From assembly GCA_021776235.1 (NCBI GenBank), contig JAJFGG010000038.1, positions 62,001 to 126,000 on the forward strand: DNA of 64,000 nt. The letters run 5' to 3'. The stretch is from Alphaproteobacteria bacterium. Lineage in GTDB: Bacteria > Pseudomonadota > Alphaproteobacteria > GCA-2731375. Shown here piece after piece: positions 1 to 64,000 of the stretch. The notes beneath the pieces are model-generated. The model ran no database searches, was not told the DNA's origin, and saw only the letters and a program-made list of their open reading frames with translations. Each line of letters opens with the position of its first letter. The first letter of the stretch is position 1. Position numbers and translations under genes: made by a program.

Positions 1-1051
1 GCAGGCGTTCCACATGGGCGATTTCGCCGCGTTCAATGGCGGCCGCCTGTTCTCGCCCATAGGCCTTTGAGGTCAGGCGTTCGACCGGCACGTCGACAAA
101 GTTTGGATCGCCGACAAAATTATCCTTGTCCGAGGTTGCGCGCTTCATGGCCTCGGCGACGACCCGGATGTATTCGGTCGAATTATGCCCCAGGGCGGCC
201 AAATCAAAACATTCCAGGACGTTCAGCATCTCTAGCAACATGATGCCACCGCCCGGCGGCCGGTTGGTGGCGATTTGATGACCGCGGTAGGTACCCAGCA
301 AGGGGGTCAGATGCGTGGTGTGGTAATCGGCCAGGTCCTGGGCAGACAGCAGGCCGCCGTTGGCCGCCATATCGGCAGCAATGGCCGCGGCGATTTCGCC
401 TGTATAGAAATCTTCCGCCCCTACTTCGGCAATGCGGCGCAAGGTCTGGCCCAGGTCGGGGTTCACAAGGGTTTCGCCGGTGTTGCGCAGACGGCCGTCC
501 GCATGAAAATAAATCTTACGTCCCGACGGTGTCAGCCGCAGGCGCTCCACCGAAACGACCCGTCCGGAGCCGTCATCTTCGGTCCAGAAACCATACATGG
601 AGGGCCGGATTATCGAACCGGCCTCGGCGAATTTTATGGCCGGTGCGACGATCTCCGCCCAAGGCAGCCTGCCCCAGGCGGTTTGTGCTTCTGAATAGGC
701 CTTCAGACTGCCGGGCACGGTAATGGATTGATAGCCCATGTCGTTGACATGACCCTTGAGAATGAAGCCAAAGCCGTCCCTCGTCTCGCCTTCAATCAGG
801 TGTTGCCACATATCCGGCCGGACGGCGGCCGGCGCACGGCCATGAAAATCGATGCACTGGTGGATATCGCGTTCGGGCAGAAACGCGTGCAAACTGCCAA
901 AACCGGCTATGCCGCACATCTGCGGGTCCACCACCCCCTGCACCAGGGCGCAGGCCACGGCCGCATCAACGGCGTTGCCGCCCTGTTCCAGGACAATAGC
1001 CCCGGCTTCCACCGCCTCTGGTTGCGGCGCAACGATCATACCTTTTGCCAT
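1..1051 (-). CDS. gamma-glutamyltransferase family protein, partial (3' end outside window)
   Basis: Reading the minus strand from the ATG at 1051 gives about 350 residues that run off the left edge. The N-terminus starts directly in the family core (LEQGGNAVDAAVACAL at about residue 21), followed by an AGFGSLHAF segment and VNDMGYQSITVPGSLKAY. These are typical of the Ntn-hydrolase gamma-glutamyltranspeptidases, which cleave or transfer gamma-glutamyl groups after autoprocessing at a Thr. That Thr region lies outside the window, so activity cannot be judged. There is no signal peptide, so a cytosolic enzyme is likely, unlike the secreted paralogue at 11200-12933. It could act on a non-glutathione amide, as cytosolic family members do. 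It is divergent from the cyclase gene. Confidence 0.88.
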   Translation of the reverse strand, partial: MAKGMIVAPQPEAVEAGAIVLEQGGNAVDAAVACALVQGVVDPQMCGIAGFGSLHAFLPERDIHQCIDFHGRAPAAVRPDMWQHLIEGETRDGFGFILKGHVNDMGYQSITVPGSLKAYSEAQTAWGRLPWAEIVAPAIKFAEAGSIIRPSMYGFWTEDDGSGRVVSVERLRLTPSGRKIYFHADGRLRNTGETLVNPDLGQTLRRIAEVGAEDFYTGEIAAAIAADMAANGGLLSAQDLADYHTTHLTPLLGTYRGHQIATNRPPGGGIMLLEMLNVLECFDLAALGHNSTEYIRVVAEAMKRATSDKDNFVGDPNFVDVPVERLTSKAYGREQAAAIERGEIAHVERL

Positions 1052-1145
1052 GCTCAATGAGTTCCCTATCTGATGCCTTACCACTCTTCAATTCCGGCCT
1101 GACCCCTGGACGCGGCAACCAGACTGCTCCACATTGTCATGCAAT

Positions 1146-2993
1146 ATGACGAAATCACAGCATGACTCCGTCGGCGAGAGCAAGGCCAGGGGCTTTCCCT
1201 TCCGCTTTCGTGTGGGCATGCGCGCGGCCCTCATGGGCGGTTTCGGCGGTCTGGTTCTGTTGGCGGTGGCGACCGTGCTATTTCTGGGGCTGTGGAGCGC
1301 GCGGCAGAATACGGTTTCCCTGACACGCAAGTTGGCCGAATCGACACTGAACAGCGTCGAAACAGCTATTGCCCAACGTCTGGGCCCCGCTGAAGGGGCC
1401 GTAGAGCACCTTGGCCGCCGGATTGAAAATGGTCAGATCCAAATCGTACCACCCACCGATCTGTCGCAGGCCCTGGCATCCGCCCTGGCCGCCCTGCCTC
1501 AGGTTGGCGCGTTATTGTTTCTGGATCGGCAGGGCCGGGGCCTGCAGGCTATACGGGCTGACGACAATGTTGAAGTTGAAGCGGCGCAATTCACCCAGTC
1601 GCCTGAAATCATGCACCAAATCGCTCTGTCGCAAGCCCATCACGGGACTTATTGGGGCAAGATTCTACGCGCGCCTGACGTGCCTCTGACTCTATTAAAT
1701 GTGCGCCGTCCCGTGCGCCTGGGGGATGATTTCGTCGGTGTTTTGGTCGCTTCGGTCAGTGTATCGCAACTCTCAACCGTTTTGGCGGAGGCGTCCCGGG
1801 TCATGGGTGGCGAAGTCTTCGTGCTGTACGACAAGCGCTTTGTCCTGGCGCATCGCCGTTTGGCGAATGGCTTCAAGGAAGCCACGCCGGAACGGCCCTT
1901 GCCTTCGATCGACACTTTTGGGGATCCAGTCCTGGCGGCCTATCTGCATCCGGAACTGGGTCCCGAATACGGCAGCAGGATGTCCCGTGATATGGGAATA
2001 CAGATTGTCGGCACGGCGGATGGCGAGGCTTATCCAATCATCACCCGGCAGCTGAATTGGTTCGGCGAAATACCATGGGAAATCGGCGTCTATTTCCGCA
2101 ATGATGATGTGGCGGACGAATTCAAGCGTGTCATGTGGGCTGGCATAGCCGGCCTGGTTGCCTTGCTGCTGGCTCTATTGCTGGCCTGGGCCCTTGCCAA
2201 GCATATCAGCCGTCCGTTGAAGGATCTGGACAGGGCCGCCCGGCGTATCCGCGACTTGTCCCTGGATGATTTTACGGCCCTGCCAAGCAGCCGCATCAGG
2301 GAAATGAACGACGCGGGGCAGGCCTTCAACGCCATGGTCACCTCGCTGCGTTGGTTCGAAACCTATGTGCCGCGCAGCCTGGTCCGCCGCCTGATGCGCC
2401 AGGGTGAAGGCGTCCTGGATCGTTCCGTGCAGCGCGAGGTGACGGTGATGTTCAGCGATATCGTTGGCTTCACCGCTGCTTCTGAACAGCTGGGGGCGGA
2501 AGAAACGGCCGCATTGCTGAATGCACATTTCGCCGAAATGGGCGCCTGCATCGAAGCCCAGGGCGGCACCATCGACAAATACATCGGCGATGCCGTGATG
2601 GCATTCTGGGGCGCGCCGGAGGAGCAACCCGATCACGCTGCCCGGGCCTGTCGTGCCGCGCTCGCCATCCGCGCCGCGGTCGAGGCCGGGAACAAACGCA
2701 ACGCAGCTCAGGGCAAAGCCGCCCTGACCTTGCGCATTGGCGTGCATACGGGTCCAGCCATTGTCGGCAATATCGGCGCGCCGCAACGTATGAACTACAC
2801 CATCGTCGGCGATAGCGTGAATATCGGCCACCGGCTGGAACAATTGGGCCGCACATTGCCCAATCCGACCTCCCCGGTGACCATCATCCTGTCCCAGGCA
2901 ACCCTTGATGCCGCCCATATCCAGGGCGCCGAGGATCTGGGCCCGCAGCAGATCAGAGGCCGCCGGGACTCCTTGAATGTCTATCGATTTTGA
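1146..2993 (+). CDS. membrane adenylate/guanylate cyclase with Cache sensor and HAMP
   Basis: A class III nucleotide cyclase anchored in the inner membrane. A membrane segment at about residues 28-50 is followed by a roughly 275-residue periplasmic region resembling a double Cache sensor. A second membrane segment lies at about 328-350, a HAMP linker at about 350-405, and the catalytic domain at about 425-600. Both metal aspartates are visible (FSDIVGFT and DKYIGDAVMAFWG). The Lys of the second motif matches the adenine-selecting Lys. The second specificity position is Thr (TIVGDSVN), as in many bacterial adenylate cyclases. The catalytic Asn and Arg are present in VNIGHRLE. I chose the ATG at 1146; a TTG at 1134 is in frame. 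The 3' end overlaps the convergent MFS gene by 13 bases. The ligand is unknown. Confidence 0.9.
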   Translation: MTKSQHDSVGESKARGFPFRFRVGMRAALMGGFGGLVLLAVATVLFLGLWSARQNTVSLTRKLAESTLNSVETAIAQRLGPAEGAVEHLGRRIENGQIQIVPPTDLSQALASALAALPQVGALLFLDRQGRGLQAIRADDNVEVEAAQFTQSPEIMHQIALSQAHHGTYWGKILRAPDVPLTLLNVRRPVRLGDDFVGVLVASVSVSQLSTVLAEASRVMGGEVFVLYDKRFVLAHRRLANGFKEATPERPLPSIDTFGDPVLAAYLHPELGPEYGSRMSRDMGIQIVGTADGEAYPIITRQLNWFGEIPWEIGVYFRNDDVADEFKRVMWAGIAGLVALLLALLLAWALAKHISRPLKDLDRAARRIRDLSLDDFTALPSSRIREMNDAGQAFNAMVTSLRWFETYVPRSLVRRLMRQGEGVLDRSVQREVTVMFSDIVGFTAASEQLGAEETAALLNAHFAEMGACIEAQGGTIDKYIGDAVMAFWGAPEEQPDHAARACRAALAIRAAVEAGNKRNAAQGKAALTLRIGVHTGPAIVGNIGAPQRMNYTIVGDSVNIGHRLEQLGRTLPNPTSPVTIILSQATLDAAHIQGAEDLGPQQIRGRRDSLNVYRF

Positions 2994-4480
2994 ACACTCT
3001 TTACGGGCTGCAACGGTTGCCGCCGCGGCTTCGGGGCGGGCATATTTTCCGCTTTCTTAATCCGTACCAACATGATCAGGGGCAGCGCAGCGAGGGCGGT
3101 GAGGGTATAAAAATAGAAGGCGTTGATATAGCCGATCATCAGGCCCTGGCGCTGGATTTCGCTGCTGACATGAGCCAGGTTCTGAATGGAGCCTATGTTC
3201 CAGGCGCCGGCCACGGACGGAATTTGCCAGACCTTGGCGTAGGGCGTCACCGCTTCGGCCAGGTGGCCGTAGTTGATTTTGGCACTATGCAGAACAAGGG
3301 CAACGCTGATCGAGATGTGGGCGGAAGAGCCGATATTGCGCAGCAAATGAAATATTGACGAACCTTCGGGGAATAGTTCCCGCGACAGGGTGTTAAAGGT
3401 CACCAGGGTCAACGGCACCCACAGAAAGCCCGTGCCCAGGCCCTGTACGAAACCGGCCCAGGCCACATCGGAGGTCGTCAGGTTGATATCGAACTGCGCC
3501 ATCATCCAGCCGGATATGCCTTGCAAACCGAAGCCGCAAACCAGCCAGATGCGCGGGTCATAACGATTGCCAAAGAACAGTATGGAGAACCCCAGCAGAG
3601 TGCCCGCCCCCCGTGCACCCAGCAGCAGGCCGATTATGCTGTCGGGATAGCCGCGCAAATTCTGCAGCAGACCCGGCAGCAAGGTCATGGGCGTAAAGTT
3701 CAACAGGCCGAAGACCAGCGTCAGGGCGATCCCAAGCACGAAGTTGCGGTCCAGGAACAGGCGTGGATTCAGGAACGGCCGCTCGGCGGTAAAGGTGTGA
3801 ACCACGAAGATATAAAAGCAAAGGGCGGCGGCACAGATTTCCAGCACGATTTCGGTTGATTCCAGCCAGCTGTTGCGTTCCCCGCGGTCCAGCAGCAATT
3901 GGAAACAGGCAATGGCGACAGACAATGCGATAAAGCCGGTCCAATCCAGGCGGATGCGGGCTGCCCGCGCCCCGTCCGCCACGAAGGCCCAGCAGCCCAG
4001 CAGCGAGGCCATGCCAATGGGGACGATCATGAAGAATACCCAGCGCCAGCTGTATTCCTCGCTCAGATAGCCGCCTATGGTCGGCGCGATGAGCGGTCCA
4101 AGTACCACGCCCATGCCGAATATGGAGGTCGCCGTACCATGTTTATGCTGCGGGTACGCGGCCAGGACAATGGATTGCGACAATGGCGCCAGCGGCGCGC
4201 CAAACAATCCCTGCGCAACCCGGAAGAAGACCAGCATTTCCAAAGATCCGGAAAAGCCGCACAGCAAGGTAGCCAAGGTAAAGGCGGCGACGCAAAACAA
4301 TAACAGACGGCGTTGGCCGAAACGCGCGGTCAGCCAACCGGTCATGGGCGTCGCCACGGCGGTGGCGACAATATTGAAGGTAATAACCAGGGCAATCTGA
4401 TCCTGGGTCGCCGACAGGGCCCCCTGCATCTGCGGCAGGGAAACATTGGCGATGGTCACCGTCAAGGCATACAGCGCCAC
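2981..4480 (-). CDS. MFS drug:H+ antiporter, DHA2/EmrB-like
   Basis: Inner-membrane efflux transporter of the 14-segment DHA2 type. Markers are the early TVTIANVSLPQMQ helix, the GWLTARFGQRR loop (motif A), and FRVAQGLFGAPLAPLSQS followed by LGPLIAPTIGGYL (motif C). The coordinates use the GTG at 4480, the first canonical start. However, the frame stays open back to the upstream gene's stop and encodes GIILFTLTSTVALYAL, the first half of helix 1, so the real start is probably upstream. No ATG, GTG or TTG exists there; a CTG at 4558 follows an AGGCGG sequence. It is last in an SDR-HAD-MFS run. The substrate is unknown. Confidence 0.85.
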   Translation of the reverse strand: MALYALTVTIANVSLPQMQGALSATQDQIALVITFNIVATAVATPMTGWLTARFGQRRLLLFCVAAFTLATLLCGFSGSLEMLVFFRVAQGLFGAPLAPLSQSIVLAAYPQHKHGTATSIFGMGVVLGPLIAPTIGGYLSEEYSWRWVFFMIVPIGMASLLGCWAFVADGARAARIRLDWTGFIALSVAIACFQLLLDRGERNSWLESTEIVLEICAAALCFYIFVVHTFTAERPFLNPRLFLDRNFVLGIALTLVFGLLNFTPMTLLPGLLQNLRGYPDSIIGLLLGARGAGTLLGFSILFFGNRYDPRIWLVCGFGLQGISGWMMAQFDINLTTSDVAWAGFVQGLGTGFLWVPLTLVTFNTLSRELFPEGSSIFHLLRNIGSSAHISISVALVLHSAKINYGHLAEAVTPYAKVWQIPSVAGAWNIGSIQNLAHVSSEIQRQGLMIGYINAFYFYTLTALAALPLIMLVRIKKAENMPAPKPRRQPLQPVKSVQNR

Positions 4481-4567
4481 GGTGGAGGTCAGGGTGAAGA
4501 GGATGATCCCCCGCCTTAACGGAGAGATCGAACTGCCTTCTATGGAATTTTGCTCCAGCTTATCCGC

Positions 4568-5272
4568 CTAGCAGCCGAGTTGGCCGGCGAGATCCAGGAA
4601 ATCTCCGGCGGCAAAGTTGTACTCATTTTCCGGCTCCAGGTCGAAGCCCTGGTCGGGCCCGTATTCCGTGGGCCGGCGAACGAACGCAGTGCCCAGGCCA
4701 CAGGCGGCGGCGGCCATCAGATCGCCATTGTGGGCTGCAACCATCAGGCATTCACCTGGGGCCAGGCCGAGGAAATCGGCGGTTTTCAGATAGGCTTCCG
4801 GCTGAGGCTTGTAATGGCCCGCAACTTCCGCGCCAAGTATGGCATCCCAGGGCAGACCGGCCCGCTTGGCCATGTTCACCAGCAACGCGACATTGCCGTT
4901 GGATAAGGTGGCCAGGATGTAATCCCGTTTCAATCGGGTCAATCCGGCAACCGTATCAGGCCATGGGTTCAGGCGGTGCCAAACCTTGTTCCAATGCTCG
5001 ATTTCCCCATCCGAGAGCCCGGATATGGCGAATTCATCCAACAGTTCCAACAGGTTGGCATGATGCAGATCATCCAGCTTGGCCCAGCCGGTATCGCCTT
5101 CGCGCACCCGTTGCATGGCCGGTTGATATTTGGCCCGCCAGCCGTCCGCGAAGGCGGCCCAATCGATGTTCAGGCCCCGGTCACGGCCAAATGCCTCACC
5201 TTCCGCGATGATGCTGCTGCGCCAATCGACCACGGTGCCGAACACATCAAACAACAATGCCTTGAACGCCAC
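4568..5272 (-). CDS. HAD-superfamily hydrolase, haloacid dehalogenase type II-like
   Basis: A 234-residue cytosolic HAD enzyme that resembles (S)-2-haloacid dehalogenases. The nucleophile is Asp9 in FDVFGTVVDW. Motif II is LATLSNGN (about 117-124), the Lys is in GHYKPQPEAYL (about 154), and motif III is VAAHNGDLMAA, with Asn and Asp kept. Length fits the family at about 220-235 residues. The start is a GTG preceded by GGAGGT with six bases spacing, 14 bases after the SDR gene, so the two are probably co-transcribed. A dehalogenase role is plausible, but HAD specificity is hard to read from sequence; phosphatase or phosphonatase activity remains possible. Confidence 0.83.
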   Translation of the reverse strand: MAFKALLFDVFGTVVDWRSSIIAEGEAFGRDRGLNIDWAAFADGWRAKYQPAMQRVREGDTGWAKLDDLHHANLLELLDEFAISGLSDGEIEHWNKVWHRLNPWPDTVAGLTRLKRDYILATLSNGNVALLVNMAKRAGLPWDAILGAEVAGHYKPQPEAYLKTADFLGLAPGECLMVAAHNGDLMAAAACGLGTAFVRRPTEYGPDQGFDLEPENEYNFAAGDFLDLAGQLGC

Positions 5273-5286
5273 GCTGTTACCTCCGC

Positions 5287-6027
5287 TCAGGTCCGCAAAG
5301 TCAGGCCGCCATCGACCACGAGGCCATGACCCGAGACAAAGCCGGCATCATCAGAGGCCAGGAATAAGGCGCCGCGCGCGATATCGATGGGTTGGCCCAG
5401 GCGCCGCAGGGCCGCCTTCTTGGCCCAGATGCCGGCAATTTTCTCATCATCGAAATTCTTGCGGGTCAGGCCGGTGTAAATCGCGCCGGGCTCGATATAG
5501 TTGGCGGTAATGCCATATTTGCCCAGTTCCAGGGCCAGGGTGCGGGTCATGCCCGCAACTCCGGCTTTCGAGGCGCAATAGGCGATCAATCCGTAATCCG
5601 TCATCCGCGCCATGACCGAGGCCGTATTGATAATGCGGCCCGCCGGCGATTCCTTCAGATGCGGGATCGCGGCCTGGATCAACAGAAACTGCGCCTTCAG
5701 ATTGACGTCCAGCGTCAGGTCCCAATTGGCCTCGCTTTGCAGTTCCGCCAATTCGTTGCGCGAGACACCGGCATTATTGAAAACGATATCCAGATGGCCG
5801 AAGCGCCCTGTCACCTCTGCAATGATATGGTTCGGCGCGCCTTTGTCAGCCACGTTCTGTTCCAAGGTGGCAACGTTGTCACGATCCTTATGGGCCTCAT
5901 TCAACCCCTGGCCGGGCAAATCGACGGCCAGCACACTGGCGCCTTCCGCCGCGAACAAATCGGCCGAGGCCCGCCCGATACCTGATGCCGCACCGGTGAC
6001 GACGGCTACCTTATTCTGAAGACGCAT
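5287..6027 (-). CDS. SDR-family oxidoreductase
   Basis: A 246-residue classical short-chain dehydrogenase, NAD(P)-dependent and cytosolic. The TGAASGIGRA cofactor loop is at about 12-21 and NNAG at about 90. The catalytic Ser-Tyr-Lys set is visible in NTASVMARM and YCASKAG. An acidic residue at the end of the second strand (LAVDLPG) favours NAD over NADP. The C-terminus ends HGLVVDGGLTLRT, as usual. The start ATG is at 6027. It heads a minus-strand run with the HAD hydrolase and MFS exporter. The combination suggests modification and export of a small molecule, which is inference only. Confidence 0.88.
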   Translation of the reverse strand: MRLQNKVAVVTGAASGIGRASADLFAAEGASVLAVDLPGQGLNEAHKDRDNVATLEQNVADKGAPNHIIAEVTGRFGHLDIVFNNAGVSRNELAELQSEANWDLTLDVNLKAQFLLIQAAIPHLKESPAGRIINTASVMARMTDYGLIAYCASKAGVAGMTRTLALELGKYGITANYIEPGAIYTGLTRKNFDDEKIAGIWAKKAALRRLGQPIDIARGALFLASDDAGFVSGHGLVVDGGLTLRT

Positions 6028-6147
6028 ATTGGCTGTTCCTGTTTCGTGGAATTGTTACTGCGAGGTGCGGCCACCATAAGACCATCTGCCGGCCGGGTCA
6101 CGCCATGGTTACGGCAATCGCGGGGATATTGCGGCGGAAAAAATTTC

Positions 6148-7305
6148 TCAATAACTTCGTGGCAGCCCCAGCCGCTCGCCGAGAAAATTTTTCACCATTT
6201 CGTTGGAAATCGGGCTGAAAGGGCCAAGGCGGGCATCCCGGAAAAGCCGTTCCAGGGGTGACTCCTCCACCAACCCGTAGCCGCCCAGCACGCGCATGCA
6301 GCTGTCCGTGGCGCGAAGGGCGGTTTCGGTGGCGGCCAGTTTAGCCATGGCGGCCTCGCGGGAGCATTCCCGGTCCTGGGAGAGCAGCCAGGCTGCTTTC
6401 TGGGTCAGCAGGCGGATCTGCTCCAGTTCCGTCGCCACCTCGGCCAACGGATGCTGTACCGCCTGAAAGGCGCCAATGGGCCGCTCAAACGCGGTGCGGT
6501 CCTTGGCATACTGTACGGCAATATCCAGGGCGGCAGCGGTGATGCCCACATAGATCGCGGCTGACAGAATGCGTTCCTCGTCCAGCGAAGAGAGCAGGGT
6601 GTACCAGCCGCGGCCACGCGGCCCGAGCACGGCATCCGCGGGCGCCCGGGCTTCGTCGAGAAACACTTCGCAGGTGCCGCCAGAGCGCATGCCCATCAGT
6701 TCCAGACGCCGTACCTCGACGGCATCTTGCTGCCGCGGCGTCAGTATCAATGACAGCCCGCGGGCCCGCTTGCCGTTCTCGATGGGGTCGGTGCGGCAGA
6801 GAACCAGAATGGCGTCGGCATCGTCGGCCAGCGTCGTGAACAGCTTTTGCCCCTGCACCGACCAGGCATCGCCGTCCAGCTTTGCCCGGGTGCTCAGGCC
6901 CAACACGTCGGTGCCGCCACCCGGCTCCGTCATGCCGAACGCCATGATGAAGTCGCCCTGGGCAAGGCGGGGCAGATATTCGGCCTTTTGTGCCTCGGTG
7001 CCATGTTCGCGGAAAATGCGGCCGGTCATAGATAAAAGCACCCATCCCATCGCCAGGGATGGGTACTGTCGCGCCAGCTCTTCGCAGAACACCGCCCCGG
7101 TCGCAACGTCGCTGTTGCTGCCGCCGTAAGCCTCGGGCACGGATAGGCCGAGCCAGCCAAGTTGGCCAAAGGTTTTCCAGATCTCACGCGGGATGCGCCG
7201 ATCACGGTCCATGCTCCGGATTTGAGCTTCCGGCAGGTCGCGCAAGAAATATTGCCGGATACTGTCGCGCAACAGCGCGTGTTCTTCGGGCGGGTCAAAA
7301 TTCAT
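6148..7305 (-). CDS. acyl-CoA dehydrogenase family protein
   Basis: A 385-residue FAD enzyme expected to oxidise an acyl-CoA to the enoyl-CoA. The middle beta domain shows FGMTEPGGGTDV, and the C-terminal helical domain shows DRTAFERPIGAFQAVQH and VLGGYGLVEESPLERLFRDAR. The usual C-terminal catalytic Glu (the EGT of medium-chain enzymes) is replaced by a SPIS sequence. A Glu is present in SSLDEERILSA, where isovaleryl-CoA-type enzymes carry their base. I chose the ATG at 7305 because GGAGG sits seven bases before it; a TTG at 7323 is also in frame. It is divergent from the acyl-CoA ligase. The substrate may be branched or unusual. Confidence 0.88.
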   Translation of the reverse strand: MNFDPPEEHALLRDSIRQYFLRDLPEAQIRSMDRDRRIPREIWKTFGQLGWLGLSVPEAYGGSNSDVATGAVFCEELARQYPSLAMGWVLLSMTGRIFREHGTEAQKAEYLPRLAQGDFIMAFGMTEPGGGTDVLGLSTRAKLDGDAWSVQGQKLFTTLADDADAILVLCRTDPIENGKRARGLSLILTPRQQDAVEVRRLELMGMRSGGTCEVFLDEARAPADAVLGPRGRGWYTLLSSLDEERILSAAIYVGITAAALDIAVQYAKDRTAFERPIGAFQAVQHPLAEVATELEQIRLLTQKAAWLLSQDRECSREAAMAKLAATETALRATDSCMRVLGGYGLVEESPLERLFRDARLGPFSPISNEMVKNFLGERLGLPRSY

Positions 7306-7460
7306 GCTGGCCTCCGCGATCAAATCGATCGTTGAACTTTAATCACTGCAGCCCGTTGACGCCAATATACGTTCGGGTACGCTGGCCAGGCAGATTATCT
7401 ATTCACGGTGCGCGAGGGCGGCTGCATGACGCCATCAGGACCCGGCCGGGGCCTTTGCCA

Positions 7461-9008
7461 ATGAACCTTGGCCTGACGCTTACACAATCGGCGCTGAAAT
7501 GGCCTGACCGGACGGCCCTGGTTTTCGAGGGCCGGCGCTGGAGCTACGGTCAATGGAACCGCGAGGTCAACCGGGCCGCGAACGCATTTGCCGCACAGGG
7601 CGTCGGGCGTGGCGACCGGGTCGCATTCCTGACCTGGAACCTGCCCCAGCAGGTCACGGCCTTCTATGGACTGCTCAAGATCGGCGGGGTTCCGGTTCCG
7701 ATCAACTACCGCCTGGCGGCGAATGAAGTGAAGTATATTGTCGAAGACTGCGGTGCCCGTCTGCTCGTCTTCGAGGAGACGCTACGCGACCGGGTGCAGC
7801 CAATCATGGCCGATCCGCGAAGCGTCGAACGGCTGATCTACATCGGTGATAGCCCACAGGGTCACGAGACGCCCTACGAAGACTTCGTCGCGCCGGCGTC
7901 GGATCGCGAACCGCCGGTTGGCGCCGGGCTCGATGATACCGCTTTTATCATGTACACCTCTGGCACCACCGGCGTGCCCAAAGGCGTGGTGCGCACCCAT
8001 CAGGCCGAGTTGTTCGGCGCCATGACCATGGCGATTGAATGTAACTTTCGCCATGACGACCGCATACTGAACAACAAACCGCTTTTTCACATCGCGCAAC
8101 TGCAGTTGCAGTTCATACCCTTTGTGCTGTTGGGTGGCACCAATGTCCTGACCCGTGGCTTCGAAGTGGATGAAACATTGAGGCTGGTGGAGACGGAACG
8201 CCTGACCTGCCTGCACGGCGTGCCGACCCAGATGGTCATGATGATGCAGGCGGAGCTTGCCAAATACGACCTGTCCTCTTTGCGCTGTGGCTTTTATGGC
8301 GGTCAGACCCTGGCCGACGATGTGACGCGCAAATGCATGGCGCTGTTCCCGGAGATGTTCTTGAATGTTTACGGCTTTACCGAGGGCCTGACCGCCAGCG
8401 TCTGCGATTACCGGCGTCATCCCGGCAAACTGGGCAGTGTTGGGCAGGCCGCCGTCAATATGGAGGTCCGCATCCTGCGGACAGGCGCGGTGGATGCGGA
8501 CGATATCGCGGCGCCCGGTGAAATTGGCGAATTGATTGCCCGCGGCCCCAGCATAATGAAGGAGTATTTCCGCCTTCCCGAACGCACGGCATCCGCCCTG
8601 CGCGACGGCTGGTATTTTTCCGGGGATGCCGCGTTCAGTGATGCCGCCGGCTTCATCACCGTCAAGGGCCGCATGGACCACACCATAAAAACCGGCGGCG
8701 AGAACGTGCACCCGTCCGAGATCGAGAATGTACTGTTTACCCATGCCGGGATCGCGGATGTGGCCGTCGTCGGCCTGCCCAGTATCAAATGGGGCCAAGT
8801 CGTCTGTGCGGCCGTCGTTGCCAAGGATCCGGCCCTGACGGCGGAGACGCTCGACCAATTCTGCCGCGGCAGCCTCGACCTTGCCGCTTTCAAACGGCCG
8901 CGCCATTACTTTTTCATCGACGGGATTCCGTCGAATTCCACCGGCAAGGTGGAACGCGGAAGACTGATAGATCAGCTGTCCGGACTGCTCGAAGGCCCGC
9001 TCAATTGA
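7461..9008 (+). CDS. class I adenylate-forming acyl-CoA ligase
   Basis: A 515-residue ANL-superfamily ligase that activates a carboxylic acid with ATP and CoA via an acyl-adenylate. The P-loop motif is MYTSGTTGVPKG (about 165-175) and the A5 motif is YGFTEGL. SGDAAFSDAAGFI is followed by the hinge and the TGGENVHPSEIENVL segment, and the C-terminal catalytic Lys is in NSTGKVERG. The reading frame is open upstream to 7059, but homology begins at the ATG at 7461 (MNLGLTLTQSALKWPDRTA). It is divergent from the acyl-CoA dehydrogenase and convergent with the MaoC genes, so it probably feeds acyl-CoA to them. Chain-length preference cannot be read. Confidence 0.92.
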   Translation: MNLGLTLTQSALKWPDRTALVFEGRRWSYGQWNREVNRAANAFAAQGVGRGDRVAFLTWNLPQQVTAFYGLLKIGGVPVPINYRLAANEVKYIVEDCGARLLVFEETLRDRVQPIMADPRSVERLIYIGDSPQGHETPYEDFVAPASDREPPVGAGLDDTAFIMYTSGTTGVPKGVVRTHQAELFGAMTMAIECNFRHDDRILNNKPLFHIAQLQLQFIPFVLLGGTNVLTRGFEVDETLRLVETERLTCLHGVPTQMVMMMQAELAKYDLSSLRCGFYGGQTLADDVTRKCMALFPEMFLNVYGFTEGLTASVCDYRRHPGKLGSVGQAAVNMEVRILRTGAVDADDIAAPGEIGELIARGPSIMKEYFRLPERTASALRDGWYFSGDAAFSDAAGFITVKGRMDHTIKTGGENVHPSEIENVLFTHAGIADVAVVGLPSIKWGQVVCAAVVAKDPALTAETLDQFCRGSLDLAAFKRPRHYFFIDGIPSNSTGKVERGRLIDQLSGLLEGPLN

Positions 9009-9011
9009 GAC

Positions 9012-9437
9012 CTAGTCAGGCAGGCGAACCTCTGTGGTCGCTTCGGCGACGATATCATCGTCCTTGGTCAACTGCTGCGACAAAACGACAATAGGGCAGT
9101 CCTCTTCCGTAAGAATCTGGCTTACCTGGCCTGCCATGTGCAAGGTATCGCCTGCGAAGGCCATGGAACGCATACGAAAACTCAGGCGCCGGACAAAGGC
9201 CTTTGGCCCCAGCCAGCCGGTCGCCTGCTTGGCAAACAGCGCACCGTAGATCTGCCCGTCTATAACCGGCGCCGGTAATCCCATCTTATGCGCGAAAGCA
9301 TCATCGTGGTGTAGGCGGTGCCAATCCCAAGTGGCGGCGCCGTACATGACCAGATTCGCCGATGAAAAAGTTTTCCTGGCCTTGGGCATGGCATCACCTG
9401 GCCGCAGGCCGGCCGCCGTCTTCGTTGCCGCGATCAT
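9012..9437 (-). CDS. MaoC-like hot-dog dehydratase, catalytic-type subunit
   Basis: A 141-residue single hot-dog protein of the MaoC/R-hydratase group. The sequence YGAATWDWHRLHHDDAFA carries an Asp and a His five residues apart at the place of the hydratase Asp/His pair, followed by the substrate-loop region PAPVIDGQIYGALFA. Such enzymes hydrate or dehydrate 2-enoyl/3-hydroxyacyl-CoA. Its ATG overlaps the stop of the next MaoC gene as ATGA, so the two chains are translationally coupled and probably form a heterodimer in which this chain supplies the active site. It is the last gene of the RidA-MaoC operon. Confidence 0.84.
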   Translation of the reverse strand: MIAATKTAAGLRPGDAMPKARKTFSSANLVMYGAATWDWHRLHHDDAFAHKMGLPAPVIDGQIYGALFAKQATGWLGPKAFVRRLSFRMRSMAFAGDTLHMAGQVSQILTEEDCPIVVLSQQLTKDDDIVAEATTEVRLPD

Positions 9438-9934
9438 GGTTCGCCCCGCAATGGCTGATAGACCAGGGTTTCGCTATTCACCGCGATCAAGTCCTTCGCG
9501 TTATCGTAATAACGCCCCACGGAGGTCACGAATAACTGCGTACCGCCAAGCCGCGATTTACGTTCTACAATGTCTTCCAGTGTCCAGGTGACGGACACCC
9601 GATCGCTGGCCAGCACCGGCCGGATAAATTCATAATCATTGCCGCCACGGATCATGCGGCAGCCACTGACCGGCAGATCCCAGGAATGCCCGATGTAGCC
9701 GTTCGCGTTAGGTGGCCGGTGGGCATATTGGCATGTCTCCACCACAAAAGTGGGCGGCGCGATCACCCCGGAAAAACCGGCTTCCCGTGCATAGCCTTCG
9801 TCCTGATACAATGGGTTTTCGTCGTCAATGGCCAGGGCGAAATATCGAATTGAGGCGCGGCCCAATTCCTCCCTGGCCGCATAGGTCACTTCGCGGCCAA
9901 TCCAGGTTTTGAGTTCTTCGGTTAACAGAGGCAT
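9434..9934 (-). CDS. MaoC N-terminal (FAS1-like) dehydratase, probable non-catalytic partner
   Basis: A 166-residue hot-dog protein of the MaoC_dehydrat_N type. The segment RYFALAIDDENPLYQDEGYA keeps the D-x-N-P of the hydratase signature but has Tyr where the catalytic His would be. IAPPTFVVET follows, as in the family. With the 4-base overlap into the catalytic-type subunit, it most likely forms the lipid-binding half of a heterodimer, as in the HadA-type partners. I chose the ATG at 9934; a TTG at 9946 would overlap the upstream stop. The cellular substrate is unknown. Confidence 0.82.
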   Translation of the reverse strand: MPLLTEELKTWIGREVTYAAREELGRASIRYFALAIDDENPLYQDEGYAREAGFSGVIAPPTFVVETCQYAHRPPNANGYIGHSWDLPVSGCRMIRGGNDYEFIRPVLASDRVSVTWTLEDIVERKSRLGGTQLFVTSVGRYYDNAKDLIAVNSETLVYQPLRGEP

Positions 9935-9942
9935 GTCAATTC

Positions 9943-11109
9943 TCAATCCAGCACGGCAAACGGATCGACCTCGATTAACATTTCCGGACGCAGCAGCCCA
10001 TTGCAGATCAGACCCGTAGCCGCCGGGTAGGGCCTGGCCAGCAGCTTGCTGCGCAATGCGCCGACTTCGCGATAGTTTTTCAACCCTGCCGGCGTAACAT
10101 ACTCAATCGTCTTCACCAGGTTTTCCGCTGTGCCGCCCGCGGCCTCTATCACCTTGAAAATATTCCTGTAGGTATAATCGGCCTGTGCCGCGACGTCGCC
10201 GGCATGTTCGATACGGTCCGTTTCCGGGTTCAGTGAACCCTGGCCCGACAGGAACAACAGCTTTCCGGCCCGCACGCCCGGGCTATAGGTCAGCTTTTCA
10301 TAACGTTGCCAGCCGGGATTGACGGCCACCGGTTCGTCGCGGGTGGCGATAAAGTCATACTGGATCAATGCTTCGGGGTGTAGCAGACGGGGCATCAGGA
10401 TGCCGGCGGCGCCTGGATACACCGGGCCCAGGAATTCCTTGCGGATCCGGCCTGTCTTGCGATAGTCGGGCAACGCCGCCGGCGTGAAATAATCCAGCGT
10501 CTTGACCACCCGGTCGAAACCGAGGCCCAGCGCCACTAGCATTTCCTGTGCGGTCTCGAATATTGCCCGGGTTTGGGCGACGACGTCGCCCGCTCCGACA
10601 ATGTTACCGTTCCCGTCCACGGCCTGCACCGTGGGCAAAAACACCACACCGCCGGAGTCCCGCGCGGTGGGCAAGCCCCGGCCAAACGATGTTTCCGGAC
10701 CCACGGGCCCGGCGGTTACTTCGATCTCGATCAAAGCCGCGGACCGCAACAGGGCTTTTACCGGTACGGTATTCACCGCCGGACGGTGCGCGCCAAACAC
10801 CTCCTCGCGTACAGCGGCTGCTTCCACGTAGCGCTCGATGCCCTCGGGCTGAACATACTCGACCACCCGGACAACATCGTCATAGGTTTTACCGGCGCCT
10901 TCCAGTATGGCGCTCACCTTGGCATAGGCGGTGCGTGCCTGTTCGGTCATGCTGCCCTGAATCCGGATCCGGCCAGATGCGGCATCGTGCTGCGATGCCG
11001 TATGGCCGGACAGATACACGCCCTGTCCCGCTTCGAGGCCCAGAGAGAAGGAGTAATTGGAATAGTCGAACCAGGGAAAGTGTTTCGGCCGCACGGCCAC
11101 AGATGCCAC
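9943..11109 (-). CDS. triple RidA (YjgF/YER057c/UK114) domain protein
   Basis: A 388-residue protein made of three consecutive RidA-like domains, at roughly 15-130, 135-255 and 260-388. Each shows the family pattern: LSGHTA or LSGQGS near the start, an EQARTAY/AQTRAIF/AQADYTY helix, and an IEIEV/IQYDF/IEVDP strand at the end. RidA proteins work as homotrimers with active sites between subunits, so three fused domains could make a one-chain trimer. Only the middle domain has an Arg (MPRLLHPEALI) where the enamine/imine deaminase Arg is expected. The GTG at 11109 follows GGAGG by six bases; another GTG at 11130 is in frame. It leads the MaoC pair. Confidence 0.85.
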   Translation of the reverse strand: MASVAVRPKHFPWFDYSNYSFSLGLEAGQGVYLSGHTASQHDAASGRIRIQGSMTEQARTAYAKVSAILEGAGKTYDDVVRVVEYVQPEGIERYVEAAAVREEVFGAHRPAVNTVPVKALLRSAALIEIEVTAGPVGPETSFGRGLPTARDSGGVVFLPTVQAVDGNGNIVGAGDVVAQTRAIFETAQEMLVALGLGFDRVVKTLDYFTPAALPDYRKTGRIRKEFLGPVYPGAAGILMPRLLHPEALIQYDFIATRDEPVAVNPGWQRYEKLTYSPGVRAGKLLFLSGQGSLNPETDRIEHAGDVAAQADYTYRNIFKVIEAAGGTAENLVKTIEYVTPAGLKNYREVGALRSKLLARPYPAATGLICNGLLRPEMLIEVDPFAVLD

Positions 11110-11199
11110 GGGGATCCTCCAATTTTCCACTAATGTTTACTGCCCCGTCACGGTATCGTCCGCCTGGCAACAGCGTCAAGCCGAAAGCCCCGACATGCT

Positions 11200-12933
11200 C
11201 TAATAGCCGGCGGCCAGGGCGCCTTGACTGCGCCCGTCGGAGGCACCCAGAAATCCTTTCCCCTTTGGCAGACGCATGACGGACTGCACGCTGCCGGCGG
11301 CCCGCGATAGCACCGGGGCATGGCCGCGCTGGCGCAGCAGGGCCAGGGTGTCGGGGCCAAGGCCCCGTTCCACGAACATCTTGTCGGGCAGCCATTGGTG
11401 ATGGATACGCGCCGCCGCCGTGGCTTCGGCGATATTGAGGCCGTGGTCGATGACGTTGACGACAATCTGCAGCACCATGGTGATGATGCGGGAACCGCCC
11501 GGACTGCCCGTGGCCAGCAGGGCTTCGCCGTCCCTGAAGACAATGGTCGGGGTCATGGAACTGAGCGGCCGTTTGCCGCCCTCGATCGCGTTGGCCTCGC
11601 CACCGATCAGGCCAAAGGCATTGGGCACGCCGGGTTTGGCGGAAAAATCATCCATTTCGTTGTTCAACAGAATACCTGTGCCTTTGGCGACGATACCGGT
11701 GCCGAAGCTGAAATTCAGAGTGTAGGTATTGCTGACCACATTGCCGGCGCCATCCATGACGGAAAAATGGGTGGTTTCATTGCTTTCATATGGCACCGGG
11801 TCGCCATGGCTGATCGTTGCTGATGGCCGCGCCCTGCGTCTGTCGATGTTCGCGGCCAGATCCTGGGCATAGGCCTTGGCGGTCAGGCCCCTGCCGGGCA
11901 CGGCCCAGAAATCCGGGTCGCCCAGATGCCGGGCCCGGTCCGCATAGGCCAGCTTCATGGCCTCAACCATCACATGCAGGCTCTCGACGCCATTATGACC
12001 AAACCTGCCCAGGGGAAAGGTTTCCAACATGTTCAGCATCTGGATCAGATGTACCCCGCCCGAAGACGGCGGCGGCATGGAAGCGATGCGATAACCGCGG
12101 TAGCTGCCCAGTGCGGGCCGGCGCCAGACCGGCCGGTAGGCGGCCAGGTCGTCCAGGGTGATCAGGCCGCCGTTAGCCGCCATCTCGGCCACGATCGCCC
12201 TGGCACTATCACCGGTATAGAAATCCTTGCCGGCGCTGGCCGCAATCCGGCGCAGGCTGTGCCCCAGGTCCCGCTGCACCAGGGTCTCACCGATCTGATA
12301 GAGACTGCCGTCGGATTTATAGAAGATGGCCGCGCTGGCAGGCCATTTCGACAGGCGTTTCCGCCGCTTCGCCAGGTTTCGGGCCATCCCGGGGGTGACC
12401 GTCAGACCCTTTTCCGCCAGTTCGATGGCCGGCGCCATGATCTGTGCCAGCGGCAGCCTGCCAAAGCGGCGGTGAGCCTCAACCAGGCCGGCAACCGTGC
12501 CCGGCACGCCAACGGACGCATGCGAAAAACGCGCCTTGGCCTTGTCTACATTGCCGTCCTTATCGAGATAAAGATCCCGGTGGGCGCTGCCCGGCGCCTT
12601 TTCACGATAATCCAGGGCCAGGGTTTCCCCGCTACCGGCATGATGCACCAGCATGAACCCACCCCCGCCCAGATTACCCGCGCGGGGCAATGTCACGGCC
12701 AGGGCAAAGGCCACGGCCGCGGCCGCATCGATGGCGTTGCCGCCGCGGCGCAGAATGTCCACACCTACATTGGTGGCGCGCGCTTCCTGACTGGCGACCA
12801 TGCCATTGGCGGCAAATACAGGATGATGACGGTCCTGGTTCGAGAGTATGGCGCTGGTCTGGGCCTGCACTGCGGCGGCATGAACGGAGGCCAAAACCGG
12901 CAGCAATAAAAACAAACGGCGGAGACTGCGCAT
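11200..12933 (-). CDS. ggt: secreted gamma-glutamyltransferase
   Basis: A 577-residue periplasmic gamma-glutamyltranspeptidase that cleaves glutathione and gamma-glutamyl amides. An N-terminal signal peptide (MRSLRRLFLLLPVLASVHA, cleavage near AVQAQ) leads into the Ntn-hydrolase domain with GGNAIDAAAAV. The autoprocessing and nucleophile Thr is in NETTHFSV (about residue 385), followed by NTYTLNFSFGTGI. SSMTPTIVF and a GSPGGSRI loop complete the small subunit. The ATG at 12933 overlaps the upstream methyltransferase stop as TGATG, which favours this start over a longer in-frame opening at 13020. The length matches E. coli Ggt (580). Confidence 0.93.
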   Translation of the reverse strand: MRSLRRLFLLLPVLASVHAAAVQAQTSAILSNQDRHHPVFAANGMVASQEARATNVGVDILRRGGNAIDAAAAVAFALAVTLPRAGNLGGGGFMLVHHAGSGETLALDYREKAPGSAHRDLYLDKDGNVDKAKARFSHASVGVPGTVAGLVEAHRRFGRLPLAQIMAPAIELAEKGLTVTPGMARNLAKRRKRLSKWPASAAIFYKSDGSLYQIGETLVQRDLGHSLRRIAASAGKDFYTGDSARAIVAEMAANGGLITLDDLAAYRPVWRRPALGSYRGYRIASMPPPSSGGVHLIQMLNMLETFPLGRFGHNGVESLHVMVEAMKLAYADRARHLGDPDFWAVPGRGLTAKAYAQDLAANIDRRRARPSATISHGDPVPYESNETTHFSVMDGAGNVVSNTYTLNFSFGTGIVAKGTGILLNNEMDDFSAKPGVPNAFGLIGGEANAIEGGKRPLSSMTPTIVFRDGEALLATGSPGGSRIITMVLQIVVNVIDHGLNIAEATAAARIHHQWLPDKMFVERGLGPDTLALLRQRGHAPVLSRAAGSVQSVMRLPKGKGFLGASDGRSQGALAAGY

Positions 12934-13748
12934 CAGGTTGTCTTGCGGCCGCTGAATATGGCGTGACCGGCCAGCAACCAATGGACGTCGACCTCGATAA
13001 ATCTGGCTTGTTCCAGCCACTTCAGCTGCGCCAGCAGGGGTGACGGTTTATCAATGGGGTCGGGATATGGATCCGCATAATAGTTCCAGCCGGTTGCGAC
13101 GAATTTCTGGTAAGGGTCTTCCGGTCCCTGATGCTCCTGGGCCGCTTCACGGGTGCTCTGATCCCAGGTCCAGGCGGCAACCGACGTGGCGGCGGGCGAC
13201 AGAGGTTCGATCAGATCGGCGATGATGAACCGGCCGCCCGGTTTCAAGGCCTGGTACATATCGGCATAAAGTTTTGCCTTTTGCCGCCCATCCAGATGAT
13301 GGATCGCCAGCGACGAGACGATCGCCAATGGACCCCCTGGCACCCCAGACAGCTTTCTCCAGCCGTCGCTGCCTAGATCAAAAGCCGCGACGCGGGCCCG
13401 CTCGCCGAACGGGGCCAGCCGCGCCGCTGTCACCTGACGCATGGCCTCGGAACCGTCCAGGGCCAAGACCGAAGGTTCTGGCCGCGCCTGCAACAAGGCT
13501 TCGCTCAACCGTCCCTCGCCACAGCACAGGTCAACATAGCTTTCCCCGGATCCCGCTTCGGGCGTCAGATCGCGGATGATGCGCAACTGGGTAGCCCGGT
13601 GGGGCACAAAATACTGGCCCCAGTCCATGAAGACAGCGGAATCGCTTTCCTGCCAACCGGGTTTCTGGCCGTCAGTACCCACTATGCGGTCAATCGCTGT
13701 TGGAACCCGGGCGCGGAATGCCGACCAGACTGAAGCCGTTGTCCACAT
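12933..13748 (-). CDS. class I SAM-dependent methyltransferase
   Basis: A 271-residue (at most) methyltransferase. Motif I is YVDLCCGEGRLSEALL, motif II is VLALDGSEAM, and SLAIHHLDGRQKAKLYADMYQALKPGGRFIIADL is the post-motif region typical of small-molecule methyltransferases. The ATG at 13748 would overlap fabI by 59 bases; a GTG at 13682, just after the fabI stop, is an alternative. The 3' end touches ggt by one base. It may be co-transcribed with fabB-fabI, but the substrate is unknown. Confidence 0.85.
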   Translation of the reverse strand: MWTTASVWSAFRARVPTAIDRIVGTDGQKPGWQESDSAVFMDWGQYFVPHRATQLRIIRDLTPEAGSGESYVDLCCGEGRLSEALLQARPEPSVLALDGSEAMRQVTAARLAPFGERARVAAFDLGSDGWRKLSGVPGGPLAIVSSLAIHHLDGRQKAKLYADMYQALKPGGRFIIADLIEPLSPAATSVAAWTWDQSTREAAQEHQGPEDPYQKFVATGWNYYADPYPDPIDKPSPLLAQLKWLEQARFIEVDVHWLLAGHAIFSGRKTT

Positions 13749-14499
13749 TCATCACTTCGCCGGTCACCGCGCTGGACAGATCTGAAAGCAGGTACAGACC
13801 GCTGTTGCCAATGGCGGCCAGGTCCAGGTCTTTCGGCAGGGGGGCATGTTGGCCGGCATATTTATGCACGTAACGGCCGTCAGCAATGACCGCCCCGGCC
13901 AGGGTACGCATGGGGCCGGCAGATATGGCATTAACCCGGACGTTATCCTTGCCCAAATCCTCGGCCAGATAGCGGACAGAGGTTTCCAACGCCGCCTTGG
14001 CCACGCCCATGACGTTGTATGACGGCATGACCCGATGGGCGCCCAGGAAACTCAAGGTCAGCATGGCGCCGCCATTGGTCATCAGAGTGGATGCGCGGCG
14101 GGCAAGATCGGTGAAGGAAAAGCACGAAATTGACAGGGTTTGGACGAAATTGTCCCGGCTGGTGTCCACATAACGGCCACTCAATTCCGTCCGGTCCGAA
14201 TAGGCAATGGCATGGACCAGAAAATCCAGACTGCCCCAACGCTCGCCGATGACATCGAACAGGGCATCCAGGCTGTCAGCGTCGGTCACATCGCAGGGCA
14301 TCAGTAGCTGACAGTCCAACGAGGCCGCCAGCGGTTCAACCCGTTTCAGGAAACTGTCGCCCTGATATGTGATGGCCAGTTCCGCGCCGGCGCCGTGCAA
14401 TGCACTGGCGATGCCATAGGCGATGGAGTGATCATTGGCGATGCCAAGTACCACGCCGCGCTTGCCGGCCATGAGTTGATCTTTGGCCGTTTCCTTCAT
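13690..14499 (-). CDS. fabI: enoyl-[acyl-carrier-protein] reductase, NADH
   Basis: A 269-residue FabI that reduces trans-2-enoyl-ACP in the last step of each fatty-acid elongation cycle. The modified Rossmann motif is GIANDHSIAYGIA (about 19-31). The catalytic pair is seen as SYNVMGVAKAALE, with Tyr and Lys six residues apart. MRTLAGA occupies the substrate-loop region. ATG at 14499 is preceded by GGAGAAG. It is third in a fabA-fabB-fabI run. FabI is the target of triclosan-type inhibitors, so the presence of this isoform matters for sensitivity. Confidence 0.95.
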   Translation of the reverse strand: MKETAKDQLMAGKRGVVLGIANDHSIAYGIASALHGAGAELAITYQGDSFLKRVEPLAASLDCQLLMPCDVTDADSLDALFDVIGERWGSLDFLVHAIAYSDRTELSGRYVDTSRDNFVQTLSISCFSFTDLARRASTLMTNGGAMLTLSFLGAHRVMPSYNVMGVAKAALETSVRYLAEDLGKDNVRVNAISAGPMRTLAGAVIADGRYVHKYAGQHAPLPKDLDLAAIGNSGLYLLSDLSSAVTGEVMNVDNGFSLVGIPRPGSNSD

Positions 14500-14565
14500 G
14501 CTCTTCTCCGTCCCTGTCCAGCCTTTTTCCGGGCTTTTCGTCGGTTCACAAAATTCAGCCGCTAG

Positions 14566-15783
14566 CTACCCCGCGAACCGATCAAAGATCAAGGTCGCGT
14601 TGGTGCCGCCAAAGCCGAAGCTGTTGGACATGACGGAAACCAGTCCGGCGCTATCAATGCGTTTGCGCACCACGGGAATGTCTTCGAAGGCCGGGTCCAG
14701 GTTGTCGATGTTGGCGGATGCGGCAATGAAATCCCCTTCCATCATAATCAGCGAGTAGATCGCCTCGTTGACGCCGGCGGCACCCTGAGCATGGCCGGTG
14801 AGGGATTTGGTGGACGCGATGGGCGGAATACTGGCGCCAAATACCTCGCGCACCGCGGCCATTTCCGGTGGATCGCCGACCGGTGTTCCGGTGCCGTGGG
14901 CATTGATATAGCCGATTGGATTGTGCACCGTGGCCAGGGCCTGGCGCATGCTGCGCGCCGCGCCATCACCCGATGGCTGCACCATGTCATGGCCGTCCGA
15001 GGTGGCGCCATAGCCCGTGATCTCGGCATAAATTTTGGCGCCCCGGGCCTTGGCGTGCTCCAGTTCCTCCAACACCAGAACGCCGCCGCCGCCCGATATG
15101 ACGAAGCCGTCCCGGTCCACATCGTAGGGGCGCGAGGCCCGTTCCGGGGTGTCGTTGAATTTCGAGGACATTGCCGCCATTCCGTCGAACAGGACCGAGA
15201 GGGTCCAATGCAATTCTTCGCCGCCGCCGGAAAACATCACATCCTGTTTGCCGAACTGGATCTGCTCGGCGGCATTGCCGATACAATGAGCCGAGGTCGA
15301 ACAGGCCGAAACAATCGAATAGTTCAGGCCCTTGATCTTGAATTCGGTGGCCAGAACGGCGGAGGTGGTTGACGACATACAGCGGGTTACCATGTAAGGG
15401 CCGACCCGTTTGGCGCCTTTTTCCCGCGCCGTGTCCGCCGCCCAGACCAGATTTGACGTGGATGATCCACCGGATCCTACAATGATGCCGGTTCTCTCGT
15501 TCGAGATCTCCGCCGGCTCCAGGCCCGAATCCTCTATCGCCTGCTGCATGGCCAGATAATTATAGGCCGCACCATCGCCCATGAAACGCAACGCCTTGCG
15601 GTCAATGTGCGCGGCCAGATCTATTTTCAAACTGCCTTGCACCTGTGAGCGGAATTTATACTCCGCATACTCGGGCGCAGCCACGATGCCGGAGCGGCCT
15701 TCCCGCAGCGATTGGGCCACCTCGGCTTTGGTGTTGCCGATAGAGGATATTATCCCCAATCCTGTAACAACCACCCTGCGCAT
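14566..15783 (-). CDS. fabB: 3-oxoacyl-[acyl-carrier-protein] synthase I
   Basis: A 405-residue beta-ketoacyl-ACP synthase, the length of E. coli FabB. The Cys-His-His active site is visible as SACSTSAHC (Cys about 163), [11 protein letters not shown] and [12 protein letters not shown]. The C-terminal [12 protein letters not shown] glycine-rich end is intact. Its position directly after fabA points to FabB, which elongates the cis-3-decenoyl intermediate, rather than FabF. ATG at 15783 follows AGGAG. It lies 57 bases after fabA and is probably co-transcribed. Confidence 0.94.
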
Positions 15784-15840
15784 AGCAACTCCTATGACAA
15801 ATTGGGCCCGGCCCTACATGGAACCGCGGCGATAGGCATA

Positions 15841-16359
15841 TTAAGTGAACAAAGCCACCCGCAAATCTTCCGCTTCAAAGGCTAGTTCACCATCCACTTT
15901 AGCAATGGCATCTGCCACGGCCAACACCAGACGGCGATTGACCACGCGTTTTACGTTAACTTCGAAAGACACCAGTTTCGCGGATGGCAGTACCTGTTCG
16001 GACAGCTTGACCTTGCCGCAGCTCAGCGCCCGTCCGCGTCCCGGCAGGCCGCACCAGCCGGCGAAAAATCCCAGCATCTGCCATACGGCGTCCTGCACCA
16101 GACAGCCGGGCATGACCGGATCAGACTCGAAATGGCAATCGAAAAACCACAAATCCGGCCGGATATCCAATTCCGCCTTGGCCTGGCCCTTGTCATAGGT
16201 GCCACCGTCTTTGGTAATCGAGGTGATGCGGTCAAGCATCAACATGGGCGGCAACGGCAATCTGGCATTGCCCGGCCCAAACAGGCGACCGTGGCCGCAT
16301 TCCAATAAATCGTCCAGCCCATAACTGGACTTTGCCTTGAAAGTAGAACTGTCAGTCAC
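15841..16359 (-). CDS. fabA: 3-hydroxydecanoyl-ACP dehydratase/isomerase
   Basis: A 172-residue FabA, the bifunctional hot-dog enzyme that dehydrates 3-hydroxydecanoyl-ACP and isomerises the product to cis-3, starting unsaturated fatty acid synthesis. The catalytic His and Asp are in [20 protein letters not shown] (His about 73, Asp about 87). The start is a GTG at 16359. It is first gene of fabA-fabB-fabI and divergent from irr, an arrangement common in alphaproteobacteria. Iron-linked control through the shared upstream region is possible but not shown by a clear site. Confidence 0.95.
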
Positions 16360-16710
16360 CGGTCAATACCATCCGCATCGTTGTCAGAAATGTCTCGCGT
16401 ATCCGGCCGCCGCACGGATCCCGCGAACGGCGCAGTCTAACTGAATTCTGGCCAGCGATAAACCTAATCAGCCTGAATCACAGTGCGCGAAATCATTTCT
16501 CTAATCACAAGATATAGCTCGATACACTACTTCATGCGCTTGCTATTTGTCCGGATCGCACTATCATCCCATAGGCAAGAGGCAGGATTAGATCAGATTC
16601 TTGCTTAACTTGTATTTGAATTCTTCTTGTTACAACTTGTGGCAATATGTGGTGTTCATGTTGTATTGCCGCGATAATTTGTGCAATGCCTAACTACAGG
16701 AACCCAGACC
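16360..16710. other. divergent fabA/irr intergenic region (351 bases)
   Basis: An AT-rich spacer that must hold the promoters of both fabA (minus) and irr (plus). I see no clean sigma-70 pair or canonical Irr box. A loose inverted sequence, TTGTA to TACAA, lies at about 16610-16635. The irr ribosome-binding site is AGGAA at about 16697-16701. No open frame of note is present. Confidence 0.5.
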
Positions 16711-17130
16711 ATGGTTGATTTGCGACCGACCTCCGATGTGACGCAGGAACTAAGGGCAGCCGGATTGCGCCCGACACGGCAACGCCTGGCATTGGCACGC
16801 CTGCTGTTTGACCACGGTAACCGCCATGAAACGGCGGAAAGCCTTTACGACCGATCGCAAGAAGCGGGTATCAAAGTCAGCCTGGCAACAATTTACAACA
16901 CCCTGCACCAGTTTACCGCCGCCGGATTGCTACGCCAAGTCGTAGTCAATTCTACCCGCAGTTATTTCGACACCAATGTTGAAGATCATCACCATTTCTA
17001 TTTCGAAGATACGGGCGAGATTGCGGATATTCCCAATGACCGGATCAATTCCATTGCGCCCACCGATTTGCCCGCGGATATGGAGTTGTCCCGTGTTGAT
17101 ATTATCGTCCGACTGCGTGGCACGCGCTAA
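16711..17130 (+). CDS. irr: Fur-family iron response regulator Irr
   Basis: A 139-residue Fur-superfamily repressor/activator. The winged helix occupies about residues 12-80 (GLRPTRQRLALARLLF, then SLATIYNTLHQF as recognition helix). The dimer domain contains the three consecutive His at 93-95 (EDHHHFYFEDTGEI), a hallmark of Irr, which senses haem and iron status. There is no Cys at all, so the C-x2-C zinc sites of Fur/PerR and the GCPW haem motif of Bradyrhizobium Irr are absent. I chose the ATG at 16711 with an AGGAA site; a GTG at 16681 is in frame. An Irr-box-like sequence follows its stop. Confidence 0.9.
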   Translation: MVDLRPTSDVTQELRAAGLRPTRQRLALARLLFDHGNRHETAESLYDRSQEAGIKVSLATIYNTLHQFTAAGLLRQVVVNSTRSYFDTNVEDHHHFYFEDTGEIADIPNDRINSIAPTDLPADMELSRVDIIVRLRGTR

Positions 17131-17182
17131 TTTAGGATCGTTCTAAAAAGACTTGACGCCGGGCATGATGTTTCCATATGGA
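17131..17182 (+). promoter_or_regulatory. Irr-box-like palindrome and promoter of the rubrerythrin operon
   Basis: TTTAGGATCGTTCTAAA at 17131-17147 is a near-perfect palindrome that differs at one arm base from the TTTAGAA-TTCTAAA pattern of iron-control elements bound by Irr. Five bases later comes TTGACG (17153-17158). A TATGGA at 17177-17182, 18 bases on, is a weak -10. The site begins right after the irr stop codon and faces rubrerythrin. Repression or activation by Irr is inference. Confidence 0.6.
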
Positions 17183-17326
17183 TGGTGAATGGACTGAGCA
17201 ATGCGGCGGGCCGTTTGTGGCGCGCCGACGGACAATTTTTCGGATGTTCGATTTCGGCGATGGAAACGGCCGGATCTAGGTGCTCGCGGCGTTGTGCCCG
17301 TGGCGGGACCATTATATTCGCAAACG

Positions 17327-17347
17327 CACCTGACGGACTGTCAGGTG
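17327..17347 (+). other. leader hairpin before rubrerythrin
   Basis: CACCTGAC, a five-base loop GGACT, and GTCAGGTG form a perfect 8-bp stem. It ends five bases before the AAGGAGG ribosome-binding site (17353-17359) of rubrerythrin. It could stabilise the transcript end or affect translation start. No T-run follows, so it is not a terminator. Confidence 0.5.
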
Positions 17348-17366
17348 GCAACAAGGAGGATTAGGT

Positions 17367-17786
17367 ATGTCGCTCAAGGGAACCAAGACTGAACAGAACT
17401 TGAAGGACGCATTTGCCGGTGAAAGCCAGGCCAACCGGCGCTATCTGTATTTTGCGCAGAAGGCCGATGTCGAAGGTTATAACGATGTTGCAACTGTTTT
17501 CCGCTCCACGGCGGAAGGCGAAACTGGTCACGCGCATGGCCATCTCGAATTTTTGGAAGAAACCGGTGACCCGGCGACGGGCGAGCCCATCGGACCCACT
17601 GCGCTGAATTTGAAAGCGGCAGTGGCCGGCGAAACCCATGAGTACACGGATATGTACCCTGGCATGACCCGGACCGCGCGCGAGGAAGGCTTCGACGAAA
17701 TTGCCGACTGGTTCGAAACGCTGGCGAAGGCTGAAAAAAGCCACGCGGGCCGCTTCCAAAAGGCGCTGGATAACCTGGACGACTGA
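17367..17786 (+). CDS. rubrerythrin without rubredoxin domain
   Basis: A 139-residue ferritin-like four-helix protein with a predicted non-haem di-iron centre. The expected ligands are seen as Glu19 ([11 protein letters not shown]), Glu52 and His55 (EGETGH), a Glu in AGETHEY, and Glu/His in AEKSH. The C-terminal rubredoxin domain of classic rubrerythrin is absent; the chain ends NLDD. Such proteins reduce hydrogen peroxide with an external electron donor. AAGGAGG precedes the ATG by seven bases, implying strong translation. The adjacent Fe-S and DUF3501 genes probably form one functional unit with it. Confidence 0.92.
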
Positions 17787-17814
17787 ATCGCTTTCAGCCT
17801 GTCGGGCAATTGTC

Positions 17815-17856
17815 CTGGGGAAGGGGGCGCCACGCTGGTTCCCCCTTTTCTTTTTT
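17815..17856 (+). terminator. intrinsic terminator/attenuator after rubrerythrin
   Basis: AAGGGGG (17821-17827) pairs with CCCCCTT (17841-17847) and is followed by an almost unbroken T-run to 17856. An alternative GGGGAA/TTCCCC pairing exists just outside. It lies between rubrerythrin and the Fe-S gene, so it would leave rubrerythrin far more abundant than the downstream genes, with some read-through. Confidence 0.75.
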
Positions 17857-17939
17857 CCTGGAAGCGGTTATTGGGAAACCTTCCAGAGAATTTATGTCGA
17901 TAGCAAATCCTCCGTGGATAGAGAGGGGAGATATTCGTG

Positions 17940-19295
17940 ATGAGTAAGGAAGGCAGCCTGGAGGCCCCGACCCGCCATCCCATTCCCTGGACCGATCCGG
18001 GCTTTCTCGATACGGGCAAGATCGACGCCGAAATGCGCCGGGTTTTTGACATTTGTCACGGTTGCCGCCGTTGCTTCAACCTCTGCGATTCGTTTCCCCG
18101 GCTATTTGATCTGATCGACGATAGCCCCTCCGGGGAACTGGATACGGTCCCTTCAAGCGAATTTTCCACGGTGGTGGATGCCTGCACATTTTGTGACATG
18201 TGTTTCATGACCAAGTGCCCCTATGTGCCGCCACACGAATTCGATCTGGATTTTCCACATCTGATGTTGCGCTATCGGGCCGCCGAGCATGCCGAGGGCA
18301 AGGTTGGGTTCCGCCAAAAGCAACTGGCCAAGACCGACCGCAACGGCAAATTGGCTGGAAAAATGGCCGGCCTGGCGAACTGGGCCACGGCGGAAACCAA
18401 CTCCGGCACGAGGAACATGCTGGGATATCTGGCTGGCATTCATCCCCAGGCAGCCCTGCCGAAATATCATGGCAAGACCTTACTGGACAGGTCGGCGGCG
18501 GCTCCCGCCTTGAATGCCGAAGCGCCGGCCTATGGCCGCAAAGCGGTGATCTATGCCACCTGCTTTGCCAATTACAACGAGCCCGCCATGGGCGAGGCAG
18601 CCCGCGCGGTCCTGGCCCATAATGGCGTGGAGACCCAGGTGGTCTATCCTTCGTGCTGCGGCATGCCCATGTGGGAACAAGGTGATCTGGCCCAGGTTGC
18701 CGAAAATGCGCGGAAGGTCGCCGGTGAAATGGCGGCCTGGATCGATCAGGGCCAGGCCATTATCGCATTGGTGCCGTCCTGCGCCTTGATGCTGAAGTTC
18801 GAATGGCCGCTGCTGTTGCCCGATGATGAGAACGTGCGCCGGCTGTCGGAAAATACTTACGACATTACCGAGTATATTGTTGCCTTGGCGCGGGAGCAGG
18901 GCCTGGCGCCGGGCCTGGCACCTTTGGCCGGCGGAGTGACATTGCATTTGGCTTGTCACGCCCGGGCCCAGAACATGGGGGCCAAGGGGGCCGAAATGTT
19001 ACGCCTGATACCCGACACGGACGTGGCCGTGGTCGAGCGTTGCTCCGGTCACGGCGGCGCCTGGGGGATCATGGCGGAAAATTTTGAGGTTGCCCTGAAA
19101 GTCGGCAAGCCGGCCGCCCGTCAAGCTTTGAAGGCGGACAACGCCTGGGTGGTATCGGAATGCCCCCTGGCGGCCACCCATTTGCGCCAGGGCATGGAGC
19201 GCCTGGGCAGCGAGATGCCCCGCACCGTGGCCCATCCCATAATGCTGCTGGCCCGGGCTTATGGGGTGGCGCAGGAGACCAGCGAGCCATCATGA
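17940..19295 (+). CDS. heterodisulfide reductase-related (CCG-domain) Fe-S protein
   Basis: A 451-residue cytosolic iron-sulfur oxidoreductase related to GlpC/HdrB. Two N-terminal cluster motifs are present: [11 protein letters not shown] (Cys 39, 42, 45, 49) and [13 protein letters not shown]. Two CCG-type repeats follow, one intact (TCFANY, then SCCGMP, then PSC) and one with CSGHGG in place of CCG, as in GlpC, ending SECPLA. These bind one or more catalytic or electron-transfer clusters. ATG at 17940 follows GAGGGGAG; a GTG at 17937 directly precedes it. It overlaps the DUF3501 gene as ATGA. It is a plausible electron donor to the rubrerythrin, by inference from gene order. Confidence 0.87.
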
Positions 19296-19888
19296 CGTCC
19301 AAACGCAGCATCCAACGCGATGACATCCAGTCTCTTGCCGTCTATGGCGCCGAAAGGCCGGAGCGGCGGCGGGCGATCATCGCCTATAAGCGTCACCGGC
19401 GCCTGGAGGTGGGACCGGTCGCCGCCTTCTATTTCGAGAATTACGCCACCATGCTGTCCCAGATCCAGGAAATGCTGTGGATCGAAAAAGGTGGCGAGGA
19501 GCAAATTGCTGACGAATTGGCCGCCTATAACCCGTTGATCCCCCAGGGCCGGGAACTGGTTGCCACTTTGATGTTCGAAATTGCCGATCCGGACCGGCGC
19601 GCGGCGATGTTATCCTGGTTAGGCGGTGTTGAGGAGACGGTCAGCCTTGAAGTGGCCGGCCGAAAAATACTGGCCCGTCCCGATGCCGAAGACGGCATCG
19701 AACGCACCCGCGCGGACGGAAAAACCTCTTCCATCCATTTTCTTCATTTCCCATTTCAGGCGGAGCAGATTTCGGCCTTTCGCGCGCCGGGCGCCCGCGT
19801 TATCGCCGCCATCGAACACCCCGAATATGCCCACATGGCGGTCATGCCCGAGGCCATGCGTCAGGCCCTGGCCGAAGACTTCGACTAG
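19292..19888 (+). CDS. DUF3501 family protein
   Basis: A 198-residue soluble protein recognised as DUF3501 by its N-terminus (KRSIQRDDIQSLAVYGAERPERR) and its position after a CCG Fe-S protein and rubrerythrin, a combination I recall from other proteobacteria. The helix FYFENYATMLSQIQEMLWIE and the acidic end MRQALAEDFD are further family traits. No Cys, no membrane segment, and no recognisable catalytic motif are seen. The ATGA overlap with the Fe-S gene implies coupled translation and possibly a complex. Function is unknown. Confidence 0.85.
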   Translation: MTSKRSIQRDDIQSLAVYGAERPERRRAIIAYKRHRRLEVGPVAAFYFENYATMLSQIQEMLWIEKGGEEQIADELAAYNPLIPQGRELVATLMFEIADPDRRAAMLSWLGGVEETVSLEVAGRKILARPDAEDGIERTRADGKTSSIHFLHFPFQAEQISAFRAPGARVIAAIEHPEYAHMAVMPEAMRQALAEDFD

Positions 19889-19916
19889 GCCAAGTTTATG
19901 ATGTTGTCCAACGGTA

Positions 19917-20528
19917 TCAGCCGCCCAGGCCGGGCATGCTCACATATCCCGGTAAGGCTTCAATTCGCTTGAACCAGGCGTTCAACGCCCCATAGGGGGC
20001 CAATGAAATTTCGCCGGCCTCGGCCAACGCCGAGTAGGGATAACAGGCAATATCGGCGATGGTCGGGCGGCCAAGCGTCAGCCAATCGTGTTTGTCCAGC
20101 CAGTCATCCATGATGGTAAAGCTACTCCGGGCCGAAGCCTGGGCCTGGGTCAGGTTAACATCGCGCTTGAAAAGCATAACGGCGCGGGCCAAGGCGGGGC
20201 CGTTCCAAATTTCATTGGTGGCGAACGACAGCCACTGGGTAACCTTGGCCAGACCCGCCGCATCGCTGGGCAACCACTGTTCGCCGGAATGCTCGCCGCC
20301 ATACTTGCGCGCCAGATAGACCAATATGGCCTGGGAATCGTAAATCACAGTATCGCCGTCCTCCAGGACAGGCACCGTGCCCAGGGGATTGCGCGCCAGA
20401 TGCACGGCCGTCTTGTGCTCCATATCAGGTAGACTGACGGGCACGATCTCGTGCTCCAGCGCTAGCATGGACAACAACATGCGGACCTTATGGCAATTTC
20501 CCGATAGGGCGGCGTCGTAAAGTTTCAT
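19917..20528 (-). CDS. glutathione S-transferase family protein
   Basis: A 203-residue canonical GST. The thioredoxin-like N-terminal domain starts MKLYDAALSGNCHKVRMLLSM, with Ser or Cys near residue 9-11 as the possible glutathione-activating residue. NPLGTVPVLED and DSQAILVYLA supply the cis-Pro and gamma-glutamyl binding region. The helical C-terminal domain carries the N-capping TIADIACYPYSAL. I chose the ATG at 20528; the frame is open to 20576. It is convergent with the DUF3501 gene. The substrate is unknown. Confidence 0.88.
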   Translation of the reverse strand: MKLYDAALSGNCHKVRMLLSMLALEHEIVPVSLPDMEHKTAVHLARNPLGTVPVLEDGDTVIYDSQAILVYLARKYGGEHSGEQWLPSDAAGLAKVTQWLSFATNEIWNGPALARAVMLFKRDVNLTQAQASARSSFTIMDDWLDKHDWLTLGRPTIADIACYPYSALAEAGEISLAPYGALNAWFKRIEALPGYVSMPGLGG

Positions 20529-20683
20529 CTTGGTGTTCAATCCTTCGGTTAGACATTTCACAGCAGACTGGCGCAATTTCTATGCCGTCAGGCGAGGCGA
20601 CGATAGTATCATTCCGCCCCGAAAGAGGCCAATCCAGATCGTCGTCCCATTGCCCCGGATACGATGTTGAAGTCGCAGGCCGC

Positions 20684-20950
20684 GTCAACCCGCAAGACGT
20701 TCGCGACCCGCCGCGCCGGAGCAACGCCTTCCATCCATACGGTTTGTCCGCTGAACCGGGAACCCTTCTAAAGGCCGGGCTCCCCTGCGCATCGGCGGTC
20801 ATGCGCTTCCGGTTGGATGGCTCGGACCTGCAACTCGTCGCGGGGGCTCGGAGAAATTCGTTTGGCCTGGGTCTGGATGCAACCGGCCGGATGCTGGCAA
20901 TCGACATGGGCCTAAATGGCCGCGGTTTGCGCCCTGGCGAAAATGCCTGA
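20684..20950 (+). pseudogene. fragment of a glucose/sorbosone dehydrogenase-type protein
   Basis: Between the GST and MDR genes (about 550 bases) the plus frame ending at 20950 reads RFRLDGSDLQLVAGARRNSFGLGLD, then TGRMLAIDMGLNGRGLRP. This matches the pattern of PQQ-type sugar dehydrogenase-like beta-propellers (LDGS-VAWGLRNPFGL-DGRL-DNG-RGSRP). Similarity starts at about 20684 and stops at a TGA; no propeller remainder follows. It therefore looks like a decayed remnant, not a working gene. The rest of the gap (20529-20683, 20951-21079) holds nothing I can name. Confidence 0.5.
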
Positions 20951-21079
20951 CGGCAAATACACCTGTCGCGCCAATTTTTTGCTATCCGAAATGCAGTCCC
21001 ATGCGGAGAATGAATGAGGCATCCTTTTGGGACGCCGGCAGTGCAATGTGGAATACGGCTCAGGTACAGGGATATGGCG

Positions 21080-22102
21080 ATGAAGCAATGGCAAATTACG
21101 GACGAATGGAGCTTCGAGGGACTGAAGCTGCGCGATGCGGAGCGACCGGAGCCAGGGCCAGGTGAAGTGCTGTTGAAGATGAAGGCGGTTTCGTTGAATT
21201 ACCGCGATTATCTGATGGTTGGCCGGGGTTACGGCCGGATGTCGGGCGAACTGCCCCTGGTCCCCCTCTCCGACGGGGTTGGCGAAGTGGTGGCCCTGGG
21301 CGCGGGCGTAGAGGACGTGGTCATTGGATCACGGCGCCTGCCCTGTTTCATTCAGACGTGGTTCAGTGGTGACATGGGCCCGGCGGGTTTCGCAGGCGCC
21401 CTGGGCGGTCCGCTGGATGGTACGGCGCGGGGATATATGCCGGTGCCCGTGGCCGCCTCGGTCCCGGTGCCGGAGCATTTGAGCGACGTGGAGGCGGCCA
21501 CCCTGTGCTGTGCCGCTATTACGGCCTGGAATGCCCTGGCCGAAATGCCGGCCACGGCGGCCGGCGGCGGCACCGTGGTAACCCAGGGCACGGGCGGGGT
21601 CTCGCTGTTCGCCCTGCAACTGGCCAAGGACCGCGGCGCCAGGGTTATCTCAACCTCGTCCAGTGCCGAGAAACTGGCCCGGCTGAAAGCCATGGGGGCG
21701 GACGAAACCATCAACTATCGGGAAGTGCCCGATTGGGGCAAGGCGGTGCTGGGACTGACGGACGGCCTGGGTGCGGATCTGGTGGTCGAGGTCGGGGGTG
21801 CCGACACCATCAGCCAATCCATGCGGGCCACTCGGGCCGACGGCACTATTTCGCTGGTCGGTAATGTGGGCGGCTCTGTCGCCGAGGTAAACCTGCCCCT
21901 GATTTTCATGTTCCGCAAACGCCTGGCCGGTATCAGCACGGGCAGCGTTGCCGACTTTCACGCCATGATGGCCCATATTGGCGAAACCGGCTTTCGCCCC
22001 GCCCTGGATGACCATATTTATGATTTCGATGGTCTAAGCCAGGCCCTGCAAGCACTCCCCAAGGGCCAGCATTTTGGCAAGATCGCCGTTCGGGTGGGTT
22101 GA
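21080..22102 (+). CDS. MDR-family zinc-less alcohol dehydrogenase/quinone reductase-like
   Basis: A 340-residue medium-chain dehydrogenase/reductase, NAD(P)H-dependent. The N-terminal GroES-like domain has NYRDYLMVGRGYG in place of the catalytic Cys of zinc ADHs. The nucleotide site is TQGTGGVSLFALQLAK. The sequence RVISTSSSAEKLARLKAMGAD is typical, as is DLVVEVGGADTISQS. The structural zinc Cys cluster is absent, so this is a quinone-oxidoreductase-type member. I chose the ATG at 21080 with AGGGA seven bases before; an ATG at 21074 is too close to that site. The substrate is unknown. Confidence 0.87.
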   Translation: MKQWQITDEWSFEGLKLRDAERPEPGPGEVLLKMKAVSLNYRDYLMVGRGYGRMSGELPLVPLSDGVGEVVALGAGVEDVVIGSRRLPCFIQTWFSGDMGPAGFAGALGGPLDGTARGYMPVPVAASVPVPEHLSDVEAATLCCAAITAWNALAEMPATAAGGGTVVTQGTGGVSLFALQLAKDRGARVISTSSSAEKLARLKAMGADETINYREVPDWGKAVLGLTDGLGADLVVEVGGADTISQSMRATRADGTISLVGNVGGSVAEVNLPLIFMFRKRLAGISTGSVADFHAMMAHIGETGFRPALDDHIYDFDGLSQALQALPKGQHFGKIAVRVG

Positions 22103-22141
22103 CCCAGGGCATTAGGAACGGCGGGCAACCGGCGGTCGTGG

Positions 22142-22903
22142 TCACCAGGCCAGAATGGCCAGAATTGTTGTGAAGGCGCCAGTTGCCAGCAGAATGGCCA
22201 GGACCAGTGTGCGAAACACTGTTTCATTCAGTTTGCCCGCGATGCGATGGCCGACCGCTGCACCCAGTATCGTTGGCAGGGCGGCCAAAGCGGCAGCCTG
22301 CCAAATCTGAAAGCTTATGGCGCCTGCGGCCGCCTGCAGGGCAAGGGCGGCGCCATAGGAAAGGGTGAAAAGGCAAAGCATGCAGGCGCGCAGGGGGGCT
22401 TTCGTCATGCCGCTGGCCGATAGGTAGAGCATCACCGCCGGTCCCGGCATAGCCAGTGCGGTCGTCATGGCGCCCGATAGGATCCCGGTCAGCACCTCGA
22501 ATAGCGGCCGGGCCGGCTGGCCGCCTGGTTTGGCGAAGACACGGCGCGTTTGCACGACCAGCCAGAGCGCAAAAAACAATATTATCAGGCCCACGGCAAG
22601 GCGCACCCATTCCAGACTGGCCTGCTGGAATATCAGTAATCCAATGGGAAATCCCAGCAGGCTGCCCACGCACAGGCGGGTCAACGGCCCCCGTGGCGCC
22701 TGCCGCCACAGGCCCGGCACCAGCACCAGCGAGACCAGCAAATTGAGAATGATGGTCAGACCGACGGCGCCCAGATTGCCCATCACCAGCAACAGGAACG
22801 GCAGAGCGATGATGGCGAAGCCGAAGCCGGTTGCTGCCTGGGCCAAAGCGGCGAAGAAAGCAATCGCGGCAATCAGGATGGTGTTGGTAATGATCGGGTC
22901 CAT
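22142..22903 (-). CDS. sulfite exporter TauE/SafE family permease
   Basis: A 253-residue integral membrane protein of about eight helices, starting with ALAQAATGFGFAIIALPFLLL, the first conserved TauE/SafE motif, and with the repeat motif GILSGAMTTALAMPGPAVMLYL in the second half. These permeases export sulfite, sulfoacetate or other organic anions. I chose the ATG at 22903, seven bases after the LysR stop, because the longer frame overlaps LysR and adds no membrane segment. It is co-transcribed with the LysR gene. Confidence 0.87.
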   Translation of the reverse strand: MDPIITNTILIAAIAFFAALAQAATGFGFAIIALPFLLLVMGNLGAVGLTIILNLLVSLVLVPGLWRQAPRGPLTRLCVGSLLGFPIGLLIFQQASLEWVRLAVGLIILFFALWLVVQTRRVFAKPGGQPARPLFEVLTGILSGAMTTALAMPGPAVMLYLSASGMTKAPLRACMLCLFTLSYGAALALQAAAGAISFQIWQAAALAALPTILGAAVGHRIAGKLNETVFRTLVLAILLATGAFTTILAILAW

Positions 22904-22910
22904 GGCCGGG

Positions 22911-23816
22911 TCAGGGTAGGTCCCAGTACGGCTCCGGGCCAAAGCGCGTGGCCAGGAAATCCACAAAGGCCCGAACCTTTGGCGTCAGATGGCGGCGGTG
23001 GGGATAGGCGGCATAGATGGCATGGGTTTGCGGCACGCATTCAGTCAGAAATTCCACCAGGGTACCGGCCCGCAGGTCTTCGCCGACAATAAAGCTTGGT
23101 AACGCGACGATACCGGCGCCGGCGACGGCGGCATCCCGCAGTACCTCGCCGTTATTGGCGCGGAGATTGCCGCGCAGGGGGATCGAGACCGGCCCCTTGG
23201 CACCGTTGAGGACCCAATCCGTGCCGCTGGCGCGGTAGAGATAGCCAAAACAATTATAGTGGCGCAGATCCTCGGGCTTCTCCGGGGTGCCGTGGCGCCG
23301 TAGATAGTCCGGCGCGGCACATAGTACGGCCCGCGATGGGGCCAAACGGCGGACGATTAATGAACTGTCCACCAAGGCTGCGATCCGTATGGCGACATCG
23401 AAGCCTTCCTCCACCAGATCACTGAAGCGGTCATCCAGCACCAGATCAACGTCGATCTGGTCATAGGACTGCAGAAAATCAGCGATCACCGGGCCCAGAT
23501 GCAGGGTGCCGAAGGTCATTGGCGCGTTCACCCGCAACCGGCCGCGCGGCTCCGCTGCCATGCTGCCGACCTCGTCCGCTGCCGCCCGGGCCTCTTCCAC
23601 GATGCGGGCACAACGTTCGTAGAAAACCGCGCCGACCTCGGTCAGGGACAACTTCCGCGTGGTCCGGTTCAACAGACGCGCGCCCAGCCGGTCCTCCAGA
23701 CGCCCGACCTGCTTGGACACGGCCGATTTTGACAGGCCCAGCGCCTGGGCAGCGCCGGTGAAGCTGCGTTGCTGCACGACCTTGGCAAAGACCGCCATTT
23801 CGCTCAAATTGTCCAT
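22911..23816 (-). CDS. LysR-family transcriptional regulator
   Basis: A 301-residue LTTR. The winged helix-turn-helix is at about 3-62 (FAKVVQQRSFTGAAQALGLSKSAVSKQVGRLEDRLGARLLNRT), with a co-inducer domain from about 90. The FGYLY and GIVALPSFIVGEDL segments are typical of the type that regulates oxidoreductases (DhaR/AaeR-like). ATG at 23816; a GTG at 23822 is in frame. It is followed at seven bases by the TauE permease and is divergent from the glutathionyl-hydroquinone reductase-like gene across 153 bases, so either could be its target. Confidence 0.9.
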   Translation of the reverse strand: MDNLSEMAVFAKVVQQRSFTGAAQALGLSKSAVSKQVGRLEDRLGARLLNRTTRKLSLTEVGAVFYERCARIVEEARAAADEVGSMAAEPRGRLRVNAPMTFGTLHLGPVIADFLQSYDQIDVDLVLDDRFSDLVEEGFDVAIRIAALVDSSLIVRRLAPSRAVLCAAPDYLRRHGTPEKPEDLRHYNCFGYLYRASGTDWVLNGAKGPVSIPLRGNLRANNGEVLRDAAVAGAGIVALPSFIVGEDLRAGTLVEFLTECVPQTHAIYAAYPHRRHLTPKVRAFVDFLATRFGPEPYWDLP

Positions 23817-23969
23817 CGCCACCAGTCTTGCCGGATTTTGGGAAACAGTGATGCGCTAGATAGCAGTTTTGTTTCCTGTTGCGAACAATATTGTTCGTCT
23901 TCCAACCCTGGTCCGCGGCGTCGTTCGGCGCTAGGTTGACGGTGAAAGCGGCATTGAGGGAGGACGGTT

Positions 23970-24926
23970 ATGGGTATCATGGTGCAAGGGGAATGGCGGC
24001 AGGAGGATTTCGCCCAGCGCAATAAAATGGGCAACTATGTGCGCGCCGGCGCCGCGTTTCGCAATCGAGTTGGCGAGGCCGGGTTCCCGGCCGAGGCCGG
24101 TCGCTATCATCTGGTTGTCGCGCATGCCTGTCCCTGGGCGCACAGAACCTTGATCTTCCGGGCACTGAAAGGTTTGGAAGAGGTCATATCCGTGGCCTAT
24201 GTAGAACCTTTGATGCTGGAGAACGGTTGGGTTCTTATGAATGGCGGCGATCCGGTTACCGGGGCAAAGTATACCCATCAAATCTATGCCCAGGCGGCGC
24301 CGGATTATTCAGGCCGCTGCTCGGTCCCTGTCTTGTGGGACAAGACGTTACACACCATCGTCAACAACGAATCTTCTGAAATTATCCGCATGTTCAACAG
24401 TGCCTTTGATGATCTGGCGACAAAGGTGGTACCGGACCTGTATCCGGAAAATCTGCGCGCCGAGATCGATGCGGTCAACGATGTCGTTTATAACTATATC
24501 AACAATGGCGTTTACAAGGCCGGCTTTGCCACCACACAGGAAGCCTATGAAACGGTTTTTTCGGTGCTGTTCCAGACCCTGGACGAAATGGAGGCGCGGC
24601 TGGACGGGCAGCGTTATTTGACCGGCCCGCGAATTACCGAGGCCGATTGGCGATTGTTTGCAACACTGGTGCGCTTCGATGCGGTTTACGTGGGGCATTT
24701 CAAGTGCAATCGTCAGCGGATCGCGGAATTCCCAAATCTGTCGAACTATCTGCGCGAGCTGTACCAGTGGCCCGGTATTGCCGGAACGGTCGATATCCCG
24801 CGCATCAAGCAGCATTATTATGGCAGCCACACCGCGATAAATCCGTTTGGCATTGTCCCGGTGGGCCCGGATCTGGATTTCGATGGGGCCCATGACCGCG
24901 GCCGCCTGCCAAAAGATGACGGTTAG
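23970..24926 (+). CDS. glutathionyl-hydroquinone reductase-like GST (Xi class)
   Basis: A 318-residue GST-fold protein. The N-terminal thioredoxin domain has HACPWAHRT at about residue 50; the CPWA motif marks S-glutathionyl-(chloro)hydroquinone reductases, which use the Cys to remove glutathione from quinol adducts. CSVPVLWDK and NNESSEIIRMFN give the glutathione site, and the C-terminal domain carries ITEADWRLFATLVRFDAVYVGHFKCN, a strongly conserved region of the class. GGAGGA precedes the ATG. The divergent LysR gene is a candidate regulator. Confidence 0.9.
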   Translation: MGIMVQGEWRQEDFAQRNKMGNYVRAGAAFRNRVGEAGFPAEAGRYHLVVAHACPWAHRTLIFRALKGLEEVISVAYVEPLMLENGWVLMNGGDPVTGAKYTHQIYAQAAPDYSGRCSVPVLWDKTLHTIVNNESSEIIRMFNSAFDDLATKVVPDLYPENLRAEIDAVNDVVYNYINNGVYKAGFATTQEAYETVFSVLFQTLDEMEARLDGQRYLTGPRITEADWRLFATLVRFDAVYVGHFKCNRQRIAEFPNLSNYLRELYQWPGIAGTVDIPRIKQHYYGSHTAINPFGIVPVGPDLDFDGAHDRGRLPKDDG

Positions 24927-24973
24927 GGTCATTCCAGGATGGTTCAGACGATATCGACATTGGGGAGGCGTAA

Positions 24974-25414
24974 ATGGCTTTCAGTATGACCAAGGCGGAG
25001 CGCGAGGCTTTTTTGCAGGCGGCGCGAATTGGCGTCCTCGCCATACCCGAGACCGGCCGTGGGCCGCTGACCAGCCCGGTCTGGTACGATTATCTGCCGG
25101 GGGGTGATTTGTGGTTTTTGACCCAAAGCACGGCGCGCAAAGGCCACTTGCTGCAACCGGGCGTCCGGGTCAGCCTGTTGGTTCAGGAAACCGCTTCGCC
25201 CTATCGTTATGTCTCCGTTGAAGGGCCGGTTTCCGCCATCGCGCCGTCGGATCTGTTGGCCGATCTGCAACCCATGGCGCAACGTTATCTGGGTCAGCAG
25301 GGCGGCATTGATTATGCCGCCAGCCTGGCCGAGAGTTACGCCCGTGGTCATGCCATCAAGGTCTTCGTCAGCCTGGAACGCTGGTTGACCGTGGATTACG
25401 CAAAGCGCGGTTAA
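24974..25414 (+). CDS. pyridoxamine 5'-phosphate oxidase-like flavoprotein
   Basis: A 146-residue split-barrel FMN-binding protein. The FLQAARIGVLAIPETGRGPLTSPVWYDYLPGG start is typical of the PPOX/F420-like small proteins, as are the WFLTQSTARKGHLLQ segment (a flavin phosphate site) and the YRYVSVEGPV strand. It lacks the C-terminal region of true PdxH and so is unlikely to make PLP. GGGGAGG lies six bases before the ATG. It follows the glutathionyl-hydroquinone reductase gene by 47 bases and may be co-expressed. Activity is unknown. Confidence 0.78.
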   Translation: MAFSMTKAEREAFLQAARIGVLAIPETGRGPLTSPVWYDYLPGGDLWFLTQSTARKGHLLQPGVRVSLLVQETASPYRYVSVEGPVSAIAPSDLLADLQPMAQRYLGQQGGIDYAASLAESYARGHAIKVFVSLERWLTVDYAKRG

Positions 25415-25505
25415 AGTTGTTTCCGTGCCTATGCGTTTAATGACGACGGCCACCATAAGGCAAACTAAACCCGTGGTCCCGTCCCCTTGGCGTTATTCAG
25501 GCGGA

Positions 25506-25605
25506 GGCAGACGCAGCCGTCTGTCTAAGTGCAGGGCCGGGTGTCATCGGTGTGAACTGACAGAAGCCATACTCCGTCAGCCCACGCTATTGACACCTGG
25601 CCCTG
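25506..25605. repeat. strongly folded intergenic element (RNA gene or palindromic repeat)
   Basis: In the 211-base gap between the convergent PPOX and secreted-protein genes, two structures adjoin. GGCAGACG/CGTCTGTC (25506-25525) has a 4-base loop. A 15-bp arm, CAGGGCCGGGTGTCA (25532-25546), pairs with TGACACCTGGCCCTG (25591-25605) apart from one G-T/A-C position. Inside it CTGACAGA (25557-25564) pairs with TCCGTCAG (25573-25580). It could be a small RNA on either strand, a bidirectional terminator, or a REP/MITE-like unit; the strand cannot be decided by eye. Confidence 0.55.
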
Positions 25606-25625
25606 GGAATTGATGTCGCTTTAAG

Positions 25626-26069
25626 TTATTCCATCTTGATTATGATGCCGTCGACACCCACGGATAGCATGACGCCTTTACGTTTGGCGGTAAGGCGAAT
25701 AAGCACACCTTTGTTGTTCTCCATTACGATGCCGCCTGAGCTCATATCTATGAAGGCCACGCCGGCTCTGGTTTGCACATAACCGCCCCCGAAGTCATCG
25801 ATATTGGTCAGTTTATAGACCTCTCCTGTCGCCTCAATCGAGGACACGCCAATACCGCCGACGCCCAAGCCACCGATCTTGAAGGGGTAGGCCTTGCCTT
25901 GGAAGTTGAGGGTGCCGCCGCCGAAATTGCCGCTGGCGAGAAAAGCGACCTGTACCTGATCGATGGCCACCGTGCCGACGACTTTTTCCTCTTGTGCAAT
26001 CGCCGAACCGCCCGTGGCCAAGGCAAAAATCATGGCTAACAAGCCCGCCGCAAATTTTAGTCGAAACAT
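25626..26069 (-). CDS. secreted protein of unknown function, glycine-rich beta domain
   Basis: A 147-residue protein with a clear signal peptide (MFRLKFAAGLLAMIFALATGGSAIAQ) and a small beta-rich domain. Near its start is VAIDQVQVAFLASGNFGGG, then GGLGVGGIGVSSIEATGEVYKL, suggesting a compact periplasmic barrel or sandwich. I do not recognise the family. ATG at 26069 with AAGGAGA upstream; a longer frame (26132) has no support. It is monocistronic and convergent with the PPOX-like gene. Its likely place is the periplasm. Confidence 0.78.
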   Translation of the reverse strand: MFRLKFAAGLLAMIFALATGGSAIAQEEKVVGTVAIDQVQVAFLASGNFGGGTLNFQGKAYPFKIGGLGVGGIGVSSIEATGEVYKLTNIDDFGGGYVQTRAGVAFIDMSSGGIVMENNKGVLIRLTAKRKGVMLSVGVDGIIIKME

Positions 26070-26198
26070 GCAATATCTCCTTGATGTCGTGTCCGGTCTA
26101 CGTAACGCACAGCATTGCAATCCACAAGACATTACCTAGAGAATGTCATGCTCCATGGCTGGCACCGTATCCGCAATGCAGCCGGCCCCGGAAATGCT

Positions 26199-26846
26199 CT
26201 AGGCCTTGAAGAGGTGGTCCGCGACGAAAGGGTTGGACTGCCGCTCGTGGCCAAAGGTGGACAGGGGTCCGTGACCGGAAACGAATGTGGTCTCGTCGCC
26301 CAGGGGCCAAAGCTGCTCCCGGATGGAGCGGATCAGGGTATCGTGATCGCCCCGGGGCAGGTCAGAGCGGCCCACTGAACCCTGGAACAACACATCACCC
26401 ACCAACGCCACCTTGGCCTTGGCATCATAGAAGATAATATGGCCCGGCGTGTGGCCGGGACAATGGCGCACCGTCATTGTTTCGTTGCCAAAACCAACCG
26501 TATCGCCGCTGTGCAGCCAACGCGTGGGGGTAAAGGGGCGGGCTTCGGTCAGGCCATATTTCGCCCCTTGTTCGGCCAGGGCGTCAATTAGGAACTGATC
26601 GTCCTCGTGGGGCCCTTCGATAGGTACGCCCAGGCGCTCAGCCAGTTCGGCCACGCCACCCGCGTGATCCATGTGGCCATGGGTGACCAGAATTCTCTCC
26701 ACGGTGACGCCCTGGTCTTCGATGGCCTTTTGAACCTGGTCCAAATCGCCGCCGGGATCGACCACGGCGCCGGCCATGGTCTCCTCGCACCAGATGACGG
26801 TGCAATTCTGTTGGAAGGGGGTAACCGGGATGACGACGGCTTTCAT
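26199..26846 (-). CDS. metallo-beta-lactamase-fold hydrolase, glyoxalase II-like
   Basis: A 215-residue MBL-fold hydrolase with two predicted metal ions. The signature THGHMDHAGG lies at about 54-63, another His in RHCPGHTPGHI and Asp in VALVGDVLF follow, and the last His is in FVSGHGP. The short form without the C-terminal GloB helical domain matches YcbL-like proteins, which hydrolyse thioesters such as S-lactoylglutathione. It lies 12 bases downstream of the SnoaL-like gene and is probably co-transcribed with it. The substrate is not certain. Confidence 0.87.
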   Translation of the reverse strand: MKAVVIPVTPFQQNCTVIWCEETMAGAVVDPGGDLDQVQKAIEDQGVTVERILVTHGHMDHAGGVAELAERLGVPIEGPHEDDQFLIDALAEQGAKYGLTEARPFTPTRWLHSGDTVGFGNETMTVRHCPGHTPGHIIFYDAKAKVALVGDVLFQGSVGRSDLPRGDHDTLIRSIREQLWPLGDETTFVSGHGPLSTFGHERQSNPFVADHLFKA

Positions 26847-26858
26847 GTCTTTGTGTCC

Positions 26859-27347
26859 TTACTGTGCCAGGCGGCGTTGCGCCTGGCGCAGAATATCGCG
26901 GTTACCCCGGTGCCAGCTCACAGCCAGGCTATAGCGGCGCATACGCCAACCCCCGGCGGTGCGTACCATGGCACAGGTATAGTAACCGCCGACCGTATAT
27001 TCCGGGTCGCTCTTGGCGCTATCCAGGCGGTGTACCGCCTGCAGATAGGCGATTAGCGTGGCCGCGTCACCATCGATCTTGTGGACGTGATTGGCGGTCA
27101 GGTGCTGGGTCGCGTCCAGTCCTTCGATGGTGCTTTTGATGGCGGCGACCCAGGTATCCCGGCCCTTGACCACCTCGCGCCCGGCGAAGGAGCGGAAGTC
27201 GGCCTCCAGGTCCTCGGTGAAACAGGTGGCCAGCAGATTCCAGTCGCGGGTGTCGATCGCGGTAGCGTAGGTGTGGATAACCTGGCTGATATCGGCCCGA
27301 TCGAGCAGCAGCTGTACATTGGCGGCGACTACGGCGGTGTCGGTCAT
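26859..27347 (-). CDS. SnoaL-like/NTF2-fold protein
   Basis: A 162-residue protein of the NTF2 superfamily (SnoaL_4 type). The segment LLDRADISQVIHTYATAIDTRDWNLLATCFTEDLEADF is the typical N-terminal helix with a conserved Tyr and Asp. A His in TQHLTANHVHKIDGDAATLIAYL and the GGYYTCAMVRTAGGWRMRRYSL strand pair complete the cone-shaped fold. Relatives are ring-opening hydroxylase or dehydratase/isomerase-like enzymes, but many are uncharacterised. It precedes the MBL hydrolase by 12 bases. The upstream 190 bases are AT-rich and serve as promoter region for this and the divergent lyase. Confidence 0.78.
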   Translation of the reverse strand: MTDTAVVAANVQLLLDRADISQVIHTYATAIDTRDWNLLATCFTEDLEADFRSFAGREVVKGRDTWVAAIKSTIEGLDATQHLTANHVHKIDGDAATLIAYLQAVHRLDSAKSDPEYTVGGYYTCAMVRTAGGWRMRRYSLAVSWHRGNRDILRQAQRRLAQ

Positions 27348-27544
27348 GGGATCCTCGGGGTCTGGTGGCCATATTTGCCTGGGTGGCTTTGCAGAATTAA
27401 AAATAATCTAACAATTTCGGGTAGTTAGTTCAAATGATTCGAATCCAATTTGTCCTTCGTGTGACGGCAACCTGATGCTGTTCAAGAATTTTTTATCTGC
27501 GCTGTCCGTGTTATACCAAGCTGCATTGATGGGACCCAGGTGTG

Positions 27545-29920
27545 ATGATTACGTGGAATAAGAGGCCAGTGCATTTGTGGGGCCGGCATTTGCTTTGGCT
27601 GACCATGCTGGCAGTATCGCCCCTTGGCGCGACGGCGAAAGATGCGATACCGGACGCTGCAGATCCCTATCTGCTGTTGCGCGGTGTCGATACCATCCGG
27701 CCCGCTCTGGATTGGCTGACCCCGTCCGAACCCACAGCCGTGCAGCCCTATCCTGGCAACGGGGCCGTTGTTAAGCAATCACCGCCGGTCATTCGCTGGC
27801 CACATGACGACAATATGTCGGTTTGGGAAATCACGCTTAAACTCAGCGACGGTGGGGAACTGGACCGCATCTCGTCAAAGAACTGGTTGTTTCTGGAAGC
27901 CGCCCTGCCGCCGGGACGGCAAGCATGGCGTGTGCGTGGTTGGCCAAAAGAGGGTGGCGCGACCGATTGGAGCGATTGGCGCCATTTCATGGTGCCGCAC
28001 AACGCCCATACCTTCGTGGTGCCCGAATTTGAAGGCTTGTTCGAAAGGGCGAGTCGAAAGGCCCGACCGCGGCTAATCCCCGATGGCGAAGCCGGGCGCC
28101 GTCTTTTGAGGGCGATCCAGACCGGGGAACGACGTGATGCGTTCGAGAAACTGCGCCGCGGTGTCGATCGCCGATATTTCGGACAGCCTTTGAAGGAAGA
28201 GCCGCCGACGCCAACATACCTGGTCGAAAATTTTTATGAAAAACGCCGTGTCGGCCAAGCCATCGCCCGAGTCGTTTATCATGAGGCGGCCGCGGCCCGT
28301 TTTGCCGCTTATGCATGGATTGGCAGCCGGGATCGGCGCTACCTGGACGAGGCCATGCGCCGTGCCGGCCATTTGGCGGACTGGGATCCACGCGGCAGTA
28401 CCGGGCGGCGCTCGCAGGACGGCATTTCCCGCGAAATCGCGTTGACCCTGGCAACTGTGCTTGATCTGACGTATGAGTTTTGGCAGGCCAAGGACCGGGC
28501 ACGCCTGTTGGTTTCGATCGCTATTCGGACGGGCGACTTATTCGATCATTATATCGACAGCGTTCGCAATCCGCTGGCCCGGATGCCATACAATTCCCAT
28601 GGCTTTCGCCATTCAGGTGCCATCGCGTCCATCGCAGCCTTGCTGGCGGGTGAGATCGCGGACGCGCGTGGCTGGTTCGTTCGCACCTTGCCCGTCTACC
28701 TGGCCATGAGTAATCCCTGGGGCGGCGACGACGGTGGCTTTGCCAACAGTCTCGACTATGCCGGCTGGAACGTGACAGCCCATTTGCGATTTGGTGATAT
28801 CCTGGAGCGGGCCACGGGATTGGCGCTGCGGCGCTCGGCCTGGCTGCAGGAGGTCGGCCAATATTTGCGCTATTTTGCGCCTGCAGGTACACCCGACTCC
28901 CTGTTCGGAGATGGCCACGAATACGATCGAAGCGCGAATTGGCGACACTTGGCGAATATTTATGCCCAACGCGTGACCCGGCCGGCCTATCAGTATTATG
29001 CCAGGGATTGGGGTGCGGCCCGCAACGACCCAGCGTGGGTGTTCGCACCCTTACCGGCGACCAATGGCGTGGCCTCGGACACGCTTATGCCGATATCGCC
29101 AAAAGCCGCTCACTTCCCGTCGATAGGCTGGACAGCGATGCACAGTGACCTGAGCAATCCGAAACGTACGTCGGTCTATTTTCTTTCTTCCCCCTATGGC
29201 TCCTTCAATCATTCGCATGCCGCCCAGAACAGCTTTGTGGTTCATTCACGCAGCCGCCGCCTTGCCATTTCCTCGGGCTATTATGATTTCTACGGTTCCG
29301 ACCATCACAATCAATGGAACCGGCAAAGCAGATCCAAGAACGCCATCACGCACGATGGTGGTTTGGGACAGCCGATTGGCACAATGTCGGCGCGCGGTGA
29401 AACCGTGGCGTTCTCGCACGATGAAGACATAGATTTCGTGGTCGGCGATGCGACCCGCGCCTATGGCAAGGGCACGCGCAAGGTGCTTCGCACCATGGCC
29501 TATCTACGGCCCAATGTTATCCTGGTTTATGACCTGTTGGAGGCCGACCAACCCCGGCGCTGGGAGTGGAACATTCATGCCAAGAACGAAATGTTGCACT
29601 ATCGCCCAAACGCAATCGGCATCAGCAACTGGCCGGCCTCTTTATGCATTGAAATGATTGCCGGCGCGGCCACAAATTTCTCCCAAAGCAACCGTTTCAG
29701 CGCCGAGCCGGATTCAAAGATCGCCGATTATGCAGCCCAATGGCACGGCGTATTCGCCACCACGACAGCAGCGGAGAAAACACAGTTCCTGACCCTGATG
29801 ACGGTGGATTGCGCGCCGACGGACGTCGCGCAGGTAACGGCACGGGACGGCGGCGGCTACAACCTCACCCTGGATGGACAGAATTTTTCGATCGATGAAT
29901 TGGGAATCCGGCGGCGATAG
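27545..29920 (+). CDS. heparinase II/III-like polysaccharide lyase (PL21-type), secreted
   Basis: A 791-residue protein: a signal peptide (LLWLTMLAVSPLGATA), an N-terminal DUF4962-like sandwich (about 60-150) with SPPVIRWPHDDNMSVWEI, an alpha/alpha toroid (about 190-480), and a C-terminal beta-sheet domain. Candidate catalytic residues match the heparinase II plan: His in NSHGFRHSG (about 352), Tyr in SLDYAGWN (about 404) and His in SFNHSHAAQNSFVVH (about 555). Such lyases cleave uronic-acid polysaccharides by beta-elimination. No sulfatase, transporter or regulator for a glycan lies nearby. I chose the ATG at 27545 with GTG three bases before. Substrate not determined. Confidence 0.85.
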   Translation: MITWNKRPVHLWGRHLLWLTMLAVSPLGATAKDAIPDAADPYLLLRGVDTIRPALDWLTPSEPTAVQPYPGNGAVVKQSPPVIRWPHDDNMSVWEITLKLSDGGELDRISSKNWLFLEAALPPGRQAWRVRGWPKEGGATDWSDWRHFMVPHNAHTFVVPEFEGLFERASRKARPRLIPDGEAGRRLLRAIQTGERRDAFEKLRRGVDRRYFGQPLKEEPPTPTYLVENFYEKRRVGQAIARVVYHEAAAARFAAYAWIGSRDRRYLDEAMRRAGHLADWDPRGSTGRRSQDGISREIALTLATVLDLTYEFWQAKDRARLLVSIAIRTGDLFDHYIDSVRNPLARMPYNSHGFRHSGAIASIAALLAGEIADARGWFVRTLPVYLAMSNPWGGDDGGFANSLDYAGWNVTAHLRFGDILERATGLALRRSAWLQEVGQYLRYFAPAGTPDSLFGDGHEYDRSANWRHLANIYAQRVTRPAYQYYARDWGAARNDPAWVFAPLPATNGVASDTLMPISPKAAHFPSIGWTAMHSDLSNPKRTSVYFLSSPYGSFNHSHAAQNSFVVHSRSRRLAISSGYYDFYGSDHHNQWNRQSRSKNAITHDGGLGQPIGTMSARGETVAFSHDEDIDFVVGDATRAYGKGTRKVLRTMAYLRPNVILVYDLLEADQPRRWEWNIHAKNEMLHYRPNAIGISNWPASLCIEMIAGAATNFSQSNRFSAEPDSKIADYAAQWHGVFATTTAAEKTQFLTLMTVDCAPTDVAQVTARDGGGYNLTLDGQNFSIDELGIRRR

Positions 29921-29999
29921 GCAACGGCCAATCATGGCGGGCGAGATAAATGGAGACCTGGTCCGGGGTTTCGCCACCATCAACGGTGCAAGGTGGCTT

Positions 30000-30051
30000 T
30001 AGATCAAACAGCCCAAAAATGGAATCATTTTTGCGCTGATAATTTGATCTA
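30000..30051. repeat. intergenic inverted repeat 1 (about 52 bases)
   Basis: TAGATCAAA (30000-30008) pairs with TTTGATCTA (30043-30051). Inside it CAAAAATG and CATTTTTG flank a 4-base GAAT loop, with CAGC/GCTG between. This gives a long imperfect hairpin in the gap between convergent genes, and it may terminate transcription from both sides. AT-rich compared with its surroundings. Confidence 0.65.
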
Positions 30052-30061
30052 TTTCAAAGAG

Positions 30062-30105
30062 TTAGAGCAACTTGTCTGCGTTCAAATGAACGCAGGTTGC
30101 TCTAA
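30062..30105. repeat. intergenic inverted repeat 2 (44 bases)
   Basis: TTAGAGCAA at the left end matches TTGCTCTAA at the right end, and the centre GCGTTCA-AA-TGAACGC forms a perfect 7-bp stem with a two-base loop. A four-base bulge separates the two stems. It lies 10 bases from repeat 1, also between the lyase and the M23 peptidase genes. No T-run follows either strand. Confidence 0.65.
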
Positions 30106-30144
30106 GCAAAATAGAAACGCTCGCGGACGCGAGGGCGGCAAGGC

Positions 30145-30957
30145 CTAATTTTTGGGCATGGGCCCAAGCAGAAGGGCCGGGTCAAGGCGTTGTTTGAACC
30201 AGTTCAGGCGCCAATCCAGGTGTGGACCCGTAGCCCGGCCGGTGGCGCCCAGGGTGCCGATTTGTTCGCCTTGGCGGACGAATTGACCGGGCCTCACGGT
30301 AACGGACCGCAAATGTGAATAAACCGAAGTCAGGCCATGGCCGTGATCCAGCATGACCGTACCGCCCGTGTAGTATAAATCGCGCTCGGCCAGGGCGACC
30401 ATTCCGTCGGTGGAGGCATGCACGGGGCTGCCCGGTTTGGCGGCAATGTCCAGGCCAAAATGCGGCCGCCGGGGCTTGCCGTTCAGAATTCTCTGGCTGC
30501 CATAGACACCGCTGATCCTGCCCCGCAAGGGCCAAAGGAAACCGCTTTCATGCCAAAGGGCGGGACTGTCCTGACGGCGGACGGCCGCAATGGCGCCATT
30601 TTCACGGCGAATGCGTGTCAGTACTTCCGGCGGCGGCGTGACCATCTTTTTGGGCAGGCCGTCGATCCGCTGCAATTTGTATTTCCGGGCCTTGATGGTC
30701 AGTTTTTCACTATGGCTTGTGCCGTCGGGCCCGTGCCAGTGCAATAGGGCAGTGCCGGGAAAATCCCGGCCAAAGCCAATGATGAACGAGCCTTTTTCGC
30801 TCACCCGCACGGCGCGGCCGTCGAACTCCACTTTTGTGCCGGGTTTGGTCTGTCCATATACCAGGCCGCCTTGAACAAAGTTTCCCTTTAGGGCCGGTGC
30901 CTCGGCCAAGGCCGCCCCAGGCCAGATAAGAAGACAAAACACCAGCCACATGGGCAT
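30145..30957 (-). CDS. M23 family peptidase, LytM-like
   Basis: A 270-residue periplasmic endopeptidase. A signal peptide (MPMWLVFCLLIWPGAALA) is followed by a beta-rich N-terminal domain and a C-terminal LytM domain from about 150. Zinc ligands are visible as His and Asp of HFGLDIAA and His of GPHLDWRL, with HGHGLTSVYSHL supplying the other His residues. These enzymes cut peptide bridges in peptidoglycan. ATG at 30957 overlaps the xseA stop as TGATG, so it is translated from the xseA message. Its stop is followed by the inverted repeats. Confidence 0.9.
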   Translation of the reverse strand: MPMWLVFCLLIWPGAALAEAPALKGNFVQGGLVYGQTKPGTKVEFDGRAVRVSEKGSFIIGFGRDFPGTALLHWHGPDGTSHSEKLTIKARKYKLQRIDGLPKKMVTPPPEVLTRIRRENGAIAAVRRQDSPALWHESGFLWPLRGRISGVYGSQRILNGKPRRPHFGLDIAAKPGSPVHASTDGMVALAERDLYYTGGTVMLDHGHGLTSVYSHLRSVTVRPGQFVRQGEQIGTLGATGRATGPHLDWRLNWFKQRLDPALLLGPMPKN

Positions 30958-32435
30958 CAGAAAAGCGAACCCTGGCTGCCTGGATCTTTCGGCTTGCCCG
31001 TGGGTGCGGCACGAGGTCCGGCGCCGGATTTTGCCTCGCGCGGTGTCCGGGCTGGTTTGGCCCGGCGCCTGGACGGGCCGTCATCAACGGTAACCGCCAC
31101 TTCACCGTCATGAAAACGAACGGCCAGGGCGCTGCCTGGCCCCGCCTCGGCCGCGGCCATGACCAGTCCGCCATCCTGGCGGCGCACCATGGCATAGCCC
31201 CGCTCCAACACCCGTTCGAAACTGAGGCTATTCAGCAATTGGACCAGACCGACCAGGCGCAGGTTGTGTTCCTTTACCCGGCTCTGGATGGACCGTTGCT
31301 GGCGCCCCTGCAAATTCTGCAGATTTTTGCCACCCGTCTCGATCGGCGCCAGCACCAGGCGTGGGTGCAGACGCGCGGCGATTGCGGTAAGGCTATTGCG
31401 TTTCTCTCCGCCGAAAATCAATAACGCGCGATGTAACCGCTCGGCGCCCTCGTCCAGGCGTTGCCGGGCCAAGGCCAGCAACTCGCGGGGCCCGCGCAGG
31501 CCGCGGGCCAGGCCATCCAGGTCGCGCTGCCGCTCGGCCAGCAGCCGGTGCAGGGCCAAACCCAGGCGCCGCGCCAGATCCTGGTTGCTGGCCAGCAATT
31601 CCCCCCGCACAGGCACGGCGATTTCCGCAGCCGCGGTCGGCGTCGGCGCCCGCCGGTCGGACACGAAGTCGATCAGAGTGGTATCGGTTTCATGACCAAC
31701 GGCCGAGATCAGGGGAATGTCACTCTCGGCAGCGGCGCGGGCCACCACTTCTTCATTGAAAGCCCACAGATCCTCAATGGACCCGCCGCCACGAGCAACA
31801 ATCAGCAAATCCGGGCGCGGCACCGCAGAGGCCGCATCGAGGGCGTTGAAACCTCTAATCGCCGCCGCTATCTGTTCTGCCGCGCCTTTGCCCTGGACCA
31901 GAACCGGCCATAGCAGCACCCGGCTGGGAAAGCGGTCGCGCAGGCGGTGAAGAATATCGCGAATCACTGCCCCCGTAGGCGAGGTCACCACCCCGATTAC
32001 CTGGGGCAAATAGGGCAAAGCCTGTTTGCGTTCCTGGGCAAACAGGCCTTCCGCCGACAATTTCTGGCGCCGCTCGTCCAAAAGCGCCATCAGGGCGCCA
32101 ATCCCCGCCGGCTCCATGGCCTCGACCACAAGCTGGTAGCGCGAGCGGGGGGCATAGGTGGACAGCTTGCCGGTGCAGATCACCTCCAGACCGTCCTCTG
32201 GCCGAAAGCGCAGTTTTCCCGCAGTTCCACGCCAACAGACGCTATCGATTACGGCCCGGTCATCTTTCAGGGAGAAATACAAATGGCCTGATCTTGCCGC
32301 CATAAAGCCGGATACTTCGCCCCTGACGCGAACATAGCCGAAATTGTCCTCTACTGTCCGCTTTACGGCAGCGGCGATTTCAGAGACCGAATATTCCGGT
32401 AGATTGGGCGCGCCGTCGGTTTCATTTTCGCGCAT
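30957..32435 (-). CDS. xseA: exodeoxyribonuclease VII large subunit
   Basis: A 492-residue XseA. The OB-fold start PEYSVSEIAAAVKRTVEDNFGYVRVRGEVSGF is the conserved N-terminus. The catalytic core carries VGVVTSPTGAVIRDIL, LLIVARGGGSIEDLWAFN and SAVGHETDTTLIDFVSDRRAPTPTAAAEI, all signature segments. A coiled-coil region (about 300-420) and a basic tail end the chain. ExoVII degrades single-stranded DNA to oligonucleotides with XseB. ATG at 32435 avoids the overlap with purD of the longer frame to 32687. It is divergent from purD across 88 bases. Confidence 0.95.
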   Translation of the reverse strand: MRENETDGAPNLPEYSVSEIAAAVKRTVEDNFGYVRVRGEVSGFMAARSGHLYFSLKDDRAVIDSVCWRGTAGKLRFRPEDGLEVICTGKLSTYAPRSRYQLVVEAMEPAGIGALMALLDERRQKLSAEGLFAQERKQALPYLPQVIGVVTSPTGAVIRDILHRLRDRFPSRVLLWPVLVQGKGAAEQIAAAIRGFNALDAASAVPRPDLLIVARGGGSIEDLWAFNEEVVARAAAESDIPLISAVGHETDTTLIDFVSDRRAPTPTAAAEIAVPVRGELLASNQDLARRLGLALHRLLAERQRDLDGLARGLRGPRELLALARQRLDEGAERLHRALLIFGGEKRNSLTAIAARLHPRLVLAPIETGGKNLQNLQGRQQRSIQSRVKEHNLRLVGLVQLLNSLSFERVLERGYAMVRRQDGGLVMAAAEAGPGSALAVRFHDGEVAVTVDDGPSRRRAKPARTPREAKSGAGPRAAPTGKPKDPGSQGSLF

Positions 32436-32523
32436 CACTGACAAACCTCGATCATCTGCTGTCGCTCTTGCCGGGCTATGATACAAGGGACCGGTATCGA
32501 GTAAACCGAAGAGGTTCCATTCC

Positions 32524-33846
32524 ATGCATGTTCTGGTCATCGGCGGGGGCGGCCGCGAGCACGCGCTTTGTTGGGGGGTGGCCCGGTCGCCATTGGCAAG
32601 CCGGTTGAGTTGCGCGCCCGGCAACGGCGGGATCGCGCAGTTGGCCGAATGCGTCGATCTTGCCGTGGACGATATTGACGGCATCATCGCCTACTGCCGG
32701 ACTGAGGCCGTGGACTTCGTCGTCGTCGGCCCGGAAGGCCCCCTGGTGGCGGGCCTGGTCGACAGATTGGAGGCCGCGGCCATCCTGGCCTTTGGTCCCT
32801 CGGCCCGGGCCGCGATCCTTGAAGGCTCGAAAGTCTTCACGAAAAACCTATGCAAGCGCCACAACATTCCCACCGCTGCCTTCGAACGTTTTTCCGAGCT
32901 TGCCAAGGCGCGTGAATATATCCAGGACCGGGGCGCCCCCATTGTGGTCAAGGCGGATGGCCTGGCAGCGGGAAAGGGTGCGATTGTCTGCGACACCACC
33001 GAGGAGGCCCTGGCGGCGGCGGCGGATATTCTTGGCGGCCAGTTTGGCGCGGCGGGAAAGGAAATCGTTGTTGAACAATTCATGGTCGGCGAGGAGGCCA
33101 GTTTTTTCGCCCTGTGCGACGGCCGCAATGCCTTGCCGTTGGCCACGGCACAGGACCACAAACCCGTTGGCGATGGCGATGTAGGCCCGAATACCGGCGG
33201 CATGGGTGCCTATTCCCCGGCGCCGGTGATGACCGACGAGATGTGCCAGAAAACCATGGAGCGTATCATCCTGCCGACCATGCGGGCCATGGAACAGGAC
33301 GGCCGTCCCTTCAAAGGCGTGCTGTACGCCGGCCTGATGATCACGGAGCGCGGGCCGCAATTGATCGAGTACAATGTTCGCTTTGGCGATCCGGAATGCC
33401 AGGTCTTGCTGGCGCGCTGGCAAAGTGACCCCTTGGCCGCCCTGTTGGCCGCCGCCAAGGGTCAACTGGCCGGCTATGAGGTGGATTGGTCGGAGCGGGC
33501 CGCCATAACGGTGGTCATGGCGGCCCGGGGTTACCCCGGCGACTATGCCAAGGGCACCGAGATCAAGGGGATCGCGGCGGCCGAGGCCATTGCCGGCGTC
33601 TCGGTCCTGCATGCGGGCACCAGGCGGGAGGATGACCGCATGCTTGCCGTTGGCGGTCGGGTGTTGGGCGTGACGGCCCAGGGCGCCGATATCAAATCGG
33701 CCCAGGCGCGTGCCTATAAGGGGGTAAATGCCATCGATTGGCCGGAAGGATTCTGCCGCCATGACATCGGCTGGCGCGCCATTCGACGGGAAGATTTGCG
33801 GGAAGATGAGCGGCAAGGCGCGCGCCAGGAAGGAGACCGAGCATGA
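32524..33846 (+). CDS. purD: phosphoribosylamine-glycine ligase
   Basis: A 440-residue ATP-grasp enzyme that joins glycine to 5-phosphoribosylamine in purine synthesis. MHVLVIGGGGREHALCW starts it. PEGPLVAGLVD, then GAPIVVKADGLAAGKGAIVC (ATP-binding) and the GPNTGGMGAYSPAPV signature are all present. The C-terminal MLAVGGRVLGVTA domain is intact, and the tail is charged. AAGAGG sits ahead of the ATG. The stop overlaps the next gene as ATGA. Its neighbour xseA is divergent. Confidence 0.96.
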   Translation: MHVLVIGGGGREHALCWGVARSPLASRLSCAPGNGGIAQLAECVDLAVDDIDGIIAYCRTEAVDFVVVGPEGPLVAGLVDRLEAAAILAFGPSARAAILEGSKVFTKNLCKRHNIPTAAFERFSELAKAREYIQDRGAPIVVKADGLAAGKGAIVCDTTEEALAAAADILGGQFGAAGKEIVVEQFMVGEEASFFALCDGRNALPLATAQDHKPVGDGDVGPNTGGMGAYSPAPVMTDEMCQKTMERIILPTMRAMEQDGRPFKGVLYAGLMITERGPQLIEYNVRFGDPECQVLLARWQSDPLAALLAAAKGQLAGYEVDWSERAAITVVMAARGYPGDYAKGTEIKGIAAAEAIAGVSVLHAGTRREDDRMLAVGGRVLGVTAQGADIKSAQARAYKGVNAIDWPEGFCRHDIGWRAIRREDLREDERQGARQEGDRA

Positions 33847-35273
33847 CGGATCGCCGCGAAAATACCCGGGTCAATTGGCTGGCCACCCTGGCCAAATTCA
33901 AAGACGACCCTGACCGGGCCGCTGACAGCGCGATGTGGTCGCCGCGCCTGGACGGCGCATCGCGGGACGAGTTGATCGCCATCCAGAACGAAAAACTCGC
34001 GGTTGTGACCCCGTTTTTGTACGAGAACAGCGATTTTTACCGCAAACGATTCGACCGTTTGGGCCTGGCCCCAACAGATATTGCCGGCGTCGAGGATCTG
34101 GTTAAATGGCCGGTGGTCGATAAATCGGAAATGACCGTGGATGTAGAGGTTAACCCGCCCTTTGGCAATTACACCACCATGTCCGATGACATCTGGCGCA
34201 GCCGGGGATGGATGCTGTTTTCCACTTCCGGCACCACGGGGACGCCCCGGGTTTTTCGTTATTCCCAGATTGATCGGGAATATTGGGCCTGGTCCAACGC
34301 CCGGGCCATGCATGCCATGGGCTTTGTGCCGTCGGATACGGTGTTCATGATGACCGGCTATGGCACCCACGTCTGGGCCTGGGGGGTGCAGATGGGCTTG
34401 GCCAAGATGGGAATTGGCTTGATCCCGGGTGGTGGCATGGATGGCGAGATGCGGGCCGGCATCGTGGAGCGATTCAAGCCAACCGTGCTTTGCTGCACGC
34501 CTTCTTATGCGCTTTATCTGGGCCGAACCCTGCAGGAAAGGGGTCTCGATCCCGCCGCAAGCACGGTCACGAAGCTGTTTTGCGCCGGCGAGCCGGCCAT
34601 GGCCATCGGCCCGACCCGGGAAAAGCTGCAGGACTTATGGGGCGCCCGCATCGTTGAATTCTATGGTTGTACCGAGGCCGCACCCCAAGCCGGCGGCTAT
34701 ACCTGCGCGGCCACCGGCCGGGACGACAACGGCTATTTCCTCCATTTGATGGAAGATATCCAGGTTTGGGAAACCGTCGATCCCGAATCCCTGCAGCCGT
34801 CGGTGCCGGGCCAACGGGGCCTTTCCGTCTGTACCAACCTGGTATCTGAAAGCTCTCCGCAGCTGCGTTTCCTGGTCGGCGACTTCACGACCCTGAACCA
34901 GGACGGATGTGCCTGCGGCCGCAATCATGTGCGCGCCATGGGCTGTTTTTCCGGCCGGGCCGACGATTTGATCAACCTGCGCGGCATCAAGTTCTTTCCC
35001 ACTCAGATCGAGAAGGCCGTCCGCGCCATTCCCGGCCTGGGCGATGAATTCCAGATTGTCCTGTCCAGCCGGGATGTCGATGGCATGGACGTTATGAAGG
35101 TGGTGGCCGAGCACCCTGATCACGGCCCGGCATCGGCGTTGACCGAACAGATTGCCGCCGCCATCCGCAGCGAAATCGAGCTGCGCGTGGATGTTGAGGT
35201 GGTCGCCCCGAATAGTTTGCCAAAAACCGAATTCAAGGCGAATCGGGTGACCGACCAGCGGGCGAAAACTTAG
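33843..35273 (+). CDS. phenylacetate-CoA ligase-like AMP-binding enzyme
   Basis: A 476-residue ANL ligase of the PaaK type. The P-loop is FSTSGTTGTPRVFRY (about 122-136), followed by IVEFYGCTEAAPQ, LVGDFTTLNQDGCACGRNHVRAMG with the PaaK-type Cys pair, then the GRADDLINLRGIKFFPTQIEKAV hinge. The Lys near the end is in LPKTEFKANRV. It likely activates an aryl or short acyl acid, although a true phenylacetate pathway is not nearby. Its ATG overlaps the purD stop as ATGA, an unusual partner that suggests loose co-transcription. Confidence 0.85.
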   Translation: MTDRRENTRVNWLATLAKFKDDPDRAADSAMWSPRLDGASRDELIAIQNEKLAVVTPFLYENSDFYRKRFDRLGLAPTDIAGVEDLVKWPVVDKSEMTVDVEVNPPFGNYTTMSDDIWRSRGWMLFSTSGTTGTPRVFRYSQIDREYWAWSNARAMHAMGFVPSDTVFMMTGYGTHVWAWGVQMGLAKMGIGLIPGGGMDGEMRAGIVERFKPTVLCCTPSYALYLGRTLQERGLDPAASTVTKLFCAGEPAMAIGPTREKLQDLWGARIVEFYGCTEAAPQAGGYTCAATGRDDNGYFLHLMEDIQVWETVDPESLQPSVPGQRGLSVCTNLVSESSPQLRFLVGDFTTLNQDGCACGRNHVRAMGCFSGRADDLINLRGIKFFPTQIEKAVRAIPGLGDEFQIVLSSRDVDGMDVMKVVAEHPDHGPASALTEQIAAAIRSEIELRVDVEVVAPNSLPKTEFKANRVTDQRAKT

Positions 35274-35321
35274 AGCACTCGCCTGGTTGCGATCTTCATC
35301 GACCGCCCGCAACGATCGGCG

Positions 35322-36290
35322 CTAAAAGATTTTCGACAAATATTTCAGGCCGGTATCGGGTAAGACGGTGACAATATTTGCCGGTTGTTCGAGCCGTTCC
35401 GCCAGTTTCAGGCAGCCGAACAGGTTGGCGCCGGAACTGCCGCCGGCCAGGATGCCTTCGCTGGCCGCCAGGCGCTTGGTCATGCTGAAGGCATCATCGT
35501 CATTGAATTGCAGCATCTCATCGACGACCGTAAAGTCCATGCATCGGGCGATATGGTCTTCGCCAATACCTTCAACCTGATAGGTCCCAATTTCGCTTTC
35601 ATCGATCTGACCGGTTTTGAAATAAGTGTAGTAGATCGAGCCGATGGGGTCGGGCATCAACACCTTGATTTGGGGATTCTGTTCCTTCAGATATCGCCCG
35701 ACGCCGGTGACCGTGCCGCCGGTGCTGCCGGAGGCGACGAAATAATCGACCTTGCCGTCCATTTGCCGCCAAATCTCAGGGCCGGTGGTGAGGTAGTGCG
35801 CTTCGGCATTCTTGGGATTGTCGTATTGGTTGAGCATGAATGAATTGGCCGTCGCTGCCGCGATATCCCGCGCCCGCTGAACATAGTGATCCGGGCTGCC
35901 GGGAGCAGCATCGGTCGGGCAGACCACGATTTCGGCGCCCAGGGCGGTCAAGGCCGCCTGCTTCTCCTTTGAGACCTTGTCCGGCATGGTCAGGACGGCG
36001 CGATAGCCCTTGATTGCGGCGACCATGGCAATCGCCGCGCCGGTATTGCCCGAGGTATTTTCAATGATGGTGCCGCCTGACTGCAAGAGCCCGGTACGCT
36101 CGGCATCCTCGACAATATGGCGGACGATCCGGTCCTTGATGCTGCCGGTCGGATTAAAAAATTCCAGCTTGGCGAAAACCTTCGCCGTTTTGTCGGCAAA
36201 CAGGTTTTCTAACGCCACCAAAGGTGTGTTGCCAATCGTATCGAGAAGTTTGCCAGAGGCCGGCCGCAAATCCCTCACATTCATGCCCAT
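35322..36290 (-). CDS. PLP-dependent cysteine synthase/cystathionine beta-synthase-like enzyme
   Basis: A 322-residue fold-type II PLP enzyme. The Schiff-base Lys is in NPTGSIKDRIV (about 47), the substrate loop is NTSGNTGAAIA, and the PLP phosphate site is SGSTGGTVTG. The YQVEGIGEDHIARCMDF region, AGGSSGANL and LPDTGLKYLSKIF at the end fit the catalytic core of cystathionine beta-synthase more than CysK. It has no regulatory CBS tail. I chose the ATG at 36290 with GGAGAT ahead; a GTG at 36311 is in frame. It lies 128 bases after soxG, on the same strand, so co-expression is uncertain. Confidence 0.85.
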   Translation of the reverse strand: MGMNVRDLRPASGKLLDTIGNTPLVALENLFADKTAKVFAKLEFFNPTGSIKDRIVRHIVEDAERTGLLQSGGTIIENTSGNTGAAIAMVAAIKGYRAVLTMPDKVSKEKQAALTALGAEIVVCPTDAAPGSPDHYVQRARDIAAATANSFMLNQYDNPKNAEAHYLTTGPEIWRQMDGKVDYFVASGSTGGTVTGVGRYLKEQNPQIKVLMPDPIGSIYYTYFKTGQIDESEIGTYQVEGIGEDHIARCMDFTVVDEMLQFNDDDAFSMTKRLAASEGILAGGSSGANLFGCLKLAERLEQPANIVTVLPDTGLKYLSKIF

Positions 36291-36418
36291 ATAAATCTCC
36301 GAAACCGCCACTGCGAAAGAATCGCCGCAACCAACGATTACAGTACATAAATTTCAGAGCCATCGGCAGAATTTCACCATGAAAATACGGCTTCAGGCAT
36401 GGTTTTTGGGCGCACGCC

Positions 36419-37018
36419 CTAGCCGGCGCCGCCTATGGCAACACCAAATTCCAGCCCGGCATCCGCCAACAGGCGCCAAACGTAGTCCGCGAAGCTGCGG
36501 CCAACGTGAATATGATAGCCGCCGCCCGGTAGCGGGTGCAGCAGTATGCTGCAGCGGGCCAGTATGCTGCGGGCGCAGCGACCGGGGGCAAGGTCCGGGC
36601 CTTCGAGGTCCAGGGGACAGAGTTTACTGAGGACATCGCGGGCGCGGGGCCCGGATACGCGGATGATTTGTTGGCCGTCACCATGGTCGATGATGGCGTG
36701 ACGATGCCCGGTCAGAGCCGCGGCGAGGCGTCCATGCTCCGCCTGGCCGGTCGTGCTCTGTACGAGCCATTCACTGGGACCCAGCCAGAGGGCCGTTGCT
36801 CCCGCATGACTGTTGACGTGATTTGCAGCCAAAGGCAGATCGAAACCCATGCCGGCGCGAAAAGCCTCCAGGAAAGCCGCGTTGCCACTTTCGCCGCGCA
36901 GAATCACGGCCGGTTGATATGGCGCCGCCTGCAGGGTGACGCCGGCATCCGGACCGGTCGTTTCGCCTGCTGCCGCCAGGGCGAGATGGGCCAGGGGTTC
37001 GTGTCGGGCGCGGCTCAC
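36419..37018 (-). CDS. soxG: sarcosine oxidase gamma subunit
   Basis: A 199-residue gamma subunit of heterotetrameric sarcosine oxidase. LWLGPSEWLVQS (about 77-88) and HAIIDHGDGQQIIRVSGPRARDVLSKLCPLDL are typical of the family, which resembles part of the aminomethyltransferase fold; the chain ends in a YVWRLLADAGLEFGV helix. It overlaps the soxA stop as ATGA and is last in soxBDAG. It has no cofactor and helps assemble the complex. Confidence 0.87.
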   Translation of the reverse strand: MSRARHEPLAHLALAAAGETTGPDAGVTLQAAPYQPAVILRGESGNAAFLEAFRAGMGFDLPLAANHVNSHAGATALWLGPSEWLVQSTTGQAEHGRLAAALTGHRHAIIDHGDGQQIIRVSGPRARDVLSKLCPLDLEGPDLAPGRCARSILARCSILLHPLPGGGYHIHVGRSFADYVWRLLADAGLEFGVAIGGAG

Positions 37019-40000
37019 TTTGCGGCCTCCCCGGGATCCAGAAAGCGCGGTGCGGTCACCTGCGCCGGCACGGCGCGGCCGTCATAGGCGATGTGAATGG
37101 TCTCGCCATGGCGCCCGCGACCGCCCTGCAAGAGGGCCAGGGCGAAGGTTCGGTCCAGGTTCGGGCTGTGATAGCTCGATGTAACATGACCCAGGCCACG
37201 CTGCGGCGGCGCCGGATTATTGCCGGCAATCAATTGCGCCCCTTCGGGCACCCGATGGCCGGGATCGTCGGTCAACAGACCCACCAGTTGCGGGCGGTCC
37301 TGGCGCATTGTGTCGCTGCGGGACAGCGAGCGTTTGCCCAGGAAATCCTTTTTACTGCTGACCATGCGGCCCATGCCCAGATCATCTGGCGTGGTGGTGC
37401 CATCGGTCTCTTGCCCGACTATGATAAAGCCAACCTCGGCGCGTAACACATGCATGGCCTCGGTGCCGAACGGTGTAATGCCGTACTTTTCGCCCGCCGC
37501 CATCAAGGCTTCCCACAAGGCCAGGCCATGTCCGGCGGGTACATTTATTTCAAATGACAGCTCGCCGGTGAAGCCGATCCGGAAGATGCGCGCCTCCAGG
37601 CCTTCCAGCACGCCAGGGATTGCCACGGTTTGCCAGGTCATGTGGGGAAAGGCTTCGGCCGAGAGGTCAAAACCCGGGCACAATGACGCCATCAACCTGC
37701 GCGCATTCGGGCCGCAAAGCGCGGCGACGGCCCATTGCTCTGTACACGACGTGCAATAGACCGCCAGGTCCGGCCATTCAGTCTGCAGCCAGTTTTCCAA
37801 CCAGTCATGGACATGCGCCGCGTTGCCCGTAGTGGTGGTCATATGAAAATGGTCTTCCGCCAGGCGGGCGGTGACACCGTCATCGAAGACCATACCGTCC
37901 TCGCCCAACATCAGTCCATAGCGGCAGCCGCCCACCGCCAGGCTTTTCCAGCCATTGATGTAGATCCGGTTGAGAAATTCCGCCGCGTCCGGACCCCGGA
38001 TGTCGATCTTGCCCAAGGTTGTGGCGTCCATCAGACCCAGGCTGGTGCGCGCGGCCAGGGTCTCGCGATTGACCGCCGCCGCCATGTCTTCCCCAGCCTT
38101 CGGGTAATAATAGGGCCGATGCCATTGTCCCACCGGCTCGAACACCGCGCCGTTGGCCTGGTGCCAGCCATGCATGGGTGTACGGCGGGCCGGATCCAGC
38201 AGCGGGCCGGTCTGACCCCCCGCCAGGGCGCCGAAGGTGACCGGAGAAAAGGGCGGACGAAAGGTCGTATGACCGACCTGGGGTATGGCCACGTCCAGGG
38301 CATCAGCGACGATGCCCAGGGCATTGATATTGGACGTGCGGCCCTGATCCGTGCCCATGCCGACAGTGGTATAGCGTTTCACGTGTTCGATGGAATGGTA
38401 GCCTTCGCGGGCCGCCAGGCGCAGGTCGGCGGCAGTCACGTCCGACTGGAAATCGACAAATGCCTTGCCCCCGCTTTTGCGCCCATCCCTGCCAGGGCCC
38501 GGAATGGACCAGATCGGCCGGGGCGGGGTCGGGTCCGCTTCAACCGCGGCCACCGGCTTGCGCGGGCCGCGTCCCCGGTGCTGGTGGCCGGCGTCGTTGG
38601 CGGCGGATTTGCCAGCGCCGGCGCCCAGGGTAAGACAATCCTGCAGCATGAAATCGCCATTGGCGGCGCCCACGACCCGCACCGCCTGATGCGCCTCGCC
38701 CGGCAGAAAGCAGCCCGGCGTGCCGTCCCAGCGCAACCGCGCGCCGGATTGGGACAGCAGGTGCAGGCTGGGCGTCCAACCGCCGGAGAGGCATAAAAGA
38801 TCGCACTCGATGCGCCGTGCCAGGCCGGGCACCACGCCGTTCCCGGCCGCGTTCAATTTGCCAATTTGCACGCCGGTCACGGCATTGCGGCCCGCGACGC
38901 CGAGCACGGCCCGGTCCGCCATCACCTCAATGCCAAATCGGTCCAGTTCGGCGCGCCAGCCAAGCGGCGCCTGGGCGCGCAAATCGACAATCGCCGGCAC
39001 TTCCACGCCCGCCTGGGCCAAATCCAGAGCCACCCGGTAGGCGCTGTCATTGTTGGTGAACAGCACCGCCCGGCGGCCGGGGCGGACGCCATAGCGGTTG
39101 ATATATGTTTGCACTGCCCCCGCCCCCATGACGCCGGGGCGATCGTTATTGGCCAGCACCATGGGGCGTTCCAGGGCGCCGGTGGCAAGCACAACTTGTT
39201 TCGCCCGCACTTGCCACAGCCTTTGCCGCGGCTGGCCCTGGTCCGGTTTACTCAGGTGATCGGCCACCCGTTCCAGTAACGTCAGGGCGTTATGATCATA
39301 ATAACCGCCAACCGTCGTTCGGGGCAGCAGACGGACGTTGGCTGCCTTGGCCAGCTCCGCCTCGATCCCAGCCACCCAGGCGGTGCCGGGGCGGCCATCA
39401 ATCTGCTGGCCGTTGCCCAGCAGGGCGCCGCCAAGTTCCGTGCCCTCATCCGCCAGGATAACCCGTGCGCCGGTGCGCCCGGCCCAAAGCGCTGCCGCCA
39501 GACCGGCCGGGCCGGCGCCGACCACCAGAACGTCACAATGGGCGTATTTTTTTTCATAACGGTCTGGATCGCCGCTCTTCGCCGCCTTGCCCAGGCCCGC
39601 CATGCGCCGTATCACAGCTTCATAACTGGGCCATAGATTGGCGGGCCACATGAAGGTTTTATAATAAAAACCCGCCGGAAACAGAGGCGAGAGGCGATCA
39701 TTCAACGCCCCCAGATCAAATCTCAGGCTGGGCCAACGGTTCTGGCTTTCCGCCACCAGACCATCAAACAGAACAATCTCCGTGGCACGTACGTTCGGTT
39801 CCGCGCGCCCGCCCTGACGCAGCCGCACCAGGCCATTGGATTCTTCGCCGCCCGCCGCCATCAGGCCCCGTGGCCGGTGATACTTGAAACTGCGCCCAAC
39901 CAGACGCACACCGTTGGCCAACAAGGCCGAAGCAAGTGTGTCGCCTGGGTGGCCATACATTATTTCGTCATCAAAACGAAAACTCAGGCGCTCCGTCCGG

Positions 40001-40044
40001 TCGATGCGGCCGCCTTCCGCCAGGCGGTTGATTGCCTGCCTCAT
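37015..40044 (-). CDS. soxA: sarcosine oxidase alpha subunit
   Basis: A 1009-residue alpha subunit. The N-terminal ferredoxin-like domain (RFDDEIMYGHPGDTLASALLANGV) leads to an NAD-binding Rossmann unit with VVGAGPAGLAAALWAGRTGA at about 180 and further FAD/NAD sites. The C-terminal third (about 620-1000) is a GCV_T-like aminomethyltransferase domain with LGLMDATTLGKIDIRGPDA, FRIGFTGELSFEINVP and a GCVT_C end, expected to bind tetrahydrofolate and accept the one-carbon unit of sarcosine. Start ATG overlaps soxD, stop overlaps soxG, both as ATGA. Confidence 0.94.
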   Translation of the reverse strand: MRQAINRLAEGGRIDRTERLSFRFDDEIMYGHPGDTLASALLANGVRLVGRSFKYHRPRGLMAAGGEESNGLVRLRQGGRAEPNVRATEIVLFDGLVAESQNRWPSLRFDLGALNDRLSPLFPAGFYYKTFMWPANLWPSYEAVIRRMAGLGKAAKSGDPDRYEKKYAHCDVLVVGAGPAGLAAALWAGRTGARVILADEGTELGGALLGNGQQIDGRPGTAWVAGIEAELAKAANVRLLPRTTVGGYYDHNALTLLERVADHLSKPDQGQPRQRLWQVRAKQVVLATGALERPMVLANNDRPGVMGAGAVQTYINRYGVRPGRRAVLFTNNDSAYRVALDLAQAGVEVPAIVDLRAQAPLGWRAELDRFGIEVMADRAVLGVAGRNAVTGVQIGKLNAAGNGVVPGLARRIECDLLCLSGGWTPSLHLLSQSGARLRWDGTPGCFLPGEAHQAVRVVGAANGDFMLQDCLTLGAGAGKSAANDAGHQHRGRGPRKPVAAVEADPTPPRPIWSIPGPGRDGRKSGGKAFVDFQSDVTAADLRLAAREGYHSIEHVKRYTTVGMGTDQGRTSNINALGIVADALDVAIPQVGHTTFRPPFSPVTFGALAGGQTGPLLDPARRTPMHGWHQANGAVFEPVGQWHRPYYYPKAGEDMAAAVNRETLAARTSLGLMDATTLGKIDIRGPDAAEFLNRIYINGWKSLAVGGCRYGLMLGEDGMVFDDGVTARLAEDHFHMTTTTGNAAHVHDWLENWLQTEWPDLAVYCTSCTEQWAVAALCGPNARRLMASLCPGFDLSAEAFPHMTWQTVAIPGVLEGLEARIFRIGFTGELSFEINVPAGHGLALWEALMAAGEKYGITPFGTEAMHVLRAEVGFIIVGQETDGTTTPDDLGMGRMVSSKKDFLGKRSLSRSDTMRQDRPQLVGLLTDDPGHRVPEGAQLIAGNNPAPPQRGLGHVTSSYHSPNLDRTFALALLQGGRGRHGETIHIAYDGRAVPAQVTAPRFLDPGEAAK

Positions 40045-40322
40045 TCGGGCAATTCCGGCCTGTCGTCGCCAACCTGATAGCTGGCCAGGATTTCGTGGGT
40101 AACCGTACTGCGGGCCACGTTGAACCAGCGGCCGCAGCCATGGGCATGGCGCCAGCGTTCGAAATGGATACCTTTCTCGTTGCGCCGCATAAAGACGTAA
40201 TCGCCCCAGGCCCGGTCATCCAGCTCTTCCGGTACCAGGGGGCGGACAATATCCCCCTCGCCGCCGCAGGCGAATTCCTCTTCGGAACGGTCCCCGCACC
40301 ATGGACACTGCAGTAGCAACAT
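40041..40322 (-). CDS. soxD: sarcosine oxidase delta subunit
   Basis: A 93-residue zinc-binding subunit. CPWCGDRSEEEFACGGEG supplies the Cys pair and a third Cys, and HAHGCGRWFNVARSTVTHEI gives the His/Cys region that completes the site. It overlaps soxA by four bases and lies 28 bases after soxB. It caps the complex and holds no catalytic residue. The length matches the family (about 90-100). Confidence 0.92.
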   Translation of the reverse strand: MLLLQCPWCGDRSEEEFACGGEGDIVRPLVPEELDDRAWGDYVFMRRNEKGIHFERWRHAHGCGRWFNVARSTVTHEILASYQVGDDRPELPE

Positions 40323-40350
40323 TAGTACCCCCTATCAGCGCCGCTCGGCA

Positions 40351-41601
40351 TTAATGCGCCACTGCCGCGGCGCCGTGTTCGGCCACCAGGGCGCCGCTGT
40401 AGAAACGCTCCAGCGCAAAGGGCGCATTCAGGGAATGGGCCTCGCCCTTGGCCAGGGTGTGGGCGAACAGATGGCCCGATCCCGGCGTTGCCTTGAAGCC
40501 GCCGGTGCCCCAGCCGCAATTGAAATACAATCCCGCCACCGGCGTAGCGCTGATGATCGGGCTGGCGTCCGGGCAAATGTCGACGATGCCGGCCCATTGC
40601 CGCATCATTTTCAGGCGGGATGTGATGGGGAACAATTCGACGACGGCGCGGATGGTTTCCTCGATCACCGGCAGGCTGCCGCGCTGGGCATAGGAGCTAT
40701 AGCCGTCGATACCGGCCCCGATAACAAGCTCGCCCTTGTCCGACTGGCTCATATAGCCATGCACCTTGTTGGACATCACCACCGTCGGCATGATCGGTTT
40801 CACGGGTTCCGACACCAGGGCCTGCAGGGGATGGCTTTCCAGCGGCAGACGCAACCCGGCCATGGTGGCCAGGACCGAGGAATGACCCGCTGCCACGACG
40901 CCGACCCGTGCGGCGCCAATATCGCCCTGGCTGGTCTGCACCCCTTCGATGCGGCCTTGCCGCATGGTGAAGCCGGTGACCTGGCAATTCTGGATGATAT
41001 CCACGCCCAGGCCGTCGGCGGCGCGGGCATAACCCCAGGCCACCGCGTCATGGCGGGCCACACCGCCGCGCCGTTGCAGGGTCCCGCCCAGGATGGGATA
41101 GCGCATGTTGGGATCCAGGTTCAGGATTGGGCAAAGCTCACTTAACTGGGCCGGCGTCACCCATTCCGCATCGACCCCGGCCAATTGGTTGGCATAGATG
41201 CGCCGGTGCAACTCCCGCGCCTCGTGGTGGTCATGGGCCAGATTGATCACACCGCGCGGCGAGTACATGACGTTGAAATTCAGTTCCTGGCTCAAGCCTT
41301 CCCACAGATTGAGGGCGTGGTCATAGATTGCGGCGCTTTCCGGATTAAGATAGTTGGAGCGGACAATGGTGGTATTGCGCCCCGTATTGCCGCCGCCGAT
41401 CCAGCCCTTTTCCAACACCGCGACGTTGTTCATGCCGTGCTGTTTGGCCAGATAATAGGCCGTCGCCAGGCCATGGCCGCCGCCACCGACGATGATCGCG
41501 TCATAGGATGGGCGCGGGGCCGGGCTGCGCCAGGCGCGCGGCCAGTGGCGGTGCCGTTGCAACGCATTGCGCCCAAGGGCGAAGATCGAATACTTTGCCA
41601 T
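40351..41601 (-). CDS. soxB: sarcosine oxidase beta subunit
   Basis: A 416-residue FAD/FMN subunit that oxidises sarcosine (N-methylglycine) to glycine and formaldehyde or methylene-THF, producing H2O2. The FAD Rossmann motif is [18 protein letters not shown] (about 34-51), followed by [40 protein letters not shown] holds the His expected to bind FMN covalently (about residue 180). [15 protein letters not shown] is the C-terminal flavin loop. I chose the ATG at 41601 ([14 protein letters not shown]); the longer frame to 41667 runs into the divergent promoter. First gene of soxBDAG. Confidence 0.94.
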
Positions 41602-41682
41602 GCCTTCGGTTTGCCACACAGAAATGAGCCTGGGGCATGTTATAGCGTGTAGCCAATCCAACGGCACCTAGAAAGGCGGACG

Positions 41683-42468
41683 ATGAGCAACAATTCAATT
41701 TTTATGACGAAAAATGGCGAAATCGCGGAAATAATTCTCAACCGGCCGGAGAAACTGAACGCCCTGGACAGCGAGGTCTGGCAGGGCATCATCGAGCTGT
41801 TTGGCGAGGCCGGCGCCGATGACGGCATCAAGGTGGTGATCCTGCGCAGCAGCGCCGATCGCGCCTTCGCCGCCGGCGCGGATATTTCGGAATTTCCCAT
41901 CGTGCACGCCACGGCGGAAAGCGCGGCGGCCTATCATGACAAGATCCGCACCGCCTATGACGCCATCGCCGACATAGACAAGCCGACCATCGCCATGATC
42001 CGCGGCGTGTGTTTCGGCGGTGGCTGCGCCATCGCCCTGAATTGCGATCTGCGCTATGCCGACACCACGGCGCGCTTCTGCATTCCCCCGGCGCGCCTGG
42101 GCATCGCCTACAGCCTGTTGGAAACCAAGCGCCTGTCCGACCTGATCGGCCCCTCGCGGGCCAAGGAAATGCTGATGGGCGCCAAAGTGATCGAGGCGCA
42201 GGAGGCCCTGGCGATCGGCCTGGCTACCCGCCTGTTCGCGCCGGAAGAACTTGAGGCAGGCACCCAGGACTTTGCGCAAAACTTGTGCAATCTGTCGCAA
42301 TTCACCATCCGCGCGGTGAAGACCATGGTCAGCGAAATCAGCGGCGGCGCGACCGACGAGACCGAAACCTCGCACCGCCTGCGCGCCGAAGGCTTCCAGG
42401 GAGCCGACTACCGCGAGGGCCGCGACGCCTTCCTGGAAAAACGCCAAGCCAAGTTTACCTATAGATAG
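41683..42468 (+). CDS. enoyl-CoA hydratase/isomerase family protein lacking the usual Glu pair
   Basis: A 261-residue crotonase. The CoA/oxyanion motif is FAAGADISEFP (about 63-73) and RGVCFGGGCAIALNCDLRYAD supplies the second oxyanion loop. The two catalytic glutamates of classical hydratases would fall in GGGC-A-IA (Ala instead of Glu) and CIPPARLGIAY (Pro instead of Glu), so hydration is unlikely by that mechanism. A subfamily with IPPARLG exists in proteobacteria and is often called enoyl-CoA hydratase. AGGCGGA precedes the ATG. It is divergent from soxB across 81 bases. Confidence 0.85.
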   Translation: MSNNSIFMTKNGEIAEIILNRPEKLNALDSEVWQGIIELFGEAGADDGIKVVILRSSADRAFAAGADISEFPIVHATAESAAAYHDKIRTAYDAIADIDKPTIAMIRGVCFGGGCAIALNCDLRYADTTARFCIPPARLGIAYSLLETKRLSDLIGPSRAKEMLMGAKVIEAQEALAIGLATRLFAPEELEAGTQDFAQNLCNLSQFTIRAVKTMVSEISGGATDETETSHRLRAEGFQGADYREGRDAFLEKRQAKFTYR

Positions 42469-42469
42469 A

Positions 42470-42495
42470 CCTAATTCGATAATTATCGAATTAGG
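42470..42495. repeat. perfect 26-base palindrome between convergent genes
   Basis: CCTAATTCGATAA at 42470-42482 is followed immediately by TTATCGAATTAGG at 42483-42495, a perfect inverted repeat with no spacer. It fills almost all of the 28 bases between the crotonase stop and the amidase stop. It is AT-rich against its surroundings, so it may act as a bidirectional terminator or protein-binding site. Confidence 0.8.
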
Positions 42496-42496
42496 G

Positions 42497-43951
42497 TTAG
42501 TCGTAACCGGGCGGGGGGCGAAAGCCGAAGATTTCCGCTGATGTCAGGCGGCAGAATTCGATCGCTGTCTTGTCCTCGCCTTCCGCCGCTACCGCCTGCA
42601 GGCCCAGGGGCAGACCCTCGGGACTGTGACCGGCGGGGGCGACGGTGGAGGGCAGAAAGACCATGTTGGGGTAGCCGGCCCAGAACATCTGCTCGACGCC
42701 CAATTGCTGTTTGCCATTCACCGTGATGGTGCGGTCCTGGCGCTCGCCGGCCTGATCATGGGGCCAGGCGGCGGATGTGGCGGCCGGGCACAGCAGGATG
42801 TCCCATTGCTTGAAGAAATCCGCCCAGGCGTGGCGCATGATCTCGCGCTCGTTGTCCAGGACCAGCCATTCCCGATGTGGCAGCAGTACGCCCCGCGCCA
42901 TGCGGGCCAGATAACTGCTGTCATCGACCGTTCCGTCGGCAGCGACTTGGGCAAAATAGGCAAGCTGTTCCTCGGTGGCGCTGCGCGAGGTCGCGGCCCG
43001 CAAAATAGTGATATAGACCTCGAAAGCGCGGGCCGTATCCACATCCGGCCGGGCGCTGTCGCTGACCGTGGCACCGGCCTTGGCCAGGGCATCCGCCACC
43101 CCCTGCAGACAATCCTGATAGGCCTGATCAACCTCCGCCGCCGGATCGCTCAACATCACCGCCACCTTGAAATCCTTCAGGGCGGTCTTGCGCGGGCCTG
43201 GCAATTGCAGCCGCCAGGCGGTCCCTGCGAACTGGTTCGGCCCGGCCGTGATATCCAGGGACAGGGCCAGGTCCTCGGCGCTGCGCGCCAGCGGCCCGAC
43301 CACGGCAATATCCGCCTGGCTGAAACTGCCCGGCAGGGACTGGCCGTCACCAGGTACGATGCCAAAGGTCGCCTTGTGCCCAAAGACGCCGCAGTAATGG
43401 GCCGGATTGCGGATCGAGGCGCCGATGTCGCTGCCCGCGTCCAGGCCGGTCAACCCAGCCGCCAATGCCGCCGCCGAGCCGCCTGACGAGCCCCCCGGCG
43501 TCAGTTTCAGGTCCCAGGGATTGTTGGTGGTGCCGTAGATCTCGTTGAAGGACTGCCAATCGGCCAGATTGATGGGCACGTTGGTCTTACCAAAGATCAC
43601 GGCGCCGGCGCCCAGCAGGCTATCCACATAATGGGCATTGCTGTCGGGAATGTTGTCCTTCAATTCGGGCTTGCCCCAGGTTGTCGGGCTGCCGGCGAAA
43701 TTGAAGGATTCCTTTATGGTCATGGGCAGCCCGTGCAACGGCCCCCAGTCTTCACCCTGGGCCAGCGCCTCGTCCGCCGCCCCGGCCCGGGCCCGGGCGC
43801 CGTCGGGGTCCATCCAGATGATGGCGTTGAGGGCCGGGTTATAGCGGTCCACCCGGTCCAGGAAATGATCCAGCAGCTCGACGCAGCCGATTTCGCGGGC
43901 CTTGATCTTGGCCACCAGCTGAGTGGCGCTGGCGTAATGTAGTTCGGACAT
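42497..43951 (-). CDS. amidase signature family hydrolase
   Basis: A 484-residue amidase (AS family). The Lys of the Ser-cisSer-Lys triad is in LPMTIKESFNFAG (about 80), and GGSSGGSAAALAAGLTGLDAG with SDIGASIRNPAHYCG holds the two Ser. PYLP-like specificity loops follow. AS hydrolases cut amide bonds from simple amides to Asn/Gln-tRNA; the C-terminal region lacks GatA-specific traits and no gatB/gatC is near, so this is a general amidase. ATG at 43951. It is the end of the guaA-CMD-amidase run, 40 bases after the CMD gene. Confidence 0.9.
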   Translation of the reverse strand: MSELHYASATQLVAKIKAREIGCVELLDHFLDRVDRYNPALNAIIWMDPDGARARAGAADEALAQGEDWGPLHGLPMTIKESFNFAGSPTTWGKPELKDNIPDSNAHYVDSLLGAGAVIFGKTNVPINLADWQSFNEIYGTTNNPWDLKLTPGGSSGGSAAALAAGLTGLDAGSDIGASIRNPAHYCGVFGHKATFGIVPGDGQSLPGSFSQADIAVVGPLARSAEDLALSLDITAGPNQFAGTAWRLQLPGPRKTALKDFKVAVMLSDPAAEVDQAYQDCLQGVADALAKAGATVSDSARPDVDTARAFEVYITILRAATSRSATEEQLAYFAQVAADGTVDDSSYLARMARGVLLPHREWLVLDNEREIMRHAWADFFKQWDILLCPAATSAAWPHDQAGERQDRTITVNGKQQLGVEQMFWAGYPNMVFLPSTVAPAGHSPEGLPLGLQAVAAEGEDKTAIEFCRLTSAEIFGFRPPPGYD

Positions 43952-43991
43952 ATGGATCGCTCCTGCGAAAAAAGGCGAGGATGGCGTGATG

Positions 43992-44321
43992 CTACGCCTC
44001 GCGGCCGGCGAAGACGTCCTTGGCGATGGCGGCGGCCGTCATCGCCGTGGGCCAGCCGGAATAGAAAGCCAAGTGAGTTATGGTTTCGATAATCTCCTCC
44101 TGGGTGACGCCGTTGTCCAGAGCCCGGCCCAGATGGCCGACCAGTTGCCGCTCCCGGCCCATGGCGATCAGCGCGGCGAGGGTGATCAGGCTGCGGTCCC
44201 GTTTCGAAAGCTGTTCCCGTTCCCAGACATCGCCGTAGATCACCTCTTCGGTCAGTTCAATCAGCTTTGGCGCCGTCGCGCGGATCTGGTCACGTACGTT
44301 GGGCGCAGGTGTTTTGCTCAT
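43992..44321 (-). CDS. carboxymuconolactone decarboxylase family protein
   Basis: A 109-residue CMD-fold protein. REQLSKRDRSLITLAALIAMGRERQLVGHLGRALDNGVTQEEI and ETITHLAFYSGWPTAMTAAAIAKDVF are the helical motifs shared with PcaC and AhpD. There is no Cys pair, so it is not an AhpD-type peroxidase; the YSGWP region fits the decarboxylase-like subgroup of Rhodospirillales. It lies 16 bases after guaA. No protocatechuate pathway is seen near. Confidence 0.85.
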   Translation of the reverse strand: MSKTPAPNVRDQIRATAPKLIELTEEVIYGDVWEREQLSKRDRSLITLAALIAMGRERQLVGHLGRALDNGVTQEEIIETITHLAFYSGWPTAMTAAAIAKDVFAGREA

Positions 44322-44337
44322 GGTGTCCCCATTGCTG

Positions 44338-45885
44338 TCATTCCAGTTCGATGGTTCCCGGCGGCTTTGAGGTGACGTCGTAGACGACCCGGTTGATGCC
44401 GCGGACCTCGTTTATAATACGGGTGGCGGTGCGGCCCAGGAACTCGTGAGTGAAGGGGTAATAGTCCGCCGTCATGCCGTCCGTGGAGGTCACCGCGCGC
44501 AGGGCGCAGATGTAGTCATAGGTCCGCTGGTCGCCCATGACGCCGACGGTACGCACAGGCAGGATGGCGGCAAAGGCCTGCCAGATCTCACCGTACAGCC
44601 CGGCCTTGCGGATTTCGTCCAGGTAGACCGCATCGGCCCGGCGCAGGATCGCCAGTTTCTCGGCGCTGATCTCGCCGGGACAGCGAATGGCCAGGCCGGG
44701 GCCGGGAAAGGGATGGCGGCCGACCAGGCTCTCAGGCAGGCCCAGGGTGCGGCCCAGCTCGCGCACCTCGTCCTTGAACAATTCACGCAGGGGTTCGACC
44801 AGGGACATGTTCATGCGCTCGGGCAGGCCGCCGACATTATGATGGGATTTTATGGTGGCCGAGGGTCCGCCGAAGGGCGAGACGGATTCGATCACATCCG
44901 GGTACAATGTGCCTTGCGCCAGGAAATCGGCGCCGCCGATCCGGTGGGCCTCTTCCTCGAAAACGTCAATGAAAGTGGCGCCGATAATCTTGCGTTTCCG
45001 CTCTGGATCGCTGACCCCGTCCAGCTTCTCCAGGAACAGGTCGGCGGCGTCCCGATGCACCAGGGACAGGTTGTAATGCTCCTTGAACAGGCTCACCACT
45101 TCCTCTGCCTCGCCCTCGCGCAACAGACCATGATCGACAAAAACGCAGGTCAATTGCTCGCCAATGGCTTCGTGCAGCAGGATCGCCACGACGGATGAAT
45201 CCACGCCGCCCGACAAACCGCATATGACCTTGCCGTCGCCGACCTGGGCCTTGATCCGTGCCTCGGCCTCATGGCGGAATGTGGCCATACTCCAATCGCC
45301 CCGGCAACCGGCCACCTCATGGGTGAAATTTCGCAGCAGGGCGGTGCCGTCGGGGGTATGCATGACTTCCGGATGAAACTGCACGCCGTAATAGCGCCGC
45401 GCATCATCGGCGATGGCGGCGAAGGGGCAATTGGCCGACGTCCCGACGACACGAAAGCCTGGCGGAAGCTCCATCACCCTGTCGCCATGGCTCATCCAGA
45501 CCTGGTGTTGCTGGCCTGGCTGCCATAGCCCCCGGAACAGGGTGCAATCGTCACTGACATCGACAAAGGCCCGGCCGAACTCCTGATGATCCGAGGTTTC
45601 GACCCGCCCGCCCAATTGCTCGCACATGGCCTGTTGCCCATAACAGATGCCAAGCACGGGAATGCCAAGTTCAAACAGGCCCTGGGGTGCGCGGGGGGTA
45701 TCGCTTTCCGTCGCCGAAGCCGGCCCGCCCGAAAGGATCACGCCTTTCGGCCGGCTCTCCCGCAGCGCCTCGTCACCCTTGAAATAGGGCACGATTTCGC
45801 AATATACGCCGCTTTCCCGAACCCGTCGGGCGATCAGTTGGGTGACCTGGCTGCCGAAGTCGAGGATTAGAATGCGGTCTGGCAT
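44338..45885 (-). CDS. guaA: GMP synthase (glutamine-hydrolysing)
   Basis: A 515-residue enzyme that aminates XMP to GMP. The N-terminal class I amidotransferase domain starts [21 protein letters not shown], has the Cys in GICYGQQ and His/Glu in VQFHPEV. The ATP-pyrophosphatase loop is [12 protein letters not shown]. The C-terminal dimerisation domain ends [18 protein letters not shown], as is universal. I chose the ATG at 45885 (MPDRILIL); the frame is open to 45930. It follows the TPR gene by 101 bases, leaving room for its own promoter, and shares a strand with guaB. Confidence 0.96.
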
Positions 45886-45986
45886 ACGCTCATTCACAGG
45901 TTCATGCGCTATGTGATGGGGGAGCAGCATTACGACGGCGGCTGACCCCGGCGCAAGAACCTTTCACCGACCCGCAATGGAATGCC

Positions 45987-46430
45987 TTATTTCGGGCGAT
46001 AGGCGGCGACGGCGGCTTTCAAATCGTCATACTCCTCGCAGCCGAAGAAGCAGATTCGGTCCAGTGCCGCCAAGTGTTTTTTCGCCATCTCCAGGTTACC
46101 CACCGCCAGGTAGCTTTCGCCGACGTATTCGTGGGCGCCCCTGTGCTCTGGGTTCGATTTCAGGGCCAGGGCGTAATTTTTGAAGGCCAGGTCATATTGG
46201 CCCATATTGCGATGGGCATAGCCAAGGTAGTTGTAGGTATCCGCCGTCGCATTGTTCGCCGTGACATCCTGTTGCAGCAGTTTAATGGCGCCGGCCCAAT
46301 CTTTGGCGTCCATAGCCTTGCGGGCCGCCGAAATCGTTGGGTTGTCGCTGGCGTTATCGCCTTCGCCGGCCGCCCAGGCCCCTGGTAACCACAGCATCAT
46401 GGCGATCAGACAGGAAAATAGGAACTTCAT
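45987..46430 (-). CDS. secreted tetratricopeptide repeat protein
   Basis: A 147-residue periplasmic protein. A signal peptide (MKFLFSCLIAMMLWLPGAWA) is followed by three TPR-like units: AARKAMDAKDWAGAIKLLQQ, ADTYNYLGYAHRNMGQYDLAFKNY and AHEYVGESYLAVGNLEMAKKHL. A conserved CFFGCEEYDDLKAAVAAY end may make a disulfide. The role is probably protein interaction. ATG at 46430; a longer frame reaches 46454. It lies 23 bases after rsmB in the guaB-rsmB-TPR run. Confidence 0.86.
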   Translation of the reverse strand: MKFLFSCLIAMMLWLPGAWAAGEGDNASDNPTISAARKAMDAKDWAGAIKLLQQDVTANNATADTYNYLGYAHRNMGQYDLAFKNYALALKSNPEHRGAHEYVGESYLAVGNLEMAKKHLAALDRICFFGCEEYDDLKAAVAAYRPK

Positions 46431-46453
46431 GGTAACCCCCAGTTGTCCATGCA

Positions 46454-47818
46454 TCAGGCGTCTATCATAACCCCATCGGGGCCGGTCTCGCTAGCGGCCT
46501 CGCCAGCCGTCTCGCGGCGTTCCAGGATGGCGGCAAAGAATCCGTCCGTGCCATGCCGGGCCGGTGTCAGGCGCAGGTACGGATCGTCACAGGGGCAGGC
46601 CGGGCGGTCTGTGACGGCCATCACTTCTTCCCAGACGCGGCTGATGGGCAAGACTTCAAACGCCGGCTGTTCGGCCAGAAATTTTTCTACCTGGTCTTCG
46701 TTCTCCTCCATCAGAATTGAACAGGTGGCATAAATCAGGCGTCCGCCAGGGCGCACCAGGGGGGCTGTGCTGCGCAGTATTCTGCTCTGGACAGCGCCTT
46801 GCCGGGCCAACTGTTCGACCCGAAGACGCCATTTATTTTCGGGATTGCGGCGCCAGGCGCCGCTGCCGCTGCATGGCACGTCAAGCAGCAGGCGGTCTAC
46901 CTTGCCGGCCAGCCCGGACAAGGCAGCGGCCGCCGCCCCAGTGCCCAGGGCATGGGCCTGAACATTCCGGACCCCGGCCCGCTGCAACCGGCCGCGCAGC
47001 GGTTCGAGGCGCCGGGGATCGCTGTCGAAAGCAAATATCTGGCCTCTGTTTTGCATTTGCGCCGCCAGGGCCAGGCTTTTACCGCCCGCCCCGGCACAAT
47101 AGTCGACCACCTGCTGACCCGGCCCAGCCGCACACAACAGGGCCACAAGTTGCGAGCCTTCATCCTGTATTTCAATGGCGCCGTTGAGGTACAGGGCGTG
47201 TTTGGACATGGTCCGGCGGCTGTCGAGGCGCAGAGCGGTTGGGGCAAGGACACCGGCTTTGGTGCCGATATCATCAGCCGCAAGTTTGGCGGCAACCCGT
47301 GCCGGCGAGGACTTCAGAACATTGACGCGCAGATCAACTTCGGCCCGGCCCAGCAAGGCCGCCATCTCACTCTCAAGTTCCGGGCCAAACACCCGCGTCA
47401 AGGATGGCGTCAGCCATTCGGGATAATTGCCCTTTACCCAGGCCGGCGCCGCCGCCAGCGTCACCGCTGACATTTCCGATAATTGTCTGAGTGCCGTCTG
47501 TTCGCGCTCGTCCAGGTCGGCGGGGCAGAATTTTTCGCCATTGAACAAGGCGGCGATAGCGCCGGCGTTGGCGTCATCTTTTGCCACTAAATGGGCCAAC
47601 ACCAGATGGCGGCTGTCGCCCCGGCCAGCCCGCCAGGCATACTCGCCTTGGCGGCGCAAAATGTCGTACACGGTTTCCGTCACCGCCCTGCGGTCCTTGG
47701 AGCCGGCGTATCGGCGGCTGCGGAAGAAACTTGCGACCAGACGGTCGGCGGGGGCCGTCGTCCCGGCGATCTGATCCAGCAATTCGATGGCGGCTTGGAT
47801 CCGCGCGCCGGGGGTCAT
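46454..47818 (-). CDS. rsmB: 16S rRNA m5C967 methyltransferase (RsmB-like)
   Basis: A 454-residue SAM-dependent RNA cytosine methyltransferase. An N-terminal NusB-like helical region (about 1-140) is followed by PUA-linking segment FLQ-like DRRT, then the Rossmann core with VVDYCAGAGGKSLALAAQM (motif I). DVPCSGSGAWRRNPENKWRL holds the motif IV Cys and LIYATCSI the catalytic motif VI Cys. ATG at 47818. It follows guaB by 15 bases. Assignment to RsmB rather than a sister protein rests on length and the NusB-like part. Confidence 0.9.
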   Translation of the reverse strand: MTPGARIQAAIELLDQIAGTTAPADRLVASFFRSRRYAGSKDRRAVTETVYDILRRQGEYAWRAGRGDSRHLVLAHLVAKDDANAGAIAALFNGEKFCPADLDEREQTALRQLSEMSAVTLAAAPAWVKGNYPEWLTPSLTRVFGPELESEMAALLGRAEVDLRVNVLKSSPARVAAKLAADDIGTKAGVLAPTALRLDSRRTMSKHALYLNGAIEIQDEGSQLVALLCAAGPGQQVVDYCAGAGGKSLALAAQMQNRGQIFAFDSDPRRLEPLRGRLQRAGVRNVQAHALGTGAAAAALSGLAGKVDRLLLDVPCSGSGAWRRNPENKWRLRVEQLARQGAVQSRILRSTAPLVRPGGRLIYATCSILMEENEDQVEKFLAEQPAFEVLPISRVWEEVMAVTDRPACPCDDPYLRLTPARHGTDGFFAAILERRETAGEAASETGPDGVMIDA

Positions 47819-47833
47819 GCTGCTGGCTATCCG

Positions 47834-49483
<1,650 letters not shown>

Positions 49484-50185
49484 CTATTCGCTTCTTCGGT
49501 CAGCCTCCGCCTCCGCTTCCATGTCACCTTGCACGGCGGCTCCCCGATCCTCGCCATACATCGCCGGATAATGTTTCATAAACGAGGCCAGGACATCATC
49601 GAATGGCAGATCGGCGAAAGTGCCGTGATCGGTGATATATTCCATGTGCCGGTTGCCCGCCGCGTCAAAGGGATGAAAAACCGAATCGTTTCGGCCATCG
49701 AACTCCAAGGGCAGGGTGCCGAACTTTTCACAAAGGCTGAGGTTGAAAACCGGCGTCGCCTTGACCCATTTGCCCTCCAGGTAGATTTCCACATAGCCGT
49801 GGTAGACGAACAGATCCGTCTGCATAAGTTCAAGCATCCGTTTCGAGGCCATGTGATTACGCACATCGGCAAAGCCGAGGCGGGCGGGAATGCCCAGAAC
49901 CCGACAGGCCGCCGCCATCAAGGCGCCCTTGGTAATGCAAAAGCCGTTGCCCCGTTGCAGCACGGCGCTGCCCTTCATGCCGGCTTCGGTCATCTCGACG
50001 CCATAGGGATCATAGCGGAATTCATCGCGCACGGCGTAATACAGGCGGACGGCCTTATCCAGATCCGAACCGCCCTCGCCCGCCGCCCGATGGGCAAAGG
50101 CGATGACCGCCTCGTGGTCGCTGTCCACATAGGTCGTGGGCTGAAGAAAGGGTTGGAGGTCCTCGACGGTTGCTGCTTCGCTCAT
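49484..50185 (-). CDS. transglutaminase-like cysteine protein
   Basis: A 233-residue transglutaminase-core protein. The catalytic Cys is in QRGNGFCITKGALMAAACRVLGIPARLGFADVRNH (about residue 88-90), and a His and Asp follow in HGYVEIYLEGKWVKATPVFN, completing the Cys-His-Asp set. There is no signal peptide, so a cytosolic place is expected. Such proteins are often peptidases or amidases, not cross-linkers. I chose the ATG at 50185 (MSEAATVEDL); the frame extends to 50260 without support. It ends in the strong terminator before guaB. Confidence 0.83.
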   Translation of the reverse strand: MSEAATVEDLQPFLQPTTYVDSDHEAVIAFAHRAAGEGGSDLDKAVRLYYAVRDEFRYDPYGVEMTEAGMKGSAVLQRGNGFCITKGALMAAACRVLGIPARLGFADVRNHMASKRMLELMQTDLFVYHGYVEIYLEGKWVKATPVFNLSLCEKFGTLPLEFDGRNDSVFHPFDAAGNRHMEYITDHGTFADLPFDDVLASFMKHYPAMYGEDRGAAVQGDMEAEAEADRRSE

Positions 50186-50284
50186 AACGCTATTTTCCGG
50201 CCTCAACACAGGTCTACGATTTGTCGCTTGCTGCCTTCGTATAACGCAAATTTTCCGCAATGCCTATGCTAGAGCACTTCCGGG

Positions 50285-51031
50285 CTATGCATCCGCCTCA
50301 TCCGACCCGGCCCCGTCGCCGCGGTAGCCGGTGGCGACCACATACATCTCGGCCGAACTGGCGCGGGAGGCTTCCGGCTTGGCATGGCGGACCACGGCGA
50401 AGTCCCGTTTCATGGACGCCAACAGGCCCTGCTCGGCCCCGCCCTGCCATACCTTGGCGACAAAACCACCGCCCGGCCGCAGAACCGCCTTGGCCAGGTC
50501 CAGGGCCGCCTCGGCCAGGGCGATGATGCGTAAATGATCGGTGGCCCGGTGCCCCGTCGCGGGCGGCGCCATGTCGCTTAGAACCAGATCGGCGGGCCCG
50601 CCCAGAGCGGCGCGAATGGCTTCTTCGGTGGCCAGATCAGTCACATCGCCGACCAGCATTTGGGCCCCTGCAACCGCATCCATTTCATTGATATCGACCG
50701 CCAGCACCTGGCCGTTCCGGCCCAGGGCGTTCAGCAGCACCTGGGTCCAGCCGCCAGGCGCGGCGCCCAGGTCAACCACCGCTTGATCTTTTTTCAACAG
50801 GCCAAATTTTTCATCCAGCTGCAACAGCTTGTAGGCCGCGCGGGACCGGTAGCCGTCCTTTTTCGCGGCGATGACGTAAGGGTCGTTCAGTTGTCTTTGC
50901 AACCAGCGGGTGGATGAGGTTTTGCGCCGCCGCGCCGTACGCACCCGCACCGCCAGATTTCGCCCGGAAGGCCGGGACTTGCCGCCACCGCCCTTCCCCG
51001 AGCCACTTTTGCCGCCTGGCCCGGACGTCAT
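50285..51031 (-). CDS. rlmE: 23S rRNA 2'-O-methyltransferase (U2552)
   Basis: A 248-residue FtsJ/RrmJ enzyme. A basic, Gly-rich tail (about 1-40) leads to KKDGYRSRAAYKLLQLDEKF, with the first K of the K-D-K-E tetrad, VVDLGAAPGGWTQVLL as the SAM motif, and VLSDMAPPATGHRATDH with the Asp. VWQGGAEQGLL and RHAKPEASRASSAEMYVVA carry the remaining Lys and Glu. ATG overlaps the Ppx/GppA stop as ATGA. It methylates uridine 2552 in the A-loop of 23S rRNA, a late step of ribosome assembly. Confidence 0.94.
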   Translation of the reverse strand: MTSGPGGKSGSGKGGGGKSRPSGRNLAVRVRTARRRKTSSTRWLQRQLNDPYVIAAKKDGYRSRAAYKLLQLDEKFGLLKKDQAVVDLGAAPGGWTQVLLNALGRNGQVLAVDINEMDAVAGAQMLVGDVTDLATEEAIRAALGGPADLVLSDMAPPATGHRATDHLRIIALAEAALDLAKAVLRPGGGFVAKVWQGGAEQGLLASMKRDFAVVRHAKPEASRASSAEMYVVATGYRGDGAGSDEADA

Positions 51032-52074
51032 GGGTTGGTGCCGTCCCTGCCGCCGTTGCCGGGCCGGTGGTTGTCCCGGCGCATCAGGGACAACAGCAAT
51101 CCCTCGCGCACGCCACGGTCGGCCACCCGCAGCTTTTCACAGGGCCAGGTACGGCGTATAGCTTCCAAAATGGCGCAGCCGGCCACCACCAGGTCGGCCC
51201 GTCCGCGGCCGATACACGGGTGGGCCACGCGCTGTGCCTGGTTCATACAGCGCAACTGTTCCGCCGCCGATCTGGCATCGGCAAACGACAGCCACAGGCC
51301 ATCGACCCGCCGGCGGTCATATTTCTCCAAACCCAGATGCACCCCCGACAGGGTGGTGACGGTGCCCGAGGTGCCGATCATCTGGACCCTGCCCTGACGC
51401 ATTTTTTCATTGATTCCATGGGCCGTTTCAAAGGCGCCCAGATCCGCCAGCAGGCGCCGCACCAGGGCTTCGTATTGTTCGGCGCTGAATTCGCCGCCGC
51501 CATGGTGTTCCGAGAGGCCGACCACACCGATCGGCAGCGAGGTCAGGGCGATGGGCTCGATGCCTCGGTCGGGGTGATGTTCGGCCCAAATCAATTCAGT
51601 GCTGCCGCCGCCGATGTCGAACACCAGGGCATGGCGGGCCCGCGCCTCCAACAGAGGCCGGCAGCCGGCGACCGCCAGGCCGGCTTCCTCCTCGGCGCTG
51701 ATGGTCTCCACATACAAGCCTGCCTCTTTGTCCACACGGGCCAGGAATTCATCGCAGTTCCGCGCCTTGCGGCAGGCGGCGGTGGCGACGCAACGGGCCC
51801 GGGTGACTTTGCGCCGGCGCATCTTGTCGGCGCATATCTTCAGGGCGGCGATGGTCCGGTCCATGGCCGCATCGGACAGGCGCCGGCTGCCTTCAACCCC
51901 TTCGCCCAGTCGGACAATGCGGGAAAAGGCATCGACCACGCGAAAGCCCTCGGCCATTGGGCGGGCCACGAGCAGGCGGCAATTGTTACTGCCCAGATCC
52001 ACGGCGGCATAGGTATGATCCACCGGCGCGGGCGGTTTCCGACCTGCCCGTTCTGTGTTGCCCCCGACTGACAC
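51028..52074 (-). CDS. Ppx/GppA family phosphatase
   Basis: A 348-residue exopolyphosphatase/pppGpp phosphatase family protein of the ASKHA fold. TYAAVDLGSNNCRLLVARP is the phosphate-1 loop, RIVRLGEGVEGSRRLSDAAM follows, and ALVFDIGGGSTELIWA is the phosphate-2 loop; SGTVTTL and a Gly-rich adenosine-like motif are present. The short form without the C-terminal HD-like domain is common in alphaproteobacteria beside rlmE. The start is uncertain: a GTG at 52074 is used here, with AGGAG 11 bases upstream; a TTG at 52146 is in frame. Confidence 0.87.
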   Translation of the reverse strand: MSVGGNTERAGRKPPAPVDHTYAAVDLGSNNCRLLVARPMAEGFRVVDAFSRIVRLGEGVEGSRRLSDAAMDRTIAALKICADKMRRRKVTRARCVATAACRKARNCDEFLARVDKEAGLYVETISAEEEAGLAVAGCRPLLEARARHALVFDIGGGSTELIWAEHHPDRGIEPIALTSLPIGVVGLSEHHGGGEFSAEQYEALVRRLLADLGAFETAHGINEKMRQGRVQMIGTSGTVTTLSGVHLGLEKYDRRRVDGLWLSFADARSAAEQLRCMNQAQRVAHPCIGRGRADLVVAGCAILEAIRRTWPCEKLRVADRGVREGLLLSLMRRDNHRPGNGGRDGTNP

Positions 52075-52171
52075 CGCCCTGCATGCTCCTGATAAGGTAT
52101 GACAATTGCCTGCCCGTAATTTGACCCCTCGGCGTGGTCCTGGCAATAGGCACGGTGCCCCACGGCACCGG

Positions 52172-52200
52172 TTGACATCGCGATGGCTGCTTCATAGGTT
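52172..52200 (+). promoter_or_regulatory. predicted sigma-70 promoter of tRNA-Gln
   Basis: TTGACA at 52172-52177, a 17-base spacer and TAGGTT at 52195-52200. The -35 is perfect and the -10 is weak, but the tRNA begins 36 bases after it, leaving a short 5' leader as usual for tRNA genes. Confidence 0.6.
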
Positions 52201-52236
52201 GCGCCCAGCATCTTTGTTCGGTCCCGGAACCCTTGG

Positions 52237-52310
52237 TGGGGGCTCGTCTAATGGTAGGACAGCGGACTCTGACTCCGTAAGTCCAGGTTCGAATCCTGGG
52301 TCCCCAACCA
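52237..52310 (+). tRNA. tRNA-Gln (anticodon CTG)
   Basis: TGGGGGC at the 5' end pairs with GTCCCCA before the discriminator and an encoded CCA. The anticodon stem GCGGA/TCCGT encloses the loop CTCTGAC, giving anticodon CTG that reads CAG. The T-arm is CCAGG-TTCGAAT-CCTGG, and the D-arm is TCGTCTAATGGTAGGA. All arms fold without exceptions apart from one G-T in the acceptor stem and one in the anticodon stem. Confidence 0.95.
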
Positions 52311-52420
52311 CTACTTTCGTTAGCCTGCGATGCACCCTCGCAGGGTAGCCGCGCGGCGATGATGCGGCCGGGAAACTCATTCCGGCCGGTCCAGGCATCG
52401 GCGGGACGCCTGCTTTGGGC

Positions 52421-52759
52421 TCAGGGCTTGGTTGGGCGATAGCCGAGGCGCTGCATGCATTGGGAATAGAGCTTGCTGCGCAGGGCGTTTTCCTGCTGCG
52501 ATGCGGCCTTGCGCGGGGCGCGCATGGTGTCTTCCACACGGCCTTGGGATAAACGCAATTCCATTTGCGGCGGTGGCGGCGGCGCAACCTGGTCGGCCAA
52601 CTGCGCCTGTGCCTGGATAGAGGCGCCGCGGAAACAGGTTGCGGTATCCTTTTCGAATGCCGCCGCGCTGCCATCCTGCTTGTGCCACGCCGGTTCCTGC
52701 GCGCAGGCGCCCAACAGCAGGGCCGCCACGATCATGGCCATGAGACGGATCAGCCGCAT
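52421..52759 (-). CDS. small outer-membrane-type lipoprotein of unknown function
   Basis: A 112-residue lipoprotein: MRLIRLMAMIVAALLLGACAQE has a lipobox LGAC with Cys19 as the expected lipidation site. The mature part has a Cys pair (TATCFRGA and YSQCMQRLGYRPTKP) that may form a disulfide, and a Pro-rich APPPPPQ stretch. No known family is recognised. GGAGGAACGC precedes the ATG; the frame extends to 53002 but with no support. It is convergent with tRNA-Gln and 110 bases away. The adjacent gap 52760-53041 shows nothing clear. Confidence 0.83.
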   Translation of the reverse strand: MRLIRLMAMIVAALLLGACAQEPAWHKQDGSAAAFEKDTATCFRGASIQAQAQLADQVAPPPPPQMELRLSQGRVEDTMRAPRKAASQQENALRSKLYSQCMQRLGYRPTKP

Positions 52760-53041
52760 GCGCGTTCCTCCGCTGGTATTTTTGCTTGGGTGTCCCGGTT
52801 CGCCGGCGCGCATTATGCCATGGACCGGAAGCCTGCCGAAAGCGCAAATGCCAGGTGCCCTGTCAGGGCCGCTGGGTTTGGAATTTGGCCGGTCCGGCCC
52901 AAAACAATAGCATGGCGGTGGAATGTGGGCCGGCAGGAACACTATAACGGTTCGGTAAGCATGCTTGTGCAATGATGCTGCCAACAGCCCTCGATATTCC
53001 AACCCGAGGATGTTTGCCAGTTTCGATCGAAACCGCTAATT

Positions 53042-53785
53042 ATGGCCGCAATGAAACCGCGTATTCTGCTTGTCGTGCATCAGCAAACTTCCAATCCCGG
53101 CCGGATCGGCCAGATGGTGCGGGAATTTGGCTGTGAACCCGTAATTTGCCGCCATGCCTGTGGCGAGGCCCTGCCCGAGAGCATGGATGACTATGCGGCG
53201 GCGGTCATATTCGGTGGCCCCATGAGCGCCAACGACGATCATTTGCCGGCAATTCGCAACGAGCTGGATTGGCTGGATATCCCCTTGCGCTCCAACAAAC
53301 CATTTTTGGGCATTTGTCTGGGCGCGCAAATGCTGGCCCGCTATCTGGGCGGCACGGTCGATCGCCACGCCGAGGGTTATCACGAAATTGGTTTTTACAA
53401 GGTTACCGCCTGTCCTGGCGGCAGAGACCTGTTTGATGATGAGCAGTTTTTCTATCAATGGCACAGCGAAGGTTTCACCCTGCCCAGGGGCGTCGAACAT
53501 CTGGCGGCCAGCGAATTGTTTCCCAATCAGGCTTTCCGGACCGGTACTGCCTATGGCCTGCAATTCCATCCGGATGTCACGGGCGAGATGATGACACGGT
53601 GGAGCAGCAAGGTCGCCCATCGCATGGTTCTCCGCGGTGCCCAGGCCCGGGATCTCCAGCATGCCGGTCATGCCGCCCATAACGACGGGATTGAAAGCTG
53701 GTCACGGCGTTTCTTTGCGCACTGGTTGGCGCCCGTACTGGCGCAAACCGCGGCCGAGCCCGCGGCCATGGCCGCCAGCGACTAA
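53042..53785 (+). CDS. class I glutamine amidotransferase-like protein
   Basis: A 247-residue stand-alone GATase domain of the GuaA-N type. PRILLVVHQQTSNPGRIG is followed by AAVIFGGPMSAND, the nucleophile Cys in LGICLGAQMLARYLGG (about 96) and the His/Glu-like YGLQFHPDVTGEM (His about 178; Asp stands where Glu is usual). YQWHSEGFTLP matches the glutamine loop. No synthetase partner is in the operon. It could hydrolyse a gamma-glutamyl compound. ATG at 53042; a second ATG five codons in is possible. Confidence 0.87.
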   Translation: MAAMKPRILLVVHQQTSNPGRIGQMVREFGCEPVICRHACGEALPESMDDYAAAVIFGGPMSANDDHLPAIRNELDWLDIPLRSNKPFLGICLGAQMLARYLGGTVDRHAEGYHEIGFYKVTACPGGRDLFDDEQFFYQWHSEGFTLPRGVEHLAASELFPNQAFRTGTAYGLQFHPDVTGEMMTRWSSKVAHRMVLRGAQARDLQHAGHAAHNDGIESWSRRFFAHWLAPVLAQTAAEPAAMAASD

Positions 53786-54249
53786 TACGACATTGGTATA
53801 AGCCGCATAAATGCGGGGCTGCCGTGAAGCGGCGGTTTTCACGATGAATTGAGAGCCTTTTTTGCTTGCCAGACCTTTTCATTTTCACCTTTTCTCCCCA
53901 TGTTATGTCTAATTCCAGCCTGTTGCCGTATCGAGGACCTTAGGCATCGGGCCGGATGATGCCCATTTACAGGCATCTAGGGCCCGGTTGCCGCCGTTTA
54001 CGATGCCCCTCCTCTCCGGCAGCGGCGACCGGGTCCTTTTTTCGCCAAGTTGCGCGGTCGAACATGACAGCCGTTTGCGGGCGCGGCGTGTCGTCGCGGC
54101 GGACGGAAAGCCGCTGCAGGTATTACGAAATTTGCCGGAAAGAGGTTACTAATTATTTGGCTATATGATCGTTGCAACACTGGTTAATATAGCTGCAGTT
54201 CAGACGCTTGCAGAAGCGGGATGCGACCAGGGGATTGAGGGGATCCAGA
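53786..54249 (+). other. intergenic region between amidotransferase and Fnr genes (464 bases)
   Basis: No convincing ORF. CCGCATAAATGCGG (53804-53817 region) and GGCATC/GATGCC (53943-53963) form small stems. An 11-bp stem CCCGGTTGCCG/CGGCGACCGGG (53983-54033, about 29-base loop) is followed by TTTTTT at 54037-54042, which reads as a terminator. A short transcript ending there is possible. The Fnr promoter must lie in 54043-54249, which has no clear box. Confidence 0.45.
53983..54042 (+). terminator. probable intrinsic terminator
   Basis: CCCGGTTGCCG at 53983-53993 pairs with CGGCGACCGGG at 54023-54033 through one G-T wobble; TCC then six T follow. It sits about 200 bases after the amidotransferase stop, so it ends either a long 3' UTR or an independent small RNA. 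Confidence 0.55.
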
Positions 54250-55005
54250 ATGAATCTTACGCGGGCCTACGAAGGACCGTCGCCGGCGATGAGTTGCGGA
54301 CGAAGGCATTCGCGCTCTGCGGTGGGATTCTGCCGCAAATGCACGGTGCAGACACGGGCGTTTTGCGCCGTGCTTGACGATGCGGCCCTGGCGCAGTTGG
54401 AGCAGTTGCACACCATTTGTGACCTTGCCAGTGAAGAAAGCCTGTTCATGGAGGGCGATCCGGCGACTGCCTTCTTCACTGTCTTGAAAGGCGCCATGCG
54501 TCTTTCGAAATTGCTGCCCGATGGCCGGCGGCAGATAACCGGTTTTGTCCTGCCTGGGGAATTCGTCGGGCTTTCCGCCGCGGAAGTCTACGCCCACAAT
54601 GCCGAGGCTCTCACGGATGCCAGCCTCTGCCGTTTTTCCATTGGTGATTTAGAGCGAATCGGCCTGGAAAACCCCGAAATGAATGGCCGGCTTTTGGCCA
54701 TGACAAATTCCAGCTTGAGCCTGGCGCAAGATCATATGCTGTTACTGGGCCGCATGAATGCACTGGAAAAAACGGCGAATTTCCTTTGCAGCCTGATGGA
54801 GAGGACCGCCGCTGCCGATCAGCCGGTTGATCCATTAGAGCTGCCAATGAGCCGGGCCGATATCGCCGACTATCTGGGATTGACCATTGAAACCGTCAGC
54901 CGCACATTGACCCGGTTGAAAAAAGACAATGTCATTTCGCTGCCAGAACATAACCGGGTCCGGATTGACGACATGGCGGCATTGGCCCGGCTGGCCGAGG
55001 GTTGA
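54250..55005 (+). CDS. Crp/Fnr family oxygen-sensing regulator (Fnr/FixK-like)
   Basis: A 251-residue Crp-fold transcription factor. The N-terminal cysteines C28, C31 and C39 (CRKC then seven residues then C) and an internal Cys at about 127 (SLCRFS) fit the four ligands of an oxygen-labile 4Fe-4S cluster, as in alphaproteobacterial FnrL/FnrN. The cNMP-like barrel (about 45-160) leads to the helix-turn-helix; SRADIADYLGLTIETVSRTLTRLKKDNVI contains the E-x2-S-R contact set of Fnr. The target would be TTGAT-N4-ATCAA. ATG at 54250 follows GAGGGGAT; the frame opens at 54208. No adjacent respiratory gene is seen. Confidence 0.9.
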   Translation: MNLTRAYEGPSPAMSCGRRHSRSAVGFCRKCTVQTRAFCAVLDDAALAQLEQLHTICDLASEESLFMEGDPATAFFTVLKGAMRLSKLLPDGRRQITGFVLPGEFVGLSAAEVYAHNAEALTDASLCRFSIGDLERIGLENPEMNGRLLAMTNSSLSLAQDHMLLLGRMNALEKTANFLCSLMERTAAADQPVDPLELPMSRADIADYLGLTIETVSRTLTRLKKDNVISLPEHNRVRIDDMAALARLAEG

Positions 55006-55151
55006 TAGCAGCCTCACCCGTAGATTTTTGCCGTCACCATGCCGCCGGGAATGGCCTCTTCGCCACTCTCCACGCCGCCTGTGTCGTCTCTCCAATCCAA
55101 GGACGCATGGAGTGGTTCCTATGAAATCCTGTCAATGCAAGGTGGTTTGAG

Positions 55152-55874
55152 GTGGCGCGGCGAAAAATAGCTGATAGCGAGCTGCCCGCATGGGCCTGGT
55201 TGTGGCTGCCGATTGCCGCCATCGTGATCGAGCTTGGCTTCCGCATAGCCAACGAACCATTGTATCGCCGTTTGTGGGAAAGCGAACTGGGCCCGGTGGA
55301 AACCGGCACTGTCCTGGTTCTGCTGCCGGGTATCGCCGCGGGTTTGTTTGCGTTGCGTCATTCCTCCCGTCTACCTACGGCCTGGCTGAGGGGTTGGCTA
55401 ATGCTGGTGGTCCTTGGCAGTGTCTATTTTGGTGGCGAAGAAGCGTCCTGGGGCCAGCACTGGCTGGGTTGGGAGACCCCGGGAGAGTTCAATAAACTGA
55501 ACGACCAGGGGGAAACCAATCTGCACAACACGACCTCTTGGCTGGATCAGAAACCACGCTTTCTGCTGGAAATGGGGGTGTTAACCGGCGGCCTGCTGTA
55601 TCCGATTTTTCTATGGCTGCGGCGCCGGCCTCGGCCCATGGACCCGCACAATATACATTTTTGGCTTTGGCCCAGCCGGCAGTTGCTGACGACCGCTGTT
55701 CTTGCCATTGCCATTGGTCTGCCCCAACGTCTGGAAAAATGGTTTGGCTGGCCGGTGCCCTGGCCTCTCGACATTCGCGCCAGCGAAACCCAGGAGTTCT
55801 ATTTCGGACTTTTTCTGGCCTTATACCTTTGGTCCTTTCAGCGGCGCCTGACCGGACGGGACCTTGCGGACTGA
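55152..55874 (+). CDS. integral membrane protein of unknown function
   Basis: A 240-residue inner-membrane protein with six apparent segments (about 13-33, 53-70, 80-96, 140-156, 176-190, 215-230). A conserved-looking motif YFGGEEASWGQHWLGWETP, then QGETNLHN, sits in one loop and is strongly polar, as expected of a catalytic or ligand site; similar motifs occur in other bacterial proteins of unknown function. The start is a GTG at 55152. It overlaps the nucleotidyltransferase gene by 11 bases. It lies 146 bases after the Fnr gene. No function is assigned. Confidence 0.8.
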   Translation: MARRKIADSELPAWAWLWLPIAAIVIELGFRIANEPLYRRLWESELGPVETGTVLVLLPGIAAGLFALRHSSRLPTAWLRGWLMLVVLGSVYFGGEEASWGQHWLGWETPGEFNKLNDQGETNLHNTTSWLDQKPRFLLEMGVLTGGLLYPIFLWLRRRPRPMDPHNIHFWLWPSRQLLTTAVLAIAIGLPQRLEKWFGWPVPWPLDIRASETQEFYFGLFLALYLWSFQRRLTGRDLAD

Positions 55875-56442
55875 ACATTACATCCTGAGGTTGATCGCCG
55901 CGGACCCGTGGATGATGGCGGTATTGGTTGCCGCGCGGCGCCTTGAACTGCCTGATTGCTGGATTGGCGCCGGCTTTGTCCGCCGCAAGATCTGGGATCA
56001 CCTGCATGGTTTTGCCCAGGCCACGCCCTTGGATGACATTGACCTGTTGTACTTCCATGCAGACGACACCAGCCGGGCCGGCGAGCAGGCCATAGAGGAA
56101 CGATTGCACAGGGCCATGCCCGGCCAGCCCTGGTCGGCAAAAAACCAGGCCCGCATGCACCTGCGCAACGGTGATCAACCATACAGCGGTACTGTTGATG
56201 CCATGCGTCATTGGCTCGAAACCCCGACCTGCGTCGCCGTTCGTATTCGTACGGACAGCGACCCAGGTCCACAACGGGCTGGTGTATTGGAGCTGGCCGC
56301 CCCTTATGGTATCGACGATCTGCTGCGTCTGATCGTACGGCCGACGCCGGCCGGGCGGCGGCGCGAAGAGGCCTATCGGGCCCGCTTGGAAAGTAAGCAA
56401 TGGCGGCAGAATTGGCCCAAAATGCACGTTATCTGGCCTTAA
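55864..56442 (+). CDS. nucleotidyltransferase family protein (NTP_transf_6/DUF925-like)
   Basis: A 192-residue protein. The pattern CWIGAGFVRRKIWDHLHGFAQ, then DDIDLLYFHADD is the G-x-R-W-D then D-D-I-D-x-x-Y set of the DUF925 nucleotidyltransferase-like family, with predicted metal-binding Asp. The C-terminal RHWLETPTCVAVRI and APYGIDDLLRLIVRPTP segments complete the family. The first start is a TTG at 55864, inside the previous gene's last codons; an ATG at 55910 is an alternative but would cut the helix. Substrate is unknown. Confidence 0.8.
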   Translation: MRTEHYILRLIAADPWMMAVLVAARRLELPDCWIGAGFVRRKIWDHLHGFAQATPLDDIDLLYFHADDTSRAGEQAIEERLHRAMPGQPWSAKNQARMHLRNGDQPYSGTVDAMRHWLETPTCVAVRIRTDSDPGPQRAGVLELAAPYGIDDLLRLIVRPTPAGRRREEAYRARLESKQWRQNWPKMHVIWP

Positions 56443-56861
56443 CAGCCCATTAACCCGGCTTTCATATGGTTAATACCAACAAGCCGAGCAGACGATCTCA
56501 ATGGCTTTCTATCAGCGCTCGTCGGTACAACCTGCTTGACCTGAACTTGATGGAACGCTAGTTTCCCCGACGATGACGCGGTCTTATCACATAGCGGGCC
56601 TTGCCCTGCGACTTAGCGACCCGGCCCTTGAGGGGCGCCGGGATGCCGCACTGTTTGCGCGCACGCTAAGGGACCATGCGTCACATGCAGATCATCAAGA
56701 CTGAATTAGAGTACTCTTTTTTATCATCCATATGCCCGCCGGTCAGTGCCGCGGCGCCGTTTCGTTGTTTCGCAATTGGTTTTGTGAAGAACGCAGTGCG
56801 AAATGGGCGCGCGATGGGGTCCCATGCTGGCCGGGCAGTGCCCCGCTAAGGAGTTAACGTA
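56443..56861 (+). other. leuA upstream region (419 bases) with a possible leader ORF
   Basis: Not covered by a confident gene. One short frame, 56573-56704, encodes 43 residues (MTRSYHIAGLALRLSDPALE to HADHQD) with six Leu, some by rare CTT/CTA codons. It lies before a short AGAGTACTCTTTTTT sequence (56707-56721). A classic leucine-run leader peptide and matching attenuator are not seen. AAGGAG precedes the leuA ATG. Promoter not assigned. Confidence 0.4.
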
Positions 56862-58541
56862 ATGAATACCATGGCTATCCATAAATACCGTGCCTTCCCG
56901 CCCATTGATTTGCCGGACCGGCAATGGCCCGGCCAAATCATCGACAAGGCCCCCATCTGGTGCTCGGTCGATTTGCGGGATGGCAATCAAGCCCTGATAG
57001 AGCCCATGGGCCGGCAAAAGAAGCTGCATTTCTTCAACCACCTGGTCAAACTGGGCTTCAAGGAGATCGAGGTTGGCTTTCCGGCCGCTTCCGACACGGA
57101 CTATGACTTTGCCCGTCATATCATCGACAACGATCTGGTGCCCGACGATGTCTTCATCCAGGTGCTGACCCAGTCCCGTCCGGAATTGATCGAGCGTACC
57201 TTCGAGGCCCTGCAGGGCTGCAAAAACGCGATCATCCATCTGTACAACTCGACATCGGAATTGCAGCGCCGCGTGGTCTTCGCCCAGGATCGGGACGGGG
57301 TGAAAAAGATTGCCACGGACGGGGCAGCCTGGATAAAGGAGAGAATTGCGCAATTGCAGGCCGGCGGCACCAATGTGCGCCTGGAATATTCTCCGGAAAG
57401 CTTCACCGGGACCGAACTGGATTATGCCCTGGATGTGTGCCATTCGGTGATGGATATCTGGCATCCGACAGCGGAAAATCCGGTGATTTTCAATCTGCCC
57501 GCAACGGTGGAAATGGCTTCGCCCAACTACTGTGCCGATCAGATCGAATGGATGCACCGCCATTTCAAGGAGCGGGAAAAGGTTATTCTGTCCCTGCACC
57601 CGCACAACGACCGGGGCACCGCCGTGGCGGCCACTGAATTATGCCTGATGGCCGGGGCCCAGCGGGTCGAAGGCACCTTGTTCGGCAACGGCGAGCGCAC
57701 AGGCAACGTGGATGTCATCACCATGGCCCTGAACATTTTCAGCCAGGGCGTGGACCCGAAACTGGATTTTACCAACATCCAGGAATCCATCGAGGTTTCG
57801 GAACATTGCACCCAGTTGCCGGTCGCCGCACGCCACCCCTACGCCGGTGAACTGGTTTACACGGCGTTTTCCGGCTCGCACCAGGACGCCATCAAAAAGG
57901 GCATGGCGGCCCATAAGACATCGAACGATCCGCACTGGGAAGTGCCCTACCTGCCCATCGATCCCATGGATGTCGGCCGCTCTTACGAGGCGATCATTCG
58001 GGTCAACAGCCAATCGGGCAAAGGCGGGGTGGCCTATATTCTGGATACGGAATTTGGCATTGATATGCCCCGGGACATGCAGGTCGAGTTCTCGAAGGTC
58101 ATTCAGAATATCAGCGATCAGTCCGGCAAGGAAGTTACCGCCTCGCAGATTTGGCAGACCTTCAAGGAAACATATTTGGATACGGTCGAACCGATCGAGT
58201 TGATCGACTACCGTATGAACTCGACTGCGGATTCATCAGATGTGATCATGTGTACGGCTACTGTCCGGGCCTATGGCGAGGTGCGGGATATTGTCGGCCG
58301 CGGTGACGGCCCCATCGACGCCTTTTTTGGCGCCTTGAAGGAGAACTGCGGCGTCCAGGCGACGTTCCTGGACTACACGCAACGGGCCATGGGCGCGGGA
58401 TCCGACGTGGAGGCGGTCTGTTTCATCAAGCTGGAGGGCGAGGACGGCCAAACCGCCCACGGCGTGGGTGTGCATCCCAACACCAACAGCGCCTCGCTGC
58501 GGGCGATCGTTTCCGCCGTCAACCGGTTGGCGACCCAATAG
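56862..58541 (+). CDS. leuA: 2-isopropylmalate synthase (long type)
   Basis: A 559-residue enzyme condensing acetyl-CoA with 2-ketoisovalerate in the first step of leucine synthesis. It is the long yeast/Mycobacterium-like form (LeuA type 2): IWCSVDLRDGNQALIEPMG opens the TIM barrel, LHPHNDRGTAVA gives the metal His pair, and EGTLFGNGERTGNVDVI follows. The C-terminal regulatory domain (about 430-555) is expected to bind leucine. AAGGAG lies eight bases before the ATG. leuC and leuD are 4 kb downstream, beyond the ffh-rplS cluster. Confidence 0.95.
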   Translation: MNTMAIHKYRAFPPIDLPDRQWPGQIIDKAPIWCSVDLRDGNQALIEPMGRQKKLHFFNHLVKLGFKEIEVGFPAASDTDYDFARHIIDNDLVPDDVFIQVLTQSRPELIERTFEALQGCKNAIIHLYNSTSELQRRVVFAQDRDGVKKIATDGAAWIKERIAQLQAGGTNVRLEYSPESFTGTELDYALDVCHSVMDIWHPTAENPVIFNLPATVEMASPNYCADQIEWMHRHFKEREKVILSLHPHNDRGTAVAATELCLMAGAQRVEGTLFGNGERTGNVDVITMALNIFSQGVDPKLDFTNIQESIEVSEHCTQLPVAARHPYAGELVYTAFSGSHQDAIKKGMAAHKTSNDPHWEVPYLPIDPMDVGRSYEAIIRVNSQSGKGGVAYILDTEFGIDMPRDMQVEFSKVIQNISDQSGKEVTASQIWQTFKETYLDTVEPIELIDYRMNSTADSSDVIMCTATVRAYGEVRDIVGRGDGPIDAFFGALKENCGVQATFLDYTQRAMGAGSDVEAVCFIKLEGEDGQTAHGVGVHPNTNSASLRAIVSAVNRLATQ

Positions 58542-58593
58542 TGCGGCGGATCTGAATTCAGGCCGGTGGGCGGCGTTGCAGCCGTTCGCCGGC

Positions 58594-58622
58594 TTGACAC
58601 TTAGCGCCGTTGCGCCTAAAAC
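58594..58622 (+). promoter_or_regulatory. predicted sigma-70 promoter of ffh-rpsP-rimM-trmD-rplS
   Basis: TTGACA at 58594-58599, a 17-base spacer and TAAAAC at 58617-58622, about 115 bases before the ffh ATG. Both boxes and the spacing fit sigma-70 promoters. It lies in the leuA-ffh gap and fires toward ffh. Confidence 0.65.
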
Positions 58623-58736
58623 CCGGCGCGATCCAGGCTGGCGCGAATTATTGACGCGCGGCCCGGTTTTGCGTGCAATATTGCGTAGAATTTTGTCAAA
58701 TCATTGTTGGCATTTTGATGGAACGGTGACGGTGCT

Positions 58737-60137
58737 ATGTTCGATAGCCTGACAGACCGTCTAGGTACGGTTTTCGACAAGCTGACCCGGCGCGGCGCGC
58801 TGCGGGAGGACGATGTCGACGCGGCCCTGCGCGAAGTGCGCCAGGCGCTGTTGGAGGCCGACGTCGCTTTGCCTGTGGCCCGGGATTTCATAGCCAAGGT
58901 GCGTGAACGCGCGGTCGGCCAGGAAGTCGTCAAAAGCGTCTCGCCCGGCCAGATGGTGGTCAAAATCGTTCACGATGCCCTGGTCGACACCCTGGGCAGT
59001 GAAACCGTCGAGATCAATCTTAACGCCGTGCCCCCGGCGCCGATCCTGATGGTCGGCCTGCAGGGCTCGGGCAAAACCACGACCACGGCCAAGCTTGCCA
59101 AGCGCCTTGTAGAGCGGGACAAGAAAAAAGTCCTGATGGCGTCGTTGGACACCCGGCGCCCGGCAGCCATGGAACAGCTCAAGGTTCTGGGCGAGCAGAT
59201 CAATGTCCCGACGCTGCCTATCGTCGAGGGCCAGAACCCCAATGACATCGCCAAGCGGGCCATGCAGTCGGCGCGTCTGCAGGGCTTTGACGTGTTGCTT
59301 CTGGATACCGCCGGCCGCATGCACGTGGACGAGGCCTTGATGGCCGAAGTGCAGGCGGTGCGCGATGTGGCGCAGCCGGTGGAGACGCTGCTGGTTGCCG
59401 ATAGCCTGACCGGCCAGGACGCCGTCAACGTTGCCGAGCAATTCAACAAACGTTTGAGCCTGACCGGCATTGTCCTGACCAGGGTCGATGGCGATGGCCG
59501 TGGCGGCGCGGCGCTGTCCATGCGTGCGGTCACCGGCTGCCCGATCAAGTTGCTGGGCGTTGGCGAAAAACTGGACGAATTGGAAGCCTTTCATCCGGAT
59601 CGGATCGCGGGCCGCATCCTCGGCATGGGTGACGTGGTCAGCCTGGTCGAGCGCGCCACCGAGAGTATCGACGAGCAGGAAGCGGAGAAGCTGGCCAAAA
59701 AGGTGCAGAAAGGCCAGTTCGACATGAACGACCTGCTGGACCAATTGCGGCAAATTTCAAAGATGGGCGGATTGGATGGCCTGATGGCCATGCTGCCCGG
59801 CGTTGGCAAGATGAAAAAACAGATGGCCGAGGCCAATATCGATCACAAGCTGTTAAAACGCCAGGAAGCAATTATCCTGTCCATGACGGCCCAGGAACGG
59901 CTGCGGCCAAAACTGATCCATGCCAGCCGCAAGAAGCGCATCGCGGCGGGTTCCGGGACCTCTGTGCAGGAAATCAATCGCCTGATGAAGCAGTTCAAGC
60001 AGATGTCCGGCATGATGAAGAAAGTGTCCAAGATGGGCAAAAAGGGGATGCTGCGTCAGGGCCTGCCGGGACTTGGCGGCCCAGGCGGCGCACTGCAGGG
60101 AATACCCGGCATGCCGGGGCAGATTCCCCCAAGATAA
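58737..60137 (+). CDS. ffh: signal recognition particle protein Ffh
   Basis: A 466-residue SRP54 GTPase. The N domain precedes the G domain with the P-loop GLQGSGKTTTTAKLA (about 107-121), DTRRPAAMEQLKVL, LLLDTAGRMHVDEALM, then TRVDGDGRGGAALS. The Met-rich M domain (about 320-440) includes MKQFKQMSGMMKKVSKMGKKGM, which binds 4.5S RNA and signal peptides. A Gly-rich tail ends it. It targets membrane proteins co-translationally. It heads the ffh-rpsP-rimM-trmD-rplS cluster. Confidence 0.97.
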   Translation: MFDSLTDRLGTVFDKLTRRGALREDDVDAALREVRQALLEADVALPVARDFIAKVRERAVGQEVVKSVSPGQMVVKIVHDALVDTLGSETVEINLNAVPPAPILMVGLQGSGKTTTTAKLAKRLVERDKKKVLMASLDTRRPAAMEQLKVLGEQINVPTLPIVEGQNPNDIAKRAMQSARLQGFDVLLLDTAGRMHVDEALMAEVQAVRDVAQPVETLLVADSLTGQDAVNVAEQFNKRLSLTGIVLTRVDGDGRGGAALSMRAVTGCPIKLLGVGEKLDELEAFHPDRIAGRILGMGDVVSLVERATESIDEQEAEKLAKKVQKGQFDMNDLLDQLRQISKMGGLDGLMAMLPGVGKMKKQMAEANIDHKLLKRQEAIILSMTAQERLRPKLIHASRKKRIAAGSGTSVQEINRLMKQFKQMSGMMKKVSKMGKKGMLRQGLPGLGGPGGALQGIPGMPGQIPPR

Positions 60138-60206
60138 TTTGGCGATAATTTGGCAAGACTGAAATACCACCGAAACATAGCGTAAGTTAGAAACAGGAAA
60201 ATACGG

Positions 60207-60617
60207 ATGTCATTGAAAATTCGACTGGCCCGTGGCGGGGCAAAAAAACGGCCGCATTATCGTATCGTCGTGGCGGATTCCCGACGCCCACGCGATGGCC
60301 GCTTTATTGAGCGATTGGGCACCTATAATCCATTGCTGGAGAAAAACAGCGAGGAACGGGTGGTTCTGAAAAGCGACCGCATCCGCTATTGGCTGGACCA
60401 AGGCGCCCTGCCAACGGACCGGGTTGCGCAATTTCTGGGTAAGGCCGAGATCATCCCGATGCCCAAGCAACGCGACAATCCGGAGAAGGCCAAACCAAAG
60501 GCCAAGGCGCAGGAGCGTCTAGCTGCGGCGGCGGAAGCCGCCGACGCTGCCGCCGCAAAGGCCGCCGAACCGGCCGCCGAGGAAGCTCCGGCTGGAGAGA
60601 CACCGACCGAGGCGTAA
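60207..60617 (+). CDS. rpsP: 30S ribosomal protein S16
   Basis: A 136-residue S16. The core, [41 protein letters not shown] to about residue 80, is highly conserved. A C-terminal extension of about 55 residues rich in Ala, Lys and Glu is added, as in many alphaproteobacteria. It stabilises 16S rRNA in the 30S body. The ATG is 69 bases after ffh. The stop is followed by rimM in the same message. Confidence 0.97.
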
Positions 60618-60643
60618 CGGCGACGCCAAACCTGGACCGCGAG

Positions 60644-61204
60644 ATGCCCGAGGAACGTCTGCTGTTGGCTGAGATTGTCGCGGCCCACGGCATCAAGGGT
60701 CTGGTGAAGGTGCGCTGCCATACCGAGGCACCGGCGGATATCGTCGCCTATGGTCCGCTGCGCGACGAAAGCGGTGCGGTCGTTGAACTATCATTGCGGG
60801 GGCCGGTAAAGGGTGGCGTACTGGCGGCGCTGCCCGGTGTAACCAACCGTAATCGGGCCGAGTCGCTGAAGGGCACCAGGCTTTATGTGGGGCGTGATGT
60901 GCTGCCGGATCTGCCCGCCGACGGCGATGAATATTACTATGCAGATCTGATTGGGTTGGCGGTGGAACTGACCGATGGCTCGGCCTTCGGCGTGGTTAAG
61001 GCGATGCACGATTTTGGCGCCGGTGATGTGCTGGAACTGACACCGAACGATTCCGGTCACGGAACACGGGAGAGCATCATGATACCGTTCAGTCGTCAGG
61101 CAGTGCCGGAAATCGACCTCGCCAACCGGCGTCTGGTGATCGCTGATCGAGACGGCAACGATGGTGACGGTGATGATAGTGGCGATAATGACGGGGCAAG
61201 ATGA
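60644..61204 (+). CDS. rimM: ribosome maturation factor RimM
   Basis: A 186-residue factor that binds S19 and helps mature the 30S head. [28 protein letters not shown] is the N-terminal RimM domain, and the PRC-barrel domain has [37 protein letters not shown] short acidic tail rich in Asp and Gly follows. ATG at 60644, 26 bases after rpsP. It overlaps trmD as ATGA. Confidence 0.94.
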
Positions 61205-61941
61205 CGGCGCAATCTCGCGGTGAAAGCTGGTCAGCGACGGTCCTGACACTGTTCCCGGAGATGTTTCCGGGTCCCCTGGGCCATAGTCTGGCTGGGAAAG
61301 CGTTGAAAAATGGTCTTTGGCGCCTGGAAACGGTGGACATTCGCGACTTTGCACGCGATAAACACCGCTCCGTGGATGATGCGCCGTTTGGCGGTGGCCC
61401 GGGGATGGTCATGCGGGCGGATATATTGGCCGGCGCGCTGGATCATGTGCGCTCGGGTTTGGCGCCGCGGGTCGCGGGCCGGGTGCTGTATTTGAGCCCC
61501 CGCGGGCGGCGCCTGGATCAGGCGCTGGCGCGGGAATTGGCGGGACAGGACGGTCTGGTCCTGATCTGCGGGCGCTTTGAAGGGGTCGATCAACGGGCCC
61601 TGACAGGACGCGGAATAGAAGAGGTCAGCGTCGGCGACTACGTCCTGTCCGGGGGCGAGACGGCGGCGCTGGTGCTGTTGGACGCGGTGGTGCGGCTATT
61701 GCCGGGGGTAATCGGCGACGCGGCGGCACTGGAAGAAGAGAGTTTTGCTCAAGGGTTATTGGAGTATCCCCAATTTACCCGGCCCCAGATATGGGAAGGG
61801 CAGGAGGTGCCGGCGGTTTTAACCTCCGGCCACCACGAGAAAATCAGGGCTTGGCGGTTAGCACAAGCCGAGGCATTGACCAGAGAGCGGCGGCCGGACC
61901 TGTGGGAACGGTACCTTCGCTCCACAAAATCGCGAGGCTAG
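61201..61941 (+). CDS. trmD: tRNA (guanine-N1)-methyltransferase
   Basis: A 246-residue TrmD, which methylates G37 next to the anticodon of several tRNAs to prevent frameshifting. The SPOUT trefoil-knot region is seen in [30 protein letters not shown] and [13 protein letters not shown], and FGGGPGMVM is the conserved N-terminal motif. The C-terminal [15 protein letters not shown] forms the tRNA-binding helix. ATGA overlap with rimM indicates coupling. Confidence 0.97.
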
Positions 61942-61945
61942 TGCG

Positions 61946-62383
61946 ATGAATTTGTTGCAGAAGTTTGAAGATGGCCAATTGCAGGCCCGAAAGACGGAGT
62001 ACGAAGTACCGAAATTTGCTCCGGGGGACAGCGTTCGGGTCAATGTCAAGGTGATCGAGGGCACGCGCGAGCGGGTGCAGGCCTTTGAAGGTGTCTGCAT
62101 TGCGGTCAAGCGGGCCGGCATCAATTCCTCGTTTACCGTACGCAAAATTTCCTATGGCGAAGGTGTCGAGCGGGTCTTTCCCATGTTTTCGCCGCGCATC
62201 GATTCCATCGACGTAATGCGACGGGGCCGGGTGCGCCGCGCCAAACTGTATTATCTGCGCGGCTTGACGGGTAAACGGGCCCGTATCGCGGAAAAGCAGG
62301 ATCATCGCCGCACCGGCCGGGCCAAGGGCGAGAGCAAAAACAGGGGCAAGGCGGCCGAGACGACGGCGGCTGGTACAGAATAG
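61946..62383 (+). CDS. rplS: 50S ribosomal protein L19
   Basis: A 145-residue L19, at the 30S-50S interface. [58 protein letters not shown] is the SH3-like core, and [22 protein letters not shown] the conserved end. A basic Ala/Gly-rich tail of about 30 residues follows. It begins four bases after trmD's stop. The 98-base gap to leuC ends the cluster. Confidence 0.97.
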
Positions 62384-62481
62384 GTTTTCCAACCGGGGCG
62401 GGGACCGGGTAGGCCGGCCGCGCACGGTTTTATGGGCGGCCTTGATTTCGGTGGCGCCCATGTCTGAAAGGATCGGGTGGG

Positions 62482-63900
62482 ATGGCTGCTGAGAATGATG
62501 GCGCAAAGACGCTATATGATAAGATTTGGGCCGCTCACATGGTGGACCAGCAGGATGACGGTGCCTGCGTCATTTATGTAGACCGCCATCTGGTGCACGA
62601 AGTAACCAGCCCCCAGGCATTCGAAGGTCTACGCGCCGCCGGGCGCAAGGTGCACCGCCGGGATGCCACTCTGGCTGTGGCCGATCACAACGTCCCCACG
62701 GCCAACCGTGAACAGGGCATCGATAATCCGGAAAGCCGCCTGCAGGTCGATACCCTGGTCCGCAACGTTGAGGCTTTTGACGTTCCCTATTTTCCGGTGG
62801 ACGATATTCGCCAAGGTATCGTCCATATCATCGGCCCGGAACAGGGCTTCACCCAGCCGGGCATGATTATCGTCTGCGGCGACAGCCACACCGCCACCCA
62901 TGGCGCTTTTGGCGCCCTGGCGTTCGGCATCGGTACTTCGGAAGTGGAACATGTTCTGGCCACCCAGACCCTGATCCAGCAGCCGTCCAAGAATATGCGC
63001 ATTGATGTCAATGGCAATTTGCCTCTGGGCTGCGTGGGCAAGGATTTGATCCTGGCGATCATCCGGCACATCGGCACTGCCGGCGGCACCGGCTGTGTCG
63101 TGGAATATACCGGCGACGCGATCCGCGCCCTGTCAATGGAAGGCCGCATGACGGTCTGCAACATGTCCATCGAGGGCGGCGCCAGGGCCGGGCTGATCGC
63201 TGCCGACGAAGTCACTTTCGAATACATGAAGGGCCGTGCCCTGGGACCAAAGGCGGGCCAGTACGAGGCGGCGGTGCAATATTGGAAGACCTTCCAAACT
63301 GATCCCGGCGCCAGCTTTGATATTGACGTCTCCCTGGACGTGGCGAATTTGGTCCCTCAGGTTACCTGGGGCACCAGCCCGGAAAACGGCGCGGACATTA
63401 CCGGCAGTGTTCCCCTGTTGGATCAGGCCCGTGACGACGACCAGCGGGCCGCCTGGCAACGGTCATTGGAGTATATGGATTTAAAGCCGGGTACGGCCAT
63501 GACGGACGTGGCCATCGACAAGGCTTTCATTGGTTCCTGCACCAATGGCCGGATTGAAGATATCCGCGCCGCCGCGGCTATCGCCAAGGGGCGCAAGGTG
63601 GCGGATGGCATCCATGCCCTGGTGGTGCCGGGTTCCGGTCTGGTCAAGCACCAGGCGGAGGCAGAAGGCCTGGACAAAATATTGCTCGAAGCCGGCTTTG
63701 ATTGGCGTTATGCGGGCTGTTCCATGTGCCTGGCCATGAACGCCGACCGGTTGGAGCCGGGCGAGCGTTGTGCGTCAACCTCGAACCGGAACTTCGAGGG
63801 GCGTCAGGGCTTCGGCGGGCGGACCCATCTGGTTAGCCCCGCCATGGCCGCCGCTGCCGCTATTGCCGGCCATCTGACCGACGTGCGTGAGATGCTGTAA
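62482..63900 (+). CDS. leuC: 3-isopropylmalate dehydratase large subunit
   Basis: A 472-residue aconitase-family subunit. It isomerises 2- to 3-isopropylmalate with LeuD. The three Cys of the 4Fe-4S cluster are Cys353 ([11 protein letters not shown]), Cys413 and Cys416 (GCSMCLAMN). [33 protein letters not shown] and the [11 protein letters not shown] motif are fully conserved. ATG at 62482, with leuD following 27 bases after its stop. Confidence 0.97.
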
Positions 63901-63927
63901 GGCCGGCTCTGGAAAGGAATACAGGCA

Positions 63928-64000
63928 ATGGAAAAATTCAAAACCGTCAGCGGCGTCGCGGCCCCCATGCGCGGCATCAATATTGATACGGACAAGATTA
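63928..64000 (+). CDS. leuD: 3-isopropylmalate dehydratase small subunit, partial (3' end outside window)
   Basis: The first 24 residues (MEKFKTVSGVAAPMRGINIDTDKI) match the conserved start of LeuD, where NIDTD leads to the substrate-binding loop. GGAAAGG lies about 10 bases before the ATG. The gene runs off the right edge; the fit to leuC and the start are clear. Confidence 0.9.
   Translation, partial: MEKFKTVSGVAAPMRGINIDTDKI

Follow-up and report, generated by a model that had tools for sequence, protein, structure and literature searches.

A triple-RidA protein without the deaminase arginine and its conserved coupling to split MaoC and acyl-CoA genes

Introduction

Can three RidA domains joined in one chain close into a trimer of their own, and upon what would such a protein act when its gene is tied to a split MaoC hydratase? 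The question is raised by a minus-strand gene in the window, by which is meant the whole stretch of 64,000 nucleotides analysed here from an Alphaproteobacteria bacterium (GCA_021776235.1, contig JAJFGG010000038.1). In RidA, the carboxylate of the substrate is held by Arg105, a residue regarded as decisive for deaminase activity (PMC4433059, PMC1884159, PMC5619798), and what Rid proteins devoid of this arginine do was given as unknown in 2015 (PMC4433059).

Single-chain RidA trimers are already known. Niehaus et al. named "3x-RidA" proteins in 2015 and described them as "presumably covalently linked trimer units" (PMC4433059), and one chain of AtzD, the cyanuric acid hydrolase/barbiturase of Toblerone fold, was proposed to derive from three concatenated YjgF-type units (PMC3758960). 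Both chorismatase and AtzD are relatives with solved structures and a comparable layout. The single-chain trimer proposed in the preliminary description was therefore an idea already in print, whereas its MaoC context was not found described: among open-licence papers, none was found that joins RidA with MaoC and acyl-CoA dehydrogenase, and none that describes an arginine-less, MaoC-coupled 3x-RidA family. It is this context that stands out.

Results

The triple-RidA gene and its partner genes

The 3x-RidA gene is real and lies on the minus strand; the plus strand of 9943-11109 carries stops. A single open reading frame without stops holds three PF01042 domains (whole-protein E 1.5e-40, 3 stretches), and all three matches stand above the Pfam cut-off, with 59.9, 27.4 and 58.2 bits for domains 1, 2 and 3. 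The frame may open at GTG 11130 and encode 395 amino acids (9943-11130), the form that residue numbers follow throughout. GTG 11109 is the likely start, in agreement with the gene boundary first proposed. Scans for promoters and terminators returned nothing above chance. The features of the gene are as follows.

9943..11109, minus strand: triple-RidA gene (3x-RidA), 388 amino acids from GTG 11109
11116..11120, minus strand: Shine-Dalgarno-like GGAGG, 6 nt before GTG 11109, read directly
10705..11073, minus strand: RidA domain 1, residues 20-142, with V119 at the Arg105 column, E135 at the Glu120 column and a conserved H43 in SGH
10336..10683, minus strand: RidA domain 2, residues 150-265, with A241 at the Arg105 column and Q257 at the Glu120 column; the weakest Pfam match
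9946..10329, minus strand: RidA domain 3, residues 268-395, with A371 at the Arg105 column, E387 at the Glu120 column, Y282 and G296

Its neighbours in the window are these four genes.

9434..9934, minus strand: MaoC1, FAS1_DH_region/HadA-like half of a split hydratase, without the catalytic His (DxNPLY)
9012..9437, minus strand: MaoC2, MaoC/HadB-like half, with the D..H motif kept (TWDWHRLH)
7455..9008, plus strand: AMP-dependent acyl-CoA ligase, convergent with the MaoC pair
6148..7323, minus strand: acyl-CoA dehydrogenase, divergent from the ligase

3x-RidA and the two MaoC genes lie close together on one strand, with the ATG of MaoC1 (9934) placed 8 nt past the 3x-RidA stop and the start of MaoC2 overlapping the end of MaoC1 by ATGA (9437-9434). 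The pair carries the marks of a split MaoC, which read W-D-[WF]-H-R-L-H in MaoC2 and D/Y-NP-[LI]-Y in MaoC1 across the loci read. Like HadAB and ChsH1-ChsH2, it consists of two small hotdog proteins with the D..H motif in just one of them; it differs from these systems in being coupled to 3x-RidA, and its scores lie far under the HadA and HadB equivalog cut-offs. Beside the cluster, positions 13690-17130 hold what we take, by eye from the sequence, to be fabI, fabB, fabA and an irr/fur-like regulator.

Conservation of the neighbourhood

A scan of genome contigs yielded 17 loci, 16 of which are orthologs at 51-77% identity from Alpha-, Beta- and Gammaproteobacteria and Chloroflexota, all of them metagenome-assembled genomes (MAGs), for which the taxa given are the assignments of the bins. 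MaoC1 lies directly downstream of 3x-RidA in 15/16 loci, and in the one remaining (L032) the space ahead of MaoC2 would fit MaoC1 in size, but no MaoC1 frame was called. MaoC2 is likewise present in 15/16, with two CoA-transferase genes intervening in L043; L044 is the locus in which it was not found. The window's CoA ligase (at least 67% identity) and its dehydrogenase (at least 70%) each have an ortholog among the neighbours in 9 of the 16 other loci, several contigs ending early. The coupling to a split MaoC, remarked upon at the outset as an unusual partnership, thus recurs from Proteobacteria to Chloroflexota and is conserved across phyla.

In one locus (L036:6381-9170), a CoA ligase is fused in frame to 3x-RidA through a short proline-rich linker, giving one chain of 929 amino acids as read from the assembly of one genome. 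The ligase part belongs to a second class, being 31% identical to the window's ligase and 69% identical to a ligase that L033 encodes in a gene of its own.

Other neighbours comprise class III CoA transferases, luciferase-like oxidoreductases, MmgE/PrpD proteins and transporters; an amidase, Rieske oxygenases and others are less frequent. No nitrogen-metabolism gene was constant in these neighbourhoods: an amidase was seen once, a RutB-like hydrolase twice and a luciferase-like oxidoreductase five times. A uracil-type (Rut-like) pathway was considered and set aside, the luciferase-like genes of five loci and the RutB-like genes of two never sharing a locus; the one luciferase-like protein scanned was closest to F420-type oxidoreductase models. 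Separately, a conserved frame of about 200 amino acids, flanked by MaoC2 and the CoA ligase, was observed in three loci of Betaproteobacterial MAGs (L038:3022-3642, L039:10084-10704, L041:10081-10680), for which no Pfam match was found with the L041 copy and no NCBIfam match with the L038 copy.

Predicted fold

The structure of 3x-RidA was predicted by AlphaFold2 from 24 homologs with a pLDDT of 92.5 and a pTM of 0.91. The best whole-chain match in the PDB was the chorismatase 4bps (Z 27.0, rmsd 2.9, 284 residues, model residues 35-393), and single RidA chains each matched one 3x-RidA domain with Z about 17-20. A chorismatase is itself a pseudo-trimer of RidA-like parts, and the alignment is consistent with this. 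The confident model and the whole-chain chorismatase match together support a chain that closes into a single-chain pseudo-trimer, so that the trimer proposed from the sequence finds backing in the predicted structure.

The model shares the overall single-chain layout of the FkbO/Hyg5-type chorismatases (4bps, 5a3k, 5ag3), with 16-19% identity in the structural alignments. AtzD was absent among the fold matches listed for the model, and no match to the cyanuric acid hydrolase/barbiturase family was obtained for the window's 3x-RidA at E 1e-3 in Pfam or NCBIfam; a similarity of fold may nonetheless exist. The likeness to AtzD lies in the proposed make-up of its one chain from three YjgF-type units; AtzD differs in having its active site in the central barrel, with Ser-Lys dyads.

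Origin and distribution

A tree was built from the separated domains (D1, D2, D3) of eight orthologs, two of them from Chloroflexota MAGs, together with single RidAs and the domains of two more triple-RidA genes of the window genome, which lie on contigs C60 (L055:8431-9648) and C98 (L056:8152-9414) and both lack Arg105. D1, D2 and D3 each formed one clade, and all of them together formed one clade (97/91) that excluded the sampled single-domain RidAs; the support of the D3 clade alone was 88/91 and the exact branching is less sure. Such a topology points to one triplication before the sampled Chloroflexota and Proteobacteria sequences. The C60 and C98 domains fell outside this clade and grouped with other single RidAs, from which it follows that 3x-RidAs arose more than once. 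Among the genomes searched, several other Alphaproteobacteria have the C98 type as single-domain frames, and just two, the window genome and a congener, have it as a triple, so that its triplication looks recent from the sequences compared.

Two further observations concern these relatives. The frame directly after the C98 gene (L056:9444-10106) is, as we presume from its look, of DUF1028 type, and another Alphaproteobacterium (G039) holds two adjacent frames of triple-RidA length (L020:1081-2325 and 2385-3641).

The ortholog family is rare and patchy. It was detected in 7/14 genomes of the window's taxonomic family, in 3/385 genomes of the class sample at E 1e-40, a figure that includes the window's own and a distant 3x-RidA (G178/L048, E 1e-41), and in 1/398 genomes of the phylum sample at E 1e-60, which was the window's own. 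The plasmid collection held no 3x-RidA homolog at E 1e-20.

Residues of the clefts

The columns of the clefts were read from an alignment of 20 orthologs with E. coli RidA as the reference. It can be seen from this alignment that the Arg105 column is occupied by the V119, A241 and A371 listed above, and that an arginine occurs there in 0/20 orthologs in each of the three domains, so the arginine by which imine deaminases (RidA, Rid1-3) are recognised is missing throughout. The middle domain had been thought to be alone in retaining it; in domain 2 the column is in fact Ala or Ser in 20/20 orthologs, and the residue originally seen was probably R248.

The acid/base position is unevenly retained, the Glu120 column being Glu in domain 1 (E135, 20/20) and domain 3 (E387, 19/20) and Gln in domain 2 (Q257, 20/20). 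The Ser30-Gly31 cleft pair is kept in domains 1 and 3, with Ser30 replaced by Ala in domain 3 of 3/20 orthologs, and its columns are mostly Pro-Thr in domain 2. Going by these columns, domain 2 is the most degenerate of the three, the reverse of the earlier picture of one asymmetric active site preserved by a middle-domain arginine. Mean column identities of 0.78, 0.75 and 0.79 for domains 1, 2 and 3 indicate, as far as an alignment can, that all three domains are still under constraint.

Compared with the archetypal RidA/TdcF/UK114 proteins (TIGR00004), the window protein keeps the RidA fold and, in domains 1 and 3, Glu120, and differs in having its domains fused in one chain with Arg105 missing from each. 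It resembles the 3x-RidA proteins of PMC4433059 (for example EF_0115 of Enterococcus faecalis) in its three tandem domains; it differs from them in lacking Arg105 in every domain and in having a conserved operon in which a split MaoC is joined by genes for a CoA ligase and an acyl-CoA dehydrogenase, MaoC being unmentioned in that paper.

Discussion

The loss of the arginine together with the conserved group of CoA genes suggests a specialised, so far uncharacterised enzyme. The reading that we tentatively prefer, and to which we would give not quite an even chance, is a single-chain hydrolase or tautomerase of RidA fold that acts on a CoA thioester of enamine-, imine- or enol-type. Three RidA domains from one triplication would fold as a chorismatase-like pseudo-trimer whose three inter-domain clefts have diverged. 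Going by the sequence columns, domains 1 and 3 keep the Ser, Gly and Tyr or Phe of the cleft along with the Glu120 acid/base, and domain 2, having lost these residues, would probably serve a structural or substrate-binding purpose. As no domain carries Arg105, hydrolysis of 2-aminoacrylate or of a free imino acid is not expected. The substrate would instead be a CoA thioester bearing an enamine/imine or enol group and no free carboxylate, hence the dispensable arginine. We infer the CoA moiety from the co-inheritance of the gene with the HadAB-like MaoC pair, the ligase and the dehydrogenase, and from its one fusion to a ligase. What speaks against this reading is that the neighbourhoods share no constant gene of nitrogen metabolism.

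On this preferred reading, 3x-RidA may act by hydrolysis or tautomerisation on what the dehydrogenase yields, and so open the way for the MaoC pair or for the step that comes next. For example, an amino-acyl-CoA might be dehydrogenated to an enamine, whose protonation and hydrolysis would be within reach of a Rid fold that still has its Glu. For beta-valine it is established that a bacterium can remove the amino group from the CoA ester, using a ligase and a hydratase-like lyase and without any Rid protein (PMC4619459).

A non-catalytic role, in which 3x-RidA would be a pseudo-enzyme scaffold that binds or protects the MaoC and ligase enzymes, is an unlikely alternative that nonetheless deserves weight. 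The disappearance of Arg105 from all domains, the tight coupling to MaoC and the single ligase fusion would all sit well with it, but S41, G42, H43 and E135, and equally Y282, G296 and E387, vary little or not at all between Chloroflexota and Proteobacteria, which would be expected of a pocket in use.

The top structural match raises the prospect of an enzyme of chorismatase type, an enol-ether hydrolase or an aromatising enzyme whose substrate would be a cyclic enol and not a CoA thioester, and a weak Pfam match to the FkbO/Hyg5 N-terminal domain (E 4.8e-4) points the same way. We consider this decidedly improbable, for the protein stays under the curated cut-offs of PF21168 (20.6 vs 27 bits) and TIGR04444 (23.7 vs 325 bits) and no chorismate genes were seen nearby. 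Moreover, the C60 paralog from the same genome, a product of a separate triplication, was modelled comparably (pLDDT 89.0, pTM 0.90) and matches chorismatase equally (Z 27.6), which indicates that the match reflects architecture and not function.

Ordinary damage pre-emption of RidA type, that is, hydrolysis of 2-aminoacrylate or imino acids with the fusion of domains being incidental, is very unlikely: the protein does pass TIGR00004 (Rid family detoxifying hydrolase) with 113.1 against a cut-off of 106.25, where the score is that of the whole protein and two stretches pass, but the deaminase-determining arginine (PMC4433059, PMC5619798) is missing from all three domains. Hardly any likelihood is left for a single-chain trimer with one asymmetric imine-deaminase site built on the middle domain, since, for all that three domains are fused and R248 lies near the right region of domain 2, this residue aligns with E. 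coli R112 and not R105, is K or G in 4/20 orthologs, and sits in the domain with Ala or Ser at the Arg105 column, Gln in place of Glu120 and the worst Pfam score.

The preferred reading, a hydrolase or tautomerase of CoA-bound substrates, can be carried a step further: the arginine-less pseudo-trimer could constitute an unrecognised type of enzyme for CoA-bound enamines, imines or enols within a ligase-dehydrogenase-hydratase pathway found from Chloroflexota to Proteobacteria, a bolder claim that we regard as a minority possibility.

Overall, a rare family with so firm a tie to a single set of CoA enzymes, and with one case of fusion to a ligase, leads to a concrete and testable class of substrate, and the repeated origin of single-chain RidA trimers let three once-identical clefts diverge.
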